Below, one piece after another: positions 1 to 64,000 of a DNA stretch of 64,000 nucleotides (its first letter is position 1; each line of letters opens with the position of its first letter). Position numbers and translations under genes: made by a program. Where the stretch lies: positions 62,001-126,000 of the forward strand of contig NZ_BLXZ01000011.1 in NCBI RefSeq assembly GCF_014193675.1. The letters run 5' to 3'. This DNA is from Geomonas limicola. GTDB lineage: Bacteria; Desulfobacterota; Desulfuromonadia; Geobacterales; Geobacteraceae. The notes beneath the pieces are model-generated. The model made no database searches, was not told where the DNA came from, and worked only from the letters and a program-made list of their open reading frames with translations.

Positions 1-873
1 CACAAACGGCAGCGCGTAGAGGGCGTCCAGCGCCTTCTGCGACAGAGGCTGTGCCGGCGGATTGCACACCAGGTAGCGGCTTGCGTGACGCTGCAGTACC
101 GTTTTGGCGCACCCCGGATTCTGCTCACCACTCAGCAGTCGAAACGCCTCGGCATAACGTGCCTTGTCGGCACTGACGTCCTCGTAGCTCGGCAACTCCA
201 CGCACTCACCAACCTCCGCAGCCTCCGGCCGGGTCGATGCGGCAACGGCAGTTCCACGAATATCCCTGATCGAAGCAAAGGGTTCGCCAGCCATGAGTCG
301 GGCCACCAGCTCCAGCAGGGGAGTTTCCCCCATGCCGTACACCAAGAGGTCGGCCTTGGCGTCGAAGAGTGCCGAGCGGCGCACCTTGTCTTCCCAGAAG
401 TCGTAGTGGGCAAAGCGGCGCAGGCTCGCCTCGATGCCGCCGATGACCACCGGGGTGTCGCGGTAGGCCTCTTTCAGTCGCGAGGTGTAGATAATGGTGG
501 CGCGGTTGGGGCGGGCGCCGTGGCGGTTTCCGGGGGTGTAGGCGTCGTCGCGGCGCAGCTTGCGGGCCGGGGTGTAGTGGGCGACCATCGAGTCCATGGC
601 GCCGGCGGCCACCGCAAAGAACAGGCGTGGGCGCCCCAGGGCCATGAAAGCGTCCTTGCTGCGCCAGTCGGGCTGGGCGATGATGCCGACCTTGAGCCCC
701 GTGCTCTCCAAAAGGCGCGCCAAGAGCGGCACGCCGAAAGCGGGGTGATCCACGTAGGCGTCGCCGGTAACGAAGATGACGTCGAGTTCGTTCCAGCCGC
801 GGGACCTGGCTTCGGCCAGGGTCATGGGGAGAAACTGCGGGGGTACTGAGGGATTTTCGGGATGCTGTTTCAT
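1..873 (-). CDS. ygiQ: YgiQ-family radical SAM protein, N-terminal part (cut by window edge)
   Basis: The frame opens at an ATG at 873 and stays open for 291 codons to the window edge, so the C-terminal half, including the radical SAM cysteine cluster, is outside. The visible part starts [20 protein letters not shown] and holds the family blocks [39 protein letters not shown] and DLLVYGMGE, which I recognise from the UPF0313/YgiQ family. Members are large radical SAM proteins of unknown reaction. It is read in the same direction as argC, with 68 bases between them. The family call is confident; the function is unknown. Confidence 0.85.
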
Positions 874-884
874 GGTTTTTTCAC

Positions 885-920
885 CGGACCGACCAGTCTG
901 ATCCGACCGATCGGTCCGAT
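885..920. repeat. Nested inverted repeat between argC and ygiQ
   Basis: GACCGATCGGTC at 905-916 is a perfect 12-base palindrome. In addition CGGACCGA at 885-892 pairs with TCGGTCCG at 911-918. No T-run follows on the minus strand, so it does not look like an argC terminator. It could be a repressor operator in front of ygiQ, 12-47 bases before its ATG; that role is inferred only. Confidence 0.4.
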
Positions 921-941
921 AAGGGTGTTACTGCAAAACGG

Positions 942-1982
942 TTACGGGAAAATCGGCAAAAAGTCGAGCCCCAGCGTCTCCGGCAGGCCGCACATCAGGT
1001 TCATGTTCTGCACCGCCTGCCCCGAGGCCCCCTTCACCAGGTTGTCGATCGCCGACACCACGATGATCCGCCCGGTGCGCTGGTCCACGGTGACGCCGAT
1101 GTCGCAGAAGTTCGAGCCGCGCACAAACGCCGTCGAGGGGAAGCTCCCTTCCGGCAGCACCCTCACAAACGGCTCGCCATCGTAGAACGCCTGGTAGAGT
1201 TCAACCAGCTCTGCGGCAGTGGCACTCTTCAGCGGAGTGCTGTAGATCGTCGCCAGGATGCCGCGGTCCATCGGGACCAGGTGCGGCGTAAAGGAGATGG
1301 CGAGCGGCGCCCCGTTAAGAATCGACAGCTCCTGCTCGATCTCGGGGATGTGACGATGGACGCCCCCCACACCGTACGGTTTGAATCCTTCGTTCACTTC
1401 ACAGTACAGGTTGTCGACCTTGGCACCGCGGCCCGCACCGGAAACGCCCGATTTGGCATCGACGATGATTGACTTCGGATCGATGAGCTTGTTTTTCAAC
1501 AGCGGCGCCAGGCCAAGGATGGTGCTGGTCGGGTAGCAGCCGGGATTGGCGATCAGCGAGGCCTCGCGGATCACATCGCGGCGCAGCTCCGGAATGCCGT
1601 ACACCGCCTTGGAGAGCAGCTCCGGGTTCATATGCTTTTCATACCACTGGCCGTAAATATCGGCGTCGCGCAAGCGGTAGTCGGCAGAGAGATCGACCAC
1701 GTCCTTCCCCATCTTCAGGAAGGTCGGGACCACTTCCATGGCGGCCTTGTGCGGCAGCGCGGTGAAGACCACATCCACCTTCTCCGAGATGCCTATCGGC
1801 TCCAGGTTTTCCAGCGGCAGGTCGATGCGCCCGCGCAAGGTCGGAAACACCGAGCTTACCGGCTTGCCGGCATTCTGCTCGGAGGTGACACAGGTAACCG
1901 CCACCTCGGGGTGCGCATAGAGTATTCTCAGCAGCTCGACACCGGTATAACCACTGGCACCAACAACAGCGACCTTAAGCAT
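942..1982 (-). CDS. argC: N-acetyl-gamma-glutamyl-phosphate reductase
   Basis: ArgC makes N-acetylglutamate semialdehyde from N-acetylglutamyl phosphate with NADPH, the third step of arginine biosynthesis in the cytoplasm. The 346-residue length is normal for the family. The N-terminus has the nucleotide-binding motif [14 protein letters not shown], and Cys149 in NPGCYPT is the catalytic cysteine. The start follows GGGAGG with good spacing. No other arg gene is in the window, so it stands apart from a pathway operon. The ribosomal genes upstream end in their own terminator at 2151-2180, so argC should have its own promoter. Confidence 0.97.
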
Positions 1983-2150
1983 AAAAAACCTCCCAGGAAA
2001 AACAGTTCACAGGTTATCTATTCTATGTCAGAGGCCTGTGCCACCTATCGGCGCGAAGCCGACCATGCGCACGCAGCCTCTCGAGAGAGTGTAGAACGGA
2101 GAACGTAGCACAGAGAACCTGCCTTTGAACATCCCCTTGTCCAAACAGCA

Positions 2151-2180
2151 AAAGGAGGAACCCTCGCGGGTTCCTCCTTT
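2151..2180 (-). terminator. Intrinsic terminator after rplM-rpsI
   Basis: A perfect 13-base stem (2151-2163 with 2168-2180, built on AAAGGAGGAACCC) encloses a 4-base loop and is followed on the minus strand by TTTTGCTGTTT. It lies 29 bases after the rpsI stop codon. Confidence 0.85.
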
Positions 2181-2208
2181 GCAATGAAACAGCGCCCTCG
2201 CCAGCGAA

Positions 2209-2601
2209 TTAACGCTTGGAGAACTGGAAGCTTGCGCGTGCAGCTTTCTTGCCGTATTTCTTTCTTTCTTTGATACGCGAGTCACGGGTGATGAACCCGG
2301 CTTTCTTCAGCGTACCGCGGAGATCGGCATCGGCCTCGATGAGGGCCTTGGTGATGCCGTGCTTGATGGCGCCAGCCTGGCCGGAATCGCCGCCACCCTT
2401 GACGGTAACGAAGATGTCGAACTTGCCGACATTCTCAGTCAGTTCCAGCGGCTGCTTAACAACCATCTTGGAAGTTTCGCGACCGAAGTACTGGTCGAGA
2501 GTCTTGGTGTTGACGGTGATCACACCGGAGCCGGGCTTGATCCAGACACGGGCGATCGAGGATTTCCTTTTGCCAGTTGCATAAAAGGTTGCTGCTGCCA
2601 T
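2209..2601 (-). CDS. rpsI: 30S ribosomal protein S9
   Basis: This is S9 of the small ribosomal subunit, whose basic C-terminal tail reaches the P-site tRNA. The 130-residue protein begins with [19 protein letters not shown] and ends in the basic tail [17 protein letters not shown], as in the family. The start has AGGAG seven bases upstream. It lies 21 bases after rplM in the usual rplM-rpsI pair, and both are expected to be read from the promoter at 3105-3133. Confidence 0.98.
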
Positions 2602-2622
2602 TTGTATATCTCCTAGAACGAA

Positions 2623-3054
2623 TTAGATGTTCAGATTTTTCGGCTGCTGGGCGGCGTGCGGATGGGTGTCGCCTGCATAGATCTTCAGCTTCTTCATCAT
2701 GTGACGGGCCAGCTTGTTCTTCGGCAGCATGCCCTTCACGGCTTTCTTGAGCAGTTCTTCCGGCTTCTTCTCGATCAACTTACCAGCAGTAACCTCTTTG
2801 AGGCCACCCGGGAAAGAGGAGTGCGAGTAGTAGGTCTTGTCGGCCATCTTCTTGCCGGTCAGCGCGATCTTCGCGGCGTTGACAACAACGACGAAGTCGC
2901 CAGTGTCGACACTCGGGGTGAAGGTCGGCTTGTTCTTGCCACGCAGGACGTTGGCAATCTCAGTAGCGACACGGCCCAGCACCTTATTGTCCACGTCGAC
3001 CAGATACCAGTCCCTGGTCACTTCTTCTTTTTTAGCAACTTGCGTCGTCTTCAT
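2623..3054 (-). CDS. rplM: 50S ribosomal protein L13
   Basis: L13 is an early-assembling protein of the large subunit. The protein has the family blocks [20 protein letters not shown] and [20 protein letters not shown] place the start at the ATG giving [11 protein letters not shown] (143 residues, normal length), because it has GAGG at the right distance. An ATG ten codons further upstream gives an unusual extension and lacks such a site. It is the first gene of the rplM-rpsI operon. Confidence 0.97.
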
Positions 3055-3104
3055 TGAAACCTCACAGCTATCTGGAATGTGCACTCGGATTACGGAAAGT
3101 TGAA

Positions 3105-3133
3105 AATCTAATCGAAACGCGAACGCATGTCAA
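3105..3133 (-). promoter_or_regulatory. Sigma-70 type promoter of rplM-rpsI
   Basis: On the minus strand TTGACA (3133-3128) and TAGATT (3110-3105) are 17 bases apart, 51 bases before the rplM ATG. A second TTGACA lies just upstream, near 3143. The box match is close to consensus; activity is inferred. Confidence 0.75.
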
Positions 3134-3143
3134 CACAAAAATG

Positions 3144-3896
3144 TCAAGACAAAGGATCCTCGTGGTAAAAGACCCGCATGAGACAGAGCCCGTGGGGGGG
3201 CGCGGTCTGTCCGGAAACCTGGCGGTCCCGCTCGACAAGCAGGCGCGCGATGTCTTCGGGCGGCCTTTTCCCCTGCCCCACTTCCACCAGCGTCCCCACC
3301 ATGACCCGCACCATGTTCTTCAGAAACCCGTTCCCGTTCACGTCGATGTGCAGCCAGGAACCGTCCTGGACCAGCTCCACGGAATAGATGGTACGGACCG
3401 TGGTCTTGGCCACGCAGTTGGAGGCACGAAAGGCGTTGAAGTCGTGCTCGCCCACGAAATGGGCTGCGGCTAAGCGCATGGCGTCGAGATCGAGCGGCAT
3501 CCCGATGCGCCAGGCGATGTGGCGTGCCAAGGGCGAGCGCAGCGGGTCGAGCAGGATCGAGTAGCGGTAGTGCTTGCAAGAGGCATCCGAACGCGGGTTG
3601 AAGGCAAGCGACACCTCGCAGGCCTCACGCACCGCGATATCGGGCGGCAGGAGCGTATTGAGCCCCTCGCGGAAGGCCCGCAGCGGCAGCGCCTTTTCGG
3701 TGGTGAAACAGGCCACCATGCCGCGCGCATGCACGCCGGCGTCGGTGCGCCCCGAGGAGCGCAGCTTGGTCGGCGTGCCGAGCATCTGCACGAGCGCTCC
3801 CTCCACGACCTCCTGGACGGTAAGCCCGTTGGGCTGCACCTGCCACCCGGCGTAGGCGGTGCCCTCGTATTCTATGGTGAGCTTGATGTGGCGCAT
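3144..3896 (-). CDS. truA: tRNA pseudouridine(38-40) synthase TruA
   Basis: TruA converts uridines 38-40 of the tRNA anticodon arm to pseudouridine. The 250-residue protein carries the catalytic aspartate in SSGRTDAGVHARG (Asp52) and the later block HDFNAFRASNC that is typical of TruA. The start has AAAAGGA upstream, at somewhat long spacing. It follows asd on the same strand with 144 bases between, holding a GC-rich hairpin at about 3960-3985, so it may or may not share the asd transcript. Its stop lies close to the rplM promoter. Confidence 0.96.
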   Translation of the reverse strand: MRHIKLTIEYEGTAYAGWQVQPNGLTVQEVVEGALVQMLGTPTKLRSSGRTDAGVHARGMVACFTTEKALPLRAFREGLNTLLPPDIAVREACEVSLAFNPRSDASCKHYRYSILLDPLRSPLARHIAWRIGMPLDLDAMRLAAAHFVGEHDFNAFRASNCVAKTTVRTIYSVELVQDGSWLHIDVNGNGFLKNMVRVMVGTLVEVGQGKRPPEDIARLLVERDRQVSGQTAPPHGLCLMRVFYHEDPLS

Positions 3897-3957
3897 GTAC
3901 TACCGTGGTTCCTTTTCTTGATGACAATCCTTACGGCCCACAGTGGAGGATGTGGCA

Positions 3958-3986
3958 GCTTCCCCCACCCGCAAGGGGCGGGGGAA
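3958..3986. repeat. GC-rich hairpin between asd and truA
   Basis: The segment has a C5 run, CCC-GCAA-GGGG, and a matching G5 run, which folds into a short strong hairpin. The core word resembles the arm CCCGCAAGGG in the foldback repeat at 44096-44204. There is no clear T-run, so I call it a repeat unit rather than a terminator. Confidence 0.4.
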
Positions 3987-4040
3987 CGGGATCACCACCG
4001 GGGGGCAGAAATGAGCGCCGCCTGTGCCTCAACATAAATA

Positions 4041-5060
<1,020 letters not shown>

Positions 5061-5078
5061 GCGACTTCTCCTTTAGAC

Positions 5079-5127
5079 AAAAACGGGAGCGCGCCCCCCG
5101 CTGTGCTGCCCGGGGGACGCGCTCCGT
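5079..5127 (-). terminator. Intrinsic terminator between the two asd genes
   Basis: On the minus strand a long GC-rich stem (AAACGGAGCGCG pairing with CGCGCTCCCGTTT, plus inner C5/G6 pairs) ends in TTTTTG. The T-run is only about 20 bases before the ATG of the downstream asd, so the hairpin abuts its ribosome binding site. This placement fits either the end of the leuB-asd transcript or a regulated leader. Confidence 0.8.
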
Positions 5128-5260
5128 TTGATTACTACCACACAAAGTCGGCACGCGGAAACTGCCGGAAACCACGAAAGCGGAGCCGACCAGGCCCTTA
5201 AAAGGGGTATCTGCTGTTTTGCCCTGGGTTCCGCGCCATCCGTGTGCTGAGGTTTAGGGT

Positions 5261-6358
5261 TTAACGCTCCTTCAAGATCTGCAGCATGCGGCGCAGCGGC
5301 TCTGCAGCGCCCCACAGGAGCTGGTCACCGCAGGTGAAGGCCGAAAGGTACTGCGGCCCCATCTTCATCTTGCGCAAGCGCCCCACCGGCACGGTGAGCG
5401 AACCGCTGATCGCTGCCGGGGTAAGCTGCGCCAGGGTGTCGGCCTTGTTGTTGGGGACCAGTTTCACCCACTGGTTGTCGTTCTTGATGAGCTCCTCGAT
5501 CTCGCCGATCGGCACGTCCTTGTTGAGCTTGATGGTCAGCGCCTGGCTGTGGCAACGCATGGCCCCCACGCGCACGCAGATGCCGTCCACCGGAATCGGG
5601 TTTGCGGTGCCGAGGATCTTGTTGGTCTCGGCGTAGCCTTTCCACTCCTCGCGGCTCTGGCCATCCTCGACTTCACGGTCGATCCAGGGGAGCACGTTGC
5701 CGGCGAGGGCAAACCCGAACTCTTTCTTGGGCAGCACGTCGCCGCGCAGCTCGGCGGTCACCTTGCGGTCGATCTCCAGGATCGCCGAGGAGGGGTTCGC
5801 CAGGTGGTCGCAGACCGACCCGTGCAGGACACCCATCTGGCAGAGGAGCTCGCGCATGTTGGGAGCGCCGGCACCCGAGGCAGCCTGGTAGGTCATGGAG
5901 GAGATCCACTCCACCAGCCCGGCGCGGAACAGCCCGCCCAGACCCATCAGCATGAGGCTCACGGTGCAGTTGCCGCCGATGTAGTCCTTGATCCCGTTTT
6001 TCAGCGCCTGGTCGATCACGTTGCGGTTCACCGGGTCGAGGATGATCACGGCATCCTTCTCCATGCGCAGGGTGCTCGCCGCGTCGATCCAGTACCCCTG
6101 CCAGCCGGCCTTGGCCAGTTCCGGACGCACCGCCTTGGTGTAGTCGCCGCCCTGGCAGGTGATGATCACATCCAGCTTCTTCAGCTCGGCGATGTCCGAG
6201 GCGTCCTTCAGGGTCCCGGCATTCAGGGGAGCTTGCTGCCCCACCTGCGAGGTGGTGAAGAATACCGGCTCAATACCGGCGAAATCGTTCTCCTCCTGCA
6301 TCCGCTGCATGAGGACCGAACCTACCATGCCACGCCAACCGACAAGTCCGACTTTCAT
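5261..6358 (-). CDS. asd: Aspartate-semialdehyde dehydrogenase, enterobacterial type
   Basis: The 365-residue protein begins [18 protein letters not shown], the signature of the E. coli-type Asd subfamily, with later blocks [16 protein letters not shown] and Cys131 in [10 protein letters not shown]. It should catalyse the same reaction as its neighbour at 4041-5060, yet the two share little sequence. It starts after AAAAGGAG and lies 72 bases after leuB, so a leuB-asd transcript is likely. Both copies look intact. Whether both are active, or one has shifted role, cannot be told from sequence. Confidence 0.95.
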
Positions 6359-6430
6359 AGGGGAACTCCTTTTCGACGTATGTAATTACAGTTCTAGATA
6401 GTGCTGGTACAGACCCGGCCCGGTGCAGGA

Positions 6431-7519
6431 CTAGAGGTAGGCGATGATGGCGTCACCGATCTCCTTGGTGTTCACCAGCTTCAGGCCCGCCTTGTCCTGG
6501 TAGATGTCGCGGGTGCGGTACCCCTGGTCCAACACCTTGGCGACGGCGTTGTCGATGGCGTCGGCCGCCTCGATCATCCCGAAGGAGTAACGCAGCATCA
6601 TCCCCGCGGAGAGGATCTGGGCAATCGGGTTTGCGATCCCCTGGCCGGCGATGTCGGGTGCGGAACCGCCGGAGGGCTCGTACATGCCGAAGGTCCCTTC
6701 AGCGAGAGACGCCGAGGGGAGCATCCCCAACGAGCCGGTCAGCATGGCGGCCTCGTCGGAGAGGATGTCGCCGAACATGTTCTCGCAGAGCATGACGTCG
6801 AACTGCTTGGGCCACTTTACCAGCTGCATGGCCGCGTTGTCCACGTACATGTGGGAGAGCTCGACGTCCGGGTATTCCTTGCCGATGCCGATGACGATCT
6901 CGCGCCAGAGCACCGAGGTGGAGAGGACGTTCGCCTTGTCGATGGAGCAGACCTTCTTGCCGCGCTTCCGGGCCGCCTGGAAAGCGACATGCGCAATGCG
7001 CTCGATCTCCGGGACGCTGTAGCGCATGGTGTCCACGCCGACGCGCTCGCGGCCGGCCCCTTCGATCCCCTTGGGCTGCGAGAAGTAGATCCCGCCGGTC
7101 AGTTCGCGGATCACCAGGATGTCGAAACCGCCGGCGATCACCTCTTCCTTCAGCGAGGAAGCGGCGGTCAAGGACGGGAAGATGATGGCCGGACGCAGGT
7201 TGGCGTAGAGGCCGAAGATCTTTCTCAAGGGGAGCAGCGCACCGCGCTCGGGCTGCTCGTCCGGCGGCAGGGTCTCCCACTTGGGGCCGCCCACCGAGCC
7301 GAACAGGATGGCATCGGAAGCCTTGCAGATGTTGACGGTGGTCTCGGGAAGCGCTTTCCCTTCCAGGTCGATCCCCGCTCCGCCGACGTTGGCGTGGGTG
7401 CGTTCAAAAGTGACATCGTAGCGTTTTTCAACTGCGTCCAGCACCTTGAGTGCCTCTGCCATGACCTCCGGACCAATGCCGTCGCCCGGCAGTACCGCCA
7501 CTTTAAAAGCCTTTCCCAT
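6431..7519 (-). CDS. leuB: 3-isopropylmalate dehydrogenase
   Basis: LeuB oxidises and decarboxylates 3-isopropylmalate with NAD in leucine biosynthesis. The 362-residue length is typical. Visible family blocks include [12 protein letters not shown] at the N-terminus, the substrate-contact region [13 protein letters not shown], and [15 protein letters not shown], which supplies metal-binding aspartates. The start follows TGGAGG. A near-consensus promoter stands 34 bases upstream. No leuA, leuC or leuD is in the window. Confidence 0.97.
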
Positions 7520-7552
7520 TTCCGCAAACCTCCAGTAAGTATTGAAGGATGG

Positions 7553-7581
7553 ATTCTATTTGTGAGGTCACATATTGTCAA
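7553..7581 (-). promoter_or_regulatory. Sigma-70 type promoter of leuB
   Basis: On the minus strand TTGACA (7581-7576) and TAGAAT (7558-7553) are exactly 17 bases apart. The spacer holds an inverted repeat (TGTGA and TCACA separated by two bases), a possible operator. A hairpin-forming TTAAAC-TTAG-GTTTAA lies just upstream at 7595-7610. Confidence 0.8.
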
Positions 7582-8490
7582 CACAAAAAGCCCCTTAAAC
7601 TTAGGTTTAACGCCCCCATACACCGCCTACGAGCACGGCAAACGGGCACCCGGCCTGTCACCTTTTGCACAACGGAAGGCGAAGTTTCTCCTGCACCCGG
7701 TCCACGCCCCACACGACGCGCTCTTTTGCAACACAAGATCGCCTTCTGCAATGATTGAGCGAAATAATTGCACGAGATAACCCAAAGATGTTTCCTCGAC
7801 GACCAAATGCACGAGGTCACTCCCCAATAAAAGAACAGACTCAATGTCTGTTTTTTGAGCTCCAAAAAGTAAATGCAGGACTACATAGTTGTGTTTCGAA
7901 GCTCCAAAAACGTTCAAGGCAAGGCATACCCGGTTTTGGCAGCTCTGCCCCCGCTATCCGAAACATCCCGGTTCGCATTCTAATGTACGTCTACCAAAAA
8001 CGGTCTAACGGTTCGCATCTTACGGTCGCTGCTCAACATTTTTATAGTTTATTTTCATGAATTCGTGTGCTATGCTTTCCCAACGAAACTGAGCCAGGCT
8101 GTGCGCCTCGCGGAATCCCCCGGCAGCCCGGGCGCCCCGTCGCTACAAGCCACTGGAAATATAGGGGCTCTTCGTGTGGGATCGGCCTGGCACTGCCATA
8201 GTTTCCGATCTTTTCTATCAAGGCCAGAGTCACAGCCGACAGCTTGACAACACCAACCTGCTGGATTAGTTTTTATCCCTCTGTGGTACCGCGACCTTCT
8301 GAAGTTGAACCTTCAGTAACCGGGTCGTCGTGAACAGCATCTATCTTTGGGCGCACTCGTTCTCTCTGAGATGCTTGGGCAGCTACACAAAGATTCCTGC
8401 TGCAGTACCCGATGACGGATTTTTTGCTACAATTGCCAAGATTGATTCCCACATACCAAAAGATAGAAGTCAAATTCGGTTGGAGAGCAC
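7582..8490. other. Gene-free stretch of about 900 bases
   Basis: I find no convincing gene on either strand: the open frames are short, lack family signals and have poor start sites. The composition is more AT-rich than the flanks in parts. Recognisable pieces are the leuB promoter edge, a 10-base direct repeat CGGTTCGCAT at 7969-7978 and 8009-8018 (40 bases apart), and a foldable segment at about 8180-8212, where GATCGG pairs with CCGATC around TGGCA-C-TGCCA and is followed by TTTTCT. It may be decayed DNA or an unrecognised RNA. Confidence 0.5.
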
Positions 8491-9744
8491 ATGAAATGCC
8501 TGCGTTCCGTACTACCCCTCGTTCTGGCTTTTTCTCTTGTTTCCATGACCGGCTGCAGCCATCCTCCGGTGAAGCGCTTCATGGGTGATCCTCAGAATCC
8601 CTACCCGCTGACAGCGCCCCCCAAGGTGGGCGACATCTTGCATATCCCCACCGGCGTGCTGGTGACTCCCGAGCAGATGCTTTCGGTAGCGGCCGACGCC
8701 CGCGTGGTCTACGTTGGCGAGACCCACGACAACCCGGCCTCGCACCGGCTCGAGCTGGACGTCCTGAAGGCCATGGAAGAGCGCCACCCGGGCAAGGCGG
8801 CGCTGGGGATGGAGATGTTCGTCCGCTCGCAGCAGCCCGTACTGGACCGGTGGGTGGCCGGCGAACTCGACGAGAAGGCCTTTCTGAGGGAATCGCACTG
8901 GTTCGAAAACTGGAAGATGGACTTCGGCTACTACCGCGATCTCCTCGTCTACGCCAAGGAGCACCGTATCCCGGTCATCGCGCTCAACGCCGAGAAGGAC
9001 TTGGCCCAGGCGGTGAGCAACATGCCGCTCGAGGAGCTTTCCCCCGAGTTGAAGGCGCGCCTGCCCGAGATGGACCTCGGTGACCCGTACCAGCGCGGCA
9101 TGGCCGAGAGTATCTTCGCGGGGCACAGCCACGGCAAGATGATGATGGACGGCTTCGTGCGGGCCCAGACCCTGTGGGACGAGACCATGGCCGAGAGCGC
9201 CGCCCGTTTCCTGACCAGCCCGCAAGGAAAGGACCGGCACCTGGTGGTGATCGCCGGCGGCAACCACGTCGGTCACGGCTTCGGCATCCCGCGCCGGGTT
9301 TTCCGCCGCATCCCCACCTCTTACGTCACGATCGGCGGCAACGAGATCGCGATTACCAGGAGTGAACAGCCGGAGACCATGGACGTGGAGCTTCCGAGCT
9401 ACCCGAACGTCTCCTACGATTTCCTCAACTTCCAGGCCTACGAGGAACTCCCCGAGCCGAGCGTGCGCCTGGGGATCGCCTACGAGTCCACGCCGGACCA
9501 GCGCGGCATGCGGGTGCAGAGCGTGCTCCCGAACTCGAACGCCGAGCGTGCCGGGATGAAGGAGGGGGACATCTTGCTGGCCCTGGACGGCGAGCCGCTC
9601 AAAGAGAACATCGACCTGGTCTACGCGCTGAAGAAGAAAAAACTGGGGCAGAAAAGCACCCTTACCGTGGAGCGCGACGGCAAGCAGCTCACCCTGGACG
9701 TGGTGTTCCAGAAAAACGAGAAGCCTAAGCACGGCAAGCCTTAA
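8491..9744 (+). CDS. ChaN-family lipoprotein with C-terminal PDZ domain
   Basis: The protein has a lipoprotein signal ending at Cys22 (SMTGC), so it should be anchored in the outer or inner membrane facing the periplasm. Residues about 50-300 match the ChaN/DUF399 family: VVYVGETHDNPASH, ALGMEMFVRSQQPVLD and VVIAGGNHVGHG. ChaN-like proteins have been linked to haem or iron binding. Residues about 325-410 form a PDZ domain (LPNSNAERAGMKEGDILLAL), which usually binds peptide ends. GGAG precedes the ATG at normal spacing. It stands alone between the gene-free stretch and glgC. The substrate is unknown. Confidence 0.85.
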   Translation: MKCLRSVLPLVLAFSLVSMTGCSHPPVKRFMGDPQNPYPLTAPPKVGDILHIPTGVLVTPEQMLSVAADARVVYVGETHDNPASHRLELDVLKAMEERHPGKAALGMEMFVRSQQPVLDRWVAGELDEKAFLRESHWFENWKMDFGYYRDLLVYAKEHRIPVIALNAEKDLAQAVSNMPLEELSPELKARLPEMDLGDPYQRGMAESIFAGHSHGKMMMDGFVRAQTLWDETMAESAARFLTSPQGKDRHLVVIAGGNHVGHGFGIPRRVFRRIPTSYVTIGGNEIAITRSEQPETMDVELPSYPNVSYDFLNFQAYEELPEPSVRLGIAYESTPDQRGMRVQSVLPNSNAERAGMKEGDILLALDGEPLKENIDLVYALKKKKLGQKSTLTVERDGKQLTLDVVFQKNEKPKHGKP

Positions 9745-9830
9745 CTTAGCGCTGACGTACCAGTACGACCGGCAGAACCTGGCAGCATTGCAATGCGTAG
9801 AAATTGGCAATTCATTCAAGGAGACTCGCT

Positions 9831-11075
9831 ATGTATTCCATGAGCAATGTCGGAAGGAACACCATCGCAATGGTTCTGGCCGGCGGCAAAGGTGAGCGAC
9901 TGAGCCCCCTCACCACCCGGCGGGCCAAGCCGAGCGTCATGTTCGGCGGCAAATACAAGATCATCGACTTCGTGCTCTCCAACCTTTTCAACTCGGGGAT
10001 CAAGAAGGTCTACATCCTCACCCAGTACCGCGCCTTCTCGCTCAACAAGCACATCCGCGAGTCCTGGGGCAAGTGGACCGGCCTGGGCGAGTTCTACGTC
10101 GCCATCTCGCCGGAGACCAGCAGCGAGAGCGAGTCGTGGTTCAAGGGGACCGCGGACGCCATCCTGCAGTACCTGCGCTTCGTGGAGTCCTCGGATGCCG
10201 ACTACGTGGCGATCTTCGGCGGCGACCACATCTACAAGATGGACATCAGCCAGATGATCGACTACCACCGCAGAAACCGCGCCGACCTGACCCTGGCGGC
10301 CTTGGAAGTGCCGGCCGAGGAGGCGACCCGCTTCGGCGTCTTCTCGGTGGACGACGACTACCGGGTCACCGCCTTCACCGAAAAGCCCAAAAAACCCGAG
10401 CCTATCCCGGGGCGCAGCACCTGCTTCGCCTCCATGGGGAACTACATCTTCTCGACCAGGAAACTCATCGAGGTGCTGCAGGAGGGGGCCAAGCGCTACG
10501 AAGACCTCGACTTCGGCAAGCACGTGATCCCCATGATGCTGGAGAACAAGGACAAGGTGTTCGCCTACAACTTCAACGACAACATCATCCCGGGGATGAA
10601 GGCGGAGGAGAAGGGGTACTGGCGCGACGTGGGGACCATCGAGAGCTACTACGAGGCGAACATGGACCTGATCAACGTCTCGCCGCAGTTGAACCTCTAC
10701 AACTACAAGTGGCCGATCCTGACCAACCAGGGGAACCTGCCGCCCGCGAAGACGGTCTTCGACGAGGAGGAGCGCCGCGGGATGAATGTCGATTCCTACG
10801 TCTGCGCCGGCTGCATCACCAGTGGCGGCACGGTGCGTCGTTCCATCCTGGCCCCGCGCTGCAAGGTGAACAGCTTCAGCCTGGTGGAGGATTCCATCCT
10901 CTTCGAGAACGTGAACGTCGGCCGGCACGCCAAGATCAAGCGGGCCATCATCGACAAGAACATCACCGTCCCCGACGGCGCCGAGATCGGCTATGACCAC
11001 GACGAGGACCGGCGCCGCGGCTACCGGGTCACCGAGTCCGGAATCGTGGTGGTTTCCAACGTCGACGTGAAGTAG
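9831..11075 (+). CDS. glgC: Glucose-1-phosphate adenylyltransferase
   Basis: GlgC makes ADP-glucose from glucose-1-phosphate and ATP, the committed step of bacterial glycogen synthesis. The nucleotide-binding block is VLAGGKGERLSPLTTRRAKP, followed by GGKYKIIDFVLSN; a left-handed helix region fills the C-terminus (GGTVRRSILAPRCKVNSF). I choose the ATG at 9831 (MYSMSNVGRN, 414 residues), because AAGGAG lies just upstream; an ATG nine codons earlier lacks one. No glycogen synthase is nearby. The call is firm, and the regulatory ligand is not deducible. Confidence 0.96.
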   Translation: MYSMSNVGRNTIAMVLAGGKGERLSPLTTRRAKPSVMFGGKYKIIDFVLSNLFNSGIKKVYILTQYRAFSLNKHIRESWGKWTGLGEFYVAISPETSSESESWFKGTADAILQYLRFVESSDADYVAIFGGDHIYKMDISQMIDYHRRNRADLTLAALEVPAEEATRFGVFSVDDDYRVTAFTEKPKKPEPIPGRSTCFASMGNYIFSTRKLIEVLQEGAKRYEDLDFGKHVIPMMLENKDKVFAYNFNDNIIPGMKAEEKGYWRDVGTIESYYEANMDLINVSPQLNLYNYKWPILTNQGNLPPAKTVFDEEERRGMNVDSYVCAGCITSGGTVRRSILAPRCKVNSFSLVEDSILFENVNVGRHAKIKRAIIDKNITVPDGAEIGYDHDEDRRRGYRVTESGIVVVSNVDVK

Positions 11076-11123
11076 CCCGCGCGAGGCAGCAACTCGTCCC
11101 CACGCTGGTGCGGGAACGCAGCA

Positions 11124-11143
11124 GGGGACGCTCCGGCGTCCCC
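11124..11143 (+). repeat. Short perfect hairpin after glgC
   Basis: GGGGACGC and GCGTCCCC form a perfect 8-base stem around TCCG, 49 bases after the glgC stop. There is no T-run, so a terminator role is doubtful. Confidence 0.4.
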
Positions 11144-11217
11144 GTACCGTTTGACGCTCACCCCTCCCCCTGGAATACGGGCAGTGAACCGCTATTTTGA
11201 TTCTCCCCAGGAGTTCC

Positions 11218-11910
11218 ATGAAGACCGTTCTACGTTTCCCCTGCCGCCTCCTCACCGTTTCCCTCTGGCTTTTGCTGCTGGTTGCCCTCCCCGGGTCCGC
11301 CTTCGCCGGCAACCGGGAGGTCCTGTGGACCATCCTTAACACCTGCCTCGATCCCCGCGTGGCCGACTACTGCAATTCCTGCCGGGCGCCCCTGGACTTC
11401 ACGCCGTGTGCCGCAGCGAAGGCCTGCCGCGATACCACCCAGGTCTGGGTGGAGACCGCGGAGTTCGTGGCGTTGCGCGACCGCAAGATGTGCGACTGCC
11501 CCGAGGAGTTCGTGCACGGGCTGGTGCTGCCGCGCGCGAAGGTGACCGGCGTCGAGGACCCCAAGCGTCCCGGCGGCATCTGGAAGTTTGCCTGGGCCAT
11601 CGCCCAGGGCAGGATACCGGTGGATGCCGAGCGCGCACTGGCGGTGAACCCGGCCGGCAACCGGGACCAGGACCAGCTCCACGTGCACGTGGTGCGGCTG
11701 CAAAAGGACGCCCGCCAGCGTTTTGCCAAGGTCCCCAGCTGCCGGGTGCGCGACCTCGACGAGGTCTGGGGTACCGCCTGCCGCCTCGCCCAAGGTGCCG
11801 GGTATGCCGATTACGGTGTGCTGGTCGCCAGCGATGGCGAGGGGGGGTACCTGGTCGTGGTGGACCGGGCAAGCACGGAGAAGACCTACACCGTTCCCCG
11901 CTGCCGCTGA
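11218..11910 (+). CDS. CDP-diacylglycerol pyrophosphatase-like exported protein
   Basis: The 230-residue protein has a clear signal peptide (hydrophobic residues about 11-28, ending SAFA). The mature part begins NREVLWTILNTCLDP and holds the HIT-like motif LHVHVVRL near the middle, both features of the CDH family that splits CDP-diacylglycerol to phosphatidate and CMP. Eight cysteines in the mature part suggest disulphides in the periplasm. The start at 11218 has AGGAG four bases upstream, a tight spacing; an in-frame alternative seven codons earlier has no site. The family call is good; the substrate is inferred. Confidence 0.8.
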   Translation: MKTVLRFPCRLLTVSLWLLLLVALPGSAFAGNREVLWTILNTCLDPRVADYCNSCRAPLDFTPCAAAKACRDTTQVWVETAEFVALRDRKMCDCPEEFVHGLVLPRAKVTGVEDPKRPGGIWKFAWAIAQGRIPVDAERALAVNPAGNRDQDQLHVHVVRLQKDARQRFAKVPSCRVRDLDEVWGTACRLAQGAGYADYGVLVASDGEGGYLVVVDRASTEKTYTVPRCR

Positions 11911-12059
11911 GACTACGCCGAGGGGCACAAGAAGGGTGTCGGCCCTCCCGACTTTCATGAACACACTTGTTATTTATGAAAAAGTCGTGTAAACAGGCCG
12001 TAACGTAAGACAATCACCGGCAACGCAACCCGCTGCAACCTCCCGACGAGGCCGACTCC

Positions 12060-12965
12060 ATGAAAACTCCGCCAACTCCATCTCCCGAACTGATCTTGGA
12101 GTCGCTCTTCGACGGGGTGTACTGCGTCGACCGCGATCGGGGAATTTACCTCTGGAACAAAAGCGCCGAGCGGATCACCGGCTTCACGAAGGCCGAGGTG
12201 CTGGGGAAGTGCTGTTCGGCCAACATCCTGCAGCACCTGGATGACGAGGGGGAGAACCTCTGCCTCAGTGCCTGCCCGCTTTCCGCCACCATGCGCGACG
12301 GCCAGGAGCGGGTCAGCAACATCTACCTGCACCACAAGCAGGGGCACCGGGTTCCGGTCTCGGTACGCACCACGCCGATCAGGGACAAGCAGGGAGAGGT
12401 CGTTGGGGCGATCGAGGTGTTCGCCGACAATTCGCAATCACTACACGTGTTGCGGGAACTGGAAGCGCTGAAGAAGGAAGCGTGCCTGGACGCGTTGACC
12501 GAGGTGGGGAATCGCCGCTACGGCCAGATAACCCTGAAGACGCGTATCTACGAGTGGCAGAGCGACCGCATCCCTTTCGGGGTGATCTTTTTCGACGTCG
12601 ACACCTTCAAAGAGGTGAACGACCACTTCGGGCACGCCATCGGGGACGAAGTGCTGGCCATGGTGGCCAAGACGGTGAGTAACCTGCTGCGGCGCATGGA
12701 CGTGATCTCCCGCTGGGGAGGCGACGAATTCGTGGCCATTCTCAACAACGTCCGTCAGCGCGACTTCCAGATCATCGCCGAGCGTATCCGCGCCTTCGTC
12801 GAGAACTCCTTCATCATGATCGGCGACCGCAAGCTCTCGGTCACCGCCTCCATCGGCGCCACCCTCGCCAAGACCGGTGACACTGCCGAAACCATCCTGC
12901 AGCGCGCGGACTCCCTCATGTACGCTAGCAAGACGGCCGGACGCAACCGGGTCACCTTCGGCTGA
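12060..12965 (+). CDS. PAS-GGDEF diguanylate cyclase
   Basis: The protein should make cyclic di-GMP in response to a signal sensed by its PAS domain (residues about 10-125, with a Cys-rich segment ENLCLSACPL that could hold a cofactor or disulphide). The cyclase domain spans about 135-300: the catalytic motif is WGGDEF (220-224), with the inhibitory-site residues RRMD at 211-214. Position 196, in GHAIGD, is aspartate, as in ordinary diguanylate cyclases, not the serine that marks Geobacter cGAMP-making Hypr enzymes. There is no signal peptide or membrane segment, so it is soluble. It stands alone, convergent with msrA. Confidence 0.93.
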   Translation: MKTPPTPSPELILESLFDGVYCVDRDRGIYLWNKSAERITGFTKAEVLGKCCSANILQHLDDEGENLCLSACPLSATMRDGQERVSNIYLHHKQGHRVPVSVRTTPIRDKQGEVVGAIEVFADNSQSLHVLRELEALKKEACLDALTEVGNRRYGQITLKTRIYEWQSDRIPFGVIFFDVDTFKEVNDHFGHAIGDEVLAMVAKTVSNLLRRMDVISRWGGDEFVAILNNVRQRDFQIIAERIRAFVENSFIMIGDRKLSVTASIGATLAKTGDTAETILQRADSLMYASKTAGRNRVTFG

Positions 12966-12994
12966 GCGTCTCCGCTCCCCCATCCCTCCGGTAG

Positions 12995-13528
12995 TTATTC
13001 TCCCCAGAGTTCCTTGAGCCGGCCGCGGCGGCCGCACCCTTCGTGATAGCGCTGGTAGTTCAGCGGGTTTTTCCGGTAGTACTGGTGGTGGTATTCCTCG
13101 GCGGGGTAGAAGAGGTTGGCGGAGCGCAACTGGGTGGCGATCGGCCAGGGTCTTGACTGCTCGAGTTCCTTCTTGGAAGCCTCGGCAGCCTTGCGCTGGT
13201 CCTCGTTGGTGTAGAAGATGGCAGTCTGGTACTGGGTGCCGAAGTCGCAGAACTGGCGGTTTTTGGTGGTGGGGTCGATGTTGCGCCAGAAGACCTCGAG
13301 GAGTTCACGGTAGCTTACCTGCCGAGGGTCGAAGCTGATCCGCACCGCCTCGAGGTGACCGGTAGCGCCGGAGCAGACCTCCTGATAGCTGGGGTCCCGG
13401 GTGTTGCCCCCGGTATAGCCCGGGGTCACCGAGACCACCCCGGGAATCCTGTCGAACGCCGGTTCCATGCACCAGAAACAGCCGCCGGCGAAGATAGCAG
13501 TTTCAGTTGTTGCGTCCGGATGGATCAT
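12995..13528 (-). CDS. msrA: Peptide-methionine (S)-S-oxide reductase
   Basis: MsrA repairs oxidised methionine in proteins and free amino acid. The motif GGCFWCMEPAF places the nucleophile at Cys17. Length (177 residues) and blocks VVSVTPGYTGG and HYYRKNPLNYQRY-like C-terminus fit the family. GGGAG precedes the ATG. It has no signal peptide, so it is cytoplasmic. It lies 46 bases after the gspE-like gene on the same strand and may share its transcript. There is no fused MsrB domain. Confidence 0.96.
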   Translation of the reverse strand: MIHPDATTETAIFAGGCFWCMEPAFDRIPGVVSVTPGYTGGNTRDPSYQEVCSGATGHLEAVRISFDPRQVSYRELLEVFWRNIDPTTKNRQFCDFGTQYQTAIFYTNEDQRKAAEASKKELEQSRPWPIATQLRSANLFYPAEEYHHQYYRKNPLNYQRYHEGCGRRGRLKELWGE

Positions 13529-13574
13529 GACGATCTCCCGTCGGGAGGGGGGAATAATCGGGCAGCCGGGACTA

Positions 13575-15362
13575 TCACCCCGTCACCGCGATGACCTCCT
13601 CGTAGGTGGTTACCCCCTCAAGCATCTTTCGTATCGCGATGTCGCGCAGCGGCACCAGGCCGTCCTTGCGCGCCACCTCCTGCAACTGCCCCAGGTCGAG
13701 TTTCTCGCTGACCACCGCACGCACCTTCTCGTTCACCTCGAGCACTTCGAAGATCCCGGTCCGTCCGCGGTACCCGGTGCCGCGGCACTCGGCGCACCCT
13801 TCCCCGAAATTGACCCGCGCCGCCCTCCTGAGTCCCAGGTACTCCAGCTCGTCAGCCGACAGGTCCCGCTCCTTCTTGCAGGAAGGGCAGATCTTGCGCA
13901 ACAAGCGCTGCGCGATGATCCCGATCACCGTCGAGGTGATCAAAAACGGCGGCACCCCCAGGTCGATGAGCCGGGTCACCGACGAGGGTGCGTCGTTGGT
14001 GTGCAGCGTGGAGAGCACCAGGTGCCCGGTGAGCGCCGCCTGTACCGCGTTCTCCGCAGTCTCCCGGTCGCGGATCTCGCCGATCATGATGATGTCCGGG
14101 TCCTGGCGCAGGATGTTTCTCAGGACCTTGTCGAAGGTGACCCCGATCGCGCTTTGCACCCCCACCTGGTTGAACTCCTCCATCACCATCTCGATGGGAT
14201 CCTCGACGGTGACGATGTTGACCTCGGGCGAGGAGAGCGCCCTGAGCGACGAGTAGAGCGTGGTGGTCTTACCGCTGCCGGTCGGCCCGGTGACCAGGAT
14301 GATGCCGTTGGGCCTTCTGATGAAGGAGCTGTAGAGCTGGAACTCGCGCGGGTAGAAACCGATCTGGTCGAGCTCCTGCATCAGGATGTCGGGATCGAAG
14401 ATCCTGATGACCACCTTCTCGCCGAAGGCAACCGGAAGCGTGGAGACGCGCAGCTCGATCTCCTTGCCGCCGTGGCTGGTCTTGATCCTGCCGTCCTGGG
14501 GGCGGCGCTTCTCGGCCAGGTCCATGCGCGACATCATCTTTATGCGCGACACCATGGGCGGGTGCAGCTGGCGCGGCACGTCGTGCACGTTGTGCAAAAC
14601 GCCGTCCACCCTGAGGCGCACCAGGGACTTGTCGCGCTTGGGCTCGATGTGGATGTCGCTCGCCCGCTGGTCGAAGGCGTACTGCAAAAGAAAATCGACC
14701 GCCGAGACGATATTGCGGTCGGTCCCCTCGATGTCGTGCCCCAGCTTGAGCCTGACGAACTGCTCAAGGTTCCCAAGGTCGACCGCGTTCCCCACCTCGT
14801 GTTCGGCCGCCTTCACCGAAGCCCGGAAGCCGAAGAACTCGCGCAGGATCTTCAGGATGTCGCTGCGGGAGGCGAGCACCCGCTTGAACTCCATGCGCTT
14901 GAGGCTTCTGAGCTCCTCGACCACCTCGTCGTTGAAGGGGTCGGCCACCGCCAGGGTGAGCAGCCCGTCGCTGACGCTGACCGGTACGATGAGATGCTTG
15001 AGGGCAAAGGGGCGCGAGATGTGGGTGGTGACCAGCTCGAGGTCGAGCTTCATGGGGTTGATCTTCAGGTAGGGGAGCCCGACGGCTTCGGCGAGCACCT
15101 CGGTGATGGCGTCCTCGTTGAGCAGTTTTCCGCCGGACCCGGGGATCTCCAGGTTCAGGGAGGCGATCACCTCGGCGGGTGAGGCCTTCTGCGGAGTCTG
15201 CTGCAGGCGCCGGGAGTAGCCTGCCTGCTGGGCCCCCTGCAGGCGCGCTGCCTGGGCCTCCCCCTGCTCGTCGAGGAGCTTTAACTGGGCCTGGTCGATG
15301 AGCCCGCGCCGCATCAGGATCTGCCCTACGTTGTGAATGGTTACCGCCTTGCGCTTAGTCAT
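13575..15362 (-). CDS. GspE/PilB-type secretion or pilus ATPase
   Basis: This is a hexameric AAA-like ATPase that powers type II secretion or type IV pilus assembly from the cytoplasmic side. The N-terminal part is a MshEN/T2SE-N domain (residues about 1-180). The motor follows, with ASDIHIEP, Walker A GPTGSGKTTTLYS, the His box LSTLHTND, and a four-cysteine zinc site (CPSC, CAEC). I take the ATG giving MTKRKAV as start, with GGGAG five bases upstream; other in-frame ATGs lie 4 and 14 codons earlier. No other secretion or pilus gene adjoins it, so its partner machine cannot be named. Confidence 0.88.
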   Translation of the reverse strand: MTKRKAVTIHNVGQILMRRGLIDQAQLKLLDEQGEAQAARLQGAQQAGYSRRLQQTPQKASPAEVIASLNLEIPGSGGKLLNEDAITEVLAEAVGLPYLKINPMKLDLELVTTHISRPFALKHLIVPVSVSDGLLTLAVADPFNDEVVEELRSLKRMEFKRVLASRSDILKILREFFGFRASVKAAEHEVGNAVDLGNLEQFVRLKLGHDIEGTDRNIVSAVDFLLQYAFDQRASDIHIEPKRDKSLVRLRVDGVLHNVHDVPRQLHPPMVSRIKMMSRMDLAEKRRPQDGRIKTSHGGKEIELRVSTLPVAFGEKVVIRIFDPDILMQELDQIGFYPREFQLYSSFIRRPNGIILVTGPTGSGKTTTLYSSLRALSSPEVNIVTVEDPIEMVMEEFNQVGVQSAIGVTFDKVLRNILRQDPDIIMIGEIRDRETAENAVQAALTGHLVLSTLHTNDAPSSVTRLIDLGVPPFLITSTVIGIIAQRLLRKICPSCKKERDLSADELEYLGLRRAARVNFGEGCAECRGTGYRGRTGIFEVLEVNEKVRAVVSEKLDLGQLQEVARKDGLVPLRDIAIRKMLEGVTTYEEVIAVTG

Positions 15363-15420
15363 TGGCGCTCCCATTTCCTCCCATGAGTAGTTTGCCTGGA
15401 GCATCGTCTAGAACCCCAAT

Positions 15421-15448
15421 AAAGTCAATGAGCTTCAACATTGACTTT
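15421..15448. promoter_or_regulatory. Perfect inverted repeat overlapping a -35 box
   Basis: AAAGTCAATG (15421-15430) and CATTGACTTT (15439-15448) are exact reverse complements separated by 8 bases. Each arm contains a TTGACT, one on each strand, between the divergent gspE-like and phasin-like genes. The geometry suits a dimeric regulator that blocks the -35 region; this is inferred. Confidence 0.55.
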
Positions 15449-15468
15449 GGCAGTTACAAGGATATCAT
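15441..15468 (+). promoter_or_regulatory. Sigma-70 type promoter of the phasin-like gene and ubiB
   Basis: TTGACT (15441-15446) and TATCAT (15463-15468) are 16 bases apart, 49 bases before the ATG at 15518. The -35 box is inside the right arm of the inverted repeat. Confidence 0.65.
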
Positions 15469-15517
15469 TAAGCCCAGGCCGTGCAATGACATCAGATGTC
15501 GTATGAGGAGGTGCACC

Positions 15518-15838
15518 ATGCTGGAACTTTTGGAGAAGGCGGCCCTGACCGCCCTGGGCGCCGCGTCGCTCACCCAGAAGAAGGGCGAGGAGATGATGCA
15601 GGAACTGAAGACCCGCTACAAAATGAGCGAGGAAGAGGGTCGCGCCTTCATCGAGCGCATCCAGGACCTGGCTCGGGTCGGCAGCCAGCGGACCTCGGAG
15701 ATCGTGGAGACCGAGGTGCGCCAGGTCATGGAGCGCATGGGGATGGTCTCCCGCGAAGACTTCGAGCGCCTGGAGCGCCGGGTGCGGGCACTTGAAGCTG
15801 CCCGGCTGGAAAGTGCGGATGAAGAGGCCGGGGACTGA
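15518..15838 (+). CDS. Phasin-like coiled-coil protein
   Basis: The 106-residue protein begins MLELLEKAALTALGAASLTQKKGEE-like sequence, helical throughout, and ends in an acidic coiled coil (ERLERRVRALEAARLESADE). This layout matches small phasin-like proteins often annotated as polyhydroxyalkanoate granule regulators. The start has AGGAGG seven bases upstream and decides between several in-frame ATGs. Its TGA stop directly abuts the ubiB ATG, so the two are translated together, which suggests a shared job at membranes or lipid bodies. No PHA synthase gene is in the window, so a granule role is not shown. Confidence 0.7.
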   Translation: MLELLEKAALTALGAASLTQKKGEEMMQELKTRYKMSEEEGRAFIERIQDLARVGSQRTSEIVETEVRQVMERMGMVSREDFERLERRVRALEAARLESADEEAGD

Positions 15839-17524
15839 ATGCTGAGACTGATGCAGTTCAACCGCAACGTGCGCAACATCAGGCGCTACCGCCAGATCAT
15901 CGCGGTCTTGGCGGGTTACGGCCTGGACCACCTGTTGGAGTATCTGAACCTGGCCGGCGTGGCGGCCTTAAGCCGCAGGATGCTGCGCCGCTCGGGGGGC
16001 AAGGCGGCGCACCTCTCTCCTCCCGAGCGCCTGCGCCTGGCCCTCGAGGAACTGGGGCCCACCTTCATCAAGCTGGGGCAGCTCCTCTCGACCCGCCCGG
16101 ATATCATCCCCGCCCCCTTCATCCGGGAGTTCGCCCGCCTGCAGGACAGCGTCCCTTCCCTCCCCTTCGTCGAGATCAGGCAGCAGCTGGAAGCCGCCCT
16201 TGGGGTGCCGGCCGCCGAGGTATTCCTTGAGCTCGACGAGGAACCGATCGCCGCGGCCTCCATCGCCCAGGTGCACCGTGCCGTGCTGCTCACCGGTGAA
16301 GAGGTGGTGGTCAAGGTGCGCCGCCCCGAGGTGACCGAGCTGGTCGAGACCGACATCGACATCCTGATGGACATCGCCTCGCTTTTGGAGCGCCACCTCC
16401 CCAATGCCGACATCTACGACCCGGTCGGGGTGGTGCGCGAATTCGCCTCCACCATCAGGCGCGAGATGGACCTGGCCCGCGAGGGGCACACCATCGAGCG
16501 GATCCGGGACAATTTCCAGGCCGACCCCACCCTCGCCTTCCCCAAGGTCTACTGGGAGGCGACTGCCAAGGCTGTTTTGACCATGGAGTTCATGCGCGGC
16601 ATCAAGGTGAACGACCTGGCTGCGCTCGAGGCGGCCGAGCTGGACCGGCGCGAGATCGCCAGCCGCGGCGCGGACGCCTTCTTGAAGATGGTGCTGGACC
16701 ACGGCTTCTTCCACGGCGACCCCCACCCGGGCAACGTGCTCATCATGCCGGGAAACGTCATCTGCCTCCTGGACTTCGGCATGATCGGCCGGCTCGACCC
16801 GAGCCTCAAGACCTACCTCACCGACGTCCTGAGCGCCGTGATCCGCCGCGACGTGGACGGGCTGATCCGCACCATCGTAAACTTCAACGAGATGAACGAA
16901 GGGGTCAACCTGCGCTCCCTGAAAAAGGGGCTCTCCGACTTTATCGACAGCTACTTCGAGATCCCCCTCAAGGAAATCGAGGTGGGGAAGATGCTCCTGG
17001 AGTTCGTCGACCTGATCTCCACGCACCGCATCAAGCTGCACCCCGACCTCACCATGCTCATCAAGGTGCTGGTCGTCGTGGAGGGGATGGGGCGCGAGCT
17101 CGACCCGCAGTTCAACATGGTGGCACACCTTGGCCCGTTTCTGGAGGACGCCCTCAGGGAGCAGCACTCGCCGGGACGCTTTCTGCGGGAGCTCATGGAC
17201 GGGGCCGAGGGGTACCTGGCGCTCACCCGCGACCTGCCGCGCGAGATCCGCGAGCTGCTCAACAAGATAAACCGCAACAAGTTCCGCATCGATCTCGAGC
17301 ACCGCGGTCTGGACCGCTTCACCCGCGAATTGGACCGCTCGGCAAACCGGGTCTCCTTAAGCCTCATCCTTGCCGCACTTTTGATCGGATCCTCCATCGC
17401 CATGCACGCCAACCACGGACCGCTGCTTTTCGGGCTCCCCGCTTTCGCCTTCTTCGGCTACCTGATCGCCGGCCTCATCGGCTTTTGGTGGATGATCGCC
17501 ATCATCCGCTCCGGGCGGCTTTGA
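15839..17524 (+). CDS. ubiB: UbiB/ABC1/AarF-type atypical kinase
   Basis: UbiB-family proteins are membrane-bound atypical kinases or ATPases needed for quinone biosynthesis. The hallmark motifs are present: KLGQ in GPTFIKLGQLLSTRPD, the alanine-rich loop AAASIAQVHRA in place of a P-loop, HGDPHPGN, and DFGMIGRL. Two hydrophobic segments at the C-terminus (residues about 500-555) anchor it in the membrane. The 561-residue length is typical. It begins immediately at the stop of the phasin-like gene. In an anaerobic menaquinone user the exact role may differ from that in E. coli; ubiE/menG is elsewhere in the window. Confidence 0.92.
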   Translation: MLRLMQFNRNVRNIRRYRQIIAVLAGYGLDHLLEYLNLAGVAALSRRMLRRSGGKAAHLSPPERLRLALEELGPTFIKLGQLLSTRPDIIPAPFIREFARLQDSVPSLPFVEIRQQLEAALGVPAAEVFLELDEEPIAAASIAQVHRAVLLTGEEVVVKVRRPEVTELVETDIDILMDIASLLERHLPNADIYDPVGVVREFASTIRREMDLAREGHTIERIRDNFQADPTLAFPKVYWEATAKAVLTMEFMRGIKVNDLAALEAAELDRREIASRGADAFLKMVLDHGFFHGDPHPGNVLIMPGNVICLLDFGMIGRLDPSLKTYLTDVLSAVIRRDVDGLIRTIVNFNEMNEGVNLRSLKKGLSDFIDSYFEIPLKEIEVGKMLLEFVDLISTHRIKLHPDLTMLIKVLVVVEGMGRELDPQFNMVAHLGPFLEDALREQHSPGRFLRELMDGAEGYLALTRDLPREIRELLNKINRNKFRIDLEHRGLDRFTRELDRSANRVSLSLILAALLIGSSIAMHANHGPLLFGLPAFAFFGYLIAGLIGFWWMIAIIRSGRL

Positions 17525-17768
17525 GCCGGCTTCAGCCTCAACCTTGACCTCAACCCGCTTCCCCAGTGTTGCATTTTAAACACACCCTGCGTAGCTTTTG
17601 CACCACACGACACAGTCGGGATGCCCGGAAAACCGGACAACTCCCGCCCCCCCGCCGCGCTAACCTGTCGAGCTGTCGTCACTTTGCAAACCTGTCTTTT
17701 GTTTACAGTTTTGGCTCACTCTTTGCTAGATAGTCCGCATACTGATTAAATGTGGCAGGGAGCCAGTT

Positions 17769-18686
17769 ATGATATTTCAGCAGACCTTGGGGAACAAAGC
17801 AGCATTCAGCGGCATCGGCCTGCACACCGGGAAACCGATCAACCTGACGCTGCGTCCGGCCGAGCCGGGCACCGGCATCGTGTTCCACCGAGTGGACCTC
17901 TGCCCCGCGGTCTCCATCGAGGCGCGTGCGACCAACGTGGTCAACACCAGGCTCTCCACCACCATCGGCAACGGTCAGGCGACCGTTTCCACCATCGAGC
18001 ACCTGATGGCAGCCCTCTACGGCTGCGGTATCGATAACGCCCACGTCGACATCGATGGTCCGGAAGTCCCCATCATGGACGGTTCGGCCACCCAGTTCGT
18101 CGACGGGATTCTGAAAGCCGGCACCAAGGTGAGCAGCAAGCCGCGCAAGTACCTGGTGCTCAAGAAAGCCGTGACCATCGTGGAAGGTGACAAGAAGATC
18201 TCCATCATCCCGTCGCGCCACTACAAGATCACCTTCGACATGCAGTTCGCCCACCAGGCGGTGCGCAGCCAGACCCGCTCGATGGTCTTCACCCAGCAGG
18301 GGTTCAGCGACGAGATCGCCGGCGCCCGCACCTTCGGCTTCCTGGCCGAGGTGGAGATGCTCAAGGCCAACGGCCTGGCCCGCGGCGGCTCCATGGAAAA
18401 CGCCATCGTGATCGGCGACGAAGGGGTCCTGAACCCCGAAGGGCTGCGCTACTCCGACGAGTTCGTGCGCCACAAGATCCTCGACTCGGTAGGCGACCTG
18501 GCACTCTGCGGCCACCGCCTGATCGGTCACGTGAAGTCCACCAAGTCCGGCCACGACCTCAACAACAAGCTGGCCCGCGAACTCCTGAAGCGCACCGACT
18601 GCTTTGCGCTGGTCGAGTTCACCCCGCAGGCCACCAACGTCCCCTTCAACCTCGCGCTTCCGGAACTCTCCTGGCTCGAGGCCTAA
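17769..18686 (+). CDS. lpxC: UDP-3-O-acyl-N-acetylglucosamine deacetylase
   Basis: LpxC removes acetate from UDP-3-O-acyl-GlcNAc, the committed step of lipid A synthesis, using zinc. The 305-residue protein has the hallmark N-terminus TLGNKAAFSGIGLHTGKP, the zinc motif STIEHLMAALYG, the block GSATQFVDGI, and the catalytic histidine region GHRLIGHVKSTKSGHD. GGGAG precedes the ATG. It is a single gene with its own terminator, apart from the other lpx genes, and marks the organism as a lipid A producer. Confidence 0.98.
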   Translation: MIFQQTLGNKAAFSGIGLHTGKPINLTLRPAEPGTGIVFHRVDLCPAVSIEARATNVVNTRLSTTIGNGQATVSTIEHLMAALYGCGIDNAHVDIDGPEVPIMDGSATQFVDGILKAGTKVSSKPRKYLVLKKAVTIVEGDKKISIIPSRHYKITFDMQFAHQAVRSQTRSMVFTQQGFSDEIAGARTFGFLAEVEMLKANGLARGGSMENAIVIGDEGVLNPEGLRYSDEFVRHKILDSVGDLALCGHRLIGHVKSTKSGHDLNNKLARELLKRTDCFALVEFTPQATNVPFNLALPELSWLEA

Positions 18687-18718
18687 ACTGTAGTTACTTG
18701 ATATCGTTGACAACGAGA

Positions 18719-18749
18719 GGGTGAAGGCTTACGGGCTTTCACCCTTTTT
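18719..18749 (+). terminator. Intrinsic terminator after lpxC
   Basis: GGGTGAAGG (18719-18727) pairs with CTTTCACCC (18736-18744) and is followed by TTTTT, 33 bases after the stop codon. Confidence 0.85.
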
Positions 18750-18825
18750 CTTTGCCGACCTGTTGGATCTTCCCCTGAGATCTTGCGGCGACGTCGTTGC
18801 ACAGAGGTACCGCACGCCCCCACGT

Positions 18826-18932
18826 CCTCCCCTTTGCGAAGGGAAGACAGGGGGATTTGATCCCGGTTGCTACCATCTCGACGTTTGCCACAGCGCTAAA
18901 TCCCCCCTGTCCCACCTTCGCAAAGGGGGGAA
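18826..18932. repeat. Foldback intergenic repeat
   Basis: Two arms of about 34 bases, 18826-18859 and 18897-18930, are near-perfect reverse complements, sharing the words CCCTTTGCGAAGG and CAGGGGGATTT, with a 37-base unpaired centre. This is a MITE-like or REP-like palindrome. It fills most of the 420-base gap between lpxC and ntrY; apart from it, the lpxC terminator and a weak promoter, I see nothing else in the gap. Confidence 0.75.
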
Positions 18933-19071
18933 CGAGGGTTCGGCCACAAATCTGTATGAAAAGGAAATCAGAATAAGGGGGAGATCGCTCGCAAAGCTTT
19001 CTGATGGTCGGAGAGATGAGGTTACCCTGTTCCGCAGCCTTCCAAAACCTGGCACGAAACGGCTTAACTCC

Positions 19072-19098
19072 TTGAATCTTACTCAGCTTTCATATAAA
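19072..19098 (+). promoter_or_regulatory. Possible promoter very close to ntrY
   Basis: TTGAAT (19072-19077) and TATAAA (19093-19098) are 15 bases apart, shorter than ideal. The ATG begins only 8 bases after TATAAA, which would give an almost leaderless mRNA. Confidence 0.4.
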
Positions 19099-19106
19099 GT
19101 GGCCTG

Positions 19107-21374
19107 ATGCCAAAAACACCCGAACAGAACACGGCAGCTGCCGAAGCTGCGGGCCCCACCCTTACCCCGAGGGAGCTGCGCAAGAGAAAGCGCGAGGCGG
19201 TGATCATCGTCGTCTCGCTGCTGGCCATCCTGCTTCTGACCAGCGCCGAGATCCACCTGTCGCGCCTCAACTCCGAGGTGCCGATTGGCAACAACATCAC
19301 CATCTTCGGCATCATCAACATCATCATCCTGCTCATCATCCTGCTGGTCTACCTGGTCTTCCGCAACATCGCGAAGCTCTTCGTGGAGCGACGCAAAAAC
19401 GCTCCGGGGTCGCAGTTGCGCACCAAGCTGGTGCTCGCCTTCGTCTCCCTGTCGCTCATCCCCACCCTGCTCCTCTTCTTCGTCTCCGCCGGTTTCATCA
19501 CCAACAGCATCCAGAACTGGTTCAACAAGCAGGTGGAGAACTCGCTCAACGAGTCGATGGAGGTGGCGCAGACCTACTACAAGAACCAGGCGGCCAACGC
19601 GCTCTACTACGGCCAGCAGATCTCGGACGCCATCAAGGAACGCAAGCTCCTGAACGAGGAGAACCTGCCGGCTCTGAAGGCACTGGTGCGCCAGAAGCAG
19701 AAGGAGTACAACCTCGGGGTGGTGGAGGTCTTCTCGTCGCAGCGCGAGGAGCTCATCCGCGCCTCAAACCCGAAGCTCCCCGCCGGCGAGTTCACCAACC
19801 CCTCCTCCGAGGACCTGAACGTCGGCCTGGCCGGGCAGCAGTTCACCCGGGTCAACTCCATCGGCAAGGCGGACCTGATCCGCGGCATCGTCCCCGTGCA
19901 CTCCAACTGGAACTCCAAGGACGTCGTCGGGGTCATCGTGGTCAACTACTACGTCCCCTACTCCATGGTCGCCAAGATGCGCGAGATCTCGGCCTCCTAC
20001 CACGAGTTCCGCCAGCTGAAGATCCTGAAGAACCCGATCACCACCGGCTATATCCTGACCCTGTTCCTCATCACCATGGTGATCATCTTCCTGGCGGTCT
20101 GGTTCGGGGTCTACCTGGCCAGAAGCCTCACCAACCCGATCCAGGAGCTGGCCGAGGCTACCCGGCAGGTGGCCGAGGGAAACCTGGACGTGCATTTGGG
20201 CGAGACCGGCCACGACGAGATCGGCATGCTGATCACCTCCTTCAACCGGATGACCCAGGACCTACGGGAAAACCAGCTGGCACTGCAGGACACCAACCGG
20301 GAGCTGCAGAAGAGCAACCTGGAGCTGGACCAGCGCCGCCGCTACATGGAGACCGTACTCGCCAACGTCACCGCCGGGATCATCTCGGTGGACAAGGACG
20401 GCCTCCTGACCCACGTGAACAAGGCTGCCGAGAAGCTCCTGTTCATCAACCTGGACAAGGTTTCCGGGCACAACTTCCGCGAGGTGCTGAGGCCCGAACA
20501 CCTGGACATCGTCAAGGGGCTTTTGCGCGACATGGTGGTCGCCAAGCAGGACTCCATCACCCGCCAGGTCACCATCCCGATGCGCGAGGGGGATCTCACC
20601 CTGCTCACCAACCTGACCGTGCTGAAGGACGAGAACGGCACCTTCATGGGTATGGTCGTGGTACTCGACGACATGACCAGCCTGATCAAGGCACAGCGCA
20701 TGGCGGCCTGGCGCGAGGTGGCCCGGCGCATCGCCCACGAGATCAAGAACCCGCTCACCCCGATCCAGCTCTCGGCCCAGCGCCTGAGAAAGCGCTACCT
20801 GGCGCGTTTCGAGGAGGAGGAGCGGGTCTTCGACGACTGTACCGCCATGATCATCAAGTCGGTCGACGAATTGAAGGGGCTGGTGGACGAGTTCTCCAAG
20901 TTCGCCCGGATGCCCGCGGCCATCCCCTCCCCCAACGACCTGAACGCCATCCTCAAGGAGGCGCTCACCCTGTACCAGGAAGCGCACCGCTCCATCAGCT
21001 TCAGGCTCAAGATCGACGAGAAGATGCCGCTCATCCAACTGGACCGCGACCAGATCAAGCGCGTGCTCATCAACCTACTGGACAACGCGGTCGCGGCCGT
21101 CGAGGAACAGGGGGAGATCGAGCTCGCCAGCGCCTTCAACACGGAACTCAAGATGGCGACCTTCAGCGTCTCCGACAACGGCCACGGCATCGCGCCGGAG
21201 GACCGCCCGCGCCTCTTCGAGCCCTACTTCTCGCGGAAAAAGAGCGGCACCGGCCTGGGGCTTGCCATCGTGAACACCATCATCACCGACCACCACGGTT
21301 TCATCCGGGCCAAGGAGAACTACCCCAAGGGGAGCCGTTTCATCATCGAATTGCCGGCGGACGCCGCCTCCTAG
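19107..21374 (+). CDS. NtrY-like membrane sensor histidine kinase
   Basis: The 755-residue protein has three hydrophobic segments at residues about 30-50, 66-88 and 105-128 and another at about 310-333, enclosing a periplasmic domain. A HAMP linker (ARSLTNPIQELAEATRQV), a PAS domain (about 410-520), the phospho-acceptor box AHEIKNPLTPIQLSAQRLRKRY-type near 545, and the ATPase boxes (NLLDNAV, DNGHGI, GTGLGLAIV) follow. The order and H-box match NtrY kinases, which act with NtrX on nitrogen and envelope responses. No response regulator adjoins it; an AsmA-family gene comes 27 bases later. No clear ribosome binding site precedes the ATG. Confidence 0.88.
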   Translation: MPKTPEQNTAAAEAAGPTLTPRELRKRKREAVIIVVSLLAILLLTSAEIHLSRLNSEVPIGNNITIFGIINIIILLIILLVYLVFRNIAKLFVERRKNAPGSQLRTKLVLAFVSLSLIPTLLLFFVSAGFITNSIQNWFNKQVENSLNESMEVAQTYYKNQAANALYYGQQISDAIKERKLLNEENLPALKALVRQKQKEYNLGVVEVFSSQREELIRASNPKLPAGEFTNPSSEDLNVGLAGQQFTRVNSIGKADLIRGIVPVHSNWNSKDVVGVIVVNYYVPYSMVAKMREISASYHEFRQLKILKNPITTGYILTLFLITMVIIFLAVWFGVYLARSLTNPIQELAEATRQVAEGNLDVHLGETGHDEIGMLITSFNRMTQDLRENQLALQDTNRELQKSNLELDQRRRYMETVLANVTAGIISVDKDGLLTHVNKAAEKLLFINLDKVSGHNFREVLRPEHLDIVKGLLRDMVVAKQDSITRQVTIPMREGDLTLLTNLTVLKDENGTFMGMVVVLDDMTSLIKAQRMAAWREVARRIAHEIKNPLTPIQLSAQRLRKRYLARFEEEERVFDDCTAMIIKSVDELKGLVDEFSKFARMPAAIPSPNDLNAILKEALTLYQEAHRSISFRLKIDEKMPLIQLDRDQIKRVLINLLDNAVAAVEEQGEIELASAFNTELKMATFSVSDNGHGIAPEDRPRLFEPYFSRKKSGTGLGLAIVNTIITDHHGFIRAKENYPKGSRFIIELPADAAS

Positions 21375-21401
21375 GCGGGCACCGCTGTTTCGGAGCCAGC
21401 A

Positions 21402-24400
21402 ATGCAACTAAGAAGGGCGCGGGCATGGCTGCTGCCGCTCATCGTAGCCATCATCTCTTTCGTGGTCGTCGCAGGAAGCCTGGCCCTCAGGTTCCTCGAC
21501 CTCGACACCTACAAGGCCGAGATCACCGCACAGGTCCGGGCCGCCTTGAAGCGCGACCTGCGCTACCAGATGGGGGATTTTTCCTTCCGCTACGGCCCTG
21601 CTTTCACCTTCACCGGGGTCACCATCAAGGAGAAAAACGGCGTCGACGACTTCGTGACCGCGGACCGGCTCACCATCCGGATCGCGCTCATCCCGCTTTT
21701 GCGCCGGGAACTGGTGTTGAGCCGCATGCAGCTCGAGCACCCCAAATTGACCCTGACCCGGGACAGGAACGGGGTCCTCAACATAACCGACCTCCTGGAG
21801 CGCCCGAAGGACGAGAGCGCCACCGCGATCAAGGGGCTCGAGCTGAAAAACGCCGACGTAAGCTTTAGCGACTTCGCCTTCTCGGAAAAGCCCCTGATCA
21901 CCGAACTGACCCGCACCGACCTCTTCCTCAGTAACCTCACCCGCGGCAAGAGCTGCGACTTCAAGCTCTCCGGGACCCTCAAGTACCCGACCCGCAAGGT
22001 CCCCATCTACCTCGCCGGCGTCGCCAAACTGGCGCCGGAGGGGAAACCGTTCACCCAGAGCGAACTAAGCGGCCACGCCAAGCTCGGGGCGCTCGACGCC
22101 AGCCACTTCTACCCGTACTTCGGCCGCTACCTACCCTTCAAGAGCCTGTCCGGAGACCTGGAACTGAACGCCCACCTCAAGGGGAAGCTCGCCGCCTTCA
22201 AGCTGAAGGGGGATCTGCAGGTCTCCCGGCTGCGCCTCGAGTACCCCCAGGTTTTCCACGCCCTGCTCACCCCGAAACTGGTGAAGGCGAGCTACGAGCT
22301 GGAGCTCACCGAGCGCGACCTCAACATCGGCGCGTTCAAGGCGAACGTGGACGGCCTCGCCGTGCAGGGGAGCTGCAAGCTCTCCGACATCCATTCCAAG
22401 GATCTGCGCATCACCGCCAAGGCGACCATGGGGCGCTTCGACCTGAAAAATTTCCGGCAGTACATCCCCTACGGGATCATCGTGAAAGACACCGCCGACT
22501 TCATCGAGCAGAAGATCGCCGGCGGCATCTACCGGCTCGACGAGGGGCGCCTGGACGGGCGGGTGAGCCAGATCCTGCACATGGAGCGGGGGCAGAACTA
22601 CAACATCCTCACCATAAAGGCGCGGGTCGAGGAGGGGATTGTTAACTACGGCTCCGGCATCCCCGGTTTCACCGGGATCAAGGGGCAGCTGGAGCTGGCC
22701 GGCAAGGACTTCACCCTCAGGGGGATGAGCGGCCGCTTCGGCAACTCCCCCTTCACCCTCGAGGGGCGCATCACCGACTACCCGCTGGAAATCCCCTGCC
22801 GTTACCTGTTCGACATGAACCTGCAGCCGCAGCAAACCGAGCTCGCCTGGTTCCTGGGACACGGCCGCGGCGACAAGTCGACCTTAAGCGGCGGCTCGAC
22901 CCTGAAGCTTACCGGCGAGGGGACCACCTCGCTCTACAACCTCTCGGGCGACTGGGATCTCACCCAGACCTCGTACTCGCTCCCCGATCTCATCGCGAAG
23001 CCGGCGGGGCGCCACAACACCCTCAGCTTCCACGGCAGCTTCGACAAGGAGCAGTTCCGGCTCGCCGGTTCGCACTTCGCGCTCGCCCCACTCTCCCTCT
23101 CCGCCACTGCGGTGAGCCAGTACCACGGGCCGATCAGCGTCGATTTGAAGACCAACAGCTTCGTCGTGAACGACTTGGCGCCGCTGGTGCCGCCGGCGCG
23201 CAAGTACCAGCCGACCGGCAAACTGCAGGCCGCCCTCCAGGGGAAGGGGGCCACCCTCGAGGTCGCCTCCTGGTCCGGCGATGTCTCGCTGGCCGGCTTC
23301 TCCTTCAAGCCGACCGAGAAGATGAAACCGATCACCGGGGTGAACGGCACCCTGCGTTTTACCGGCGATTCGGTGGAGAGCAGCCAGATCGCCGGGCGGC
23401 TCGGCAGCTCCAGCATCTCGGGGCACGGCAGCGTGAGCAACTTCAAGTCGCCGACCGTTTCGGTCAGCTTCGCATCTCCCTCCCTCGATCTTGCCGACCT
23501 CGGCTTCGCCACGGGGAAGACCCCCATCAGGGCCGAGCGGGTGCAGGGGAGCGTCGCCTTTAAGAACGACAGCCTGCAGATCGCCTCCCTCGCCGGTCAA
23601 CTCGGGCACAGCATCCTGCAGGTCAAGGGGAGCATCCAGGACCTCAAGCACCCGCACATCGACGTCACGGTGAACTCGCCGCACCTGGAACTCGAGGACC
23701 TGAACCCCTTGTTCGGCAGCCGGCAGCAGGGGGTCGACGGTACGCGGTTCACCATGAAGGCCCAGGTGACGGCGGCCGAGGGGAAGTACCGCGACACCCC
23801 CTTCCAGCACCTGAAGACGCTCATCCAGCTGGAAGACAAGATCGTCTACCTGCAGCCGTTCGAGATGGCCTGCCTGGACGGGGAGTTGACCGGGAAGGTG
23901 CGCATGGACTTCGGCTCGAGCGCCACCCGCTACCAGGTGAGCTGCAACGCGCAGAAGGTCTCGGCGGACAAGCTGCTGCACGCCTTCGGGGTGAAAAAGC
24001 AGCAGGTCGTGGGGGCCCTGACGCTGCAGGGTGAGCTCTCGGCCAAGGGCGAGACCGCGCAGGAACTCAAGCAGAGTGCGCTGGGAGCCCTGAAGCTGCG
24101 CATCGAGCACGGCAACATCAGGAGGTTCTCCACGCTGGCCAAGGTGTTCTCCATCCTGAACGTCTCACAACTGGTCAAGGGGCAGCTGCCGGACATGGTT
24201 TCCGGGGGGATGCCCTTCAACAAGATTTCCGGCGACTTCGCGGTGAAAGACGGCATCGCCTCGACACAGAACCTCTACATCGACAGTAACGCCATGAACA
24301 TCTCGACGGTCGGCAAGTTCGATCTGCCACGCAACGAACTGGACCTCACTATCGGCGTGCAGCCACTGCAGACTGTCGACAAGGTGGTAAGTCACATCCC

Positions 24401-24602
24401 GATCGTCGGCTGGATCCTGACCGGCAAGGACCGCTCGCTCATCACCACCTACTTCGAGGCGAAGGGGCCCATTGAGGATCCGCGGGTCACGGCCATACCG
24501 GTCAAGTCGCTGGGGAAGGGGGTGTTGAACATCTTCAAGAGGGTCTTTGAGCTGCCGGCGAAACTCTTCACCGACACCGGTGAGGTGATCATCGGAAAGT
24601 AG
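21402..24602 (+). CDS. Large AsmA-family envelope protein
   Basis: The 1066-residue protein has one N-terminal membrane segment (residues about 8-28) and a long periplasmic region rich in beta strands. AsmA-type blocks are seen at both ends: FLDLDTYKAEITAQVRAAL near the start and the DUF3971/AsmA-C part (FNKISGDFAVKDGIASTQNL, PRNELDLTIGVQPLQTVDK) near the end. AsmA/TamB/YhdP relatives are bridge-like proteins thought to move phospholipid between the membranes. It directly follows the ntrY-like gene, 27 bases away, suggesting co-transcription and control of envelope lipid traffic by that kinase; that link is inferred. Confidence 0.85.
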   Translation: MQLRRARAWLLPLIVAIISFVVVAGSLALRFLDLDTYKAEITAQVRAALKRDLRYQMGDFSFRYGPAFTFTGVTIKEKNGVDDFVTADRLTIRIALIPLLRRELVLSRMQLEHPKLTLTRDRNGVLNITDLLERPKDESATAIKGLELKNADVSFSDFAFSEKPLITELTRTDLFLSNLTRGKSCDFKLSGTLKYPTRKVPIYLAGVAKLAPEGKPFTQSELSGHAKLGALDASHFYPYFGRYLPFKSLSGDLELNAHLKGKLAAFKLKGDLQVSRLRLEYPQVFHALLTPKLVKASYELELTERDLNIGAFKANVDGLAVQGSCKLSDIHSKDLRITAKATMGRFDLKNFRQYIPYGIIVKDTADFIEQKIAGGIYRLDEGRLDGRVSQILHMERGQNYNILTIKARVEEGIVNYGSGIPGFTGIKGQLELAGKDFTLRGMSGRFGNSPFTLEGRITDYPLEIPCRYLFDMNLQPQQTELAWFLGHGRGDKSTLSGGSTLKLTGEGTTSLYNLSGDWDLTQTSYSLPDLIAKPAGRHNTLSFHGSFDKEQFRLAGSHFALAPLSLSATAVSQYHGPISVDLKTNSFVVNDLAPLVPPARKYQPTGKLQAALQGKGATLEVASWSGDVSLAGFSFKPTEKMKPITGVNGTLRFTGDSVESSQIAGRLGSSSISGHGSVSNFKSPTVSVSFASPSLDLADLGFATGKTPIRAERVQGSVAFKNDSLQIASLAGQLGHSILQVKGSIQDLKHPHIDVTVNSPHLELEDLNPLFGSRQQGVDGTRFTMKAQVTAAEGKYRDTPFQHLKTLIQLEDKIVYLQPFEMACLDGELTGKVRMDFGSSATRYQVSCNAQKVSADKLLHAFGVKKQQVVGALTLQGELSAKGETAQELKQSALGALKLRIEHGNIRRFSTLAKVFSILNVSQLVKGQLPDMVSGGMPFNKISGDFAVKDGIASTQNLYIDSNAMNISTVGKFDLPRNELDLTIGVQPLQTVDKVVSHIPIVGWILTGKDRSLITTYFEAKGPIEDPRVTAIPVKSLGKGVLNIFKRVFELPAKLFTDTGEVIIGK

Positions 24603-24615
24603 TGTATTCAAGGAG

Positions 24616-24643
24616 AAGTTAGTGTCAGAAACTGACTTTTTTC
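24616..24643 (+). terminator. Intrinsic terminator after the AsmA-family gene
   Basis: AAGTTAGT (24616-24623) pairs with ACTGACTT (24631-24638), including one G-U pair, with a 7-base loop and a TTTTTT tract. It starts 14 bases after the stop codon. Confidence 0.7.
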
Positions 24644-24719
24644 TATTGTAACGCTCGTAGCAGTTGTGCTATTTTGGCCGTTGGGTTAAAGCTTAAATTT
24701 ATCCAACTCGGAGGAAACT

Positions 24720-25172
24720 GTGAAGAAGACCTTAGTAGTCATGTTGGCAATTGTTGCTGTGGCAGCTGCCGGCTGCAAGAAAAAGGAAGAAGCACCGAAA
24801 GCGAACGCTCCCGAGGCAGCAGCTCCGGGCCAGATGCCTGCCGCTCCCGGCCAGATGCCGGGCGCTCCCTCCCAGATGCCTGCAGCCGCTCCCGGCGGTG
24901 GCGATCCCCATGCCGGCCTGAAGCCGCAGGAGATCAAATCCGGCGCTGGCCACAAAGGTAAAGTCACCGAGACCATGGACTCCGGCGGGTACACCTACGT
25001 CCAGGTAGAAGAGAACGGCCAGAAGGTGTGGGTTGCCGTTATGCAGACCAAGGTGAAAGTTGGCGATACCGTGGAATTCCCGGACTCCCCGCCGATGATC
25101 AACTTCCAGAGCAAGACCCTGAAGCGTACCTTCGAAAAGATCATCTTCGCTCCGGGAATCAAAGTTAACTAA
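24720..25172 (+). CDS. Small lipoprotein with PGQMP repeats and an NrfJ-like domain
   Basis: Translation starts at GTG (GGAGG six bases upstream). The signal ends at Cys19 (AAAGC), giving a 150-residue lipoprotein. A flexible linker (residues 25-60) carries three related pentapeptides PGQMP, PGQMP and PSQMP. The C-terminal domain, SGKV-like GHKGKVTETMDSGGYTYVQV, resembles the small OB-like domain of NrfJ-related proteins, often next to multihaem cytochromes. No cytochrome gene adjoins it here. A possible promoter is TTGTAA (24646) with TATTTT (24670), and a terminator follows. Function unknown. Confidence 0.7.
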   Translation: MKKTLVVMLAIVAVAAAGCKKKEEAPKANAPEAAAPGQMPAAPGQMPGAPSQMPAAAPGGGDPHAGLKPQEIKSGAGHKGKVTETMDSGGYTYVQVEENGQKVWVAVMQTKVKVGDTVEFPDSPPMINFQSKTLKRTFEKIIFAPGIKVN

Positions 25173-25198
25173 TAGTAACGCTGTCAACGCTTGAAAAA

Positions 25199-25240
25199 AA
25201 AAAGGGGGCAGGGCCATTCGGCCTTGCCCCCTTTTTTTTT
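25199..25240. terminator. Bidirectional terminator between lipoprotein and radical SAM genes
   Basis: AAGGGGGCAGGGCC and GGCCTTGCCCCCTT form a long stem around ATTC, flanked by an A-run on the left and a T9 run on the right, so it can stop transcription from both sides. Confidence 0.9.
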
Positions 25241-25287
25241 ATGCACCGCCATTACGCTTCGCGCCTAAGGTTTCATCCGCCCCAGCC

Positions 25288-26961
25288 TCACCCCATGAGC
25301 TCCCGGGCGACCTGCACCCCCTCGGCGGCTGCCGCGTCCCCCGGTGCCAGCTCGAGAGCCTGGTCAAACCAGTCGAGCGCCTCGTCCGGTTTGCCCAGTT
25401 CCAGCGCAAGTTCCCCCAAGGCCAAAAACGCCGGGAGGTGGCGCGGCACCAGCTTGAGCACCTTCAGGTACCCCTGCCGCGCCGCCTTGAACTCCCCGAG
25501 TCTCCCCTGCAGACCCGCCTCGAGCAACGCCCCCCACGGGTTCTTCGGTTCCCGCCGCACCATCTCACGATACAGCGCCAGCGCCCCCGCAAAATCCTCA
25601 CCCTCTTCGAGGCTCTCCGCAGCGAGCATCTCGGTGACAAACGAGTACCCGACCAGCTCGCGCTGCTTCTGGAAATCGCGCCGGGAGTAGCGGGCCTTGG
25701 CACCGGCCTGTTCGAGAGATTTCAGGATGCCGCGCCGCGAGCGTTCCACGAAGGGGTCGCTCCGCACCAGAAACCCCTCCCCCGACGCTTTCTCGAAGAG
25801 CCGCTCGGAGACAGCCCCCTTGCGCACCGCCTGACTGAACAGCTGGGTCCCCGGGTAGTAGACCAGAGGCGACACCTGGCCATCCTGGGGTTTGATCCGC
25901 TCGATGAGGCGCTGGGTCGCCTTCAGGTCCTCTTCGCTTTCGCCGGGGATGCCGGTAATCAGGTAGATGGAGAGGTTGAGCCCGACGCGGCGCACCGCGG
26001 CCGCGGCCTGCTCCACGGCATCCGGGGTGATCCGCTTGCCCAGAGCCTTCAACATGGTGGGCGACCCTGACTCCACGCCGAACTGGATGCACTCGCACCC
26101 GGCGCGCTTCATGGCCGCCAGCATCTCCTGGTCCACCGCAGTGACCCGGGATTGGCAGTTCCAGAGCATGCCGAGCTGCGCCTCTTCCAAAAGCCGGCAG
26201 ATCTCCAGCACCCGCTCCCGGTCCGCCGTAAAGGTGTCGTCGCGCAGCGAGAAGTAGACCAGGCCGAAGCGCTCGCGCAACAGGCGCAGCTCCTCGACTA
26301 CCGAGGCCGGGGAGCGGAAGCGGACCCCGCGCCCCCAGAAAAGCGGCGAGGAACAGAACAGACAACTGGCCGGGCAGCCGCGCGAGGTGATGATGAACTC
26401 GAGCTGGCGCCGGTAATCGACCCCGATGCCGTGGCTCTCGGCGGCCGCGGCAAGCGGCAGGGCATCGAGATCGGCGATGGGGGGGCGCGCCTGGGTACGC
26501 AGGACCGTGCCGTTCCCGCGGTAGAGCAGTCCCGCCACCTCCGAGAGCTTGCGTCCGGCGGCTAAGGCCCGCAGGAGTTCCAGAAGGGTTTCCTCACCCT
26601 CCCCCAGCACAACCGCATCGACCTCGGGGTGCTGGGCCAGTTGTTCTTCCCCTGCGTGGGTCGCGTGCGGACCTCCCAGAAGCACCAGGCAGCGCGGGTC
26701 GAGCTCCTTGGCCACCCGGGCAAGCTCCAGCGAGTCGAAACGGTTGTGGGTGAACTGGGAGATCCCCAGCACCGCGGGACGCTCTTCCTTGAGGATCCGG
26801 CGCACCTCCTTCCACGGGTATCCCGAGAAGTTGGCCAGGGTGACGCGGTGCCCCTCTTTGCGCAGCACCGCGTCCAGGCTCAAAAGCCCCACCGGCAAGA
26901 GCGAAGTGAAGGGATCCTGCGCCCCTTCGGGATGGCATCTATAGGAAAGTACGACCTTCAT
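25288..26961 (-). CDS. B12-binding radical SAM protein with C-terminal TPRs
   Basis: The N-terminus (residues 1-140) is a cobalamin-binding-like Rossmann domain (PAVLGISQFTHN, VLLGGPHATHAGEE, VVLGEGEETLLELL). The radical SAM core follows, with the cluster motif RGCPASCLFC, then RDDTFTADRERVLEICRLL and the ITGIPGESEEDL segment. The last 120 residues are tetratricopeptide repeats (WGALLEAGLQGRLGEF, PAFLALGELALELGKPDEAL), which usually bind proteins. I place the start at MKVVLSY, with CGAGGA upstream. It is a single gene between two terminators. The substrate is unknown; HpnJ, at 47933-49351, has the same domain order without TPRs. Confidence 0.85.
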   Translation of the reverse strand: MKVVLSYRCHPEGAQDPFTSLLPVGLLSLDAVLRKEGHRVTLANFSGYPWKEVRRILKEERPAVLGISQFTHNRFDSLELARVAKELDPRCLVLLGGPHATHAGEEQLAQHPEVDAVVLGEGEETLLELLRALAAGRKLSEVAGLLYRGNGTVLRTQARPPIADLDALPLAAAAESHGIGVDYRRQLEFIITSRGCPASCLFCSSPLFWGRGVRFRSPASVVEELRLLRERFGLVYFSLRDDTFTADRERVLEICRLLEEAQLGMLWNCQSRVTAVDQEMLAAMKRAGCECIQFGVESGSPTMLKALGKRITPDAVEQAAAAVRRVGLNLSIYLITGIPGESEEDLKATQRLIERIKPQDGQVSPLVYYPGTQLFSQAVRKGAVSERLFEKASGEGFLVRSDPFVERSRRGILKSLEQAGAKARYSRRDFQKQRELVGYSFVTEMLAAESLEEGEDFAGALALYREMVRREPKNPWGALLEAGLQGRLGEFKAARQGYLKVLKLVPRHLPAFLALGELALELGKPDEALDWFDQALELAPGDAAAAEGVQVARELMG

Positions 26962-27016
26962 GGAGTTCCTCGTGAAAACCGCCTCCATCTTAGCCCGAAA
27001 GCCGGGCAGTGGACAA

Positions 27017-27044
27017 AAAAAATCCGGCCAGGCGGCCGGATTTT
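27017..27044 (-). terminator. Intrinsic terminator after the LysM-NlpC/P60 gene
   Basis: AAATCCGGCC and GGCCGGATTT pair around AGGC. On the minus strand eight T residues follow, 25 bases after the stop codon. Confidence 0.88.
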
Positions 27045-27068
27045 CGAGGCGTAAATTTTAAAGCCAGG

Positions 27069-28100
27069 CTAGTTGCTGTTCAGCCCCAGGGCGTCGTTCG
27101 ACATGGTATCTTCCGCGCTCTCCTCCTCGACACCGAGCATCAGGTCGTCGAGCTTGAAGACGTCCGGGTTCACCTTGGCGATGCGCTTGGCGCCCAGGTA
27201 CCGGGAGCGGTAGTAGGAGGTGTTCATGGGGGAGATGACCACCCTGCGGTCCCGGGAGGAGGCATGGATCATCTTGCCGTTCCCCAGGTAGATCCCGACG
27301 TGCGAGGCGTAGGAGGCGTAGGTGCTGAAGAAGATCAGGTCGCCCCTCTGCAGGTCGCCCGGCGCCACCGAGGTCCCCACCTCGAACTGTTCGCGCGCCG
27401 TGCGCGGCAGGGAGACTTCCAGTTCGCGGAACACCTTCTGCACGAATCCGGAGCAATCGATGCCACCGGATTTCGAGCTGCCACCGAAGCGGTAGCGGGT
27501 GCCCAGGAAGCCGTAGGCAGATTTCTTGAGTTCCTTCAGGCCGTCCACCTTGAGCTCGGTGTTCTTGCGCAGGTCCACCTGGCGCTCGGGCTCGTTCTCG
27601 GTCAGCTCCATGAGGCTCTGCTCGTAGTCCTTCTCGTTGAACAGGTCCCCGTGGCGCAGCTGCAGCTTGCGCACCGCGGCCACCCGGGGACGGGCCTCCT
27701 CGGCGGCGGGGGCGCTTTCACGCAGCACCAGCACTTTCCCCTTCTTCACCCTGCTGCTGGCGAGACCGTTCAACCGCTTCAGGTCGGCAACGGAGACCCC
27801 GGTTTTCTGGGAGATGCGGGAAAGGGTTTCGCTCTTTTTGACCTTGTACACGGCGGCAGAGGCTGCGCCGCCTGCGGAAGGAACGGTACGGGGAGGAATG
27901 ACCAGAACCTGTTTCGGCTTGATGTTGTCGCTCACCAGGTTATTGGCGGACTTCAACTCCTCTGCCGTGACGTGGTATTTCTTGGCCAGGGTATAGACGG
28001 TTTCGTTCTTTTTGACGCGATGGGTTTTCGCTGCGAAGGCCAAGGAAGGGAGGGCAAGGATAATAAGGCTGAAGGCTATTAGCTTGAGGCTACGTATCAT
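27069..28100 (-). CDS. Exported LysM-NlpC/P60 peptidoglycan hydrolase
   Basis: A signal peptide ends near residue 23 (SLAFAA). Two LysM domains for peptidoglycan binding follow (residues about 25-70, KTHRVKKNETVYTLAKKYHV, and about 84-128, VYKVKKSETLSRISQKTGVS). The catalytic NlpC/P60 domain covers about 195-310: the cysteine lies in GGIDCSGFV and the histidine in ASHVGIYLGNGKMIH. Such enzymes cut peptide stems in the cell wall. AGGAGG precedes the ATG and a near-consensus promoter lies 44 bases upstream. It follows the c-di-AMP cyclase gene, a messenger tied to wall homeostasis elsewhere; the link here is inferred. Confidence 0.93.
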   Translation of the reverse strand: MIRSLKLIAFSLIILALPSLAFAAKTHRVKKNETVYTLAKKYHVTAEELKSANNLVSDNIKPKQVLVIPPRTVPSAGGAASAAVYKVKKSETLSRISQKTGVSVADLKRLNGLASSRVKKGKVLVLRESAPAAEEARPRVAAVRKLQLRHGDLFNEKDYEQSLMELTENEPERQVDLRKNTELKVDGLKELKKSAYGFLGTRYRFGGSSKSGGIDCSGFVQKVFRELEVSLPRTAREQFEVGTSVAPGDLQRGDLIFFSTYASYASHVGIYLGNGKMIHASSRDRRVVISPMNTSYYRSRYLGAKRIAKVNPDVFKLDDLMLGVEEESAEDTMSNDALGLNSN

Positions 28101-28143
28101 TAATCCTCCTTCATTGTTTTATAAATAGTTGCAGGCGCGCACA

Positions 28144-28172
28144 TTTATATAACAAATGTGTCACATTGTCAA
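28144..28172 (-). promoter_or_regulatory. Sigma-70 type promoter of the LysM-NlpC/P60 gene
   Basis: On the minus strand TTGACA (28172-28167) and TATAAA (28149-28144) are 17 bases apart. The spacer holds the inverted repeat ATGTG-n-CACAT, a possible operator. Confidence 0.78.
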
Positions 28173-28236
28173 CCTCATTGCCCCTTTCGGCAGTCCGGCA
28201 CGGATTCTTTAGCAAAAATATCAGTGGTTTCCGCTG

Positions 28237-29409
28237 CTAGCGATTTTTTGGAGTGCCGTCCTTGCTGTTCTTGCGTTCCGCGGTCACCCTGACCTGGGTC
28301 CGTTCGATGCTGTCCACCATGATCCCCGGGGGGAGTTTGATGTCGTCCTTGCGGATGGTCACCGTGTTGCCCCCCTCCTTCACCTTGGCGAGATCGAGGT
28401 CGACCACCACGTTCAGGTCACGCGGGGAGCGCACCAGGTTCGAGTAGGCCTTGAGCTGCAGATCCACCTCTTCCGGGTAACTGCGCGCCAGGACCAGGCT
28501 GTCCGGGAGGTTGTGGAACTTGATCGGGGCGGTGACGGTGAGAATTTCTCCCTGGCGGTAGGTGATCAAGAGCCAGCTGATCAACACCACGGTCAACACC
28601 CCCAGCTTGGGCCAGAAGTTGCTGAACAGGCGGGTCTTCCAGGTGATCCGTTGCGCCTGGGCCGACTGGGGGAGCAAACGCGAACTCAGGCACTCGTGCA
28701 GGTCGGCGGCGCTGGCCACCCGCTCCAGGCGCCCGTCCACCGAGATGGAGACTTCGCCACGCTCCTCCGAAACGATGACCACCAGTGCGTCGGAGCGCTC
28801 GGTGAGCCCCAGCCCGGCGCGGTGCCGTGTACCGAAGTGCTGCGGGACATCGGCGCTGACCGAGAGCGGGAGGTGGCAGGAGGCCAGCGCCAGCCGGCCT
28901 TCGCGGATCAGCGCTGCCCCGTCGTGCAGGGGCGAACTCGGCAAGAAGATACTGGTGATAAGCTGTCCGCTCACCAGGCTTTCCAGGGGGACGCCGTGCA
29001 GGATGTAGTCGTCGAGCTGTTCCTCGCGCTGGAACACCAAAAGGGCGCCGATCTTTCTCGCCGCGAGACCGAAGACCGCTCCCGAGACCTCCATGAAGTC
29101 GACGCGCTGCCCCACTTCCTGGCGGTCGAACAGCTTGCGCAACAGGCTCAGGCGGTAGAGTGCCTGGCGGATCTCAGCCTGGAACACCACGATCAGGAGG
29201 ACCAGCAGCACCGTCCCGAGTTCCTGAAGGATCCAGCTGGTCATGAAGAGCCCCAGGTTCTTGGTGACCACGTAGATCACCCCGAGAAAGAGCAGGCCCA
29301 GAACGACCTGAAGGGCCCTGGTGTTCTTGAACCAGCAGTAGAGCTGGTACACCAGAAAGGTCATGATCAGGATGTCGGCGATGTCCTGGGGCCGGAAGTG
29401 CGGCAGCAC
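28237..29409 (-). CDS. CdaA-type diadenylate cyclase fused to a YbbR domain
   Basis: The enzyme should join two ATP to cyclic di-AMP at the membrane. Three hydrophobic segments (residues about 10-80) precede the DAC domain (about 85-245), which keeps both signature motifs, PLHDGAAL and FGTRHRAG. After a further membrane segment (WPKLGVLTVVLISWLLITY), residues about 290-375 form a YbbR domain (PVTAPIKFHNLPDSL-like and RSPRDLNVVVDLDLAKVKEG). In Firmicutes these are separate neighbouring genes, cdaA and cdaR; here they are one chain of 390 residues. The start codon is GTG after AGGAGG. No glmM follows it. Confidence 0.9.
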   Translation of the reverse strand: MLPHFRPQDIADILIMTFLVYQLYCWFKNTRALQVVLGLLFLGVIYVVTKNLGLFMTSWILQELGTVLLVLLIVVFQAEIRQALYRLSLLRKLFDRQEVGQRVDFMEVSGAVFGLAARKIGALLVFQREEQLDDYILHGVPLESLVSGQLITSIFLPSSPLHDGAALIREGRLALASCHLPLSVSADVPQHFGTRHRAGLGLTERSDALVVIVSEERGEVSISVDGRLERVASAADLHECLSSRLLPQSAQAQRITWKTRLFSNFWPKLGVLTVVLISWLLITYRQGEILTVTAPIKFHNLPDSLVLARSYPEEVDLQLKAYSNLVRSPRDLNVVVDLDLAKVKEGGNTVTIRKDDIKLPPGIMVDSIERTQVRVTAERKNSKDGTPKNR

Positions 29410-29576
29410 AGCTTCCTCCTTAGCGTGGTCGGGGGCGGTCTTGAAACGGGACCGGTGGTGTTTTTACTGGCAAGCGGCACCGCTTTGTGTTAATAAGCAA
29501 TGCTTCCCTCCGGCAGCGCCGGGGCAAAAAGCGGTGAAATTTTATAGCATTTCAGGCTTCAAAAAGGTAGGGAAAT

Positions 29577-30284
29577 ATGTACAAACTGTCTGAAAAAGGT
29601 GAACGTATACGCGACATGTTCGGCAGCATCGCGCCGCGCTACGACCTTTTGAACCGTGTGCTTTCGCTGGGAATCGACCAGCGCTGGCGCCGCTTTGCGG
29701 TAGCCAAGATCGGCGTGTCCGGCTCCGGGCGCGTACTCGACGTGGCCACCGGCACCGGTGATGTCGCCCTTGAAATCGCGAACCAGACCCCGGCGGCGGT
29801 GCAGATCGTCGGCGTCGATTTCTGCAAGGAGATGGTGGACCTGGGGGTGGTCAAGGTTGCCGAGTCACGCCATGCCGGCCGCATCAGTTTCCAGGTTGCC
29901 CCCTGCGAGGATATCCCTTTTGAAGATCAGACCTTCGATGCCGCCACCATAGCCTTCGGGATCAGGAACGTGGTGGACCGGGTGAAGGGACTCGGCGAGA
30001 TGCACCGTGTCTTGAAGGGCGGGGCCAAGGTGGTGATCCTCGAGTTCTCCACGCCGACCCTGCCGGTATTCAAACAGCTCTACCACTTCTACTTCCTGAA
30101 GGTGCTGCCGCGCATCGGCGGCGCCTTCTCCCGCTTCAGCGCCTACCAGTACCTTCCCGACTCCGTTTTGGAGTTCCCGTCCCGCGACGTCTTCAAGGGG
30201 ATGATGACCCAGGTCGGCTTCAAGGACGTGAAACACTACGACCTGACCGGCGGCATCGCCACGGTCTACGTCGGGACCAAGTAA
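29577..30284 (+). CDS. ubiE: Demethylmenaquinone/ubiquinone C-methyltransferase
   Basis: UbiE/MenG methylates demethylmenaquinone with SAM in the last step of menaquinone synthesis. The 235-residue protein has SAM motif I (VLDVATGTGDVALE), the family block FGSIAPRYDLLNRVLSLGIDQRWRR and the signature ITIAFGIRNV-type sequence ATIAFGIRNVVD. The ATG follows GGTAGGGA. It is divergent from the diadenylate cyclase gene and ends in its own terminator. In a Geobacter-type anaerobe menaquinone is the expected substrate. Confidence 0.95.
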   Translation: MYKLSEKGERIRDMFGSIAPRYDLLNRVLSLGIDQRWRRFAVAKIGVSGSGRVLDVATGTGDVALEIANQTPAAVQIVGVDFCKEMVDLGVVKVAESRHAGRISFQVAPCEDIPFEDQTFDAATIAFGIRNVVDRVKGLGEMHRVLKGGAKVVILEFSTPTLPVFKQLYHFYFLKVLPRIGGAFSRFSAYQYLPDSVLEFPSRDVFKGMMTQVGFKDVKHYDLTGGIATVYVGTK

Positions 30285-30308
30285 CACAGCTCAAGGTACA
30301 GAAAAACA

Positions 30309-30365
30309 AAAGGCAGGTTCGATGAGCGAAGGGGCAGCTGCCCCGTGCTGTCGATCCTGCCTTTT
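30309..30365 (+). terminator. Intrinsic terminator after ubiE
   Basis: AAAGGCAGG pairs with CCTGCCTTT, with an inner CGA/TCG pair and the palindrome GGGGCAGCTGCCCC in the centre, followed by TTTTCTTCT. Confidence 0.8.
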
Positions 30366-30407
30366 CTTCTTTGAGCGCCTCAGCAGGTTGCCTGCCGTCA
30401 CCCAGCC

Positions 30408-30980
30408 TCAACCCGCCTTTTGAAAGATGATCCGCGCAACCGGGGTGGGGCCCTTGGCCTCCTCCTCGAAGAGGTGGACGGTTCCACCGAAAGCCTCGAA
30501 GAGCTGTAACAGTTCGCCCGGTTGCAGGAGAAAGCTCTTGGTGTGTCCCGGCTCGAGCGATGGGATATCCAGAATGGTCTCCATGACGATAACGCCCCCG
30601 GGGTTGAGTGCCTCGACCATCATCGGGATGAGCGGTCGCAACAGGAAGTTGAAGTTCAGGATCACGTCATAGCAGTCGTCGAACCGGTATTCCTCGAGAT
30701 CTGCCTCGACGAAATCTACCGAGACACCGACCTCGGCAGCTCGGTGTGCCCCGCGTTCCAGGCCACGGGGCGAGATGTCCACGGCGGTAACCTCGAACCC
30801 GTGCCGGGCCAGGTAAATTGCGTTTCTCCCTTCCCCGCAGGCAAGATCCATGGCCCGCGGCCCGGGAAGCAGCGGACTCACCACCGGGAAACAGCGGGCC
30901 AGAAACTTGGATGGCTCGAAGGAGAAGAAATAGCTCTCCCCGGTGTAGCGTTCATCCCACTTGATGCGATCCTCTTCCAT
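30408..30980 (-). CDS. Class I SAM-dependent methyltransferase, TehB-like
   Basis: The 190-residue protein begins with WDERYTGESYFFSFEPSKFL and carries SAM motif I (AMDLACGEGRNAIYLARHGF), motif II (VTAVDISPRGLER) and a post-motif FVEADLEEY. This pattern is that of small TehB/thiopurine-type methyltransferases. I use the ATG at 30980 because a GGGGGG run lies just upstream; the in-frame extension upstream runs through the heptamer repeat and is unlikely to be coding. It is convergent with ubiE. The substrate cannot be told. Confidence 0.8.
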   Translation of the reverse strand: MEEDRIKWDERYTGESYFFSFEPSKFLARCFPVVSPLLPGPRAMDLACGEGRNAIYLARHGFEVTAVDISPRGLERGAHRAAEVGVSVDFVEADLEEYRFDDCYDVILNFNFLLRPLIPMMVEALNPGGVIVMETILDIPSLEPGHTKSFLLQPGELLQLFEAFGGTVHLFEEEAKGPTPVARIIFQKAG

Positions 30981-31069
30981 CGTCCCCCCGTTTCTGATTG
31001 GTGACAGTTCTGATAGCAAGAGCGACAAAGCTCTGTCAAGCCATTCCGCTCCGCCCGCCAGACTCGCCT

Positions 31070-31097
31070 CCCAGTCCCCAGTCCCCAGTCCCCAGCC
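31070..31097. repeat. Heptamer tandem repeat CCCAGTC
   Basis: Three perfect CCCAGTC units and one variant, CCCAGCC, lie between the methyltransferase and the small gene at 31165. The unit is related to the heptamers at 47859-47917. Confidence 0.85.
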
Positions 31098-31164
31098 AGC
31101 ACTTGCGACATTTCTTGTCAGCTGCCTGTGATTTACTACAGAAAAACCACAGGAGGTACGTCCC

Positions 31165-31428
31165 ATGATCTACCTTACCAACGACGCACTGGACCAGGCT
31201 GTCTACTTCGAACTGCGCGGCAGGGAGTCCCGCAAGCAAGGGAGCAGCGCGGAACAACTCTATTTCGGCCTGCTCGGGAACGGCATTCATGAGGTAGCCG
31301 TCACCTTGAAGAGCCTGCGCGGCTCTGTCGAGGTGGTATTCGGCAGAAGCGACCTGTTCAACTTCGTGGAGGAAGATGTCCTGCGCCGGATGCTCGGCGA
31401 GGCCGTCAAGACTGAGACGGTACACTGA
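31165..31428 (+). CDS. Small protein of unknown function
   Basis: The 87-residue protein begins MIYLTNDALDQAVYFELRG and ends LRRMLGEAVKTETVH. I do not recognise a family. The start has AGGAGG ten bases upstream, which makes a real gene likely. It is a mixed alpha/beta soluble protein with no signal peptide, cysteine or membrane segment. It is divergent from the methyltransferase gene and precedes the acyl-CoA ligase by about 200 bases, where I see only a short hairpin (CCTGCG with CGCAGG at 31578-31599). Confidence 0.6.
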   Translation: MIYLTNDALDQAVYFELRGRESRKQGSSAEQLYFGLLGNGIHEVAVTLKSLRGSVEVVFGRSDLFNFVEEDVLRRMLGEAVKTETVH

Positions 31429-31632
31429 TTCCAGCAGGTCGCACGGCGGCCGGGGCAAAAGCTAAGAGGAATTTTAAGCCGTGTCACGATTTTGCGACAA
31501 GGCTTATTCTGCGGTAGCGCCAGAATGTGAATCTTGGTATAACTAGCATATCATTAGAATCCGATACCCAGATCAGGCCTGCGAACGGTAGGACGCAGGT
31601 TGTTAGGGTGCGTACAGGAGACCTCTTCCGAT

Positions 31633-33486
31633 ATGCAGACCATTGATGCTCTGTTGCGCTCGCGCTGCGAGACCTTTGCCGACCGAACCGCCCTGCGCCA
31701 GAAGATTGCCGGCAACTGGCACGAGATCACCTACCGCGATCTGTGGGACGCCTCGGGGCGGATAGCCGCCGGGCTCATCAAACGCGGCTTCCAACCGGGA
31801 TGGCATGCCGCCCTGCTCGCCCCGTCGTCAATCCGCTGGGTGGAGACCTACCTAGGCGTACTGCGAGCCGGCGGCGTGGTAGTCCCGATCGACAAGGAAC
31901 TCAAGAGTGCCGAACTGCGCCATATCCTCACCGATTGCGGCGCCCGGATCATCTTCACCGACCCGCCCTACCTGGACGGCCTGCTCGAGTACGTACCCAA
32001 GCTCCCCACCCTGGAGAGCATCGTGCTCTTGCACCCGGTCAAGCAGCAGACTGCCGACCCCAAGACGGCCAAGGCGCTGGAAGAACTCCAGGCCGAGTGG
32101 CACGGTCTCATCACCGCGCACAGCATCCCCCAGGAGCGCGTGACCCGCATCGAGGCGCTGGCTTCCCAGTTGCACCGGCACTGGAACGCACCGACGACCA
32201 AGGCCAACGATGTGGCCGACCCCTTCTCGCAGGTCCGCACCATCCGCGCCTCGCTCGCCAAGGAGGGAAGGCTTTTCAACCTGGACGACCTGCGCCTCGA
32301 GGCCTGCGTCACCACCCCGCCGCGCGGCGCCGCGGATACGGCCGTCATCCTCTACACCTCGGGGACCACCGGTCGCTCCAAGGGCGCCATGCTCTCCCAC
32401 GGCAACATCGTCTCCAACATCGTCGCCACCGCGCAACACTTCGGCCTGGACGACAGCATGCATACCCTCTCCTTTCTCCCGATCAACCACGTCTTCGAGC
32501 AGGTGGTGGGGATCCTCCTGCCGCTGCACATGGGGGGGAAGATCTCCTTTGCCGAGTCGATCAAGAAGCTCGGGGAGAACCTGGCCGAGGTGAAACCGAC
32601 CTTCCTCCTGGGCGTCCCTGCCGTCTACCAGATGCTCCTGGAGCGGATCCGCAAGACCATTGCCTCCAAGAAACTCTCCCAGCTGCTCTTTTCGACCCCC
32701 CTTACCCGTCCCCTGGTGACCAGCAAGGTAAAGCGGGCCTTCGGCGGCAAGACCATCTTTATCAGCGGCGGAGCGGCCCTCGACCCGGCCATCACCTCCG
32801 GGCTCCTCTCCCTGGGTTTTCCCGTCTACCAGGGGTACGGCATCACCGAGACCGCGCCGGTAATCGCTGCCGAGCAACCCAACCGGCGGCGGCTCGGCAC
32901 GGTGGGCCGGGTGATCCCCGAGGTCCAGGTGAAGATCGACGCGCCCAACGAGGAGCAGGTGGGCGAGATCCTGGTGCGTGGCCCCAACGTGATGCAGGGG
33001 TACTACAACAACCCCCAGGCGACCGCCGAGGTGCTCGACGACGGCTGGTACCGGACCGGCGACCTCGGGAGGCTCGACGCCGACGGCTTCCTCGCCATCT
33101 GCGGCCGGGTAAAGAACCTGATCGTCACCCCCAACGGCAAGAACGTCTACCCCGAAGAGGTGGAGAACGAGCTTTTGAAGAGCCCCTTCATCGCCGAGGT
33201 CATGGTCTACGGGCACAAGGTGGGCGCGGTCGCCGAAGAGGTGCACGCGGTCATCTACCCGAACCAGGAGGAGCTCGACAACCTCGCGGTGAAGCGCGGC
33301 AAGGGTTCCCTCACCGTGGCCGACGTCGAACAGCTGATCCGCGACGAGGTCCTCGCGGCCTGCAAGAATCTCGCAGACTACAAACGCGTGAAACGCTTCA
33401 CCTTGCGCGAGGACGAATTCCCCAAAACCACCACCCGCAAAATCAAGCGTTTTGCCGTGGAGGCAAGCCTCTCCACCCACGACTGA
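31633..33486 (+). CDS. Long-chain acyl-CoA ligase (AMP-forming)
   Basis: The 617-residue enzyme activates fatty acids to acyl-CoA through acyl-AMP. The ATP loop is LYTSGTTGRSKGAMLSHGN, followed by the motif YQGYGITETAPVI and the C-terminal GWYRTGDLGRLDADGFL block and lysine region (PKTTTRKIKRF). The start at 31633 has AGGAG upstream; a TTG eleven codons earlier is less likely. It is the first of three genes with a FadL porin and a VolA-like lipase, although a terminator separates it from them. It probably activates the fatty acids these take up. Confidence 0.92.
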   Translation: MQTIDALLRSRCETFADRTALRQKIAGNWHEITYRDLWDASGRIAAGLIKRGFQPGWHAALLAPSSIRWVETYLGVLRAGGVVVPIDKELKSAELRHILTDCGARIIFTDPPYLDGLLEYVPKLPTLESIVLLHPVKQQTADPKTAKALEELQAEWHGLITAHSIPQERVTRIEALASQLHRHWNAPTTKANDVADPFSQVRTIRASLAKEGRLFNLDDLRLEACVTTPPRGAADTAVILYTSGTTGRSKGAMLSHGNIVSNIVATAQHFGLDDSMHTLSFLPINHVFEQVVGILLPLHMGGKISFAESIKKLGENLAEVKPTFLLGVPAVYQMLLERIRKTIASKKLSQLLFSTPLTRPLVTSKVKRAFGGKTIFISGGAALDPAITSGLLSLGFPVYQGYGITETAPVIAAEQPNRRRLGTVGRVIPEVQVKIDAPNEEQVGEILVRGPNVMQGYYNNPQATAEVLDDGWYRTGDLGRLDADGFLAICGRVKNLIVTPNGKNVYPEEVENELLKSPFIAEVMVYGHKVGAVAEEVHAVIYPNQEELDNLAVKRGKGSLTVADVEQLIRDEVLAACKNLADYKRVKRFTLREDEFPKTTTRKIKRFAVEASLSTHD

Positions 33487-33495
33487 TCCACTCCA

Positions 33496-33538
33496 ACGCC
33501 GCCGGCTCCCTTACTCCACGAGCCGGCGGCGTCTCATT
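33496..33538 (+). terminator. Intrinsic terminator after the acyl-CoA ligase gene
   Basis: ACGCCGCCGGCTC (33496-33508) pairs perfectly with GAGCCGGCGGCGT (33520-33532) and is followed by CTCATTTTG. Confidence 0.75.
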
Positions 33539-33565
33539 TTGTTGCACCGGCAGCAGCTCCTCCGC

Positions 33566-33593
33566 TTGACATACGCTGCTCAGGCAGTAGCAT
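33566..33593 (+). promoter_or_regulatory. Sigma-70 type promoter of fadL-volA
   Basis: TTGACA (33566-33571) and TAGCAT (33588-33593) are 16 bases apart. The predicted leader before the fadL ATG is about 195 bases, in which I see no clear RNA motif. Confidence 0.6.
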
Positions 33594-33794
33594 CACCAGA
33601 TAAAAATTCCAAGAGCACATGAAAGATCTTACCCAGCCAGCATCGTGATTACAGCAGCTTGTCGCCGTAGCCTGAGCAATCGGCCTGCTTGCTCATTAGA
33701 CAATGGCTGTCTATACTGCCGCACCCGTCGACCATACCGAACCAACTTCTCCTGCGCCCAGGGGAAGTCAACAACCCTAGGCACAGGGGGCCAC

Positions 33795-35138
33795 ATGAGA
33801 AACAAGCTGATATGCGCCGCAGTTTTGGGCATCGTTTGGGGGGCAACGTCACAGAGTCATGCAGCAGGGTTCAAGGTAAGCGAGCAGGGAGCCAAGGCGA
33901 TGGCCATGGCCAATGCCTTCACTGCCCAAGCCGACGACCCGTCGGCCCTGTTTTACAACCCGGCGGGGATCGCCTTTTTGCCGGGTGCCCAGGTCAACCT
34001 GGGCGGGCTCACCATCATCGTTCCGCAGACACAGTTCACCGGCACCACCCCTTTGAGCGGCAACCCGCCGTTCGACATCGGCAACTCGGTGGTCACCGAA
34101 CATGCCAAACGTGACATATTCATCGCCCCGACTCTCTATGCGACCTACAGTCTGGAACATCTGCCGCTGAGCTTCGGCCTGGGTATCAACTCGATCTACC
34201 CACTGGCAAAGAGCTGGGACGACAGCAGTGTTTTCCGCAACCAGGTCCAGAACGTCTCGATCAAGCCGATCAACTTCCAGCCCACGGTGGCGTACCGTTT
34301 CGACGACCTCAACCTTTCTGCGGCAGTCGGTCTCGACGTGACCTACGCCATGGTCTCTTTGCAGCGAGCCGCCTACTCCCCCGGCGTGTCGGCCCCCTTT
34401 GGGGCGTTCGAGCTCGGCTCCTTGGGGCTCGACGGTACGGCTACCGGCTTTGGCTACAACCTCGGTGTGGCCTGGCGGCCACGCAATGACCTGCGATTCG
34501 GGGTTGCCTACCGTAGCGAGGTGCAGCTCGACATCACCGGGGATTCCAACTTCCTGGCCACCACCGATGCCGGACTGACCGCCATAGGTCTTGCGCCGGC
34601 AAACTTCCCCTACGCCAGGGCCCGTGCCACCAGCACCGCCTCCACCAGCATCACCCTGCCCGACAGCCTCGATCTCGGCGTCGCCTGGATGCCTACAGAC
34701 AAGCTGACCCTGGAATTCGATGCGACACGCACCGGTTGGAGCAGCTTCGACAAACTCGACATTCACTTCGACAGTCCCCAGTTTGCGGCGTTCAACGGCC
34801 ACGGGGATCCGCGCAACTGGAAGGACGTCTGGGCCTACAAGTTCGGCGCCCAGTATGCGGTGACCCCGCAGCTCGACCTGCGCGCGGGCTACTCCTTCGA
34901 CACCAGCCCGGTCCCCGATTCGACCGTTGACCCCTTGTTGCCCGACTCCGACCGGCACAGCTTCTCGATCGGTTCCGGTATCCACAGCGGGACGACCACC
35001 TTGGACCTCGCCTACATGTGGGTGCACTTCACCGACCGCAAGGTGAACAACCAGGACCTGGGTTCCCTGCGCGGGGAAAACGGAACCTTCAAGAGCGACG
35101 CTCATCTCTTGGCCGCAAGCATCACGGTTAAGTTCTAG
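33795..35138 (+). CDS. FadL/OmpP1-family outer membrane transporter
   Basis: FadL proteins are 14-strand beta barrels that let long-chain fatty acids or other hydrophobic compounds cross the outer membrane. A signal peptide ends SQSHA, and the mature N-terminus AGFKVSEQGAKAMAMANAFT forms the plug, with the family motif DDPSALFYNPAGIAFLPG. The protein ends in phenylalanine (ITVKF), as barrels do. I start at MRNKLICAAV, with a GGGGG run upstream; the longer frame gives no signal peptide. It is 57 bases before the VolA-like gene and surely co-transcribed with it. Confidence 0.92.
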   Translation: MRNKLICAAVLGIVWGATSQSHAAGFKVSEQGAKAMAMANAFTAQADDPSALFYNPAGIAFLPGAQVNLGGLTIIVPQTQFTGTTPLSGNPPFDIGNSVVTEHAKRDIFIAPTLYATYSLEHLPLSFGLGINSIYPLAKSWDDSSVFRNQVQNVSIKPINFQPTVAYRFDDLNLSAAVGLDVTYAMVSLQRAAYSPGVSAPFGAFELGSLGLDGTATGFGYNLGVAWRPRNDLRFGVAYRSEVQLDITGDSNFLATTDAGLTAIGLAPANFPYARARATSTASTSITLPDSLDLGVAWMPTDKLTLEFDATRTGWSSFDKLDIHFDSPQFAAFNGHGDPRNWKDVWAYKFGAQYAVTPQLDLRAGYSFDTSPVPDSTVDPLLPDSDRHSFSIGSGIHSGTTTLDLAYMWVHFTDRKVNNQDLGSLRGENGTFKSDAHLLAASITVKF

Positions 35139-35195
35139 CGGCCCCGATGACCAACAACCCAAACCTGATCCAGCTCAGAGCTAAGAGGTGACACC

Positions 35196-37715
35196 ATGAT
35201 TCGCTTCAGCCTATGGTTCATGCTGTGCTTGTGTTCCCTGCTGCCCCTTGGTTGCAGCTCGACCGGCTTGTCGGAGAGCACCAGCCCCAATGCGGTCCAG
35301 TTCGACCCGACCACCAGCAACGTACCGCTTCCCAACATCCTGGCGACCGCGACGGCGGCCGACCCGCTCACCCAGTACCAGGACCCGACGACCGGCTTTG
35401 TCGGGGCCCGCCCGGCCACCGTGCCGCTGGACCCGCTCGAGGCACTCGCCTACCAGAACCTCTACGAGGTGGGGGGGACCAACGCCGTGTCCGGCCTGAA
35501 CGCTCCCATTTACCTGCGTTTCTCGGCGCCCCTGGTCCCCTCGACCGTCACCACGCAGAACATCAAGGTGTTCCAGATCAGCGCCGACACTAACAGTCCG
35601 ACAGAGAACAACCCGCTCGGCTTTACCGACGTATCCGCCCTGTTCAGCGTGCGCTACACCCCGGGGACGACCGACGTACAGCTCTTCCCCAACTTCCCGC
35701 TCCTGCCGGGCACCCGCTACCTGTACCTGGTGACCAACCGCGTGAAAGACGCGGCGACCTCCGGCTCGGTGACCAGTTCGCCCTATTTTGGCGCCTTGAA
35801 GTCGACGCTCCCCCTGACGGGCCCCTTCGCCGCACTCGAAGCCATCCGGGCGAACCGCACCAGCGGCAACAACGTGCTCCTCTCCGGCTACGCCAAGGTG
35901 ATGGACGACCTGATCGCCGCCTCCTCGACCACCACGGTGAGCAGCCGCGATCAGATCGCCGTGCTCGGGCGTTTCATCACCACCGGCTCGGGATTCCTGC
36001 AAAACGTTCAGGTCAACGCGAACGGGACCCCCTTGACGGTGAGCCAGCTCCCGGTTGACAGCGCCCTCAGGGCGTTTGCCGCCGGCAACGACCTGGGCGG
36101 GCTCACCGGTAAAAACTGGATTGCCGACGGGCAGAACGTAGCTAGCGTTACCGCCACCATCCCGGCGGCTGCCTTCTGGTCCCAGACCGTCGGGATCGGC
36201 AGCGCCCCGACCACCATGGGCGACGTCATAGCCGGTCACTTCCCCAGCGCCGACATCTCCATGAATCCCGTCGTGGCGCGCGGCAACGGCTCGATGGACC
36301 TCAACGTCCCCTTCGGGACCTACTCCCCGGCAACCTCGGTGGTCATTCCATTCCGAAATGCCAACCTCGCCACCGGCTTCTACTACACGCCGCGTGACGT
36401 ACCGTTCCTCTACATCCCGCCGGTCGGCGCCGCCCCCGCCGGAGGGTGGCCGGTGGTGATCTTCCAGCACGGGATCACCGGCCAGAAAGAACAGGTGGCT
36501 GCGGTCGCCGGCGCACTCACCGCTGCGGGTTACGCGGTCGTCGCCATCGACCTGCCGCTGCACGGCACCGGCATCCCCGGTGTCGACCAGGGGCTCGCCT
36601 TCCCGCAGCATACCGCCAGCAGCGTCTGGGGGCAGGATTTCATTTCGGTCGGTGCCCCTCTGGCTACCCGTTCCAACATCCAGCAGGCCGCCTTCAACCT
36701 GCACCGGCTCGAACTGGTACTCGCCACCCCGAGTTTCGCCACCTTGCTGGCAGGCAAGAGCTATGGACCGGCACTGCCGACTCAGGGCTTCGCCCCGCTC
36801 GGCGCGGCAGCCCCCAACCCGGCCATCAAGCCGAAGTACGTGAGCCTCAGCCTCGGCTCCATCGTCGGTGCCTACTACCTCGCCGGTAACACCACCCTGA
36901 ACCCGGTCGGCATCCCCTACACCCAGGCGACGCTCAACGGCGACATGAAGGGTCTCCTCAGCGTGCCGGGGGGGCGCCTCGCCTACCTGATCCAGGAGAG
37001 CCCCGCCTTCGGCCCCAGCGTCGACGCCGGCCTTGCCGCAAACGGGATCGCCAAGGGGAGCCCGGAGTATCTGCAGTTCTTCCTGCTGACCCAGACGGTC
37101 ATCGACCCGGCGGATCCCGCCAGCATGACCACCCCGCTCGGCACCGGCCTCCCCTCCAGGCTCTCCAACCGTATCCTGGTACAGGAGGCAACGACGACCC
37201 AGTTCAGCGCAAGCGGCCTCCCGCTGGACGGGGACCAGGTGATCCCGAACTCCAGCACCCGCTACTTCGGCAACGCCCTGGGCGGACGAGGGGTACTCGG
37301 CACCGACATCGCCCCGGGCTTCGCCCAGGTCACCTACGACGACGGCAGCCTCCCCACGTCGTTCATGCTGACCCTGAGCGGGCTCCCCAAGAAGGTGACG
37401 GCAGCCGTCTCGGCCGCGGCTACCTCCCCCACCGAAGGGTACTTCCACTTCGGTCGTTTCGGAAAGACGCCGCAGTCCGACGTAACCCACGCGTTCCTGA
37501 TCGATGCGCTGCATTCGCCTGCGAGCGTCCAGCTTGCCCAACGCCAGATGGTCTACTACCTCGGCCTGCAGCGCCCGGTGGTCACCACGCCGCAGCTGGT
37601 GGTGGATCCGACCGTCACCTCGAGCGCGCTTCCCAAGGCCGTCGCGCCCCAGGCCTCTGGCCTGAGCGGCCAGGTCAGCGTCCCGAAGGTCATGAAGATC
37701 TTCACACCGAGATAA
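35196..37715 (+). CDS. VolA-like surface lipoprotein lipase/phospholipase
   Basis: The 839-residue lipoprotein has a lipobox LPLGC followed by SS. The N-terminal 350 residues match the bacterial lipase N-domain seen in Vibrio VolA (PNAVQFDPTTSNVPLPNILA). The alpha/beta hydrolase part follows with the oxyanion motif FQHGITGQ near 430. The nucleophile elbow is SLSLG with Ser552; the usual first glycine is Ser550. In Vibrio cholerae VolA is a surface lysophospholipase encoded beside fadL; the same pairing here supports release of fatty acids for the neighbouring FadL. Its exact substrate is inferred. Confidence 0.8.
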   Translation: MIRFSLWFMLCLCSLLPLGCSSTGLSESTSPNAVQFDPTTSNVPLPNILATATAADPLTQYQDPTTGFVGARPATVPLDPLEALAYQNLYEVGGTNAVSGLNAPIYLRFSAPLVPSTVTTQNIKVFQISADTNSPTENNPLGFTDVSALFSVRYTPGTTDVQLFPNFPLLPGTRYLYLVTNRVKDAATSGSVTSSPYFGALKSTLPLTGPFAALEAIRANRTSGNNVLLSGYAKVMDDLIAASSTTTVSSRDQIAVLGRFITTGSGFLQNVQVNANGTPLTVSQLPVDSALRAFAAGNDLGGLTGKNWIADGQNVASVTATIPAAAFWSQTVGIGSAPTTMGDVIAGHFPSADISMNPVVARGNGSMDLNVPFGTYSPATSVVIPFRNANLATGFYYTPRDVPFLYIPPVGAAPAGGWPVVIFQHGITGQKEQVAAVAGALTAAGYAVVAIDLPLHGTGIPGVDQGLAFPQHTASSVWGQDFISVGAPLATRSNIQQAAFNLHRLELVLATPSFATLLAGKSYGPALPTQGFAPLGAAAPNPAIKPKYVSLSLGSIVGAYYLAGNTTLNPVGIPYTQATLNGDMKGLLSVPGGRLAYLIQESPAFGPSVDAGLAANGIAKGSPEYLQFFLLTQTVIDPADPASMTTPLGTGLPSRLSNRILVQEATTTQFSASGLPLDGDQVIPNSSTRYFGNALGGRGVLGTDIAPGFAQVTYDDGSLPTSFMLTLSGLPKKVTAAVSAAATSPTEGYFHFGRFGKTPQSDVTHAFLIDALHSPASVQLAQRQMVYYLGLQRPVVTTPQLVVDPTVTSSALPKAVAPQASGLSGQVSVPKVMKIFTPR

Positions 37716-37756
37716 TCCGGCGTCGCCGGACGGCAACCACAGCGAGCACCAAAAAA

Positions 37757-37787
37757 GCGCCCCGTGCCGCACCAGCGGCCGGGGCGC
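37757..37787. terminator. Hairpin after the VolA-like gene
   Basis: GCGCCCCG and CGGGGCGC enclose an inner CCGC-ACCA-GCGG stem. An A-run is upstream but only AGTCGTTT follows, so the terminator call on the plus strand is weak. Confidence 0.5.
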
Positions 37788-37846
37788 AGTCGTTTCAGCA
37801 GCTTCGGGCTGGGTCAGACAACTTCCCTCTCGACAAAGTGAATGAT

Positions 37847-37875
37847 TTGCAATATATTCGCGAATACTGTATACA
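37847..37875 (+). promoter_or_regulatory. Promoter of the fumarase gene with built-in palindromes
   Basis: TTGCAA (37847-37852) and TATACA (37870-37875) are 17 bases apart. The spacer contains the perfect 12-base palindrome TATTCGCGAATA (37855-37866), and the -10 box overlaps the 8-base palindrome TGTATACA (37868-37875). A repressor bound here would shut the promoter; the regulator is unknown. Confidence 0.6.
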
Positions 37876-37965
37876 ATCCGGCTGGCCGCCCAGCTCCTCG
37901 CGGCGCAGTCAGCGTTTCCAGCACCGGTGTCACCCATCATTCCACGCAAAGGAGAAGACAAAACG

Positions 37966-39591
<1,626 letters not shown>

Positions 39592-39604
39592 GAGCCGACC
39601 CCGA

Positions 39605-39640
39605 CGCGTTCCCTCTCCTGCATGGGGGAGGGAACGCGTA
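39605..39640. repeat. Perfect 12-base inverted repeat after fumarase
   Basis: ACGCGTTCCCTC and GAGGGAACGCGT pair exactly around a 12-base loop. No T-run follows; it may be a repeat unit or help RNA 3' end stability. Confidence 0.6.
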
Positions 39641-39669
39641 TCAACCGCTCGACAAAACGACGGACGTAA

Positions 39670-39710
39670 AAAAGCCCCCGGCGCCAACTGGCATCGGGGG
39701 CTTTTCTTTT
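39670..39710. terminator. Bidirectional terminator between fumarase and cheX
   Basis: AAAAGCCCCCG (39670-39680) pairs with CGGGGGCTTTT (39695-39705), with T residues on both sides of the stem on the respective strands. Confidence 0.85.
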
Positions 39711-39726
39711 CCGAGGTTTCCGCCTG

Positions 39727-40230
39727 CTACATGTAGACCATGACCCGGAAGCTGATGGTCCCGTCCATGGTGGTGAAGGGGATGGTGACCCCCTTGCACT
39801 GCACACTCATGCTGCCGTCGTGGCCCGACTGCGGTTCAGGCGGGTCGGTGATGGGCCGGATACGCCCCGAAACGACCAGCGGCAAACCAAGGGCCACGCT
39901 GCCGTACTGCTCGTGGTACTTGGTCTTGAAGACACCGGCGATGTTGTTGGAGATCTCGCCCACCGCGTCGTTGATCGAGTCGTCGTCGGTCTCCTCGAGC
40001 ATGAGCAGCCCCTTGGCGATCTGCTCGGCCGATGCGCGTTCGGTCGCGAAGAGGATGTAGCCCACCCGGTCCCCGGCGACCCCGATGATGCCGACCACGT
40101 CGCTCCCCAAGGGATTGATCTTCTTCTCGACTTTGCCGGCGTAGCAGTCGAGGTTCATGTAGCTTTTAAAGGTGTCCTGGGTGGCGGACATGATGGTGAA
40201 CATGATTTCTTCAAAAGTGATGGCGCTCAA
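39727..40230 (-). CDS. cheX: CheX-family chemotaxis phosphatase
   Basis: CheX-type proteins remove phosphate from CheY. The protein has the family pattern with the acidic/amide pair in NDAVGEISNNIAG, where E and N lie one turn apart on a helix. I choose a TTG start (first residues then MSAITFEEIMFTIMSATQDTF-like), because AGAAGGAGGGG stands eight bases before it; an ATG 15 codons upstream overlaps the stop of the HD-GYP gene (ATGA) but has no such site. It is the second gene behind the FliA-type promoter and so probably flagellum-linked. Confidence 0.85.
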   Translation of the reverse strand: MSAITFEEIMFTIMSATQDTFKSYMNLDCYAGKVEKKINPLGSDVVGIIGVAGDRVGYILFATERASAEQIAKGLLMLEETDDDSINDAVGEISNNIAGVFKTKYHEQYGSVALGLPLVVSGRIRPITDPPEPQSGHDGSMSVQCKGVTIPFTTMDGTISFRVMVYM

Positions 40231-40271
40231 GGAAATCCCCTCCTTCTGAGGTTCAGATATATACCGGTGCG

Positions 40272-41234
40272 TCATGAGAACTGACCGGGTTTGTCGGTGC
40301 AGACGATGCCTTCCAGGACGTCCAGCAGGTGGTCGTTGAAGGCGCCTTTCATCTCCTGCCTCATGATCTGCAGGGCGATCGAAGAGGAAAGTGCCTTCCG
40401 GCAGGAGCGGTCGATGGTAAGGGTGCAGTAGACGTCGCAGATGGCGGCAACCTGCACGCTCCGCGGTATCTGTGCTCCTGTCAGTCCCTGCGGGAACCCG
40501 GCGCCGTGGTTGCGCTCGTGGTGCGAACGGACGATGCCCAGGGCGATGTCGCTTATTTCCGTGTGGTTCTTGAGGTACTGGTAGCCGGCCTCGGGATGGC
40601 TTCGATACGCCTCGAGTTCGGCCGCCGTCAACTTCCCCACCTTGTGCAGGATCTCCTGGGCGACGAAGATCTTGCCGAAATCGTGCAGCAGGGTCCCGAT
40701 CCCGATGTCGAGCATCTCGTCATGGGAAATCAGGTAAGCGTCGCTGTGCAGCAACAGGCAGAGTGCCGTGACCTGCAGGCTGTGCACGAAGGTGTGATAG
40801 TTGTGCGCCATCACGCTCTCCAGCGCGGTGAAGGACTCCTTGTCGCTGGAAAGGTACTTGAGCAGGTTTTCCATGAGCCGCCGGCTGCGGGAGAAATCGG
40901 TCACCTTGTCGGGGTGCTCGAAGATGTCCCCCACGTAGTTGAGGGCGGTCTGGTAGATGATCTTTCCCTTCACCTTCGGCTTCAGGGACGGGTCCTGGAG
41001 TACCCGCTGGGCCGATTCCTCGAGGAACGCGGTGACGAGCTCCAGATCCCTCGGGCTGACGAAGACGAAATCCACCCGGCTCTTGGCCAGGCGCGCCGCA
41101 TCCTGCCTGGTGAAGCTGCGCCCGGTACTTTTGTACAGGATGAACTTCTCACCGCTACGCAGGTAGAGGGCGACGTCGGGAAACAGGTCCGCCTGGATAC
41201 TTTCTATGCTGACGGGTACGTACAACTCTCCCAT
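40272..41234 (-). CDS. HD-GYP domain protein (c-di-GMP phosphodiesterase-like)
   Basis: HD-GYP enzymes hydrolyse c-di-GMP. The N-terminal 110 residues hold a small DUF3391-like segment (VPVSIESIQADLFPDVALYL). The HD-GYP part has HTFVHSLQVTALCLLLH, LLHDFGK, and HHERNHGAGFP, where the usual motif is HHExxDGxGYP; the aspartate is replaced by histidine and tyrosine by phenylalanine. The start MGELYVPV follows GGAGG; the longer frame would begin inside the promoter. It lies directly before cheX in one transcript, tying c-di-GMP to chemotaxis. Whether it is still an enzyme is uncertain. Confidence 0.85.
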   Translation of the reverse strand: MGELYVPVSIESIQADLFPDVALYLRSGEKFILYKSTGRSFTRQDAARLAKSRVDFVFVSPRDLELVTAFLEESAQRVLQDPSLKPKVKGKIIYQTALNYVGDIFEHPDKVTDFSRSRRLMENLLKYLSSDKESFTALESVMAHNYHTFVHSLQVTALCLLLHSDAYLISHDEMLDIGIGTLLHDFGKIFVAQEILHKVGKLTAAELEAYRSHPEAGYQYLKNHTEISDIALGIVRSHHERNHGAGFPQGLTGAQIPRSVQVAAICDVYCTLTIDRSCRKALSSSIALQIMRQEMKGAFNDHLLDVLEGIVCTDKPGQFS

Positions 41235-41290
41235 TGCTACCTCCGGCTCACGTGCACCGGCGGCCATCGGGACCACGCGATACAGAAAGC

Positions 41291-41317
41291 ATATCGGCAG
41301 TTGCACATTAAGCTTTA
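41291..41317 (-). promoter_or_regulatory. FliA (sigma-28) type promoter of the HD-GYP-cheX operon
   Basis: On the minus strand TAAAGCTT (41317-41310) and GCCGATAT (41298-41291) are separated by exactly 11 bases. The sigma-28 consensus is TAAAGTTT-N11-GCCGATAA, so 14 of 16 positions match. The start point would be about 50 bases before the ATG at 41234. Confidence 0.8.
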
Positions 41318-41357
41318 GGCCCGCAGAAAAGATAAGTTGTCCCGCTGTAGCGACGAG

Positions 41358-41540
41358 CTAGATACCGGTGAGCTCCTGCAGCTTGAGCTCGACGTCGTCG
41401 CCGTTCACCCGTACCGGAACTCCCCCCTCCTCCTCGGTACGGATCACCCCTTCGTCGATCCAGACCCTCAGTCGCTCCTCTTCCACCCCGAACTTGTCAA
41501 CTGCTTCCTCGATGCTGTACCAGGTCTTCGCGACGAGCAT
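41358..41540 (-). CDS. Small MerR-like helix-turn-helix protein
   Basis: The 60-residue protein begins [33 protein letters not shown], the pattern of a MerR/excisionase-type winged helix (helix, turn, helix, then WIDEG and a wing with VRVNGDDVE). It could bind DNA, or be an adaptor made of this fold alone. GGAGGG precedes the ATG. A perfect TATAAT box lies upstream at 41592-41597 on the minus strand, and a TTGACA at 41637-41642. It sits between the small redox gene and the HD-GYP gene on the same strand. Confidence 0.65.
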
Positions 41541-41591
41541 GACACCCTCCCTTTGGATATGGCATTTGCGTAACTATGCCAATCCTCTACT

Positions 41592-41642
41592 ATTATAGCG
41601 CTACCACCGTTTGCATGGTATCGCTGATGCTCCCCATGTCAA
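41592..41642 (-). promoter_or_regulatory. Possible promoters of the small HTH gene
   Basis: On the minus strand TTGACA (41642-41637) is 16 bases from TACCAT (41620-41615). A perfect TATAAT (41597-41592) lies 17 bases further on with no good -35 box. Either could be used. Confidence 0.45.
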
Positions 41643-41718
41643 GCTTATGGCCGAAGATGCTTGCCCCTTTGCGGAAACAGGGTACTCAACCGCCCCTGAT
41701 TCCTACAGGCACATGAGC

Positions 41719-41753
41719 AAAAAAAAGGGGGAGGCACCCTCAGGTACCTCCCC
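41719..41753 (-). terminator. Intrinsic terminator after the PDZ/glutaredoxin-like pair
   Basis: A stem of GGGGAGG and CCTCCCC with inner ACC/GGT pairs encloses a short loop. On the minus strand eight T residues follow, 24 bases after the stop of the gene at 41777. Confidence 0.8.
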
Positions 41754-41776
41754 TCTCTCTCCGCAAGCCGTCTATG

Positions 41777-42148
41777 CTACTTTTTCTTCAACTTCTCCAC
41801 GGCCTTCTCGAAGCGCGCCTCGCTGAACCCCTTGAGCACCACGGCGTCATCACCCAGAACGATCAAGGGTACCCCCTGACTCTTGTACTTGTCGGTCACC
41901 TCGGCCATGGCAGCCGGGTCGAGTTCGACGTCCCTATTGATGAAGGGGATGTTGTTCTTGGTGAAGTACTCCTTGGCCGCCTTGCAGTGGGGGCACCAGG
42001 AGGCCGAGTAGAGAATCACCTTGGGATACTTCAGTTTCTGCGCAGATTTGGCCGGTAGTGGACTTTGCTTCAGGTCGCCCGCCTGGGCAGTCATGCCGCC
42101 CCAAACAAGAGCGGCCGCCAAGAGGACACTGGTAAGGATCCGCATCAT
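41777..42148 (-). CDS. Exported glutaredoxin/thioredoxin-like protein
   Basis: A signal peptide ends near TAQAG, so the protein works in the periplasm. The mature domain has the redox motif SASWCPHCKAAKEYF, the cis-proline loop SQGVPLIVL and the GFSEARFEKAV C-terminal helix of glutaredoxin-like folds. CPHC resembles DsbA-type pairs. The ATG overlaps the stop of the upstream PDZ gene (ATGATG around TGA), so the two are translated together. It may handle disulphides or cytochrome maturation; the partner is not evident. Confidence 0.8.
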   Translation of the reverse strand: MMRILTSVLLAAALVWGGMTAQAGDLKQSPLPAKSAQKLKYPKVILYSASWCPHCKAAKEYFTKNNIPFINRDVELDPAAMAEVTDKYKSQGVPLIVLGDDAVVLKGFSEARFEKAVEKLKKK

Positions 42149-42537
42149 TCCCCCTTTTTGTTGGACTTCTTCCCGGACGCCGGGATCTCCAGCTGACGGC
42201 GCATCAGGCTGAAGGTTAAGCTCTTGGTTTCGCCGGGGCGTCTCACCTGGATCAGGACCGAGGTTCCGGCACGACCACGCAGCCGGTGTTCCACCATCTC
42301 CTTGAAGTCGCTGCCGAAGGTCGCCTTGCCGTCGATGCGGGTAATGACGTCGCCGGGCCTGATACCTGCCCGGTGTGCGGGGCCACCCGTCACCAGCTGG
42401 CGCACCAGGATGGTGCCGTCGGAGCGGGGGACGCCGTCGATCCCGACACCGCCGAAATCGCGCGAGGTGTTGCCTCCCCAGGCGACCGGCACAAGACTCA
42501 AAAGCAGTATGAACGTGATAAAGACGCGTCTGATCAT
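42145..42537 (-). CDS. Small exported PDZ-domain protein
   Basis: The 130-residue protein has a signal peptide (FITFILLLSLVPVAWG) and a single PDZ domain (LVTGGPAHRAGIRPGDVITR, then SVLIQVRRPGE). No protease domain is attached. No ribosome binding site is visible, and the -10 box of its promoter ends 10 bases before the ATG, so the mRNA may have only 3-4 bases of leader. It is coupled to the exported redox protein downstream, suggesting a periplasmic pair. The PDZ partner is unknown. Confidence 0.8.
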   Translation of the reverse strand: MIRRVFITFILLLSLVPVAWGGNTSRDFGGVGIDGVPRSDGTILVRQLVTGGPAHRAGIRPGDVITRIDGKATFGSDFKEMVEHRLRGRAGTSVLIQVRRPGETKSLTFSLMRRQLEIPASGKKSNKKGE

Positions 42538-42547
42538 GGACTGTTAA

Positions 42548-42575
42548 GTTATACGAAGCTTCCAGCCACTGTCAA
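42548..42575 (-). promoter_or_regulatory. Sigma-70 type promoter of the PDZ/redox pair
   Basis: On the minus strand TTGACA (42575-42570) and TATAAC (42553-42548) are 16 bases apart. The ATG at 42537 follows after ten bases. Confidence 0.75.
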
Positions 42576-42583
42576 CTATGGTT

Positions 42584-42612
42584 TTGCCGACCTCATTACG
42601 CTGTGCTAAAAT
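42584..42612 (+). promoter_or_regulatory. Sigma-70 type promoter of asnS
   Basis: TTGCCG (42584-42589) and TAAAAT (42607-42612) are 17 bases apart, 35 bases before the asnS ATG. Confidence 0.65.
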
Positions 42613-42647
42613 AGGAAATCTTTTTGCTTCCAGAGGGAGACGTTCCT

Positions 42648-44033
42648 ATGACCGCACGTACCAAGGTGAAACAGGCACTCAGTGAAGGTAAACCGGGGAG
42701 CGAATGCCTCGTGAAGGGGTGGGTGCGCAGCGTCAGAACCGGCAAAGGTGTCTGCTTCATCCAGCTTAACGACGGCTCCAGTCTTGCCGGACTGCAGGTA
42801 GTAGCCGAACCGGACCTGGCGAACTTCAACGAGGTCTGCGCACTGGGCACCGGCGCCGCCATCGCGGTGACCGGCCTTTTGCAGGAATCCCCGGCAGCGG
42901 GGCAGGCACTCGAGCTGAAGGCAGCCCGGGTCGAGGTGGTTGGCGGGGCGGACGAGAGCTACCCCATGCAGAAGAAGCGGCACAGCTTCGAGTTTCTGCG
43001 CACCATCGCGCACCTGAGACTGCGCAGCAACACCTTCGGCGCCGTATTCCGGGTAAGGTCCTCGCTGGCCCAGGAGGTGCACCGATTCTTTGCCGAGCGC
43101 GGCTTTCTCTACGTGCACACCCCGATCATCACCGCCAACGACTGCGAGGGGGCCGGCGAACTCTTCCGGGTCACCACGCTCGATCTCGCCAAGCCGCCGC
43201 TGGTAAACGGCAGCGTCGATTTCTCGCAGGACTTCTTTTCCCGGGCCACCGGACTTACCGTCAGCGGGCAGTTGGAGGGGGAACTCTTCGCCCAGGCCTT
43301 CTCCGACATCTACACCTTCGGCCCCACCTTCCGTGCCGAGAACTCCAACACCGCGCGCCACGCCGCCGAGTTCTGGATGATCGAGCCCGAGATGGCCTTC
43401 GCAGATCTCAACGACGATGCCGACCTGGCAGAGAGCTTCTTAAAGCGGCTTTGCAGCCATGCCCTGGAAAATTGCGCCGAAGACATGCAATTCTTCAATA
43501 CCCAGATCGACAAGGGGCTGATCGAGCGCATCCAGGCGGTGGCCAACGCCTCCTTTGCCCGCATGGAGTACGGCGAGGCGATCGAGCGCCTCAAGAAGGC
43601 GCCGGTCTCCTTCCAGTTTCCCGTGGAGTGGGGACTCGACCTGCAATCCGAGCACGAGCGCTACCTGACCGAGCAGGTGGTAGGCGGACCGGTTTTCATC
43701 CTCAACTACCCCAAAGAGATCAAGGCCTTCTACATGCGCCAGAACGACGACGGCAAGACCGTGGCGGCCATGGACCTGCTGGTACCCAAGGTGGGCGAGA
43801 TCATCGGCGGGAGCCAGCGCGAGGAGCGCCTGGACCGCTTGACCGCGCGCATGCAGGAGACCGGCATCGACCCCGAGAGCCTTTCCTGGTACCTGGACAG
43901 CCGCCGCTGGGGGACCACGCCGCACGCCGGGTTCGGCCTTGGCTTCGAGCGGCTCATCATGTACCTGACCGGCATGGAGAACATCAGGGACGTGATCCCC
44001 TTCCCGCGCACCCCGCGCCACGCGGAGTTCTAG
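42648..44033 (+). CDS. asnS: Asparaginyl-tRNA synthetase
   Basis: AsnRS charges tRNA-Asn. The N-terminal OB fold is clear (GWVRSVRTGKGVCFIQLNDG), followed by class II motif 1 and motif 2 (TFRAENSNTARHAAEFWMIEPE) and motif 3 (GFGLGFERLIMYLTGMENI). The sequence is of the AsnRS, not AspRS, type. I use the ATG giving MTARTKVKQ (461 residues), with AGGGAG upstream; an ATG eight codons earlier is in the leader. It is divergent from the PDZ/redox pair. Confidence 0.96.
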   Translation: MTARTKVKQALSEGKPGSECLVKGWVRSVRTGKGVCFIQLNDGSSLAGLQVVAEPDLANFNEVCALGTGAAIAVTGLLQESPAAGQALELKAARVEVVGGADESYPMQKKRHSFEFLRTIAHLRLRSNTFGAVFRVRSSLAQEVHRFFAERGFLYVHTPIITANDCEGAGELFRVTTLDLAKPPLVNGSVDFSQDFFSRATGLTVSGQLEGELFAQAFSDIYTFGPTFRAENSNTARHAAEFWMIEPEMAFADLNDDADLAESFLKRLCSHALENCAEDMQFFNTQIDKGLIERIQAVANASFARMEYGEAIERLKKAPVSFQFPVEWGLDLQSEHERYLTEQVVGGPVFILNYPKEIKAFYMRQNDDGKTVAAMDLLVPKVGEIIGGSQREERLDRLTARMQETGIDPESLSWYLDSRRWGTTPHAGFGLGFERLIMYLTGMENIRDVIPFPRTPRHAEF

Positions 44034-44095
44034 CCCGGGATCCACCAGAGATCCTGCCCCCATCTTAAAAAACTCATCCAATGAAGATCCGCGAC

Positions 44096-44204
44096 CTTCC
44101 CCCTCCCTTGACGGGAGGGGGTCAGGGGGTGGGTGAAGCTGCCAGCTGCACCGAAGCGGCACCTCCCCCCTCACCCTAACCCTCTCCCGCAAGGGAAGAG
44201 GGAC
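44096..44204. repeat. Foldback repeat made of two inverted copies
   Basis: The left copy (about 44096-44133) and the right copy (about 44163-44204, containing CCCTCACCCTAACCCTCTCC and GCAAGGG) are roughly reverse complements of each other around a 30-base centre. This wording is a widespread intergenic repeat type. It fills the asnS-cupin gap. Confidence 0.65.
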
Positions 44205-44242
44205 TAGCTGAAAAGGTTACGCGAGATAAGGGAGAAGCCTTA

Positions 44243-44752
44243 ATGGCGCAGAGAAAGGGCCAGGACAGGGCCGCGGCCGACGCCGAGGCGCTCATCGCCC
44301 GCTACGGGCTCAAACCGCACCCGGAAGGGGGGTGGTTCGCAGAGGTACACCGCTCGGGGAGATCGGTCGGGACCCCTCAGGGCTACCCCGGCGAGCGGGT
44401 GGCACTTACCGCCATCTACTTCCTGCTCAGGGAAGGTGACTTTTCCGCCTTCCACAGCGTGACCAGCGAGGAGGTCTGGATCCATCTGGCAGGTGCGCCG
44501 CTCGAGCTGGCACTGCTCGACCCGGAGCCGCAGTTGGTCACGCTTGCCGCTCCGGGAGAGCCGGGAGAGTCGCTCATCGTGGTAGCGCCAGACGTGCCGC
44601 AGGCCGCCCGCAGCCTGGGAGCCTTTACCCTGACCAGCTGCCTGGTCGCTCCGGGGTTCGACTTCGACGACTTCCGGATGCCGCGCGCGGCGGAGCTCCT
44701 TGAGCGCTACCCGCACGCCGCCGAGTTGATCACCCGCTTCACCCGCAGCTGA
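44243..44752 (+). CDS. Cupin superfamily protein (DUF985)
   Basis: The 169-residue protein has the DUF985/Cupin_5 signature: LKPHPEGGWFAEVHRS, then TAIYFLLREGDFSAFHSVTSEEVWIHLAG and the closing GFDFDDFRMPRAAELL. Proteins of this group are single-domain cupins, some binding a metal or nucleotide sugar; no reaction is established for most. GGGAGAAGCC lies upstream of the ATG. It stands alone between a repeat and a strong terminator. Function is unknown. Confidence 0.85.
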   Translation: MAQRKGQDRAAADAEALIARYGLKPHPEGGWFAEVHRSGRSVGTPQGYPGERVALTAIYFLLREGDFSAFHSVTSEEVWIHLAGAPLELALLDPEPQLVTLAAPGEPGESLIVVAPDVPQAARSLGAFTLTSCLVAPGFDFDDFRMPRAAELLERYPHAAELITRFTRS

Positions 44753-44763
44753 AAAACGAAAAA

Positions 44764-44803
44764 AGGCCCCGGGGCAGGTTCTGCCGCCGGGGCCTTTACT
44801 TTT
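44764..44803. terminator. Bidirectional terminator between cupin and DUF3108 genes
   Basis: AAAGGCCCCGG pairs with CCGGGGCCTTT around a 14-base loop, with an A-rich stretch on the left and CTTTACTTTTT on the right. Confidence 0.85.
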
Positions 44804-44815
44804 TGGGCCAACTTT

Positions 44816-45583
44816 TTACTTCTGCTCGGGCCAGTAGCTCCCGCCCACCAGAGTCGCCGTGATCTTCCCCAGCTTCACCTTGGTGGTCATCTTCACGGGA
44901 ATCCGGCGCTCGTCATCGGTGAGCCACACCGTCACCTCGCCGGTACGGGCGAAAAGCCCCTCGCTTTTCAGAAGCGGCTTCACCACGATGGTCTTGAACT
45001 TTCCAACCGACGTCTTGATCTCCTCGCGCCGCAGCACCTGCACCTCGGTGTTCCAGAGCCTCTTGAAGTCGTAGATCTCCACGAAGAGCGACTTGCCGAT
45101 TTCCAGCTCGCTGGTACGCACGAAGTAGATGCACGAGAGACTGTCGAAGGTCTTCGCGGTGATGCTGTCGGTCTTCTCGGTCTTCTTCAGGTGATCCTTG
45201 GAGTGCACCTTCAGGTTCACCGCGTCGAAGTGCGCCTCCTTCAGGGTGTGGAAGCTCCCCTCGTTGATCTTTTCGTAGTAGGTCTTCGGCATACCGATCG
45301 CTTCGCTCCCGTTGCCGCGGGCCACCACCGACTCGGTACGATCGTCGACCGGGAAGATCGGACTGAGCCACCCGGCAGAGTGGACCGTGGAGACGATGTG
45401 CAGGTCGCCATCCCGCAGGGTCACCTCCTGGATGGCAGTGCCAGCCTTGATCCCGGTCCAGCTGATGTCGTACACCAGGCGTTCGGGGACGGTAAGCGAG
45501 GATGCTGCATAAGCACTGGAGAGAACGCCCAGGCTGCCGATAAGGAAGAAGACGAGAAGTTTCAAACGAAGAAAGTTTTTCAT
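44816..45583 (-). CDS. DUF3108-family exported protein
   Basis: The 255-residue protein has a signal peptide (LLVFFLIGSLGVLSSAYA). The mature part starts VPERLVYDISWTGIKAGTA and contains TVHSAGWLSPIFPVDDRTES and LTDDERRIPVKMTTKVKLG, which I recognise as DUF3108, a periplasmic beta-rich family of unknown role. No ribosome binding site precedes the ATG; the -10 box of a good promoter ends only six bases before it, so the mRNA is predicted to be leaderless. It is divergent from cheD. Confidence 0.85.
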   Translation of the reverse strand: MKNFLRLKLLVFFLIGSLGVLSSAYAASSLTVPERLVYDISWTGIKAGTAIQEVTLRDGDLHIVSTVHSAGWLSPIFPVDDRTESVVARGNGSEAIGMPKTYYEKINEGSFHTLKEAHFDAVNLKVHSKDHLKKTEKTDSITAKTFDSLSCIYFVRTSELEIGKSLFVEIYDFKRLWNTEVQVLRREEIKTSVGKFKTIVVKPLLKSEGLFARTGEVTVWLTDDERRIPVKMTTKVKLGKITATLVGGSYWPEQK

Positions 45584-45589
45584 CGGGAC

Positions 45590-45618
45590 AGATTAGCTCT
45601 AAGGTCAGGTCTTTTCAA
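45590..45618 (-). promoter_or_regulatory. Sigma-70 type promoter placed for a leaderless mRNA
   Basis: On the minus strand TTGAAA (45618-45613) and TAATCT (45595-45590) are 17 bases apart. Six bases, GTCCCG, separate the -10 box from the ATG at 45583. Confidence 0.65.
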
Positions 45619-45714
45619 GTGAAAAGGTGAAGGTTGTCCCTTAGTCTCATGATGATTGAATCCTCTTTGGCCCTTGAAACCATTGAGCAACGGAACACAA
45701 AGAGATCCTCCTTC

Positions 45715-46314
45715 ATGAAAATAGAAACCCTCGGCAGGTTCAAACATGTCACCCTGGAACCTGGTGAGCTCTACGCTTCCAAGGAACCGGTAACCATTTC
45801 GACGCTCCTTGGTTCCTGCGTAGCCGCCTGTCTCTACGACCCCGTGCACCGCGTGGTGGGAATGAACCATTTCATGCTCAGCAACCGGCGCTACTCCCGG
45901 GATCTGCCCCACTACCGCACCGATGCGGGGCGTTACGGGATCCAGGCCATGGAACTCCTCATCAACGAGATGATGCACCTGGGGGCCGACCGCAAGAAAT
46001 TGCAGGCCAAGGTGTTCGGCGGCGCCACCATCCTGCAGCGTACCGGCGCTATCGGCAACTTCTTCTGCGTGGGCGAGGTGAATTGCCGGTTCATCCATGA
46101 TTTTCTCGAGGACGAGCGCATTCCGATCCAGGCTAAGGAGCTGGGTGGCGACAAGGGGCGGGTGATCCATTTCTCGAACGGCGACTTCGCGGTGTACCTG
46201 AGGAAGGTGGAGCGCAGCAGCAGCGAGCGGCTGGCACAGCGCGACCGCAACTGCTGGCTGAAGGCGATCGAGATCCAGGAGCTCACACTCCCCACGCAGG
46301 ACATCTGGCTCTAG
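45715..46314 (+). CDS. cheD: Chemoreceptor glutamine deamidase CheD
   Basis: CheD deamidates glutamines in chemoreceptors and can bind CheC/CheX-type phosphatases. The catalytic cysteine lies in STLLGSCVAACLYD, the histidine in GMNHFML, and the threonine in YRTDAGRYG. KVFGGATIL and later IGNFFCVGEVN fit the family. I use the ATG giving MKIETLGRF (199 residues); earlier in-frame ATGs at about 45649 are possible, and no start has a strong ribosome site. No mcp or che operon adjoins it, though cheX is 5.5 kb away. Confidence 0.9.
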   Translation: MKIETLGRFKHVTLEPGELYASKEPVTISTLLGSCVAACLYDPVHRVVGMNHFMLSNRRYSRDLPHYRTDAGRYGIQAMELLINEMMHLGADRKKLQAKVFGGATILQRTGAIGNFFCVGEVNCRFIHDFLEDERIPIQAKELGGDKGRVIHFSNGDFAVYLRKVERSSSERLAQRDRNCWLKAIEIQELTLPTQDIWL

Positions 46315-46390
46315 TGCATTCGCTAGGGGAGCGGGGACGAGAACGCGTCGTTTGCCCGGAGCACCACTTCTCATGCACCATAAACACACA

Positions 46391-46427
46391 CAAAAAAAGC
46401 CGCTCTCCCCATGGGAGGCGGCTTTTT
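46391..46427. terminator. Bidirectional terminator between cheD and the hopanoid genes
   Basis: AAAAAGCCGC and its complement with a CTCCC/GGGAG inner stem around CAT are flanked by seven A and five T residues. Confidence 0.85.
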
Positions 46428-46453
46428 CGTTAACTGCTGCAGACGGACCGTTT

Positions 46454-46834
46454 CTAGGCGCCGCCGCTTTTGGTGATCATCACGACCCCGATGGCAACCA
46501 GCACGGTTCCGGCCCAGCGCATGGGGGTCACCACCTCGTGCAGGAAGTACTGGGACAGGAAGGCAACCAGGATGTAATTGAGCGCCTGCATGGGGAGTGC
46601 GACCGAGAGGTCCTCCCAGGAGAGTACGGCGAGCCAGAGGAAGAAGAATATTGCCAGCATGACGGTGCCGAACATAAGCTTCGGGGAGCTGAGTGCCTGC
46701 AGGGCCACGTTGAGGATCCCCTTCAGGTTCATCGTCGAGAGATCCCCCAGTTCTTTCATCCCGCGCGCCAGCAGGATATCCCCGATTGTCCCCGCCGTCA
46801 CCGCCAGCAGCATCACGATCACAGTCTTAAGCAT
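46454..46834 (-). CDS. Small four-helix membrane protein of the EamA/DMT type
   Basis: The 126-residue protein has four predicted membrane helices (residues about 3-22, 52-72, 78-97 and 103-121), with motifs of half-size drug/metabolite transporters (LSVALPMQALNYILVAFLSQY, RWAGTVLVAIGVVMI). Such proteins often act as dimers or export lipid-linked or small cargo. Its ATG lies inside the last codons of hpnK (8-base overlap), so it belongs to the same operon. It could move a hopanoid or its precursor across the membrane; this is inferred from position. Confidence 0.75.
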   Translation of the reverse strand: MLKTVIVMLLAVTAGTIGDILLARGMKELGDLSTMNLKGILNVALQALSSPKLMFGTVMLAIFFFLWLAVLSWEDLSVALPMQALNYILVAFLSQYFLHEVVTPMRWAGTVLVAIGVVMITKSGGA

Positions 46835-47693
46835 AGTTCTTCTCTTCTCCTCGATAGTTTCTCAGGGTGATGCCCGATTGAGCCAGCTTGGCCGTCACCT
46901 TCCTGCTGGTGAGTGCCGCAAGCTCGTCGTCGTGGCGGTACTCGGGCATCCAGCGGTCCAGCTCCGCGCAGGGGCGGCAGCCCGGATGGAAATAGATCTC
47001 GGTGAGCCCTTCGCCCACGCTGTCCAGTGCCTTGAGCAGGTACTCCTCGGTCATTCGGCCCGAGTTGAGTAGCCCCTTCACCTCGCCGGCGTAGCGGATC
47101 CCCAGCCGGTCCAGCTGCGGCCGGCAGCGCTTGGCGAGGCTGGCGAAGATGAAGGCGTCGGCACACTTGCCGACCAGTCGCTGGCGGTCCACGGCGAGGT
47201 TCGCCGAAAGGTTCTCGCGTGACAGCCGGAAGGTGGTGATACCGTACCTGGGCATGAGTTCGGTGAGGACGTCGAACACTGCCGGATGCATGTGGATGTT
47301 GAGATGGCCGTCCACATGGCTCAACGCAAGCCCCGTTTCGAGGAATGCAGTGATCTGCGCCTCGATCTCCTTGAAGAGCTGCTTCCGGAGTGGCTTGAGG
47401 AAGAAGTAGCGCATGCCGGCCATGACCGGGTCGTTGCCGAAGTTGCCGTCGGCGTCGACCAGGGCGGGAAGCCCATGGGCCGGCAGCACTCCACGCCCCT
47501 GCACCAGGGTAAGGTGCAGGCCGACCTGTAGCCCCGGGTTCTCCTTGGCAAGCGCAACGGCCTCCTCGGCCGCCGCACCCCGCACCATAAGCGAGGTGGA
47601 GGTCAGTATCCCCTGCTGCCAGGCCTTGACGATCCCGAGGTTCGCGCCAGGGCTTAAGCCGAAGTCGTCGGCGTTGATGATGAGCTGTCGCAT
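46827..47693 (-). CDS. hpnK: Hopanoid deacetylase HpnK (YdjC/ChbG family)
   Basis: HpnK belongs to the YdjC-type carbohydrate deacetylases and removes acetyl from N-acetylglucosaminyl hopanoid. The N-terminal INADDFGLSPGANLGI metal motif, GLQVGLHLTLVQG and HVDGHLNIHMHPAVFDVL carry the metal and catalytic histidines and aspartates. The 288-residue reading from MRQLIINADDFG matches the family start, although no strong ribosome site is seen; tandem heptamers lie just upstream. HpnJ is the previous gene on this strand, 240 bases before. HpnI, the glycosyltransferase partner, is not in the window. Confidence 0.88.
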   Translation of the reverse strand: MRQLIINADDFGLSPGANLGIVKAWQQGILTSTSLMVRGAAAEEAVALAKENPGLQVGLHLTLVQGRGVLPAHGLPALVDADGNFGNDPVMAGMRYFFLKPLRKQLFKEIEAQITAFLETGLALSHVDGHLNIHMHPAVFDVLTELMPRYGITTFRLSRENLSANLAVDRQRLVGKCADAFIFASLAKRCRPQLDRLGIRYAGEVKGLLNSGRMTEEYLLKALDSVGEGLTEIYFHPGCRPCAELDRWMPEYRHDDELAALTSRKVTAKLAQSGITLRNYRGEEKNYA

Positions 47694-47714
47694 GAAATTC
47701 AGGGGCTTAAATTC

Positions 47715-47744
47715 AGGGACTAAGGGACTGGGGGCTAGGGACTG
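47715..47744. repeat. Tandem AGGGACT-type repeat
   Basis: Units AGGGACT-A, AGGGACT-G, GGGGCT and AGGGACT follow each other directly before hpnK. They are the reverse complement of the CCCTAGT-type units at 47859-47917. Confidence 0.75.
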
Positions 47745-47858
47745 CAACCCCGAAGGACCTCTTCCCTCACCGATCTGTATCTAGCCCTTCCCCTTTGTCA
47801 TCTTTTAATTCCTGGACATAGCCGGGTACCTGGTGAAACGGGAAGTGCAGTTGACTTT

Positions 47859-47917
47859 CCCTAGCCCTAATCCCTAGACCCTAGACCCTAGACCCTAGTC
47901 CCTAATCCCTAGTCCCT
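47859..47917. repeat. Tandem heptamer repeat CCCTARN
   Basis: After CCCTAG come seven uninterrupted heptamers: CCCTAAT, three CCCTAGA, CCCTAGT, CCCTAAT, CCCTAGT, then a final CCCT. It lies between hpnJ and hpnK. Confidence 0.9.
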
Positions 47918-47932
47918 GCCTCAACCCCTGCC

Positions 47933-49351
<1,419 letters not shown>

Positions 49352-49401
49352 ATAGTCGGCTCCCTTTTGCAGCATGGGGTCTCTTTAAAAAACAATCCGT
49401 C

Positions 49402-49430
49402 ACAATAAAGCGGCACCGGTTTTTTGTCAA
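49402..49430 (-). promoter_or_regulatory. Sigma-70 type promoter of hpnJ-hpnK
   Basis: On the minus strand TTGACA (49430-49425) and TATTGT (49407-49402) are 17 bases apart. Confidence 0.78.
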
Positions 49431-49455
49431 GACCAAAGCCCCCCGAGTTTTAACG

Positions 49456-49484
49456 TTGCGACGGTCGGCGCCCTCTGCTAAAGT
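49456..49484 (+). promoter_or_regulatory. Sigma-70 type promoter of hpnG
   Basis: TTGCGA (49456-49461) and TAAAGT (49479-49484) are 17 bases apart, 28 bases before the ATG at 49513. It is divergent from the hpnJ promoter, 26 bases away. Confidence 0.65.
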
Positions 49485-49512
49485 GCGCGGCAGTCAAGGA
49501 AAAGGGGATGTT

Positions 49513-50289
49513 ATGGGAATCACTGGACTGGGATTGGTGGCGGCCATGCCGGAGGAGATCGCTCCTCTTTTGCGCAGGGTGGGAAAGCCCCGCAAGGAGC
49601 ACCGCGTGGGGTACAACTGGTATCGCTTCGAGGTCTCCGGTGTGCCGGTAACTCTCATAGAGTCGGGAATGGGGCTGCGCCACGCCCAGGCGGCGACCCG
49701 GGCCCTCATCGAAGATGCTGCCCCCCAGCTTTTGCTTAATTTCGGCTTCACCGGAGCGGTACGACCGGGACTCGAGGTGGCGGATCTGGTCCTTGCTGAG
49801 CGGGTGCTGTTTCTGGCAGAAGACCGGGTTATCGAGCAGCCCATTCCGGCCCCCGGGTTGGTCCAGGCGGTTTCCGCCTCCCTGGCGTCAGGGACGCAGC
49901 GGATGGTACAGGGAACGGTCATCACCGCGGCGTCCATCACCAGCAAGCAAGCCTTGCAGGCGCGGCTCCCGTCCGAGCTTCCCCACCCGGTACTGGACAT
50001 GGAGTCGGCAGCCTTCATGACCGAGGCAGCCCGCGCGGGCATCCCGGCACTCGTTTTGCGTTGCATCAGCGATGCTGCCGACGAAGAGCTCGGCTTCTCC
50101 CTCGACGAGTTCTGCGATGCCGACCTCAAGATCCGCCTGCCGCGGGTGCTTTGGACCATCGCCCGCAAGCCGCGTATCATCCCCCAGCTGATCAGGCTCG
50201 CCGACAACACGAGCCGCGCCGGCAAAAGCCTGGCAACTGGCGTTCACGGGGCCTTGGAAACGCTCGTAGAAGTTCTCAAGAACGGTTAA
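49513..50289 (+). CDS. hpnG: Hopanoid nucleosidase/phosphorylase HpnG
   Basis: The 258-residue protein is of the MTAN/purine phosphorylase fold: LGLVAAMPEEIAPLLRR, LIESGMGLRHAQAATRALI and DMESAAFMTEAARAGIP, with the last holding the ribose-contact glutamate. HpnG removes adenine from adenosylhopane to give ribosylhopane. The family could also be a methylthioadenosine or futalosine nucleosidase, but divergent hpnJ and hpnK make HpnG more likely. The start follows AAGGGGATGTT; a further 19 codons upstream are open but unlikely. Confidence 0.8.
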   Translation: MGITGLGLVAAMPEEIAPLLRRVGKPRKEHRVGYNWYRFEVSGVPVTLIESGMGLRHAQAATRALIEDAAPQLLLNFGFTGAVRPGLEVADLVLAERVLFLAEDRVIEQPIPAPGLVQAVSASLASGTQRMVQGTVITAASITSKQALQARLPSELPHPVLDMESAAFMTEAARAGIPALVLRCISDAADEELGFSLDEFCDADLKIRLPRVLWTIARKPRIIPQLIRLADNTSRAGKSLATGVHGALETLVEVLKNG

Positions 50290-50327
50290 GACGTTTCCAG
50301 AGCGGTTTAAACGTGCCCACCACGAAA

Positions 50328-50354
50328 AAGGGGCGAACACGAGGTTCGCCCCTT
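50328..50354. terminator. Terminator between hpnG and ptsI
   Basis: AAGGGGCGAAC (50328-50338) pairs with GTTCGCCCCTT (50344-50354) around five bases. On the minus strand it is followed by five T residues and so ends the ptsI operon; the plus side has a poorer tail. Confidence 0.85.
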
Positions 50355-50384
50355 CAATTCTTCCGCAGTTGTACTACTCGCGAC

Positions 50385-52145
50385 TCAGTCGAAGCTCTCG
50401 GAGAACCTTGCCGCAATCTCGCTCTTCAGGTAGCTGTCCGCCTCGGTCGCGGTGGCGAAGGTCACCATCCGGTCCGCTACCTGCTTCGCCTCGGCCATGG
50501 TGCAGCGCCGCAGGATCTTCTTGACCCGTGGGATCGAGACCGGGTTCATGGAGAGCTCATCGAACCCCATCCCCAGCAAGAACGGGAGGTACTCCGGGTC
50601 CCCAGCCATCTCGCCGCAGATGTGGGCCTCGATGCCGGCCCGGTGTGCCGCGTCCACCACCTGCTTAAGTGACCGTAAGACTGCCGGGTGCAGCGGCTCG
50701 TAGAGCGAAGAGAGGTGCTCGTTGGTCCGGTCGATGGCCAGGGTGTACTGGATCAGGTCGTTGGTGCCGATGCTGAAGAAATCCACCTCGGCCGCCAGGA
50801 GGTCGGCGATCACCACCGCGGAAGGGATTTCGATCATGATCCCCATCTGGATCTCTTCGTCGAAGGGATACTTGCCGCGCAGCTCGGCCTTGGCCTCCTC
50901 GAGAAGTGCCTTGGCCTGCCTCACTTCCGCGACACCCGAGACCATCGGGAAGAAGAGTTGTACCGGCCCCAGCGCGCTGGCACGCAGGATGGCGCGCAGC
51001 TGGGCCTTGAAGGCCTTGGGCTGGCGCAGCGAAAGCCGGATGGCGCGCACCCCGAGGGCCGGGTTCATCTCATCAGTCAGACCCGGCTCGGTGAGGCACT
51101 TGTCCCCCCCGACGTCAAGGGTCCTGATGGTCACCGGCCGCGGCGCCATGGCCTGGACGATGGCGGCATAGGCCTGGTACTGCTCCTCCTCGTCCGGGTA
51201 GCTGGCGCGATTGAAGAAGAGCATCTCGGTTCTGTACAGGCCGATCCCCTCGCCGCCGTGCTTGTGAATGGCGGAGACTTCCTCGACGAACTCGATGTTC
51301 CCCTTGAGGCGGATTCGGTGGCCGTCCAGGGTCTGGGCCGGCAGGTCCTTCAGTTTCAACAGCTCGCGCTCGACGTATTCGTAGCGCTGCTTGCGCTGCA
51401 GGTACTCCCGGAACACCTCGGGATCAGGATTCAGGATCACCACACCGGTGGCACCGTCGATGATCACGGTATCGCCGTCGCTCACCTCGCTGGTGATCCG
51501 CTCGACCCCGACCACAGCGGGAATCTCGAAGGCACGGGCCAGGATGGAGGAGTGCGAGGTCTTGCCGCCGAGGTCGGTGACGAAGCCAACCACCTTCTCC
51601 TTGTCGATCTGCAGGATGTCGGCCGGCGAGAGCTCGTGGGCCACCACGATGGCCTTCCCCTCGATCTGGTCCAGAGATTCCTGTTTCTCGCCTACCATGG
51701 TGCGCAGTACCCGCTCGACCACCACCTCGATGTCGTTACCGCGCTCGCGCAGGTACTCGTCGTCCACGGCGTCGAAGAAGGTCTTGAAGCGGCTCATGGT
51801 ACGCTTGAGCGCCCCCTCGGCGTTGATCCCCAACCGCTCGATGTAGCCGGTGGTCTCGCTGATCAGCATGTTGTCGTCGAGCAGCAGGAGGTGCGCATCG
51901 ATCACGCAGAGGTGCTCGGGACCGTGGGTCTCGGAGAGCTGCTCCCTAAGGGCGGCAAGCTCCTCCTTGGTGCGGTCCAGCGCCTTGCGTAGCCGAAAGC
52001 GCTCGGCGGGGATGCCGTCGGCGGAGATCGGGTACTCGGTGACGATTACCCGGCGCCGTTCGGTGATGCGAACCTGGCCGATGGCGATACCGGCCGAGGC
52101 GCCCATCCCCTGGAATTGTCTGGCTTCACTCTTCACCAAATCCAT
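50385..52145 (-). CDS. ptsI: PTS enzyme I
   Basis: Enzyme I passes phosphate from PEP to HPr. The active histidine is His198 in GGKTSHSSILARAF. The PEP-binding half has GIGLYRTEMLFFNR, FSIGTNDLIQYTLAIDR and the active cysteine in HICGEMAGD. The 586-residue length is typical, and there is no GAF domain of the PtsP type. It overlaps the HPr gene by 20 bases. With HPr and an EIIA but no EIIB or EIIC in the operon, it should feed a regulatory rather than a transport chain. Confidence 0.95.
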   Translation of the reverse strand: MDLVKSEARQFQGMGASAGIAIGQVRITERRRVIVTEYPISADGIPAERFRLRKALDRTKEELAALREQLSETHGPEHLCVIDAHLLLLDDNMLISETTGYIERLGINAEGALKRTMSRFKTFFDAVDDEYLRERGNDIEVVVERVLRTMVGEKQESLDQIEGKAIVVAHELSPADILQIDKEKVVGFVTDLGGKTSHSSILARAFEIPAVVGVERITSEVSDGDTVIIDGATGVVILNPDPEVFREYLQRKQRYEYVERELLKLKDLPAQTLDGHRIRLKGNIEFVEEVSAIHKHGGEGIGLYRTEMLFFNRASYPDEEEQYQAYAAIVQAMAPRPVTIRTLDVGGDKCLTEPGLTDEMNPALGVRAIRLSLRQPKAFKAQLRAILRASALGPVQLFFPMVSGVAEVRQAKALLEEAKAELRGKYPFDEEIQMGIMIEIPSAVVIADLLAAEVDFFSIGTNDLIQYTLAIDRTNEHLSSLYEPLHPAVLRSLKQVVDAAHRAGIEAHICGEMAGDPEYLPFLLGMGFDELSMNPVSIPRVKKILRRCTMAEAKQVADRMVTFATATEADSYLKSEIAARFSESFD

Positions 52146-52392
52146 TGCGGATCAGTTCCCCGATTGCCTCGAAGGCCTCGGCTTCATCCGGCCCCTCGAC
52201 CTTAAGCGTCACGACGCTCCCTTTGCCGGCCGCCAGCATCATGATCCCCATGATGCTCTTGCCGTTCACCTCGACACCCTCGCGCTCGATCTTGATCTCC
52301 GAGCCGAAGCGGCTCGCGGTCTTCACCAACAATGCGCTGGCCCGGGCATGCAGTCCGAGCTTGTTGGGTATCACGAATTCACCTTGATTCAT
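52126..52392 (-). CDS. PTS phosphocarrier protein HPr
   Basis: HPr takes phosphate from enzyme I on His15 (NKLGLHARASALLV). It also has Ser46 in VNGKSIMGIMMLAA, the site used by HPr kinase, whose gene hprK is in the same operon. At 88 residues it is a standard single-domain HPr. It lies 50 bases after the EIIA gene and overlaps ptsI. The two phosphorylation sites together suggest it integrates PEP level and energy state. Confidence 0.95.
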   Translation of the reverse strand: MNQGEFVIPNKLGLHARASALLVKTASRFGSEIKIEREGVEVNGKSIMGIMMLAAGKGSVVTLKVEGPDEAEAFEAIGELIRNGFGEE

Positions 52393-52442
52393 ATGCCTCT
52401 CTTCGTATCCTGTCGGCTTGGGGCCGGTGTCGGCCCCGGCCG

Positions 52443-52838
52443 CTACCTTTTCAGGTAGTCTCCGGCCACCGAGATCCCCTCGCGGCCGCTCTCCTTGAGT
52501 TTCAAGGCCAACTCGCCCACCGCCAACCGGTTGCGGTCCTGGGTGAACCGGATCAGCATCGGGAGGTTCACCCCAGTCAGCACCTCGACCCTCCCCTCCT
52601 CCAGGAAGGAGAGGCTCATGTTGGACGGCGTGCCGCCGAACATGTCGGTCATGATAATGGCGCCGGCGCCGGAGACCCGGCCCACCGCCTCCTTGATGGA
52701 AGCCATCACCGTCGCAGCCTGGGTGTCCGGGGCGATTCCCACCACCTCCACCAGCTCCAGTTTCCCGACGATCATCTCCGCCGCAGCGAGCAGCTCGGCT
52801 GCCACCCCCGCATGCGTTACTACAACCAGTCCTATCAT
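52443..52838 (-). CDS. PTS EIIA component of the mannose type
   Basis: The 131-residue protein is a single EIIA-Man domain: IGLVVVTHAGVAAELL with the active His9, then IIMTDMFGGTPSNMSLSFL. No IIB, IIC or IID domain follows in the operon, so it probably acts as a phosphorylation-dependent regulator, as EIIA-Ntr does in enterobacterial rpoN operons; here the fold is of another family. Its start overlaps the rapZ stop by four bases (ATGA), so the two are translated together. Confidence 0.92.
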   Translation of the reverse strand: MIGLVVVTHAGVAAELLAAAEMIVGKLELVEVVGIAPDTQAATVMASIKEAVGRVSGAGAIIMTDMFGGTPSNMSLSFLEEGRVEVLTGVNLPMLIRFTQDRNRLAVGELALKLKESGREGISVAGDYLKR

Positions 52839-53698
52839 CCCTGCCCCTTGTCGATATCCCTGTGGGTGATCTTGATATTTACGTTTCTCTGCCTGAAATA
52901 CTGGTACAGCTCTTCTGCGATGGCGACCGAACGGTGCCGACCGCCGGTGCAGCCAATCGAGACGGAAAGGTACGACTTACCCTCCCGCCGGTAACCGGGG
53001 AGCAGGTGCTCCAAAAGACCCCGAAAGCGCTCCAGGAAGACCTCGGTCTCCTTCTGGCCCAGGACGTAGTCGCGCACCCCCTGCTCGAGCCCCGAGAACG
53101 GGCGCAGCGCCGGGACGAAGTAGGGGTTCGGGAGAAAGCGGACGTCCATGACCAGATCGCTCTCGAGCGGGATGCCGTAACGAAACCCGAAGGACTGCAG
53201 GTTCACCTGCATCTCCAGGGCGCTCTCGCTCCCCTTGATGCTGGAGATCACCACCTCCTTCAGGCGGTGCACGTTCATCTCGGAGGTGTCGATGATGGCG
53301 GTCGCAATGCGTCTGAGGCCCGCCAGCTGGTCGCGCTCGAAGCGGATCCCCTCGGGGACCGTGCCGCCGTCCAGGGCCGGGTGCCGGCGCCTGGTCTCGG
53401 AGAAGCGGCGGATCAGCACCTCGTCGCTGGAGTCGAAGAAGAAGATCTTCAGGATGTGACCGGCGTGGGTCAGGTTCCTGAACACCTCGTCATACCCTTT
53501 CATGAAGTCGCGGCTGCGGATGTCCATCACCAGCGCCACGTCCTTGATATCCTCGCGCGAGTGCTCTACCAGGTCGATGAAGGTGGAGACCAGGGAGACC
53601 GGGAGGTTGTCCAGGCAGAAGAATCCTTCGTCCTCGAGGGCACGAACCGCGGTGGATTTTCCCGAGCCGGAGAGCCCGGTGATGATCACGATGCGCAT
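52835..53698 (-). CDS. rapZ: RapZ/YvcJ-type nucleotide-binding protein
   Basis: The 287-residue P-loop protein has GLSGSGKSTAVRALED at the N-terminus and the family blocks FCLDNLPVSLV, MDIRSRDF and, near the C-terminus, IGCTGGRHRSVAIAEEL. In E. coli RapZ binds small RNAs that control glucosamine-6-phosphate synthase; in other bacteria its relative YvcJ has a less clear role. It begins one base after the hprK stop. Whether an RNA target exists here is not shown. Confidence 0.93.
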   Translation of the reverse strand: MRIVIITGLSGSGKSTAVRALEDEGFFCLDNLPVSLVSTFIDLVEHSREDIKDVALVMDIRSRDFMKGYDEVFRNLTHAGHILKIFFFDSSDEVLIRRFSETRRRHPALDGGTVPEGIRFERDQLAGLRRIATAIIDTSEMNVHRLKEVVISSIKGSESALEMQVNLQSFGFRYGIPLESDLVMDVRFLPNPYFVPALRPFSGLEQGVRDYVLGQKETEVFLERFRGLLEHLLPGYRREGKSYLSVSIGCTGGRHRSVAIAEELYQYFRQRNVNIKITHRDIDKGQG

Positions 53699-53699
53699 T

Positions 53700-54650
53700 T
53701 CACTCCACCTCGTTGCCCAGGGGCCTCACCTCGAGGCGGGCCAGGAGCTTTTCGTGGAACTCCTTCGCCGAGTGGTACCCCATCCCCTTCAGCAGGAAGT
53801 TGCGGGCCGCCACCTCGATGATGGAGGTGAGGTTTCTGCCCGGCCGGACCGGTACCTGCAGGTGCGGCAGGTCCACGCCGAGGATGGTCTTCACCTGCTC
53901 GTCGATCCCCAGGCGGTCGTACTCCTGGCTGGCATCCCACTCCATGAGCTCCAGCACCAGGTCGATGATCTTCTTCTCGCGGATCGAGGAGACCCCGTAG
54001 AGGTCCTTGATGTTGATGATCCCCAGGCCGCGGATTTCCATGTGGTGCTGGATCGATTCTCCCGCCTGTCCCACCAGGGCCGCAGGCATCTTCTTCTTGA
54101 TGTGGATGATGTCGTCTGCCACCAACCGGTGTCCGCGGATCACCAGGTCCAGGGCGCACTCGCTCTTGCCGATGCCGCTTTTACCCAAAAGCAGGACACC
54201 CACGCCCAAAACGTCCACCAGAACGCCGTGGATGTGGGTCGAGGGGAGCAGGCTCTCTTCCAGGAACTTGGTGACCAGGGAGATGAAGGTGGAGGACTGG
54301 TGGTGCGACACCAGAAGCGGTATCCCCGCCCCCTCGGCGGAGGTCTTCAGGAACTCGGGAGGATCCAGCCCCTTGGTGACGATGAAGCAGGCGATCGGGA
54401 AGCTGCACAGGGTTTCGATGTGCTTGCGCCCGACCGCGTCGGGAATCTGTCGTAGGTAGGAGATCTCGGTATTGCCCAGGACCTGGACCCGGTCCGGATG
54501 CAGGTGTTCCGTGTACCCGGTGAGCGCCAGACCCGGTTTCTGGATGCGGGAACTGTAGAGGCGGTTGGTGAGCCCGACCGCCCCGCCGATGAGCTTCAAG
54601 TCGAGCCCGTAGGCCTTGTCCTCGAGAAGGTCCTTGATGCTGAGGCTCAT
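53700..54650 (-). CDS. hprK: HPr kinase/phosphorylase
   Basis: HprK adds or removes phosphate at Ser46 of HPr according to energy state. The C-terminal kinase has Walker A GVLLLGKSGIGKSECALDL and the family signature EIRGLGIINIKDLYG. The N-terminal domain (residues 1-130) is also present, so the protein is full length (316 residues). I place the start at MSLSIKDLL; no start has a strong ribosome site, and an in-frame GTG lies three codons upstream. A 210-base gap with inverted repeats separates it from hpf. Confidence 0.93.
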   Translation of the reverse strand: MSLSIKDLLEDKAYGLDLKLIGGAVGLTNRLYSSRIQKPGLALTGYTEHLHPDRVQVLGNTEISYLRQIPDAVGRKHIETLCSFPIACFIVTKGLDPPEFLKTSAEGAGIPLLVSHHQSSTFISLVTKFLEESLLPSTHIHGVLVDVLGVGVLLLGKSGIGKSECALDLVIRGHRLVADDIIHIKKKMPAALVGQAGESIQHHMEIRGLGIINIKDLYGVSSIREKKIIDLVLELMEWDASQEYDRLGIDEQVKTILGVDLPHLQVPVRPGRNLTSIIEVAARNFLLKGMGYHSAKEFHEKLLARLEVRPLGNEVE

Positions 54651-54682
54651 GTTGTTCACTGCTACCGACCTTTCCCCGCTCA

Positions 54683-54840
54683 AAAAAAGCGGTTCTGCGT
54701 TCCAGGTTCTACGTTGTCCGAGTCAAGGGTGGGTAACGTAGAAGCTAAACGTAGAACGGGTTTTAGGTTAGCGGTTCCGCGCTCTACGCTCTACGCAGTC
54801 CCCCTTGGGTTTCAACGTAGAGCGCAGAACGTGGAACTGG
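54683..54840. repeat. Repeat-rich gap with large hairpin between hpf and hprK
   Basis: The word AACGTAGA(A/G)CG and its complement recur at least six times in both directions. The outer copies (54697-54715 and 54814-54840) can pair into a long imperfect stem, followed on the minus strand by CGCTTTTTTTG at 54692-54682. It may stop or weaken transcription into hprK. A related fragment lies at 2090-2108. Confidence 0.6.
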
Positions 54841-54860
54841 TTTTTACATCTCTGGCGCCG

Positions 54861-55409
54861 TTATACGTTTTCCGGTGCGATCAACCCGTAGTTGCCGTCT
54901 TTGCGACGGTACACCACGTTGATGGTCTCGGTCGAGGACTCGGTGTAGACCAGGAAGTCCTTGTGCAGCAGTTCCATCTGCATGACGGCCTCTTCCACGC
55001 TCATCGGCTTCATGGAGAAGCTCTTGGTCTTGATCACCACCGGGGCGGCGCTGGCCTCCTCGATGCTCTGGGCCTCGACGATGGATTTCTGGACCTGGCG
55101 CTCGCGGGCGTCCGAGGCAGGTTTGTGTGCTTTGATGCGCTCCTTGAAACGGCGCAGCTGGCGCTCGATCTTGTCAGAGACCGCGTCCAGCGAGGCGTAC
55201 ATGTCGTTGGTTTCCTCAGCGGCCTTGATCGTGATCCCTTTAGCGGTGATAGTCACCTCGGCCATGTGACGGATCTTCTCGACGGTAAGGAAAACCTGGA
55301 CGACAATCGGCTCGTCGATGTACTTCTTGACCCTCTCCAGCTTCTCTTCAGCGTAGCTCTTCAGGGCTTCGCTTGCTTCCATGTGCCTAAATGTCGTCGT
55401 TATCTGCAT
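54861..55409 (-). CDS. hpf: Long-form ribosome hibernation promoting factor
   Basis: The 182-residue protein has the N-terminal ribosome-binding domain (MQITTTFRHMEASEALKSYA and ITAKGITIKAAEETNDMYAS) and the C-terminal dimerisation domain (MSVEEAVMQMELLHKDFLVY, RRKDGNYGLIAP). The long form pairs 70S ribosomes into inactive 100S particles by itself. GGGAGG precedes the ATG at 55409; an upstream ATG ten codons earlier is less likely. It directly follows rpoN, as in many proteobacteria. Confidence 0.94.
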   Translation of the reverse strand: MQITTTFRHMEASEALKSYAEEKLERVKKYIDEPIVVQVFLTVEKIRHMAEVTITAKGITIKAAEETNDMYASLDAVSDKIERQLRRFKERIKAHKPASDARERQVQKSIVEAQSIEEASAAPVVIKTKSFSMKPMSVEEAVMQMELLHKDFLVYTESSTETINVVYRRKDGNYGLIAPENV

Positions 55410-55475
55410 GACTTGGTACCTCCCTTTATTGTAATACACGCCGGCTGCCGCCCATGGCCAGGCGGGGACGGACGT

Positions 55476-57023
55476 TTAGAAATGCTTCTTGCGCTCCGAG
55501 GACGAACCGATGCGGAGCATTTCGCGGTACTTGGTGACGGTGCGCCGCGCGATGACGATGTTGTGGGTGGAGAGCATCTCGGCCAGGCGCTGGTCCGAAT
55601 AGGGGCGCTTGGGGTCTTCCGCGTCGACCAGCTCCTTGATCTTGCTCTTCACGCTCTCCGAGGCGATGAAGTCCCCCTCGCCGGTGGAGATGCCCGAGTT
55701 GAAGAAGTACTTGAGCTCGAAGAGCCCCTGCGGCGTCTGCATGTACTTCGCGGTGGTGACGCGGCTGATGGTCGACTCGTGCATGCCGATGTCCTCGGCG
55801 ATGTCGCGCAGGACCAACGGTTTCAGGTACTCGATGCCGCGGTCCAGGAACTCGCGCTGGAACTTCACCAGGCTCTTGGCCACCTTGAAGATGGTGCGCT
55901 GGCGCTGCTGGATGCTCTTGATGAGCCAGATGGCCGAGCGCATCTTCTCGCCGATGTACTCCTCGCACTTCTTGTCCACCGGGCGGGACGCCTTGGTGTC
56001 GGGTGCGTAGAGCGGGTTGATCCTCAGGTTGGGCATCCCCTCGTCGTTCAGCATCACCACGTACTCGTCGCCCACCTTGTGCACGAAGATGTCGGCGGAA
56101 ATGTACTGGACGTCGTCGGAACCGTAGACGCGGCCCGGTTTCGGGTCGAGTTCGGCGATGATCTTCGAGGCGGCCAGGATGTCATCCACCTCGACCCCGA
56201 GAACCTTGGCGGCCTGCTTGTAGCGGCGGCTTTCCAGGTCCTTCAGGTGGTCGCGCAAAAGCGCCTCCACGATGGTCCCGCCCATTCCCAGGCTCGCCAC
56301 CTGCAAAAGCAGGCACTCGCGCAGGTCGCGCGCCGCGACGCCGACCGGGTCGAACTCCTGGATCCGTTTCAGCACCTGCTCGGACAAGGGGACCAGCACC
56401 GTCTCGGCGAAGCCCTGGCTCGCCTCCTCCTTCTGGCCGGCATCGGCGTCGGGGCCAAGCCCCGCCCACTCCAGGAGCTCCTCCTGGAAGGGTGACACCT
56501 GCACACAGGCCTCGGCCACGTCGGACAAGGTGGCGCGCAGGTAGCCGTCTTCATCGATGTTGCCGATGATCTCGGCGCCGAGCACCATCTCGCGCTCGGT
56601 GAACCGGGTCAGGCTCAATTGCCAGAGCAGGTGATCGCCCAGGGTGGATTTCTTGGTCAGGAGGTTTTCGAAAGAGGGGCGATCTTCGTCGTCGTAGTAC
56701 TGCTCGCCGGAGCTGTAGTTGTAGCCGTCGATGTAGGAATCCCAGTCGGCCTCCCGGGTCTCCTCACCGGTGCGCACCTCCTGGAAATCGGAGGCGGGGC
56801 TCTCGGGCTCCACCTCCCGCTCCCGCAGTTCCAGCTGTTCGGGCTCCCGGACCTCTTCCTGCTCGATCGCCTCGTCCAGGATCGGGTTCTCTTCCAGTTC
56901 CTGGCGTACCACGTCTTGCAGCTCCAAGCGGGAGAGCTGGAGAAGCTTTATCGCCTGCTGCAACTGGGGGGTCATCACCAGTTGCTGACTCATCTTCATC
57001 TGCTGGCGCATCTCAATAGCCAT
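55476..57023 (-). CDS. rpoN: RNA polymerase sigma-54 factor
   Basis: RpoN directs polymerase to -24/-12 promoters and needs an activator ATPase. Region I is the glutamine-rich N-terminus (QQMKMSQQLVMTPQLQQAI). The acidic region II covers about 45-115. The core-binding and DNA-binding parts follow, with the RpoN box ARRTVTKYRE near residue 500 (usual sequence ARRTVAKYRE). The 515-residue length is normal. AGAGG precedes the ATG. It comes after lptB in the lpt-rpoN run, and a 26-codon frame overlaps its start. Confidence 0.97.
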   Translation of the reverse strand: MAIEMRQQMKMSQQLVMTPQLQQAIKLLQLSRLELQDVVRQELEENPILDEAIEQEEVREPEQLELREREVEPESPASDFQEVRTGEETREADWDSYIDGYNYSSGEQYYDDEDRPSFENLLTKKSTLGDHLLWQLSLTRFTEREMVLGAEIIGNIDEDGYLRATLSDVAEACVQVSPFQEELLEWAGLGPDADAGQKEEASQGFAETVLVPLSEQVLKRIQEFDPVGVAARDLRECLLLQVASLGMGGTIVEALLRDHLKDLESRRYKQAAKVLGVEVDDILAASKIIAELDPKPGRVYGSDDVQYISADIFVHKVGDEYVVMLNDEGMPNLRINPLYAPDTKASRPVDKKCEEYIGEKMRSAIWLIKSIQQRQRTIFKVAKSLVKFQREFLDRGIEYLKPLVLRDIAEDIGMHESTISRVTTAKYMQTPQGLFELKYFFNSGISTGEGDFIASESVKSKIKELVDAEDPKRPYSDQRLAEMLSTHNIVIARRTVTKYREMLRIGSSSERKKHF

Positions 57024-57093
57024 AAATCCTCTTTGAAACCCTACTGAATTCTTCGGTGAACTCTGGAGCTGCCGGGTACCGAGGCAGTCTCAT
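57013..57093 (-). CDS. Small leader reading frame overlapping the rpoN start
   Basis: A 26-codon frame starts at an ATG preceded by GGGGGG with a 7-base gap, and its TGA lies 9 bases inside rpoN in another frame. The predicted peptide starts MRLPRYPAAPEF and ends SKRIYGY. The strong ribosome site and the overlap suggest translational coupling to rpoN. No family is recognised and it could be incidental. Confidence 0.4.
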   Translation of the reverse strand: MRLPRYPAAPEFTEEFSRVSKRIYGY

Positions 57094-57188
57094 TGGAATT
57101 CCCCCCTAAGTGAAGAATACACCGAAAGGGGCTCATGTGCACGGAAACGCTGGTGCTTTTCTTCGGCCCTGCCGCATTGCCGATTTTT

Positions 57189-57920
57189 TTAGAGACGGAA
57201 CTTGTCCCCCAGGTAGATCTCGCGCGCCTTCTTGCTCTGGGAGATCTGCACCGGGTCGCCGCATTCGAGCACCTCGCCGGCACTCATGATATAGGCCTTG
57301 TCGCAGACCCCCAGGGTCTCCCGCACGTTGTGGTCCGAGATCAGGACGCCGAGACCGCGCTCCTTCAACTCGGTGATGATGTTCTGGATGTCGATGACCG
57401 CGATCGGGTCGATCCCGGCAAACGGCTCGTCCAGGAGGATGAAGGCCGGATCGGTGGCAAGCGCCCGGGCGATCTCCACCCGGCGTCTCTCGCCACCCGA
57501 GAGGGCGAAGCCGCGGCTCCCCGCGATGTGCTCGATGCGGAACTCGCTCAAAAGCTCCTCGACCCGCTCGCGCCTTCTTACCTGCGGAAGCGGCATGGTC
57601 TCGAGGACCGCCAGGAGGTTCTCCCGCACCGTCAAGCGCCGGAACACCGAGGGCTCCTGCGGCAGGTAGCTGATGCCGCGCCGGGCCCTCAGGTACATCG
57701 GGAGCTCGGTGATCGGGTCGCCGTCCAGGAAGACCTCCCCCTGGTCCGGCTTGGCGAGCCCCACCACCATGTAGAAGGTGGTGGTCTTGCCGGCGCCGTT
57801 GGGGCCCAAGAGCCCCACCACCTCGCCGGAGCTCACGGAGATGTCCACCCCGTTTACCACCATGCGCCGGTTGAATCCCTTGGCGAGCCCCCTGGTGCTC
57901 AGGGTGCTACGGTTTGACAT
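57189..57920 (-). CDS. lptB: LPS export ABC transporter ATPase LptB
   Basis: LptB powers extraction of LPS from the inner membrane with LptF and LptG. Walker A is [13 protein letters not shown], the signature [15 protein letters not shown], and Walker [14 protein letters not shown]; the C-terminal part matches LptB ([20 protein letters not shown]). The 243-residue length is right. It overlaps lptA by 14 bases. The lptF and lptG genes are not in the window. Confidence 0.96.
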
Positions 57921-58389
57921 CTTTCCCCCCGCCGGGATGGATCACCGCGTTCACGCGCTCGCCGGGACCGCCGGTCACCTCGCTGCGCTGCTCGTTCACG
58001 TAGTAGGTGATCAGCTTGCCGGTGATGACGTCACCACCCTGGGTCACCTTGGGGGAGCCGTCCAGGACGATGCGGGCCAGCTTGGGATCGTACACCGCGT
58101 GGGCTCCGGTCGCCTGCCGGGGTCCCTGCAGGATCCGGACGTTGCCGAAGGCCTCGGCGCGGCTCAGGTCCTTGCCGTCGCCCGAGTAGCTGATCACCAG
58201 GCGATCGGCGTACAGGGTGAGATCCCCCTGGCGCGCCACCACTTTCCCTTCGAAGGTGGCGGTCTTCTTGTCGTTATCGGCACGCAGCGTGTCCGACTTG
58301 ATAGTTAATGGTTCCCGGCTGGCGACCGGTGTGGCCTGCGCCGTGGCAACCAGAACAATCAGTAGCAGAAACGGAAGGAACCCGCGCAT
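57907..58389 (-). CDS. lptA: Periplasmic LPS bridge protein LptA
   Basis: The 160-residue protein has a signal peptide ([16 protein letters not shown]) and an OstA/LptA beta-jellyroll domain ([39 protein letters not shown]). LptA monomers stack to carry LPS across the periplasm. Its ATG shares one base with the lptC stop (TGATG), and its end overlaps lptB, so the three are translated as a unit. Confidence 0.92.
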
Positions 58390-58964
58390 CAGCGTACCCC
58401 CTGCGGCCGGTACACCGCGCTTACGTCCTTCATTACCTTAAGCCTCCGTGCCTGGGTCTGAAACTCCATCCCGGTCCCCTTGAGTTCGAAACCGCCATCC
58501 TTGAACTGCACCGGCTGGTCCGTCTCCAACTGCGAGCGGGCCGCTACGTAGGTGATCCGCGAGGTGGAGAACTCGAGCCCCGAAGCGCTGCGCCCGAGCA
58601 CCTTCCCGGAGAGGGTGACGTCGCGGGTTGCGTTGCGGTACTCGGCCCGCTCCGCGGTCACCTCCAGGTCACCGGTGGAGCCGCTGCCCGCTACCACCAG
58701 CTTCACTCCGATAAGGGTCGTGGAGTCGGCCTCCTTGTTGTACTCCGCACGCTCCGCGGAAAGGTCCCAACGCTTGACCCCTTTTTTCGTCTCGGTGTAA
58801 TGGACCCGCTGCAGGGAAACATCGACCTTGAGAGGAAGTTTGGGGACCTTGCGTGAGGGCGCTCCTTCCTGGTGCATCCGGTACGCGATGGTGCCGACCA
58901 CGCAAAGGGTGACAACTGATGCCAGCATGACGAGAAATCGCCTGATATTATTGACTTTATGCAT
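58389..58964 (-). CDS. lptC: LPS export bitopic protein LptC
   Basis: The protein has one membrane segment (residues about 10-30, FLVMLASVVTLCVVGTIAY) and a periplasmic LptC domain (LKVDVSLQRVHYTETKKGVK, WDLSAERAEYNKEADSTTLI). LptC hands LPS from LptBFG to LptA. With the start at 58964 it is 191 residues, but the -10 box of its promoter ends 13 bases before the ATG, giving a leader of about 6 bases and no ribosome site. An alternative ATG at residue 13 has an AGG upstream. It opens the lpt-rpoN-PTS run. Confidence 0.88.
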   Translation of the reverse strand: MHKVNNIRRFLVMLASVVTLCVVGTIAYRMHQEGAPSRKVPKLPLKVDVSLQRVHYTETKKGVKRWDLSAERAEYNKEADSTTLIGVKLVVAGSGSTGDLEVTAERAEYRNATRDVTLSGKVLGRSASGLEFSTSRITYVAARSQLETDQPVQFKDGGFELKGTGMEFQTQARRLKVMKDVSAVYRPQGVR

Positions 58965-58977
58965 GATTTCGGACCAA

Positions 58978-59006
58978 AGTATAGCATCATAAAAAATGGG
59001 TGTAAA
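58978..59006 (-). promoter_or_regulatory. Strong sigma-70 type promoter of the lptC-rpoN run
   Basis: On the minus strand TTTACA (59006-59001) and TATACT (58983-58978) are exactly 17 bases apart, with an AT-rich spacer. The lptC ATG follows after 13 bases. Confidence 0.8.
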
Positions 59007-59147
59007 GCCTATTTTATTAAAAAGCGGGAGTTTGGCACAGAGATTGTAAAAGGGCGTAAACACAGCAAATGTTTTACGGTTTAAAACAGTGAGCTACAGG
59101 AGGGAACACCGGGAAGGGGAAGAACTCCGGCCGGAAGGCGCCGGGTG

Positions 59148-59185
59148 AAAAAAGGGGTGCGGGCTGCCGAAAACCGGCACCCGCA
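59148..59185 (-). terminator. Intrinsic terminator after gmd
   Basis: GGGGTGCGGG and CCCGCACCCC form a stem with inner TGCCG/CGGCA pairs around TTTT. On the minus strand six T residues follow, shortly after the gmd stop. It separates this operon from lptC. Confidence 0.9.
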
Positions 59186-59197
59186 CCCCTTGTGGGT

Positions 59198-60247
59198 TTA
59201 ACCTTTGGCGCGCTGCTCGCGCTCGGCAAGTTTCAGGTCCCAGTCGGTCATCATCTCGACCAGTTGCGGGAAGCTGGTCTTGACCTCCCACCCCAGCTCG
59301 CGGCGGGCCTTGGCGGGGTCGCCTAACAGGAGGTCCACCTCAGCCGGGCGGAAGTAGCGCGGGTCGATCTCGATGACCGTCTTGCCCGAGGTACTGTCGA
59401 TACCCTTTTCGGCCTCACCGTGCCCCTGCCACTCGATCGGCATCCCCAGGCGGGCGAAGACCAGCTCGGCGAACTCGCGCACGCTGTGGGTCTCGCCGGT
59501 TGCCACCACGTAGTCGTCCGGCGTGTCGGCCTGCAGCATGCGCCACATCGCCTCCACGTAGTCGCCGGCAAAGCCCCAGTCACGCTTGGCATCCAGGTTC
59601 CCCAGGTAGAGGCGGTCCTGCAGCCCCAGCTTGATGCGGGCGGCGGCGCGGGTGATCTTGCGGGTTACGAAGGTTTCGCCGCGGCGCGGGGACTCGTGGT
59701 TGAAGAGGATCCCGTTGCAGGCGAACATGTTGTAGCTCTCGCGGTAGTTAAGCGTGATGTAGAAGGCGTAGGCCTTGGCGCAGGCATACGGGGAGCGCGG
59801 GTAGAAGGGGGTGGTCTCCTTCTGCGGGGTCTCCACCACCTTGCCGTAGAGCTCGGAGGAGGAAGCCTGGTAGAAGCGGGTATCGAGCCCGGTCTCCTGG
59901 ATCCCCTCGAGGATGCGCACCGCGCCCAGGGCGTCGATCTCCGCGGTGTATTCCGGGACGTCGAACGAGACGCGCACGTGGCTTTGCGCACCCAGGTTGT
60001 AGATCTCGTCCGGGCGGACCTCGCGCAACAGCCGGTTGATGGAGCTTGCGTCATTCAGGTCGCCGTAGTGCAGGAAGAGCTTGGTGTCCTCCTCGTGCGG
60101 GTCGCGGTAGATGTGGTTGATCCGGCCCGTATTGAAGGACGAGGAACGGCGGATCATGCCGTGGACCTCGTACCCCTTCGAGAGGAGCAGTTCGGTGAGA
60201 TAGGAGCCGTCCTGCCCGGTAATGCCGGTGATAAATGCTTTCTTCAT
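59198..60247 (-). CDS. gmd: GDP-mannose 4,6-dehydratase
   Basis: Gmd makes GDP-4-keto-6-deoxymannose, the precursor of GDP-fucose, GDP-rhamnose or GDP-perosamine for surface sugars. The NADP motif [20 protein letters not shown], the [15 protein letters not shown] loop, SSSELYGKV and the catalytic [11 protein letters not shown] tyrosine-lysine pair are all present. The 349-residue length is typical. GGAGG precedes the ATG. It is last in the sulfatase-unknown-hldE-gmd run; the downstream reductase that sets the final sugar is not in the window. Confidence 0.96.
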
Positions 60248-60330
60248 GGGTCCTCCGAAAACGCGTAATTTTCAAATTAACAAAAATACCCGACCGCAGC
60301 CGTCAACGCAAGCAGGATCGGGAAAAGGCC

Positions 60331-61794
60331 TCAATAGGAGGCCAAAATCTTTTCGATGATGCGGCTGGTGGACCTGCCGTCCACGAACTGGACCAGCTCG
60401 ACCCGCCCGCCGCGGGCTTCGACGATCTCGCGCCCTACCACCTGGTCCAGGGAGTAATCGCCCCCCTTCACCAGGACGTCGGGCTGCACCCCCTCGATCA
60501 CCCGCACCGGTGTGTCCTCGTCGAAGAGGACCACGAAGTCGATGCAGTCGAGTGCGGCGAGGATGTGCGCCCGCTCGGACTCCTCGATGAGCGGCCGGCG
60601 TTCCCCCTTCAGGCGCCGTACCGAGGCGTCGGAGTTGAGCCCCACCACCAGCAGGTCGCCGAACTGGCGGGCCTTCTGCAGGTACTTCACGTGCCCCACG
60701 TGCAGGAGGTCGAAACAGCCGTTGGTGAAGACGATCTTCTTGCCGCGGGAGCGCTCGCCGGCGATCAGGTGGGCCAGCACGTCGAGGTTCTTGATCTTGG
60801 TATCGGCGTCCTTCTGGCTGTGCCCCACCTCGGCCACGATCTCCTGGGGGAGCACCACCGAGGTGCCGAGCTTGCCGACCGCGATCCCTGCCGCCACGTT
60901 GGCCACCCAGGCGGCTTCCGGGAGCTCGAGGCCGCAGGCAAGTCCCAGCGAGAGGACCGAGATTACCGTGTCGCCGGCGCCGGTCACGTCGTATACCTCG
61001 CGCGCCACGGTCGGGATGTGCACGGCGGAGAGTCCGCCGCGGAACAGCGACATGCCGGCCTCGGACCGGGTGATGAGAAGGGCGTCGAGTTCCAGAGAAC
61101 CCAGGAGGCGCTCGGCGGCGAGTTCCAGGCTCTGCTGGTCCACGATGGCGACACCCGAGGCGATCTCCGCCTCCTTGCGGTTGGGGGTGAGCAGCGTGGC
61201 TCCCCGGTACTTGCCGTAGTCACTCCCCTTGGGATCGACCACCACCGGGATCCCGAGGTCGCGCCCGGCCTGGCAGACCGCCGCCAGGACATCCGGGGTG
61301 AGCACACCTTTCAGGTAGTCCGAGACGACGATGACGTTGAAACGGCCTGCGTTCTCCTTGAGGTAGCTGAGCATCGCCTGCTGGCTCGCCTCCGCCACTT
61401 CGCTGCGGCTTTCCCGGTCGATCCGGACGATCTGCTGGTTGGCGGCGATGACCCGGGTCTTCTTGCTGGTCTTGCGTTCGGCTTCCTCGAAGAGGCCGGC
61501 GAGTTCCACCCCCTGGTTCTGAAACGCCTGGCGCAGCAGCGCACCGTTCGGGTCCGCGCCGATCACCGAGCAGATCGAGACGCTGGCGCCTAGGGCCACC
61601 AGGTTGTGCACCACGTTGCCGGCGCCCCCCAGCCGCAGGTCCTCGCGCACCACCTCAACCACCTGCACCGGGGCCTCCGGCGAGATACGCTCCGCCCGCC
61701 CCCACAGGTACTCGTCCAGCATCAGGTCGCCCAGGACCAGCACCCGGACCTGCGTCGCTTTTTCAAAAAAGGATTCGACTTCTCTGCGTTCCAT
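60331..61794 (-). CDS. hldE: Bifunctional heptose-7-phosphate kinase/heptose-1-phosphate adenylyltransferase
   Basis: HldE performs two steps toward ADP-heptose for the LPS inner core. The N-terminal ribokinase domain (residues 1-330) has VRVLVLGDLMLDEYLWGR, LRLGGAGNVVHNLVALGA and the anion-hole motif VTGAGDTVISVLSL. The C-terminal nucleotidyltransferase has FTNGCFDLLHVGHVKYL and PDVLVKGGDYSLDQVVG. At 487 residues both domains are complete. GGAG precedes the ATG. Operon neighbours are an unknown enzyme upstream and gmd downstream. Confidence 0.96.
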   Translation of the reverse strand: MERREVESFFEKATQVRVLVLGDLMLDEYLWGRAERISPEAPVQVVEVVREDLRLGGAGNVVHNLVALGASVSICSVIGADPNGALLRQAFQNQGVELAGLFEEAERKTSKKTRVIAANQQIVRIDRESRSEVAEASQQAMLSYLKENAGRFNVIVVSDYLKGVLTPDVLAAVCQAGRDLGIPVVVDPKGSDYGKYRGATLLTPNRKEAEIASGVAIVDQQSLELAAERLLGSLELDALLITRSEAGMSLFRGGLSAVHIPTVAREVYDVTGAGDTVISVLSLGLACGLELPEAAWVANVAAGIAVGKLGTSVVLPQEIVAEVGHSQKDADTKIKNLDVLAHLIAGERSRGKKIVFTNGCFDLLHVGHVKYLQKARQFGDLLVVGLNSDASVRRLKGERRPLIEESERAHILAALDCIDFVVLFDEDTPVRVIEGVQPDVLVKGGDYSLDQVVGREIVEARGGRVELVQFVDGRSTSRIIEKILASY

Positions 61795-61854
61795 GAAAGC
61801 TCCAGTTCCGCCCGAACGTTGTCGCCCAGCCGGCGGGAATCGTCATTGCCCAGC

Positions 61855-62817
61855 CTATTTGTGCCCCTTGGCGAGGCGGTCCAGCACACCAGCGGCGAAA
61901 AGCGGCAGCATGATCTCGTGGTGACCGGTTAGGGTATAGCCGTGGCTCTTCCCCGAGGTCGGACGCTTCACCACGTTGGTGAGCGGGCGGTAGTGCTGCT
62001 GCATGTCGAAGTTGGCGGTGGTGAAGTGATCGACGTGGTGCCCCAGGTTCTGGGCGATGGAAAGCGCCTTCAGAAACACCTCGGGAAGCAGCACGGCGCT
62101 GCCGATGTTGAGGTACACCCCGCCATCCCCCAGTTCGGAGACGACGGAGGTGAGGATCCGGAAATCGGTGTAGCTCGCCTGACCGATGACGGCCCCATCC
62201 GCCGTGGGATGCTGGTGGGTGATGTCGGTTCCCACCGCCACGTGCACGGTCACCGGGATGCCGCGCTCGGCGCAGATGGCCTGCAGGCTCTCGCTTTTGA
62301 AGGGGAGCTCGCGCTCGTTGATCATCCGGCCGATCGACTCGCCGTACCCAAGCCCCTTGGCCACACCGGCCTTGAGCGCGGCGTTGATCTGGAACCCGGT
62401 CTCCTCGGCCATGCCGAAGGTGCCGGCGTGCAAGACGGCCCCCACGTCCTCGCTGGTCGCGCCGATCAGGGCGATCTCGAAGTCATGGATCGATCCGGCA
62501 CCGTTTAAGGCCACCGCGGTAATGACGTCCGCCTCGATGAGCGAGCGCAACACCGGCTGCAGCCCGCACTTGATCACGTGCCCCCCCATGGCGAGCACCA
62601 CCGGCTTCCCCTTGTGCCGCGCGGCGACCACCGCGTCGATTACCTTGTTCAGGGCCTGGGAGCCGAGCTGCTTGGGGAGCGCGGCCAAAAGGTCCGCGAC
62701 GCTCATCCCGGCCCTGACCGGCTTGGCAAAGTCATGGGCCACCGAGACCTTGTTCTTGCGCTCGGCGATGGGGTAGGTGCTGACACCCGAGATATCCAAC
62801 GGTTCATATCGTTTCAT
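61855..62817 (-). CDS. Conserved-looking enzyme of unknown function
   Basis: I do not firmly recognise this 320-residue soluble protein. It has a glycine-rich fold core (PVVLAMGGHVIKCGL), a polar active-site-like segment (ALNGAGSIHDFEIALIG), and repeated histidines (DITHQHPTADGAVIGQ, NLGHHVDHFTTANFD). The pattern G-x-x-x-x-G-L, then NGA and HD, is loosely like deoxyhypusine synthase folds, but the key lysine region is not evident. It lies 60 bases before hldE and 37 after the sulfatase-like gene, which suggests a role in sugar or envelope metabolism. The start follows AAAGGAT. Confidence 0.6.
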   Translation of the reverse strand: MKRYEPLDISGVSTYPIAERKNKVSVAHDFAKPVRAGMSVADLLAALPKQLGSQALNKVIDAVVAARHKGKPVVLAMGGHVIKCGLQPVLRSLIEADVITAVALNGAGSIHDFEIALIGATSEDVGAVLHAGTFGMAEETGFQINAALKAGVAKGLGYGESIGRMINERELPFKSESLQAICAERGIPVTVHVAVGTDITHQHPTADGAVIGQASYTDFRILTSVVSELGDGGVYLNIGSAVLLPEVFLKALSIAQNLGHHVDHFTTANFDMQQHYRPLTNVVKRPTSGKSHGYTLTGHHEIMLPLFAAGVLDRLAKGHK

Positions 62818-62854
62818 GCGGGATCCTTTCTGCTTCAGTAGTCCGGGGCGCCGC

Positions 62855-64000
62855 TTACAGCCCGGCGTAGCGGCTGTAGAGGTACTGCATGTAGGCCTGT
62901 GCATCCTTGAGCGTCTCGACCTGGCGGGCTTCGGGGAGCTCAGGGCCGGTCCTCAGCACCACCTTGCGCGAGACGTTGTCGAAGACCGTGGTCTGCTCCG
63001 GAGTGCGCAGGGCAAACCCGGTATAGGAGTTGTAGAAGGCGTAGTTGTTGCGGTGCCGGTTGAACAGGTTGTTGCTCCAGGTAAAGCCGTCGTGGGAGAG
63101 CCCCAACTGGGCGAGGACGGTCGCCGCAATGTCGGATTGCGCCCCGATCTCGGCGCGGCGCACACCTCGGTAGGAGGGTTTTATCACCTCGCCGTAGAGC
63201 AAAAGCGGGATGTGGTAACGCTCCGGAACGATGTCGCTGCGGTGCAGCGGCAGGGAGTGCCCGTGGTCCGCCACGAAGATGAACAGGGTGTTGGCGTACC
63301 AGCTCTGTTTTCTCGCCTGCTCGAAGAACCCCTTGAGGCTGCGATCCGAGTAGTGCACCGAGTTCTTGAACAGCGATATCTCGTCGCGTCCCGGAAAAAC
63401 CGGCTGCATCGGCACCTCGAACGGCTCGTGGCTGCTCAAGGTAAACATGGCGCTGAAAAACGGGGTGCGCTCGCTGTTCAGATCGTCGATCACCCGCTTG
63501 AACAGGACGTGGTCCTGGGCACCCCACTTCGAGTTCATATCCTCCTTGCGGAAGGAGTCGCGGTTCACGATCTTCTGGAACCCGGAGTGCACGAAGAAGG
63601 CGTGCATGTCGTCGAAGCGGTCGTCGCCGCCGTAGTGGAACTGGGTGGCGTAGCCGGCCTGGGCGAGGCTCCCCCCCAGGGTCGGCAGCCGCTCCATCTT
63701 GAGCGGGTGGTTCAAGACGCTCCCCTCGGGAGTGGAGGGGAACCCGGAGAGCACCGCGGCGATGCCATAGGAGCTGCGGTAGCCGTTGGCGTAGAAATCG
63801 GTGAAGAGCATCCCGTCCTTGGCGAGCTCGTCGAAGAACGGGGCGACCCCTTTCTCGCCCCCCAAAGAGCCGATCAGGTCGGCGGTCCAGCTCTCCAGGA
63901 TAAAGAGGACGATGTTGGGGCGCTTGGTGGTAAGCACCTCCTCGGTGTCGTTGGAGGCCCCGCGCCCCATGATCCGCTCCACCCGGCCCTTCGCCTCGTC
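62855..64000 (-). CDS. LTA synthase-type membrane sulfatase-fold enzyme, C-terminal part
   Basis: The frame stays open to the window edge, so the N-terminal, probably multi-helix, part is missing. The visible domain has NIVLFILESWTADLIGSLGG near the start, the NGYRSSYGIAAVLSG segment where the nucleophile is expected, VPMQPVFPGRDEISLFKNSVHYSDRSLKGF-type substrate region, and the metal-binding FIFVADHGHSLPLHR. This is the LtaS/OpgB alkaline-phosphatase superfamily. In a Gram-negative LPS gene run it may add glycerol-phosphate or phosphoethanolamine to a surface glycan. The exact group is unknown. Confidence 0.85.
   Translation of the reverse strand, partial: DEAKGRVERIMGRGASNDTEEVLTTKRPNIVLFILESWTADLIGSLGGEKGVAPFFDELAKDGMLFTDFYANGYRSSYGIAAVLSGFPSTPEGSVLNHPLKMERLPTLGGSLAQAGYATQFHYGGDDRFDDMHAFFVHSGFQKIVNRDSFRKEDMNSKWGAQDHVLFKRVIDDLNSERTPFFSAMFTLSSHEPFEVPMQPVFPGRDEISLFKNSVHYSDRSLKGFFEQARKQSWYANTLFIFVADHGHSLPLHRSDIVPERYHIPLLLYGEVIKPSYRGVRRAEIGAQSDIAATVLAQLGLSHDGFTWSNNLFNRHRNNYAFYNSYTGFALRTPEQTTVFDNVSRKVVLRTGPELPEARQVETLKDAQAYMQYLYSRYAGL

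Follow-up and report, generated by a model that had tools for sequence, protein, structure and literature searches.

The window, a 64,000-nucleotide stretch of the Geomonas limicola genome, carries a gene in which a CdaA-type diadenylate cyclase and a YbbR domain lie in one open reading frame. The gene, its parts and its neighbours are as follows.

25288-26988, minus strand: neighbouring gene for a B12-binding radical SAM protein with TPR repeats (Pfam)
27069-28100, minus strand: next gene downstream, a peptidoglycan hydrolase with two LysM domains and an NlpC/P60 domain (Pfam)
28237-29409, minus strand: fused CdaA-YbbR diadenylate cyclase, 390 amino acids (open reading frame with Pfam and NCBIfam matches)
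28282-28527, minus strand: single YbbR domain, residues 295-376, predicted to be periplasmic (PF07949)
28561-28617, minus strand: fourth membrane helix, residues 265-283 (hydropathy)
28729-29079, minus strand: DAC catalytic domain, residues 111-227 (PF02457, E 2.9e-37)
28819-28827, minus strand: RHR active-site motif, residues 195-197 (alignment)
28915-28923, minus strand: DGA active-site motif, residues 163-165 (alignment)
29170-29400, minus strand: CdaA_N membrane region, residues 4-80 (PF19293, E 2.2e-9)
29415-29421, minus strand: Shine-Dalgarno-like AAGGAGG, 5 bases 5' of the start codon (sequence reading)
29577-30284, plus strand: divergent upstream ubiE methyltransferase gene (Pfam)

As read from the sequence, the open reading frame has exactly the boundaries 28237-29409 and starts with GTG. 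The original prediction, that a CdaA cyclase and YbbR form one chain, is borne out by the profile matches, with all domains above their Pfam cut-offs. CdaA_N, placed N-terminal to DAC, scored 37.8 bits (cut-off 23.8), and YbbR, which had been expected in residues 290-375, was found at 295-376 with 27.5 bits (cut-off 22.3; E 4.1e-6). The NCBIfam equivalog model for CdaA, TIGR00159, matched with 212.5 bits (cut-off 188.8), and the closest solved structure is a diadenylate cyclase (9g69 chain C; E 2e-44 over residues 10-259). DGA, GTRHR and SEE are all intact in the alignment and the GxRHRxA motif lies around residues 193-198, so both catalytic motifs foreseen for the DAC domain are there (DGA and GxRHRxA as defined in PMC7288161). 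These matches point to a CdaA-type cyclase with a DAC domain predicted to be active. Since cyclase and YbbR share one frame, YbbR is not a separate CdaA-binding protein at this locus.

The membrane topology had been described as three N-terminal helices, the DAC domain, a further helix and YbbR. A hydropathy scan placed helices at residues 32-50, 58-76 and 265-283; an extra peak at residue 108 falls within DAC. The helix ahead of YbbR was therefore found as described, and its W279 is invariant across 74 aligned fused proteins. Two of the three N-terminal helices were likewise recovered by hydropathy, whereas the first fell below threshold and is suggested by the CdaA_N match and by a low-confidence structure model. 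That model, computed from seven close sequences, predicts helices at 7-28, 30-52, 55-75 and 257-285 with a mean pLDDT of 40.2, and so lends weak support to the layout. A scan for promoters and terminators gave numbers close to those of shuffled sequences.

Other cyclases and GlmM in the same genome

The window's genome (5.23 Mb, 17 contigs) contains three DAC matches. The best is a 259-amino acid CdaA (locus L005, 8821-9600) in the gene order tilS-ftsH-folP-cdaA-ybbR-glmM-pdxJ, which is 39% identical to the fused protein over 220 residues. Its ybbR-like neighbour overlaps cdaA by four bases and encodes 129 amino acids, which align with the fused chain's YbbR half at E 6e-5 (30% over 84 residues). 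This small protein scores 15.4 bits against the Pfam cut-off of 22.3, which is why a YbbR scan of the genome returned only the window copy. The third protein (locus L006, 6529-7899, minus strand) combines a DACNV sensor domain with a weak DAC match (27.8 bits, cut-off 27); it carries DGA and GTRHRA and matches neither CdaA_N nor YbbR. Since another locus of this genome is an ordinary ftsH-folP-cdaA-ybbR-glmM operon, the window fusion is a paralogue of the operonic CdaA, that is, a second cyclase.

This operon bears on two further claims. The predicted absence of glmM holds at the window locus and fails genome-wide, since glmM sits in the operonic cdaA-ybbR-glmM; its loss from the genome is thereby ruled out. 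The claim that a fixed 1:1 fusion abolishes regulation by dissociation is an inference; oligomerisation can still set activity. A dissociable YbbR partner may, moreover, still act on another cyclase in the same cell, because the operonic cdaA has its own 129-amino acid YbbR-like gene.

Residues at the contact between CdaA and GlmM were compared in alignments. In Bacillus subtilis, R126 of CdaA binds D151, E154 and D195 of GlmM (PMC8573169). The place of R126 is occupied by R118 in the window protein (reading of alignments that included 7ojs and 7ojr), and in the genome's own GlmM the residues aligned with D151, E154 and D195 are R, D and E. The same R, D, E pattern has been described for Escherichia coli GlmM, where the arginine was suggested to possibly hinder the complex (PMC8573169). 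These residues are compatible with the presence of GlmM control over either cyclase and equally with its absence. Loss of the contact arginine was considered as a trait of the fused family and rejected, since the site is K or R in 50 of the 74 fused proteins and in 29 of the 34 separate ones.

The genome also encodes a PgpH-type phosphodiesterase domain, which might break down c-di-AMP, and TrkA_C domains, which are possible c-di-AMP targets. A genome search for the c-di-AMP riboswitch RF00379 found none, while the control genomes of B. subtilis and C. glutamicum gave matches; at the gathering score no Rfam family matched in the window, L005 or L006.

Distribution, ancestry and variation of the fused family

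Among named relatives, the nearest are members of Geomonas, with G. silvestris at 94% and a further five species at 70-71%; NCBI places them in the Geobacteraceae, Thermodesulfobacteriota. In a similarity scan of 141 genomes of the window's order, 140 had a match to the fused protein, and in 132 the match was nearly full-length with an E-value no higher than 1e-100; two of the latter contain one in-frame stop, leaving a full-length, stop-free fusion in 130 of 141. Such recurrence makes it very unlikely that a frameshift or assembly artefact joined the two halves. The nine order genomes without the fusion comprise one with no match, two with two-piece matches, one with a partial match and five with weaker matches only. 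Both the two-piece matches (G440:C5 and G403:C218) and the single in-frame TAG codons (G498:C390 and G517:C17) may be sequencing errors or decay.

Across a sample of the phylum, scanned with at most four candidates scored per genome, 347 of 395 genomes had a match. The full-length, stop-free fusion was present in at least 91 of the 395, counted among the matches listed, and in 60 of these 91 it was the only match to the query among those listed. Carriage in viral contigs was rejected: 213 stretches there fit a pattern, and none was confirmed.

We compared 148 loci with one DAC reading frame each: the regions of listed matches, the window, L005 and six loci from Geomonas. The regions followed the match lists rather than a random draw and extended 4-6 kb to each side, less at contig ends. 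Classification was by length: 114 reading frames of at least 370 amino acids were called fused and 34 shorter ones separate. At E 0.01, the first 74 fused frames matched DAC in 74 cases and YbbR and CdaA_N in 66 each; eight frames lack a YbbR match, and for these the fused label comes solely from length and a full-length query match.

The two classes differ sharply in context. Within the regions fetched, none of the 114 fused loci had GlmM, FolP or PdxJ nearby (a looser threshold added a TilS-like frame near L075 and an FtsH-like frame near L074), whereas GlmM and FolP each accompanied 31 of the 34 separate loci and at least one of them accompanied all 34. We also examined the surroundings of glmM in ten genomes that have only the fused form, and found no CdaA in the region in any of them. 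In seven, FtsH, FolP and GlmM stand together with a FolP-GlmM spacing of at most about 190 bases, too little to accommodate cdaA-ybbR; in the other three, GlmM stands without FtsH and FolP. The seven are runs of ftsH-folP-glmM without cdaA-ybbR, the fused cyclase lying elsewhere in the genome (L220-L224, L226 and L229). That fused-only genomes have glmM without an adjoining cdaA is an argument for the fused enzyme being sufficient by itself; the arrangement is compatible with loss of cdaA-ybbR there or with gain elsewhere.

A tree of 104 rows was built from the CdaA_N-DAC region by a quick method, with no bootstrap and an unknown root; the near copies L009-L012 and 40 loci fetched later were excluded. 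The 70 fused and 34 separate rows fall on opposite sides of one branch (length 0.65, SH-aLRT 100), and the fused or separate state changes once on the tree, a count that 0 of 500 shuffles matched. With midpoint rooting, the fused row L061 stands beside the separate group (support 86), and either group could be the older. Judged by this split, the fused proteins are an old subfamily apart from operonic CdaA. On the strength of the tree we reject the idea that the operon's cdaA and ybbR were joined recently.

These results weigh on the account that the protein is an ordinary CdaA with YbbR merely joined to it, acting like the separate CdaA/CdaR pair, so that the second copy is redundant. The order of its parts is that of the operon, where cdaA and ybbR already overlap, it retains the GlmM-contact arginine as R118, and certain streptococcal strains carry fusions for which PMC10243994, where they are described, states no consequence. 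Set against this are the depth of the fused subfamily on the tree, the absence of glmM from the fetched surroundings of every one of the 114 fused loci, and the usual retention of a second match in the order (two or more in 133 of 141 genomes, some of which may be fragments). We consider this account rather unlikely.

A cell-wall hydrolase downstream of the fused gene, as originally predicted, is confirmed by its LysM and NlpC/P60 matches and is conserved among the order loci examined. In all 29 order loci examined, seven of which are Geomonas or the window itself, a LysM-NlpC/P60 gene comes next on the same strand, at a gap of at most 338 bases and in one case with a 14-base overlap. Divergent ubiE lies upstream in 29 of 29 as well (1124 bases away in L205). 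The B12-binding radical SAM/TPR neighbour occurs in 25 of the 29, in one of them weakly. Outside the order, the LysM-NlpC neighbour was found at 0 of 85 fused loci, so the link to the cell wall may be local. At 24 of those 85 loci, a small-protein family on the same strand directly precedes the fused gene, and in one more it lies one gene further; one member that was checked (L083, 7155-7703, minus strand) is DUF2914.

The constancy of the hydrolase gene within the order (29 of 29), together with the description of CdaR function as unknown in PMC10243994, could suit a protein in which YbbR serves chiefly as an anchor or scaffold that recruits the neighbouring hydrolase, with c-di-AMP made constitutively. 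The fused form spreads well beyond the one order to which that neighbour is confined, and we regard a scaffold role of this kind as improbable.

The family varies in its catalytic motif. DGA is present in 113 of the 114 fused frames and RHR in 91; in the other 23, RHT, RHA, RHQ or RHS replaces RHR, so not all fused members need be active, and those without the third R may differ in activity. A side branch has GLRHT or GTRHA/S for GTRHR, mostly with DPHSxGHDGA. Its DAC frames include L111, L116, L119-L122, L124-L127 and L129, and RHQ occurs elsewhere, in L059. In four genomes (G074, G075, G131 and G385) a fused protein without this residue is the only match among those listed. That the window DAC is itself no longer active, the protein being a remnant or a c-di-AMP binder, is very improbable: the second cyclase could make it dispensable and RHR is no longer complete at its third position in the side branch, but the window protein keeps DGA, GTRHR and SEE intact, exceeds the CdaA equivalog cut-off and belongs to a form that is the only match in 60 of the 91 genomes counted for the phylum among the matches listed.

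The C-terminal part varies too. The tail after the last helix has about 107 residues in the window protein and about 185-200 in many fused proteins, including the order members L050-L055, and several fused proteins have two YbbR stretches by Pfam. Two carry an added C-terminal domain, LysM in L101 (5926-7578, plus strand) and OmpA in L116 (4425-6152, minus strand); both are of peptidoglycan-binding kinds and stand at the predicted periplasmic end. Each of these tails rests on one genome, the LysM genome (G077) having 8% contamination. No second copy of the LysM or OmpA tail was found in three and five genomes of the respective families, and BLAST with the two tails returned no third case among the 114 fused frames.

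Proposed function and relation to known systems

Our preferred reading, which we consider probable, is that the window protein is a membrane-bound CdaA-type cyclase with its own periplasmic YbbR regulator, sensing the envelope and standing apart from glmM, and that the window's order has retained it as a second cyclase. The three N-terminal helices would hold DAC at the cytoplasmic face and the fourth would carry YbbR across to the periplasm, where its most likely role is to sense the condition of the envelope or of peptidoglycan. Through the helix bundle, YbbR would then set the frequency of head-to-head encounters between two DAC domains, and hence raise or lower c-di-AMP synthesis; being covalently held on the fourth helix, it could shift the DAC pairing equilibrium directly. 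We infer the enzyme activity, the membrane side, sensing by YbbR and its signal, and the hydrolase link.

CdaA needs two DAC domains head to head, CdaR contacts it via its membrane part, and CdaR has been reported both as activator and as repressor, the mode of regulation being called unclear (all PMC8573169). In the Gram-negative Porphyromonas gingivalis, deletion of cdaR raised c-di-AMP about 2.6-fold, that is, CdaR lowers c-di-AMP (PMC9259658). The YbbR part of CdaR faces outward (PMC10243994, PMC8316131), and by analogy that of the fused protein probably does so too. That it senses the cell wall is a guess, prompted by the adjacent hydrolase gene and by the extra LysM and OmpA domains of two members. 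More tentatively still, the fused proteins might form a distinct family in which sensor and cyclase make up a single transmembrane chain. Such proteins would use YbbR to monitor the periplasm or peptidoglycan, would give c-di-AMP as output without GlmM and would have replaced operonic CdaA in many genomes of the phylum; we offer this as a possibility rather than an expectation.

A natural fusion fixes partner and stoichiometry and here sits apart from glmM. Because of this, and because it is the sole CdaA-type match in 60 of the 91 genomes counted among the matches listed, YbbR could be removed or swapped by altering a single gene, with c-di-AMP as the readout. For the c-di-AMP field, the finding also adds a group of Gram-negative bacteria in which two CdaA-type cyclases exist in parallel.

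A fusion of CdaA and CdaR as such is already known, from some streptococcal strains (A5LQF8, E1M7C3 and V8IIN0; PMC10243994), and the premise that the two are separate proteins in Firmicutes is thus too strong as a rule. For relatives of Geobacter, our search of open-licence papers returned no description of the fusion, and the family described here is one for which we found no paper in that literature. Of the original interpretation, the fusion, the order of its parts and the conserved hydrolase neighbour stand, whereas the strong form of the glmM absence does not, the Firmicutes rule goes too far and the dissociation argument is tentative.

The window protein shares with the CdaA (DacA)/CdaR/GlmM system of Firmicutes the CdaA_N helices, a DAC domain with DGA and RHR, a helix followed by YbbR, and the order of these parts; it differs in being one chain and in not lying beside glmM. 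It has one YbbR domain, where CdaR of lactic acid bacteria has three or four (PMC10243994). Within its own genome, the operonic CdaA is likewise CdaA-type but is followed by a separate 129-amino acid YbbR-like gene and glmM, and the DACNV-DAC protein shares a weak DAC but differs by its DACNV domain and matches neither CdaA_N nor YbbR. The streptococcal fusions, compared by their description in PMC10243994, likewise unite cyclase and YbbR regulator in one protein; they are described there from some strains, whereas the fusion reported here recurs in 130 of the 141 order genomes and, among the 395 sampled from the phylum, in at least 91.
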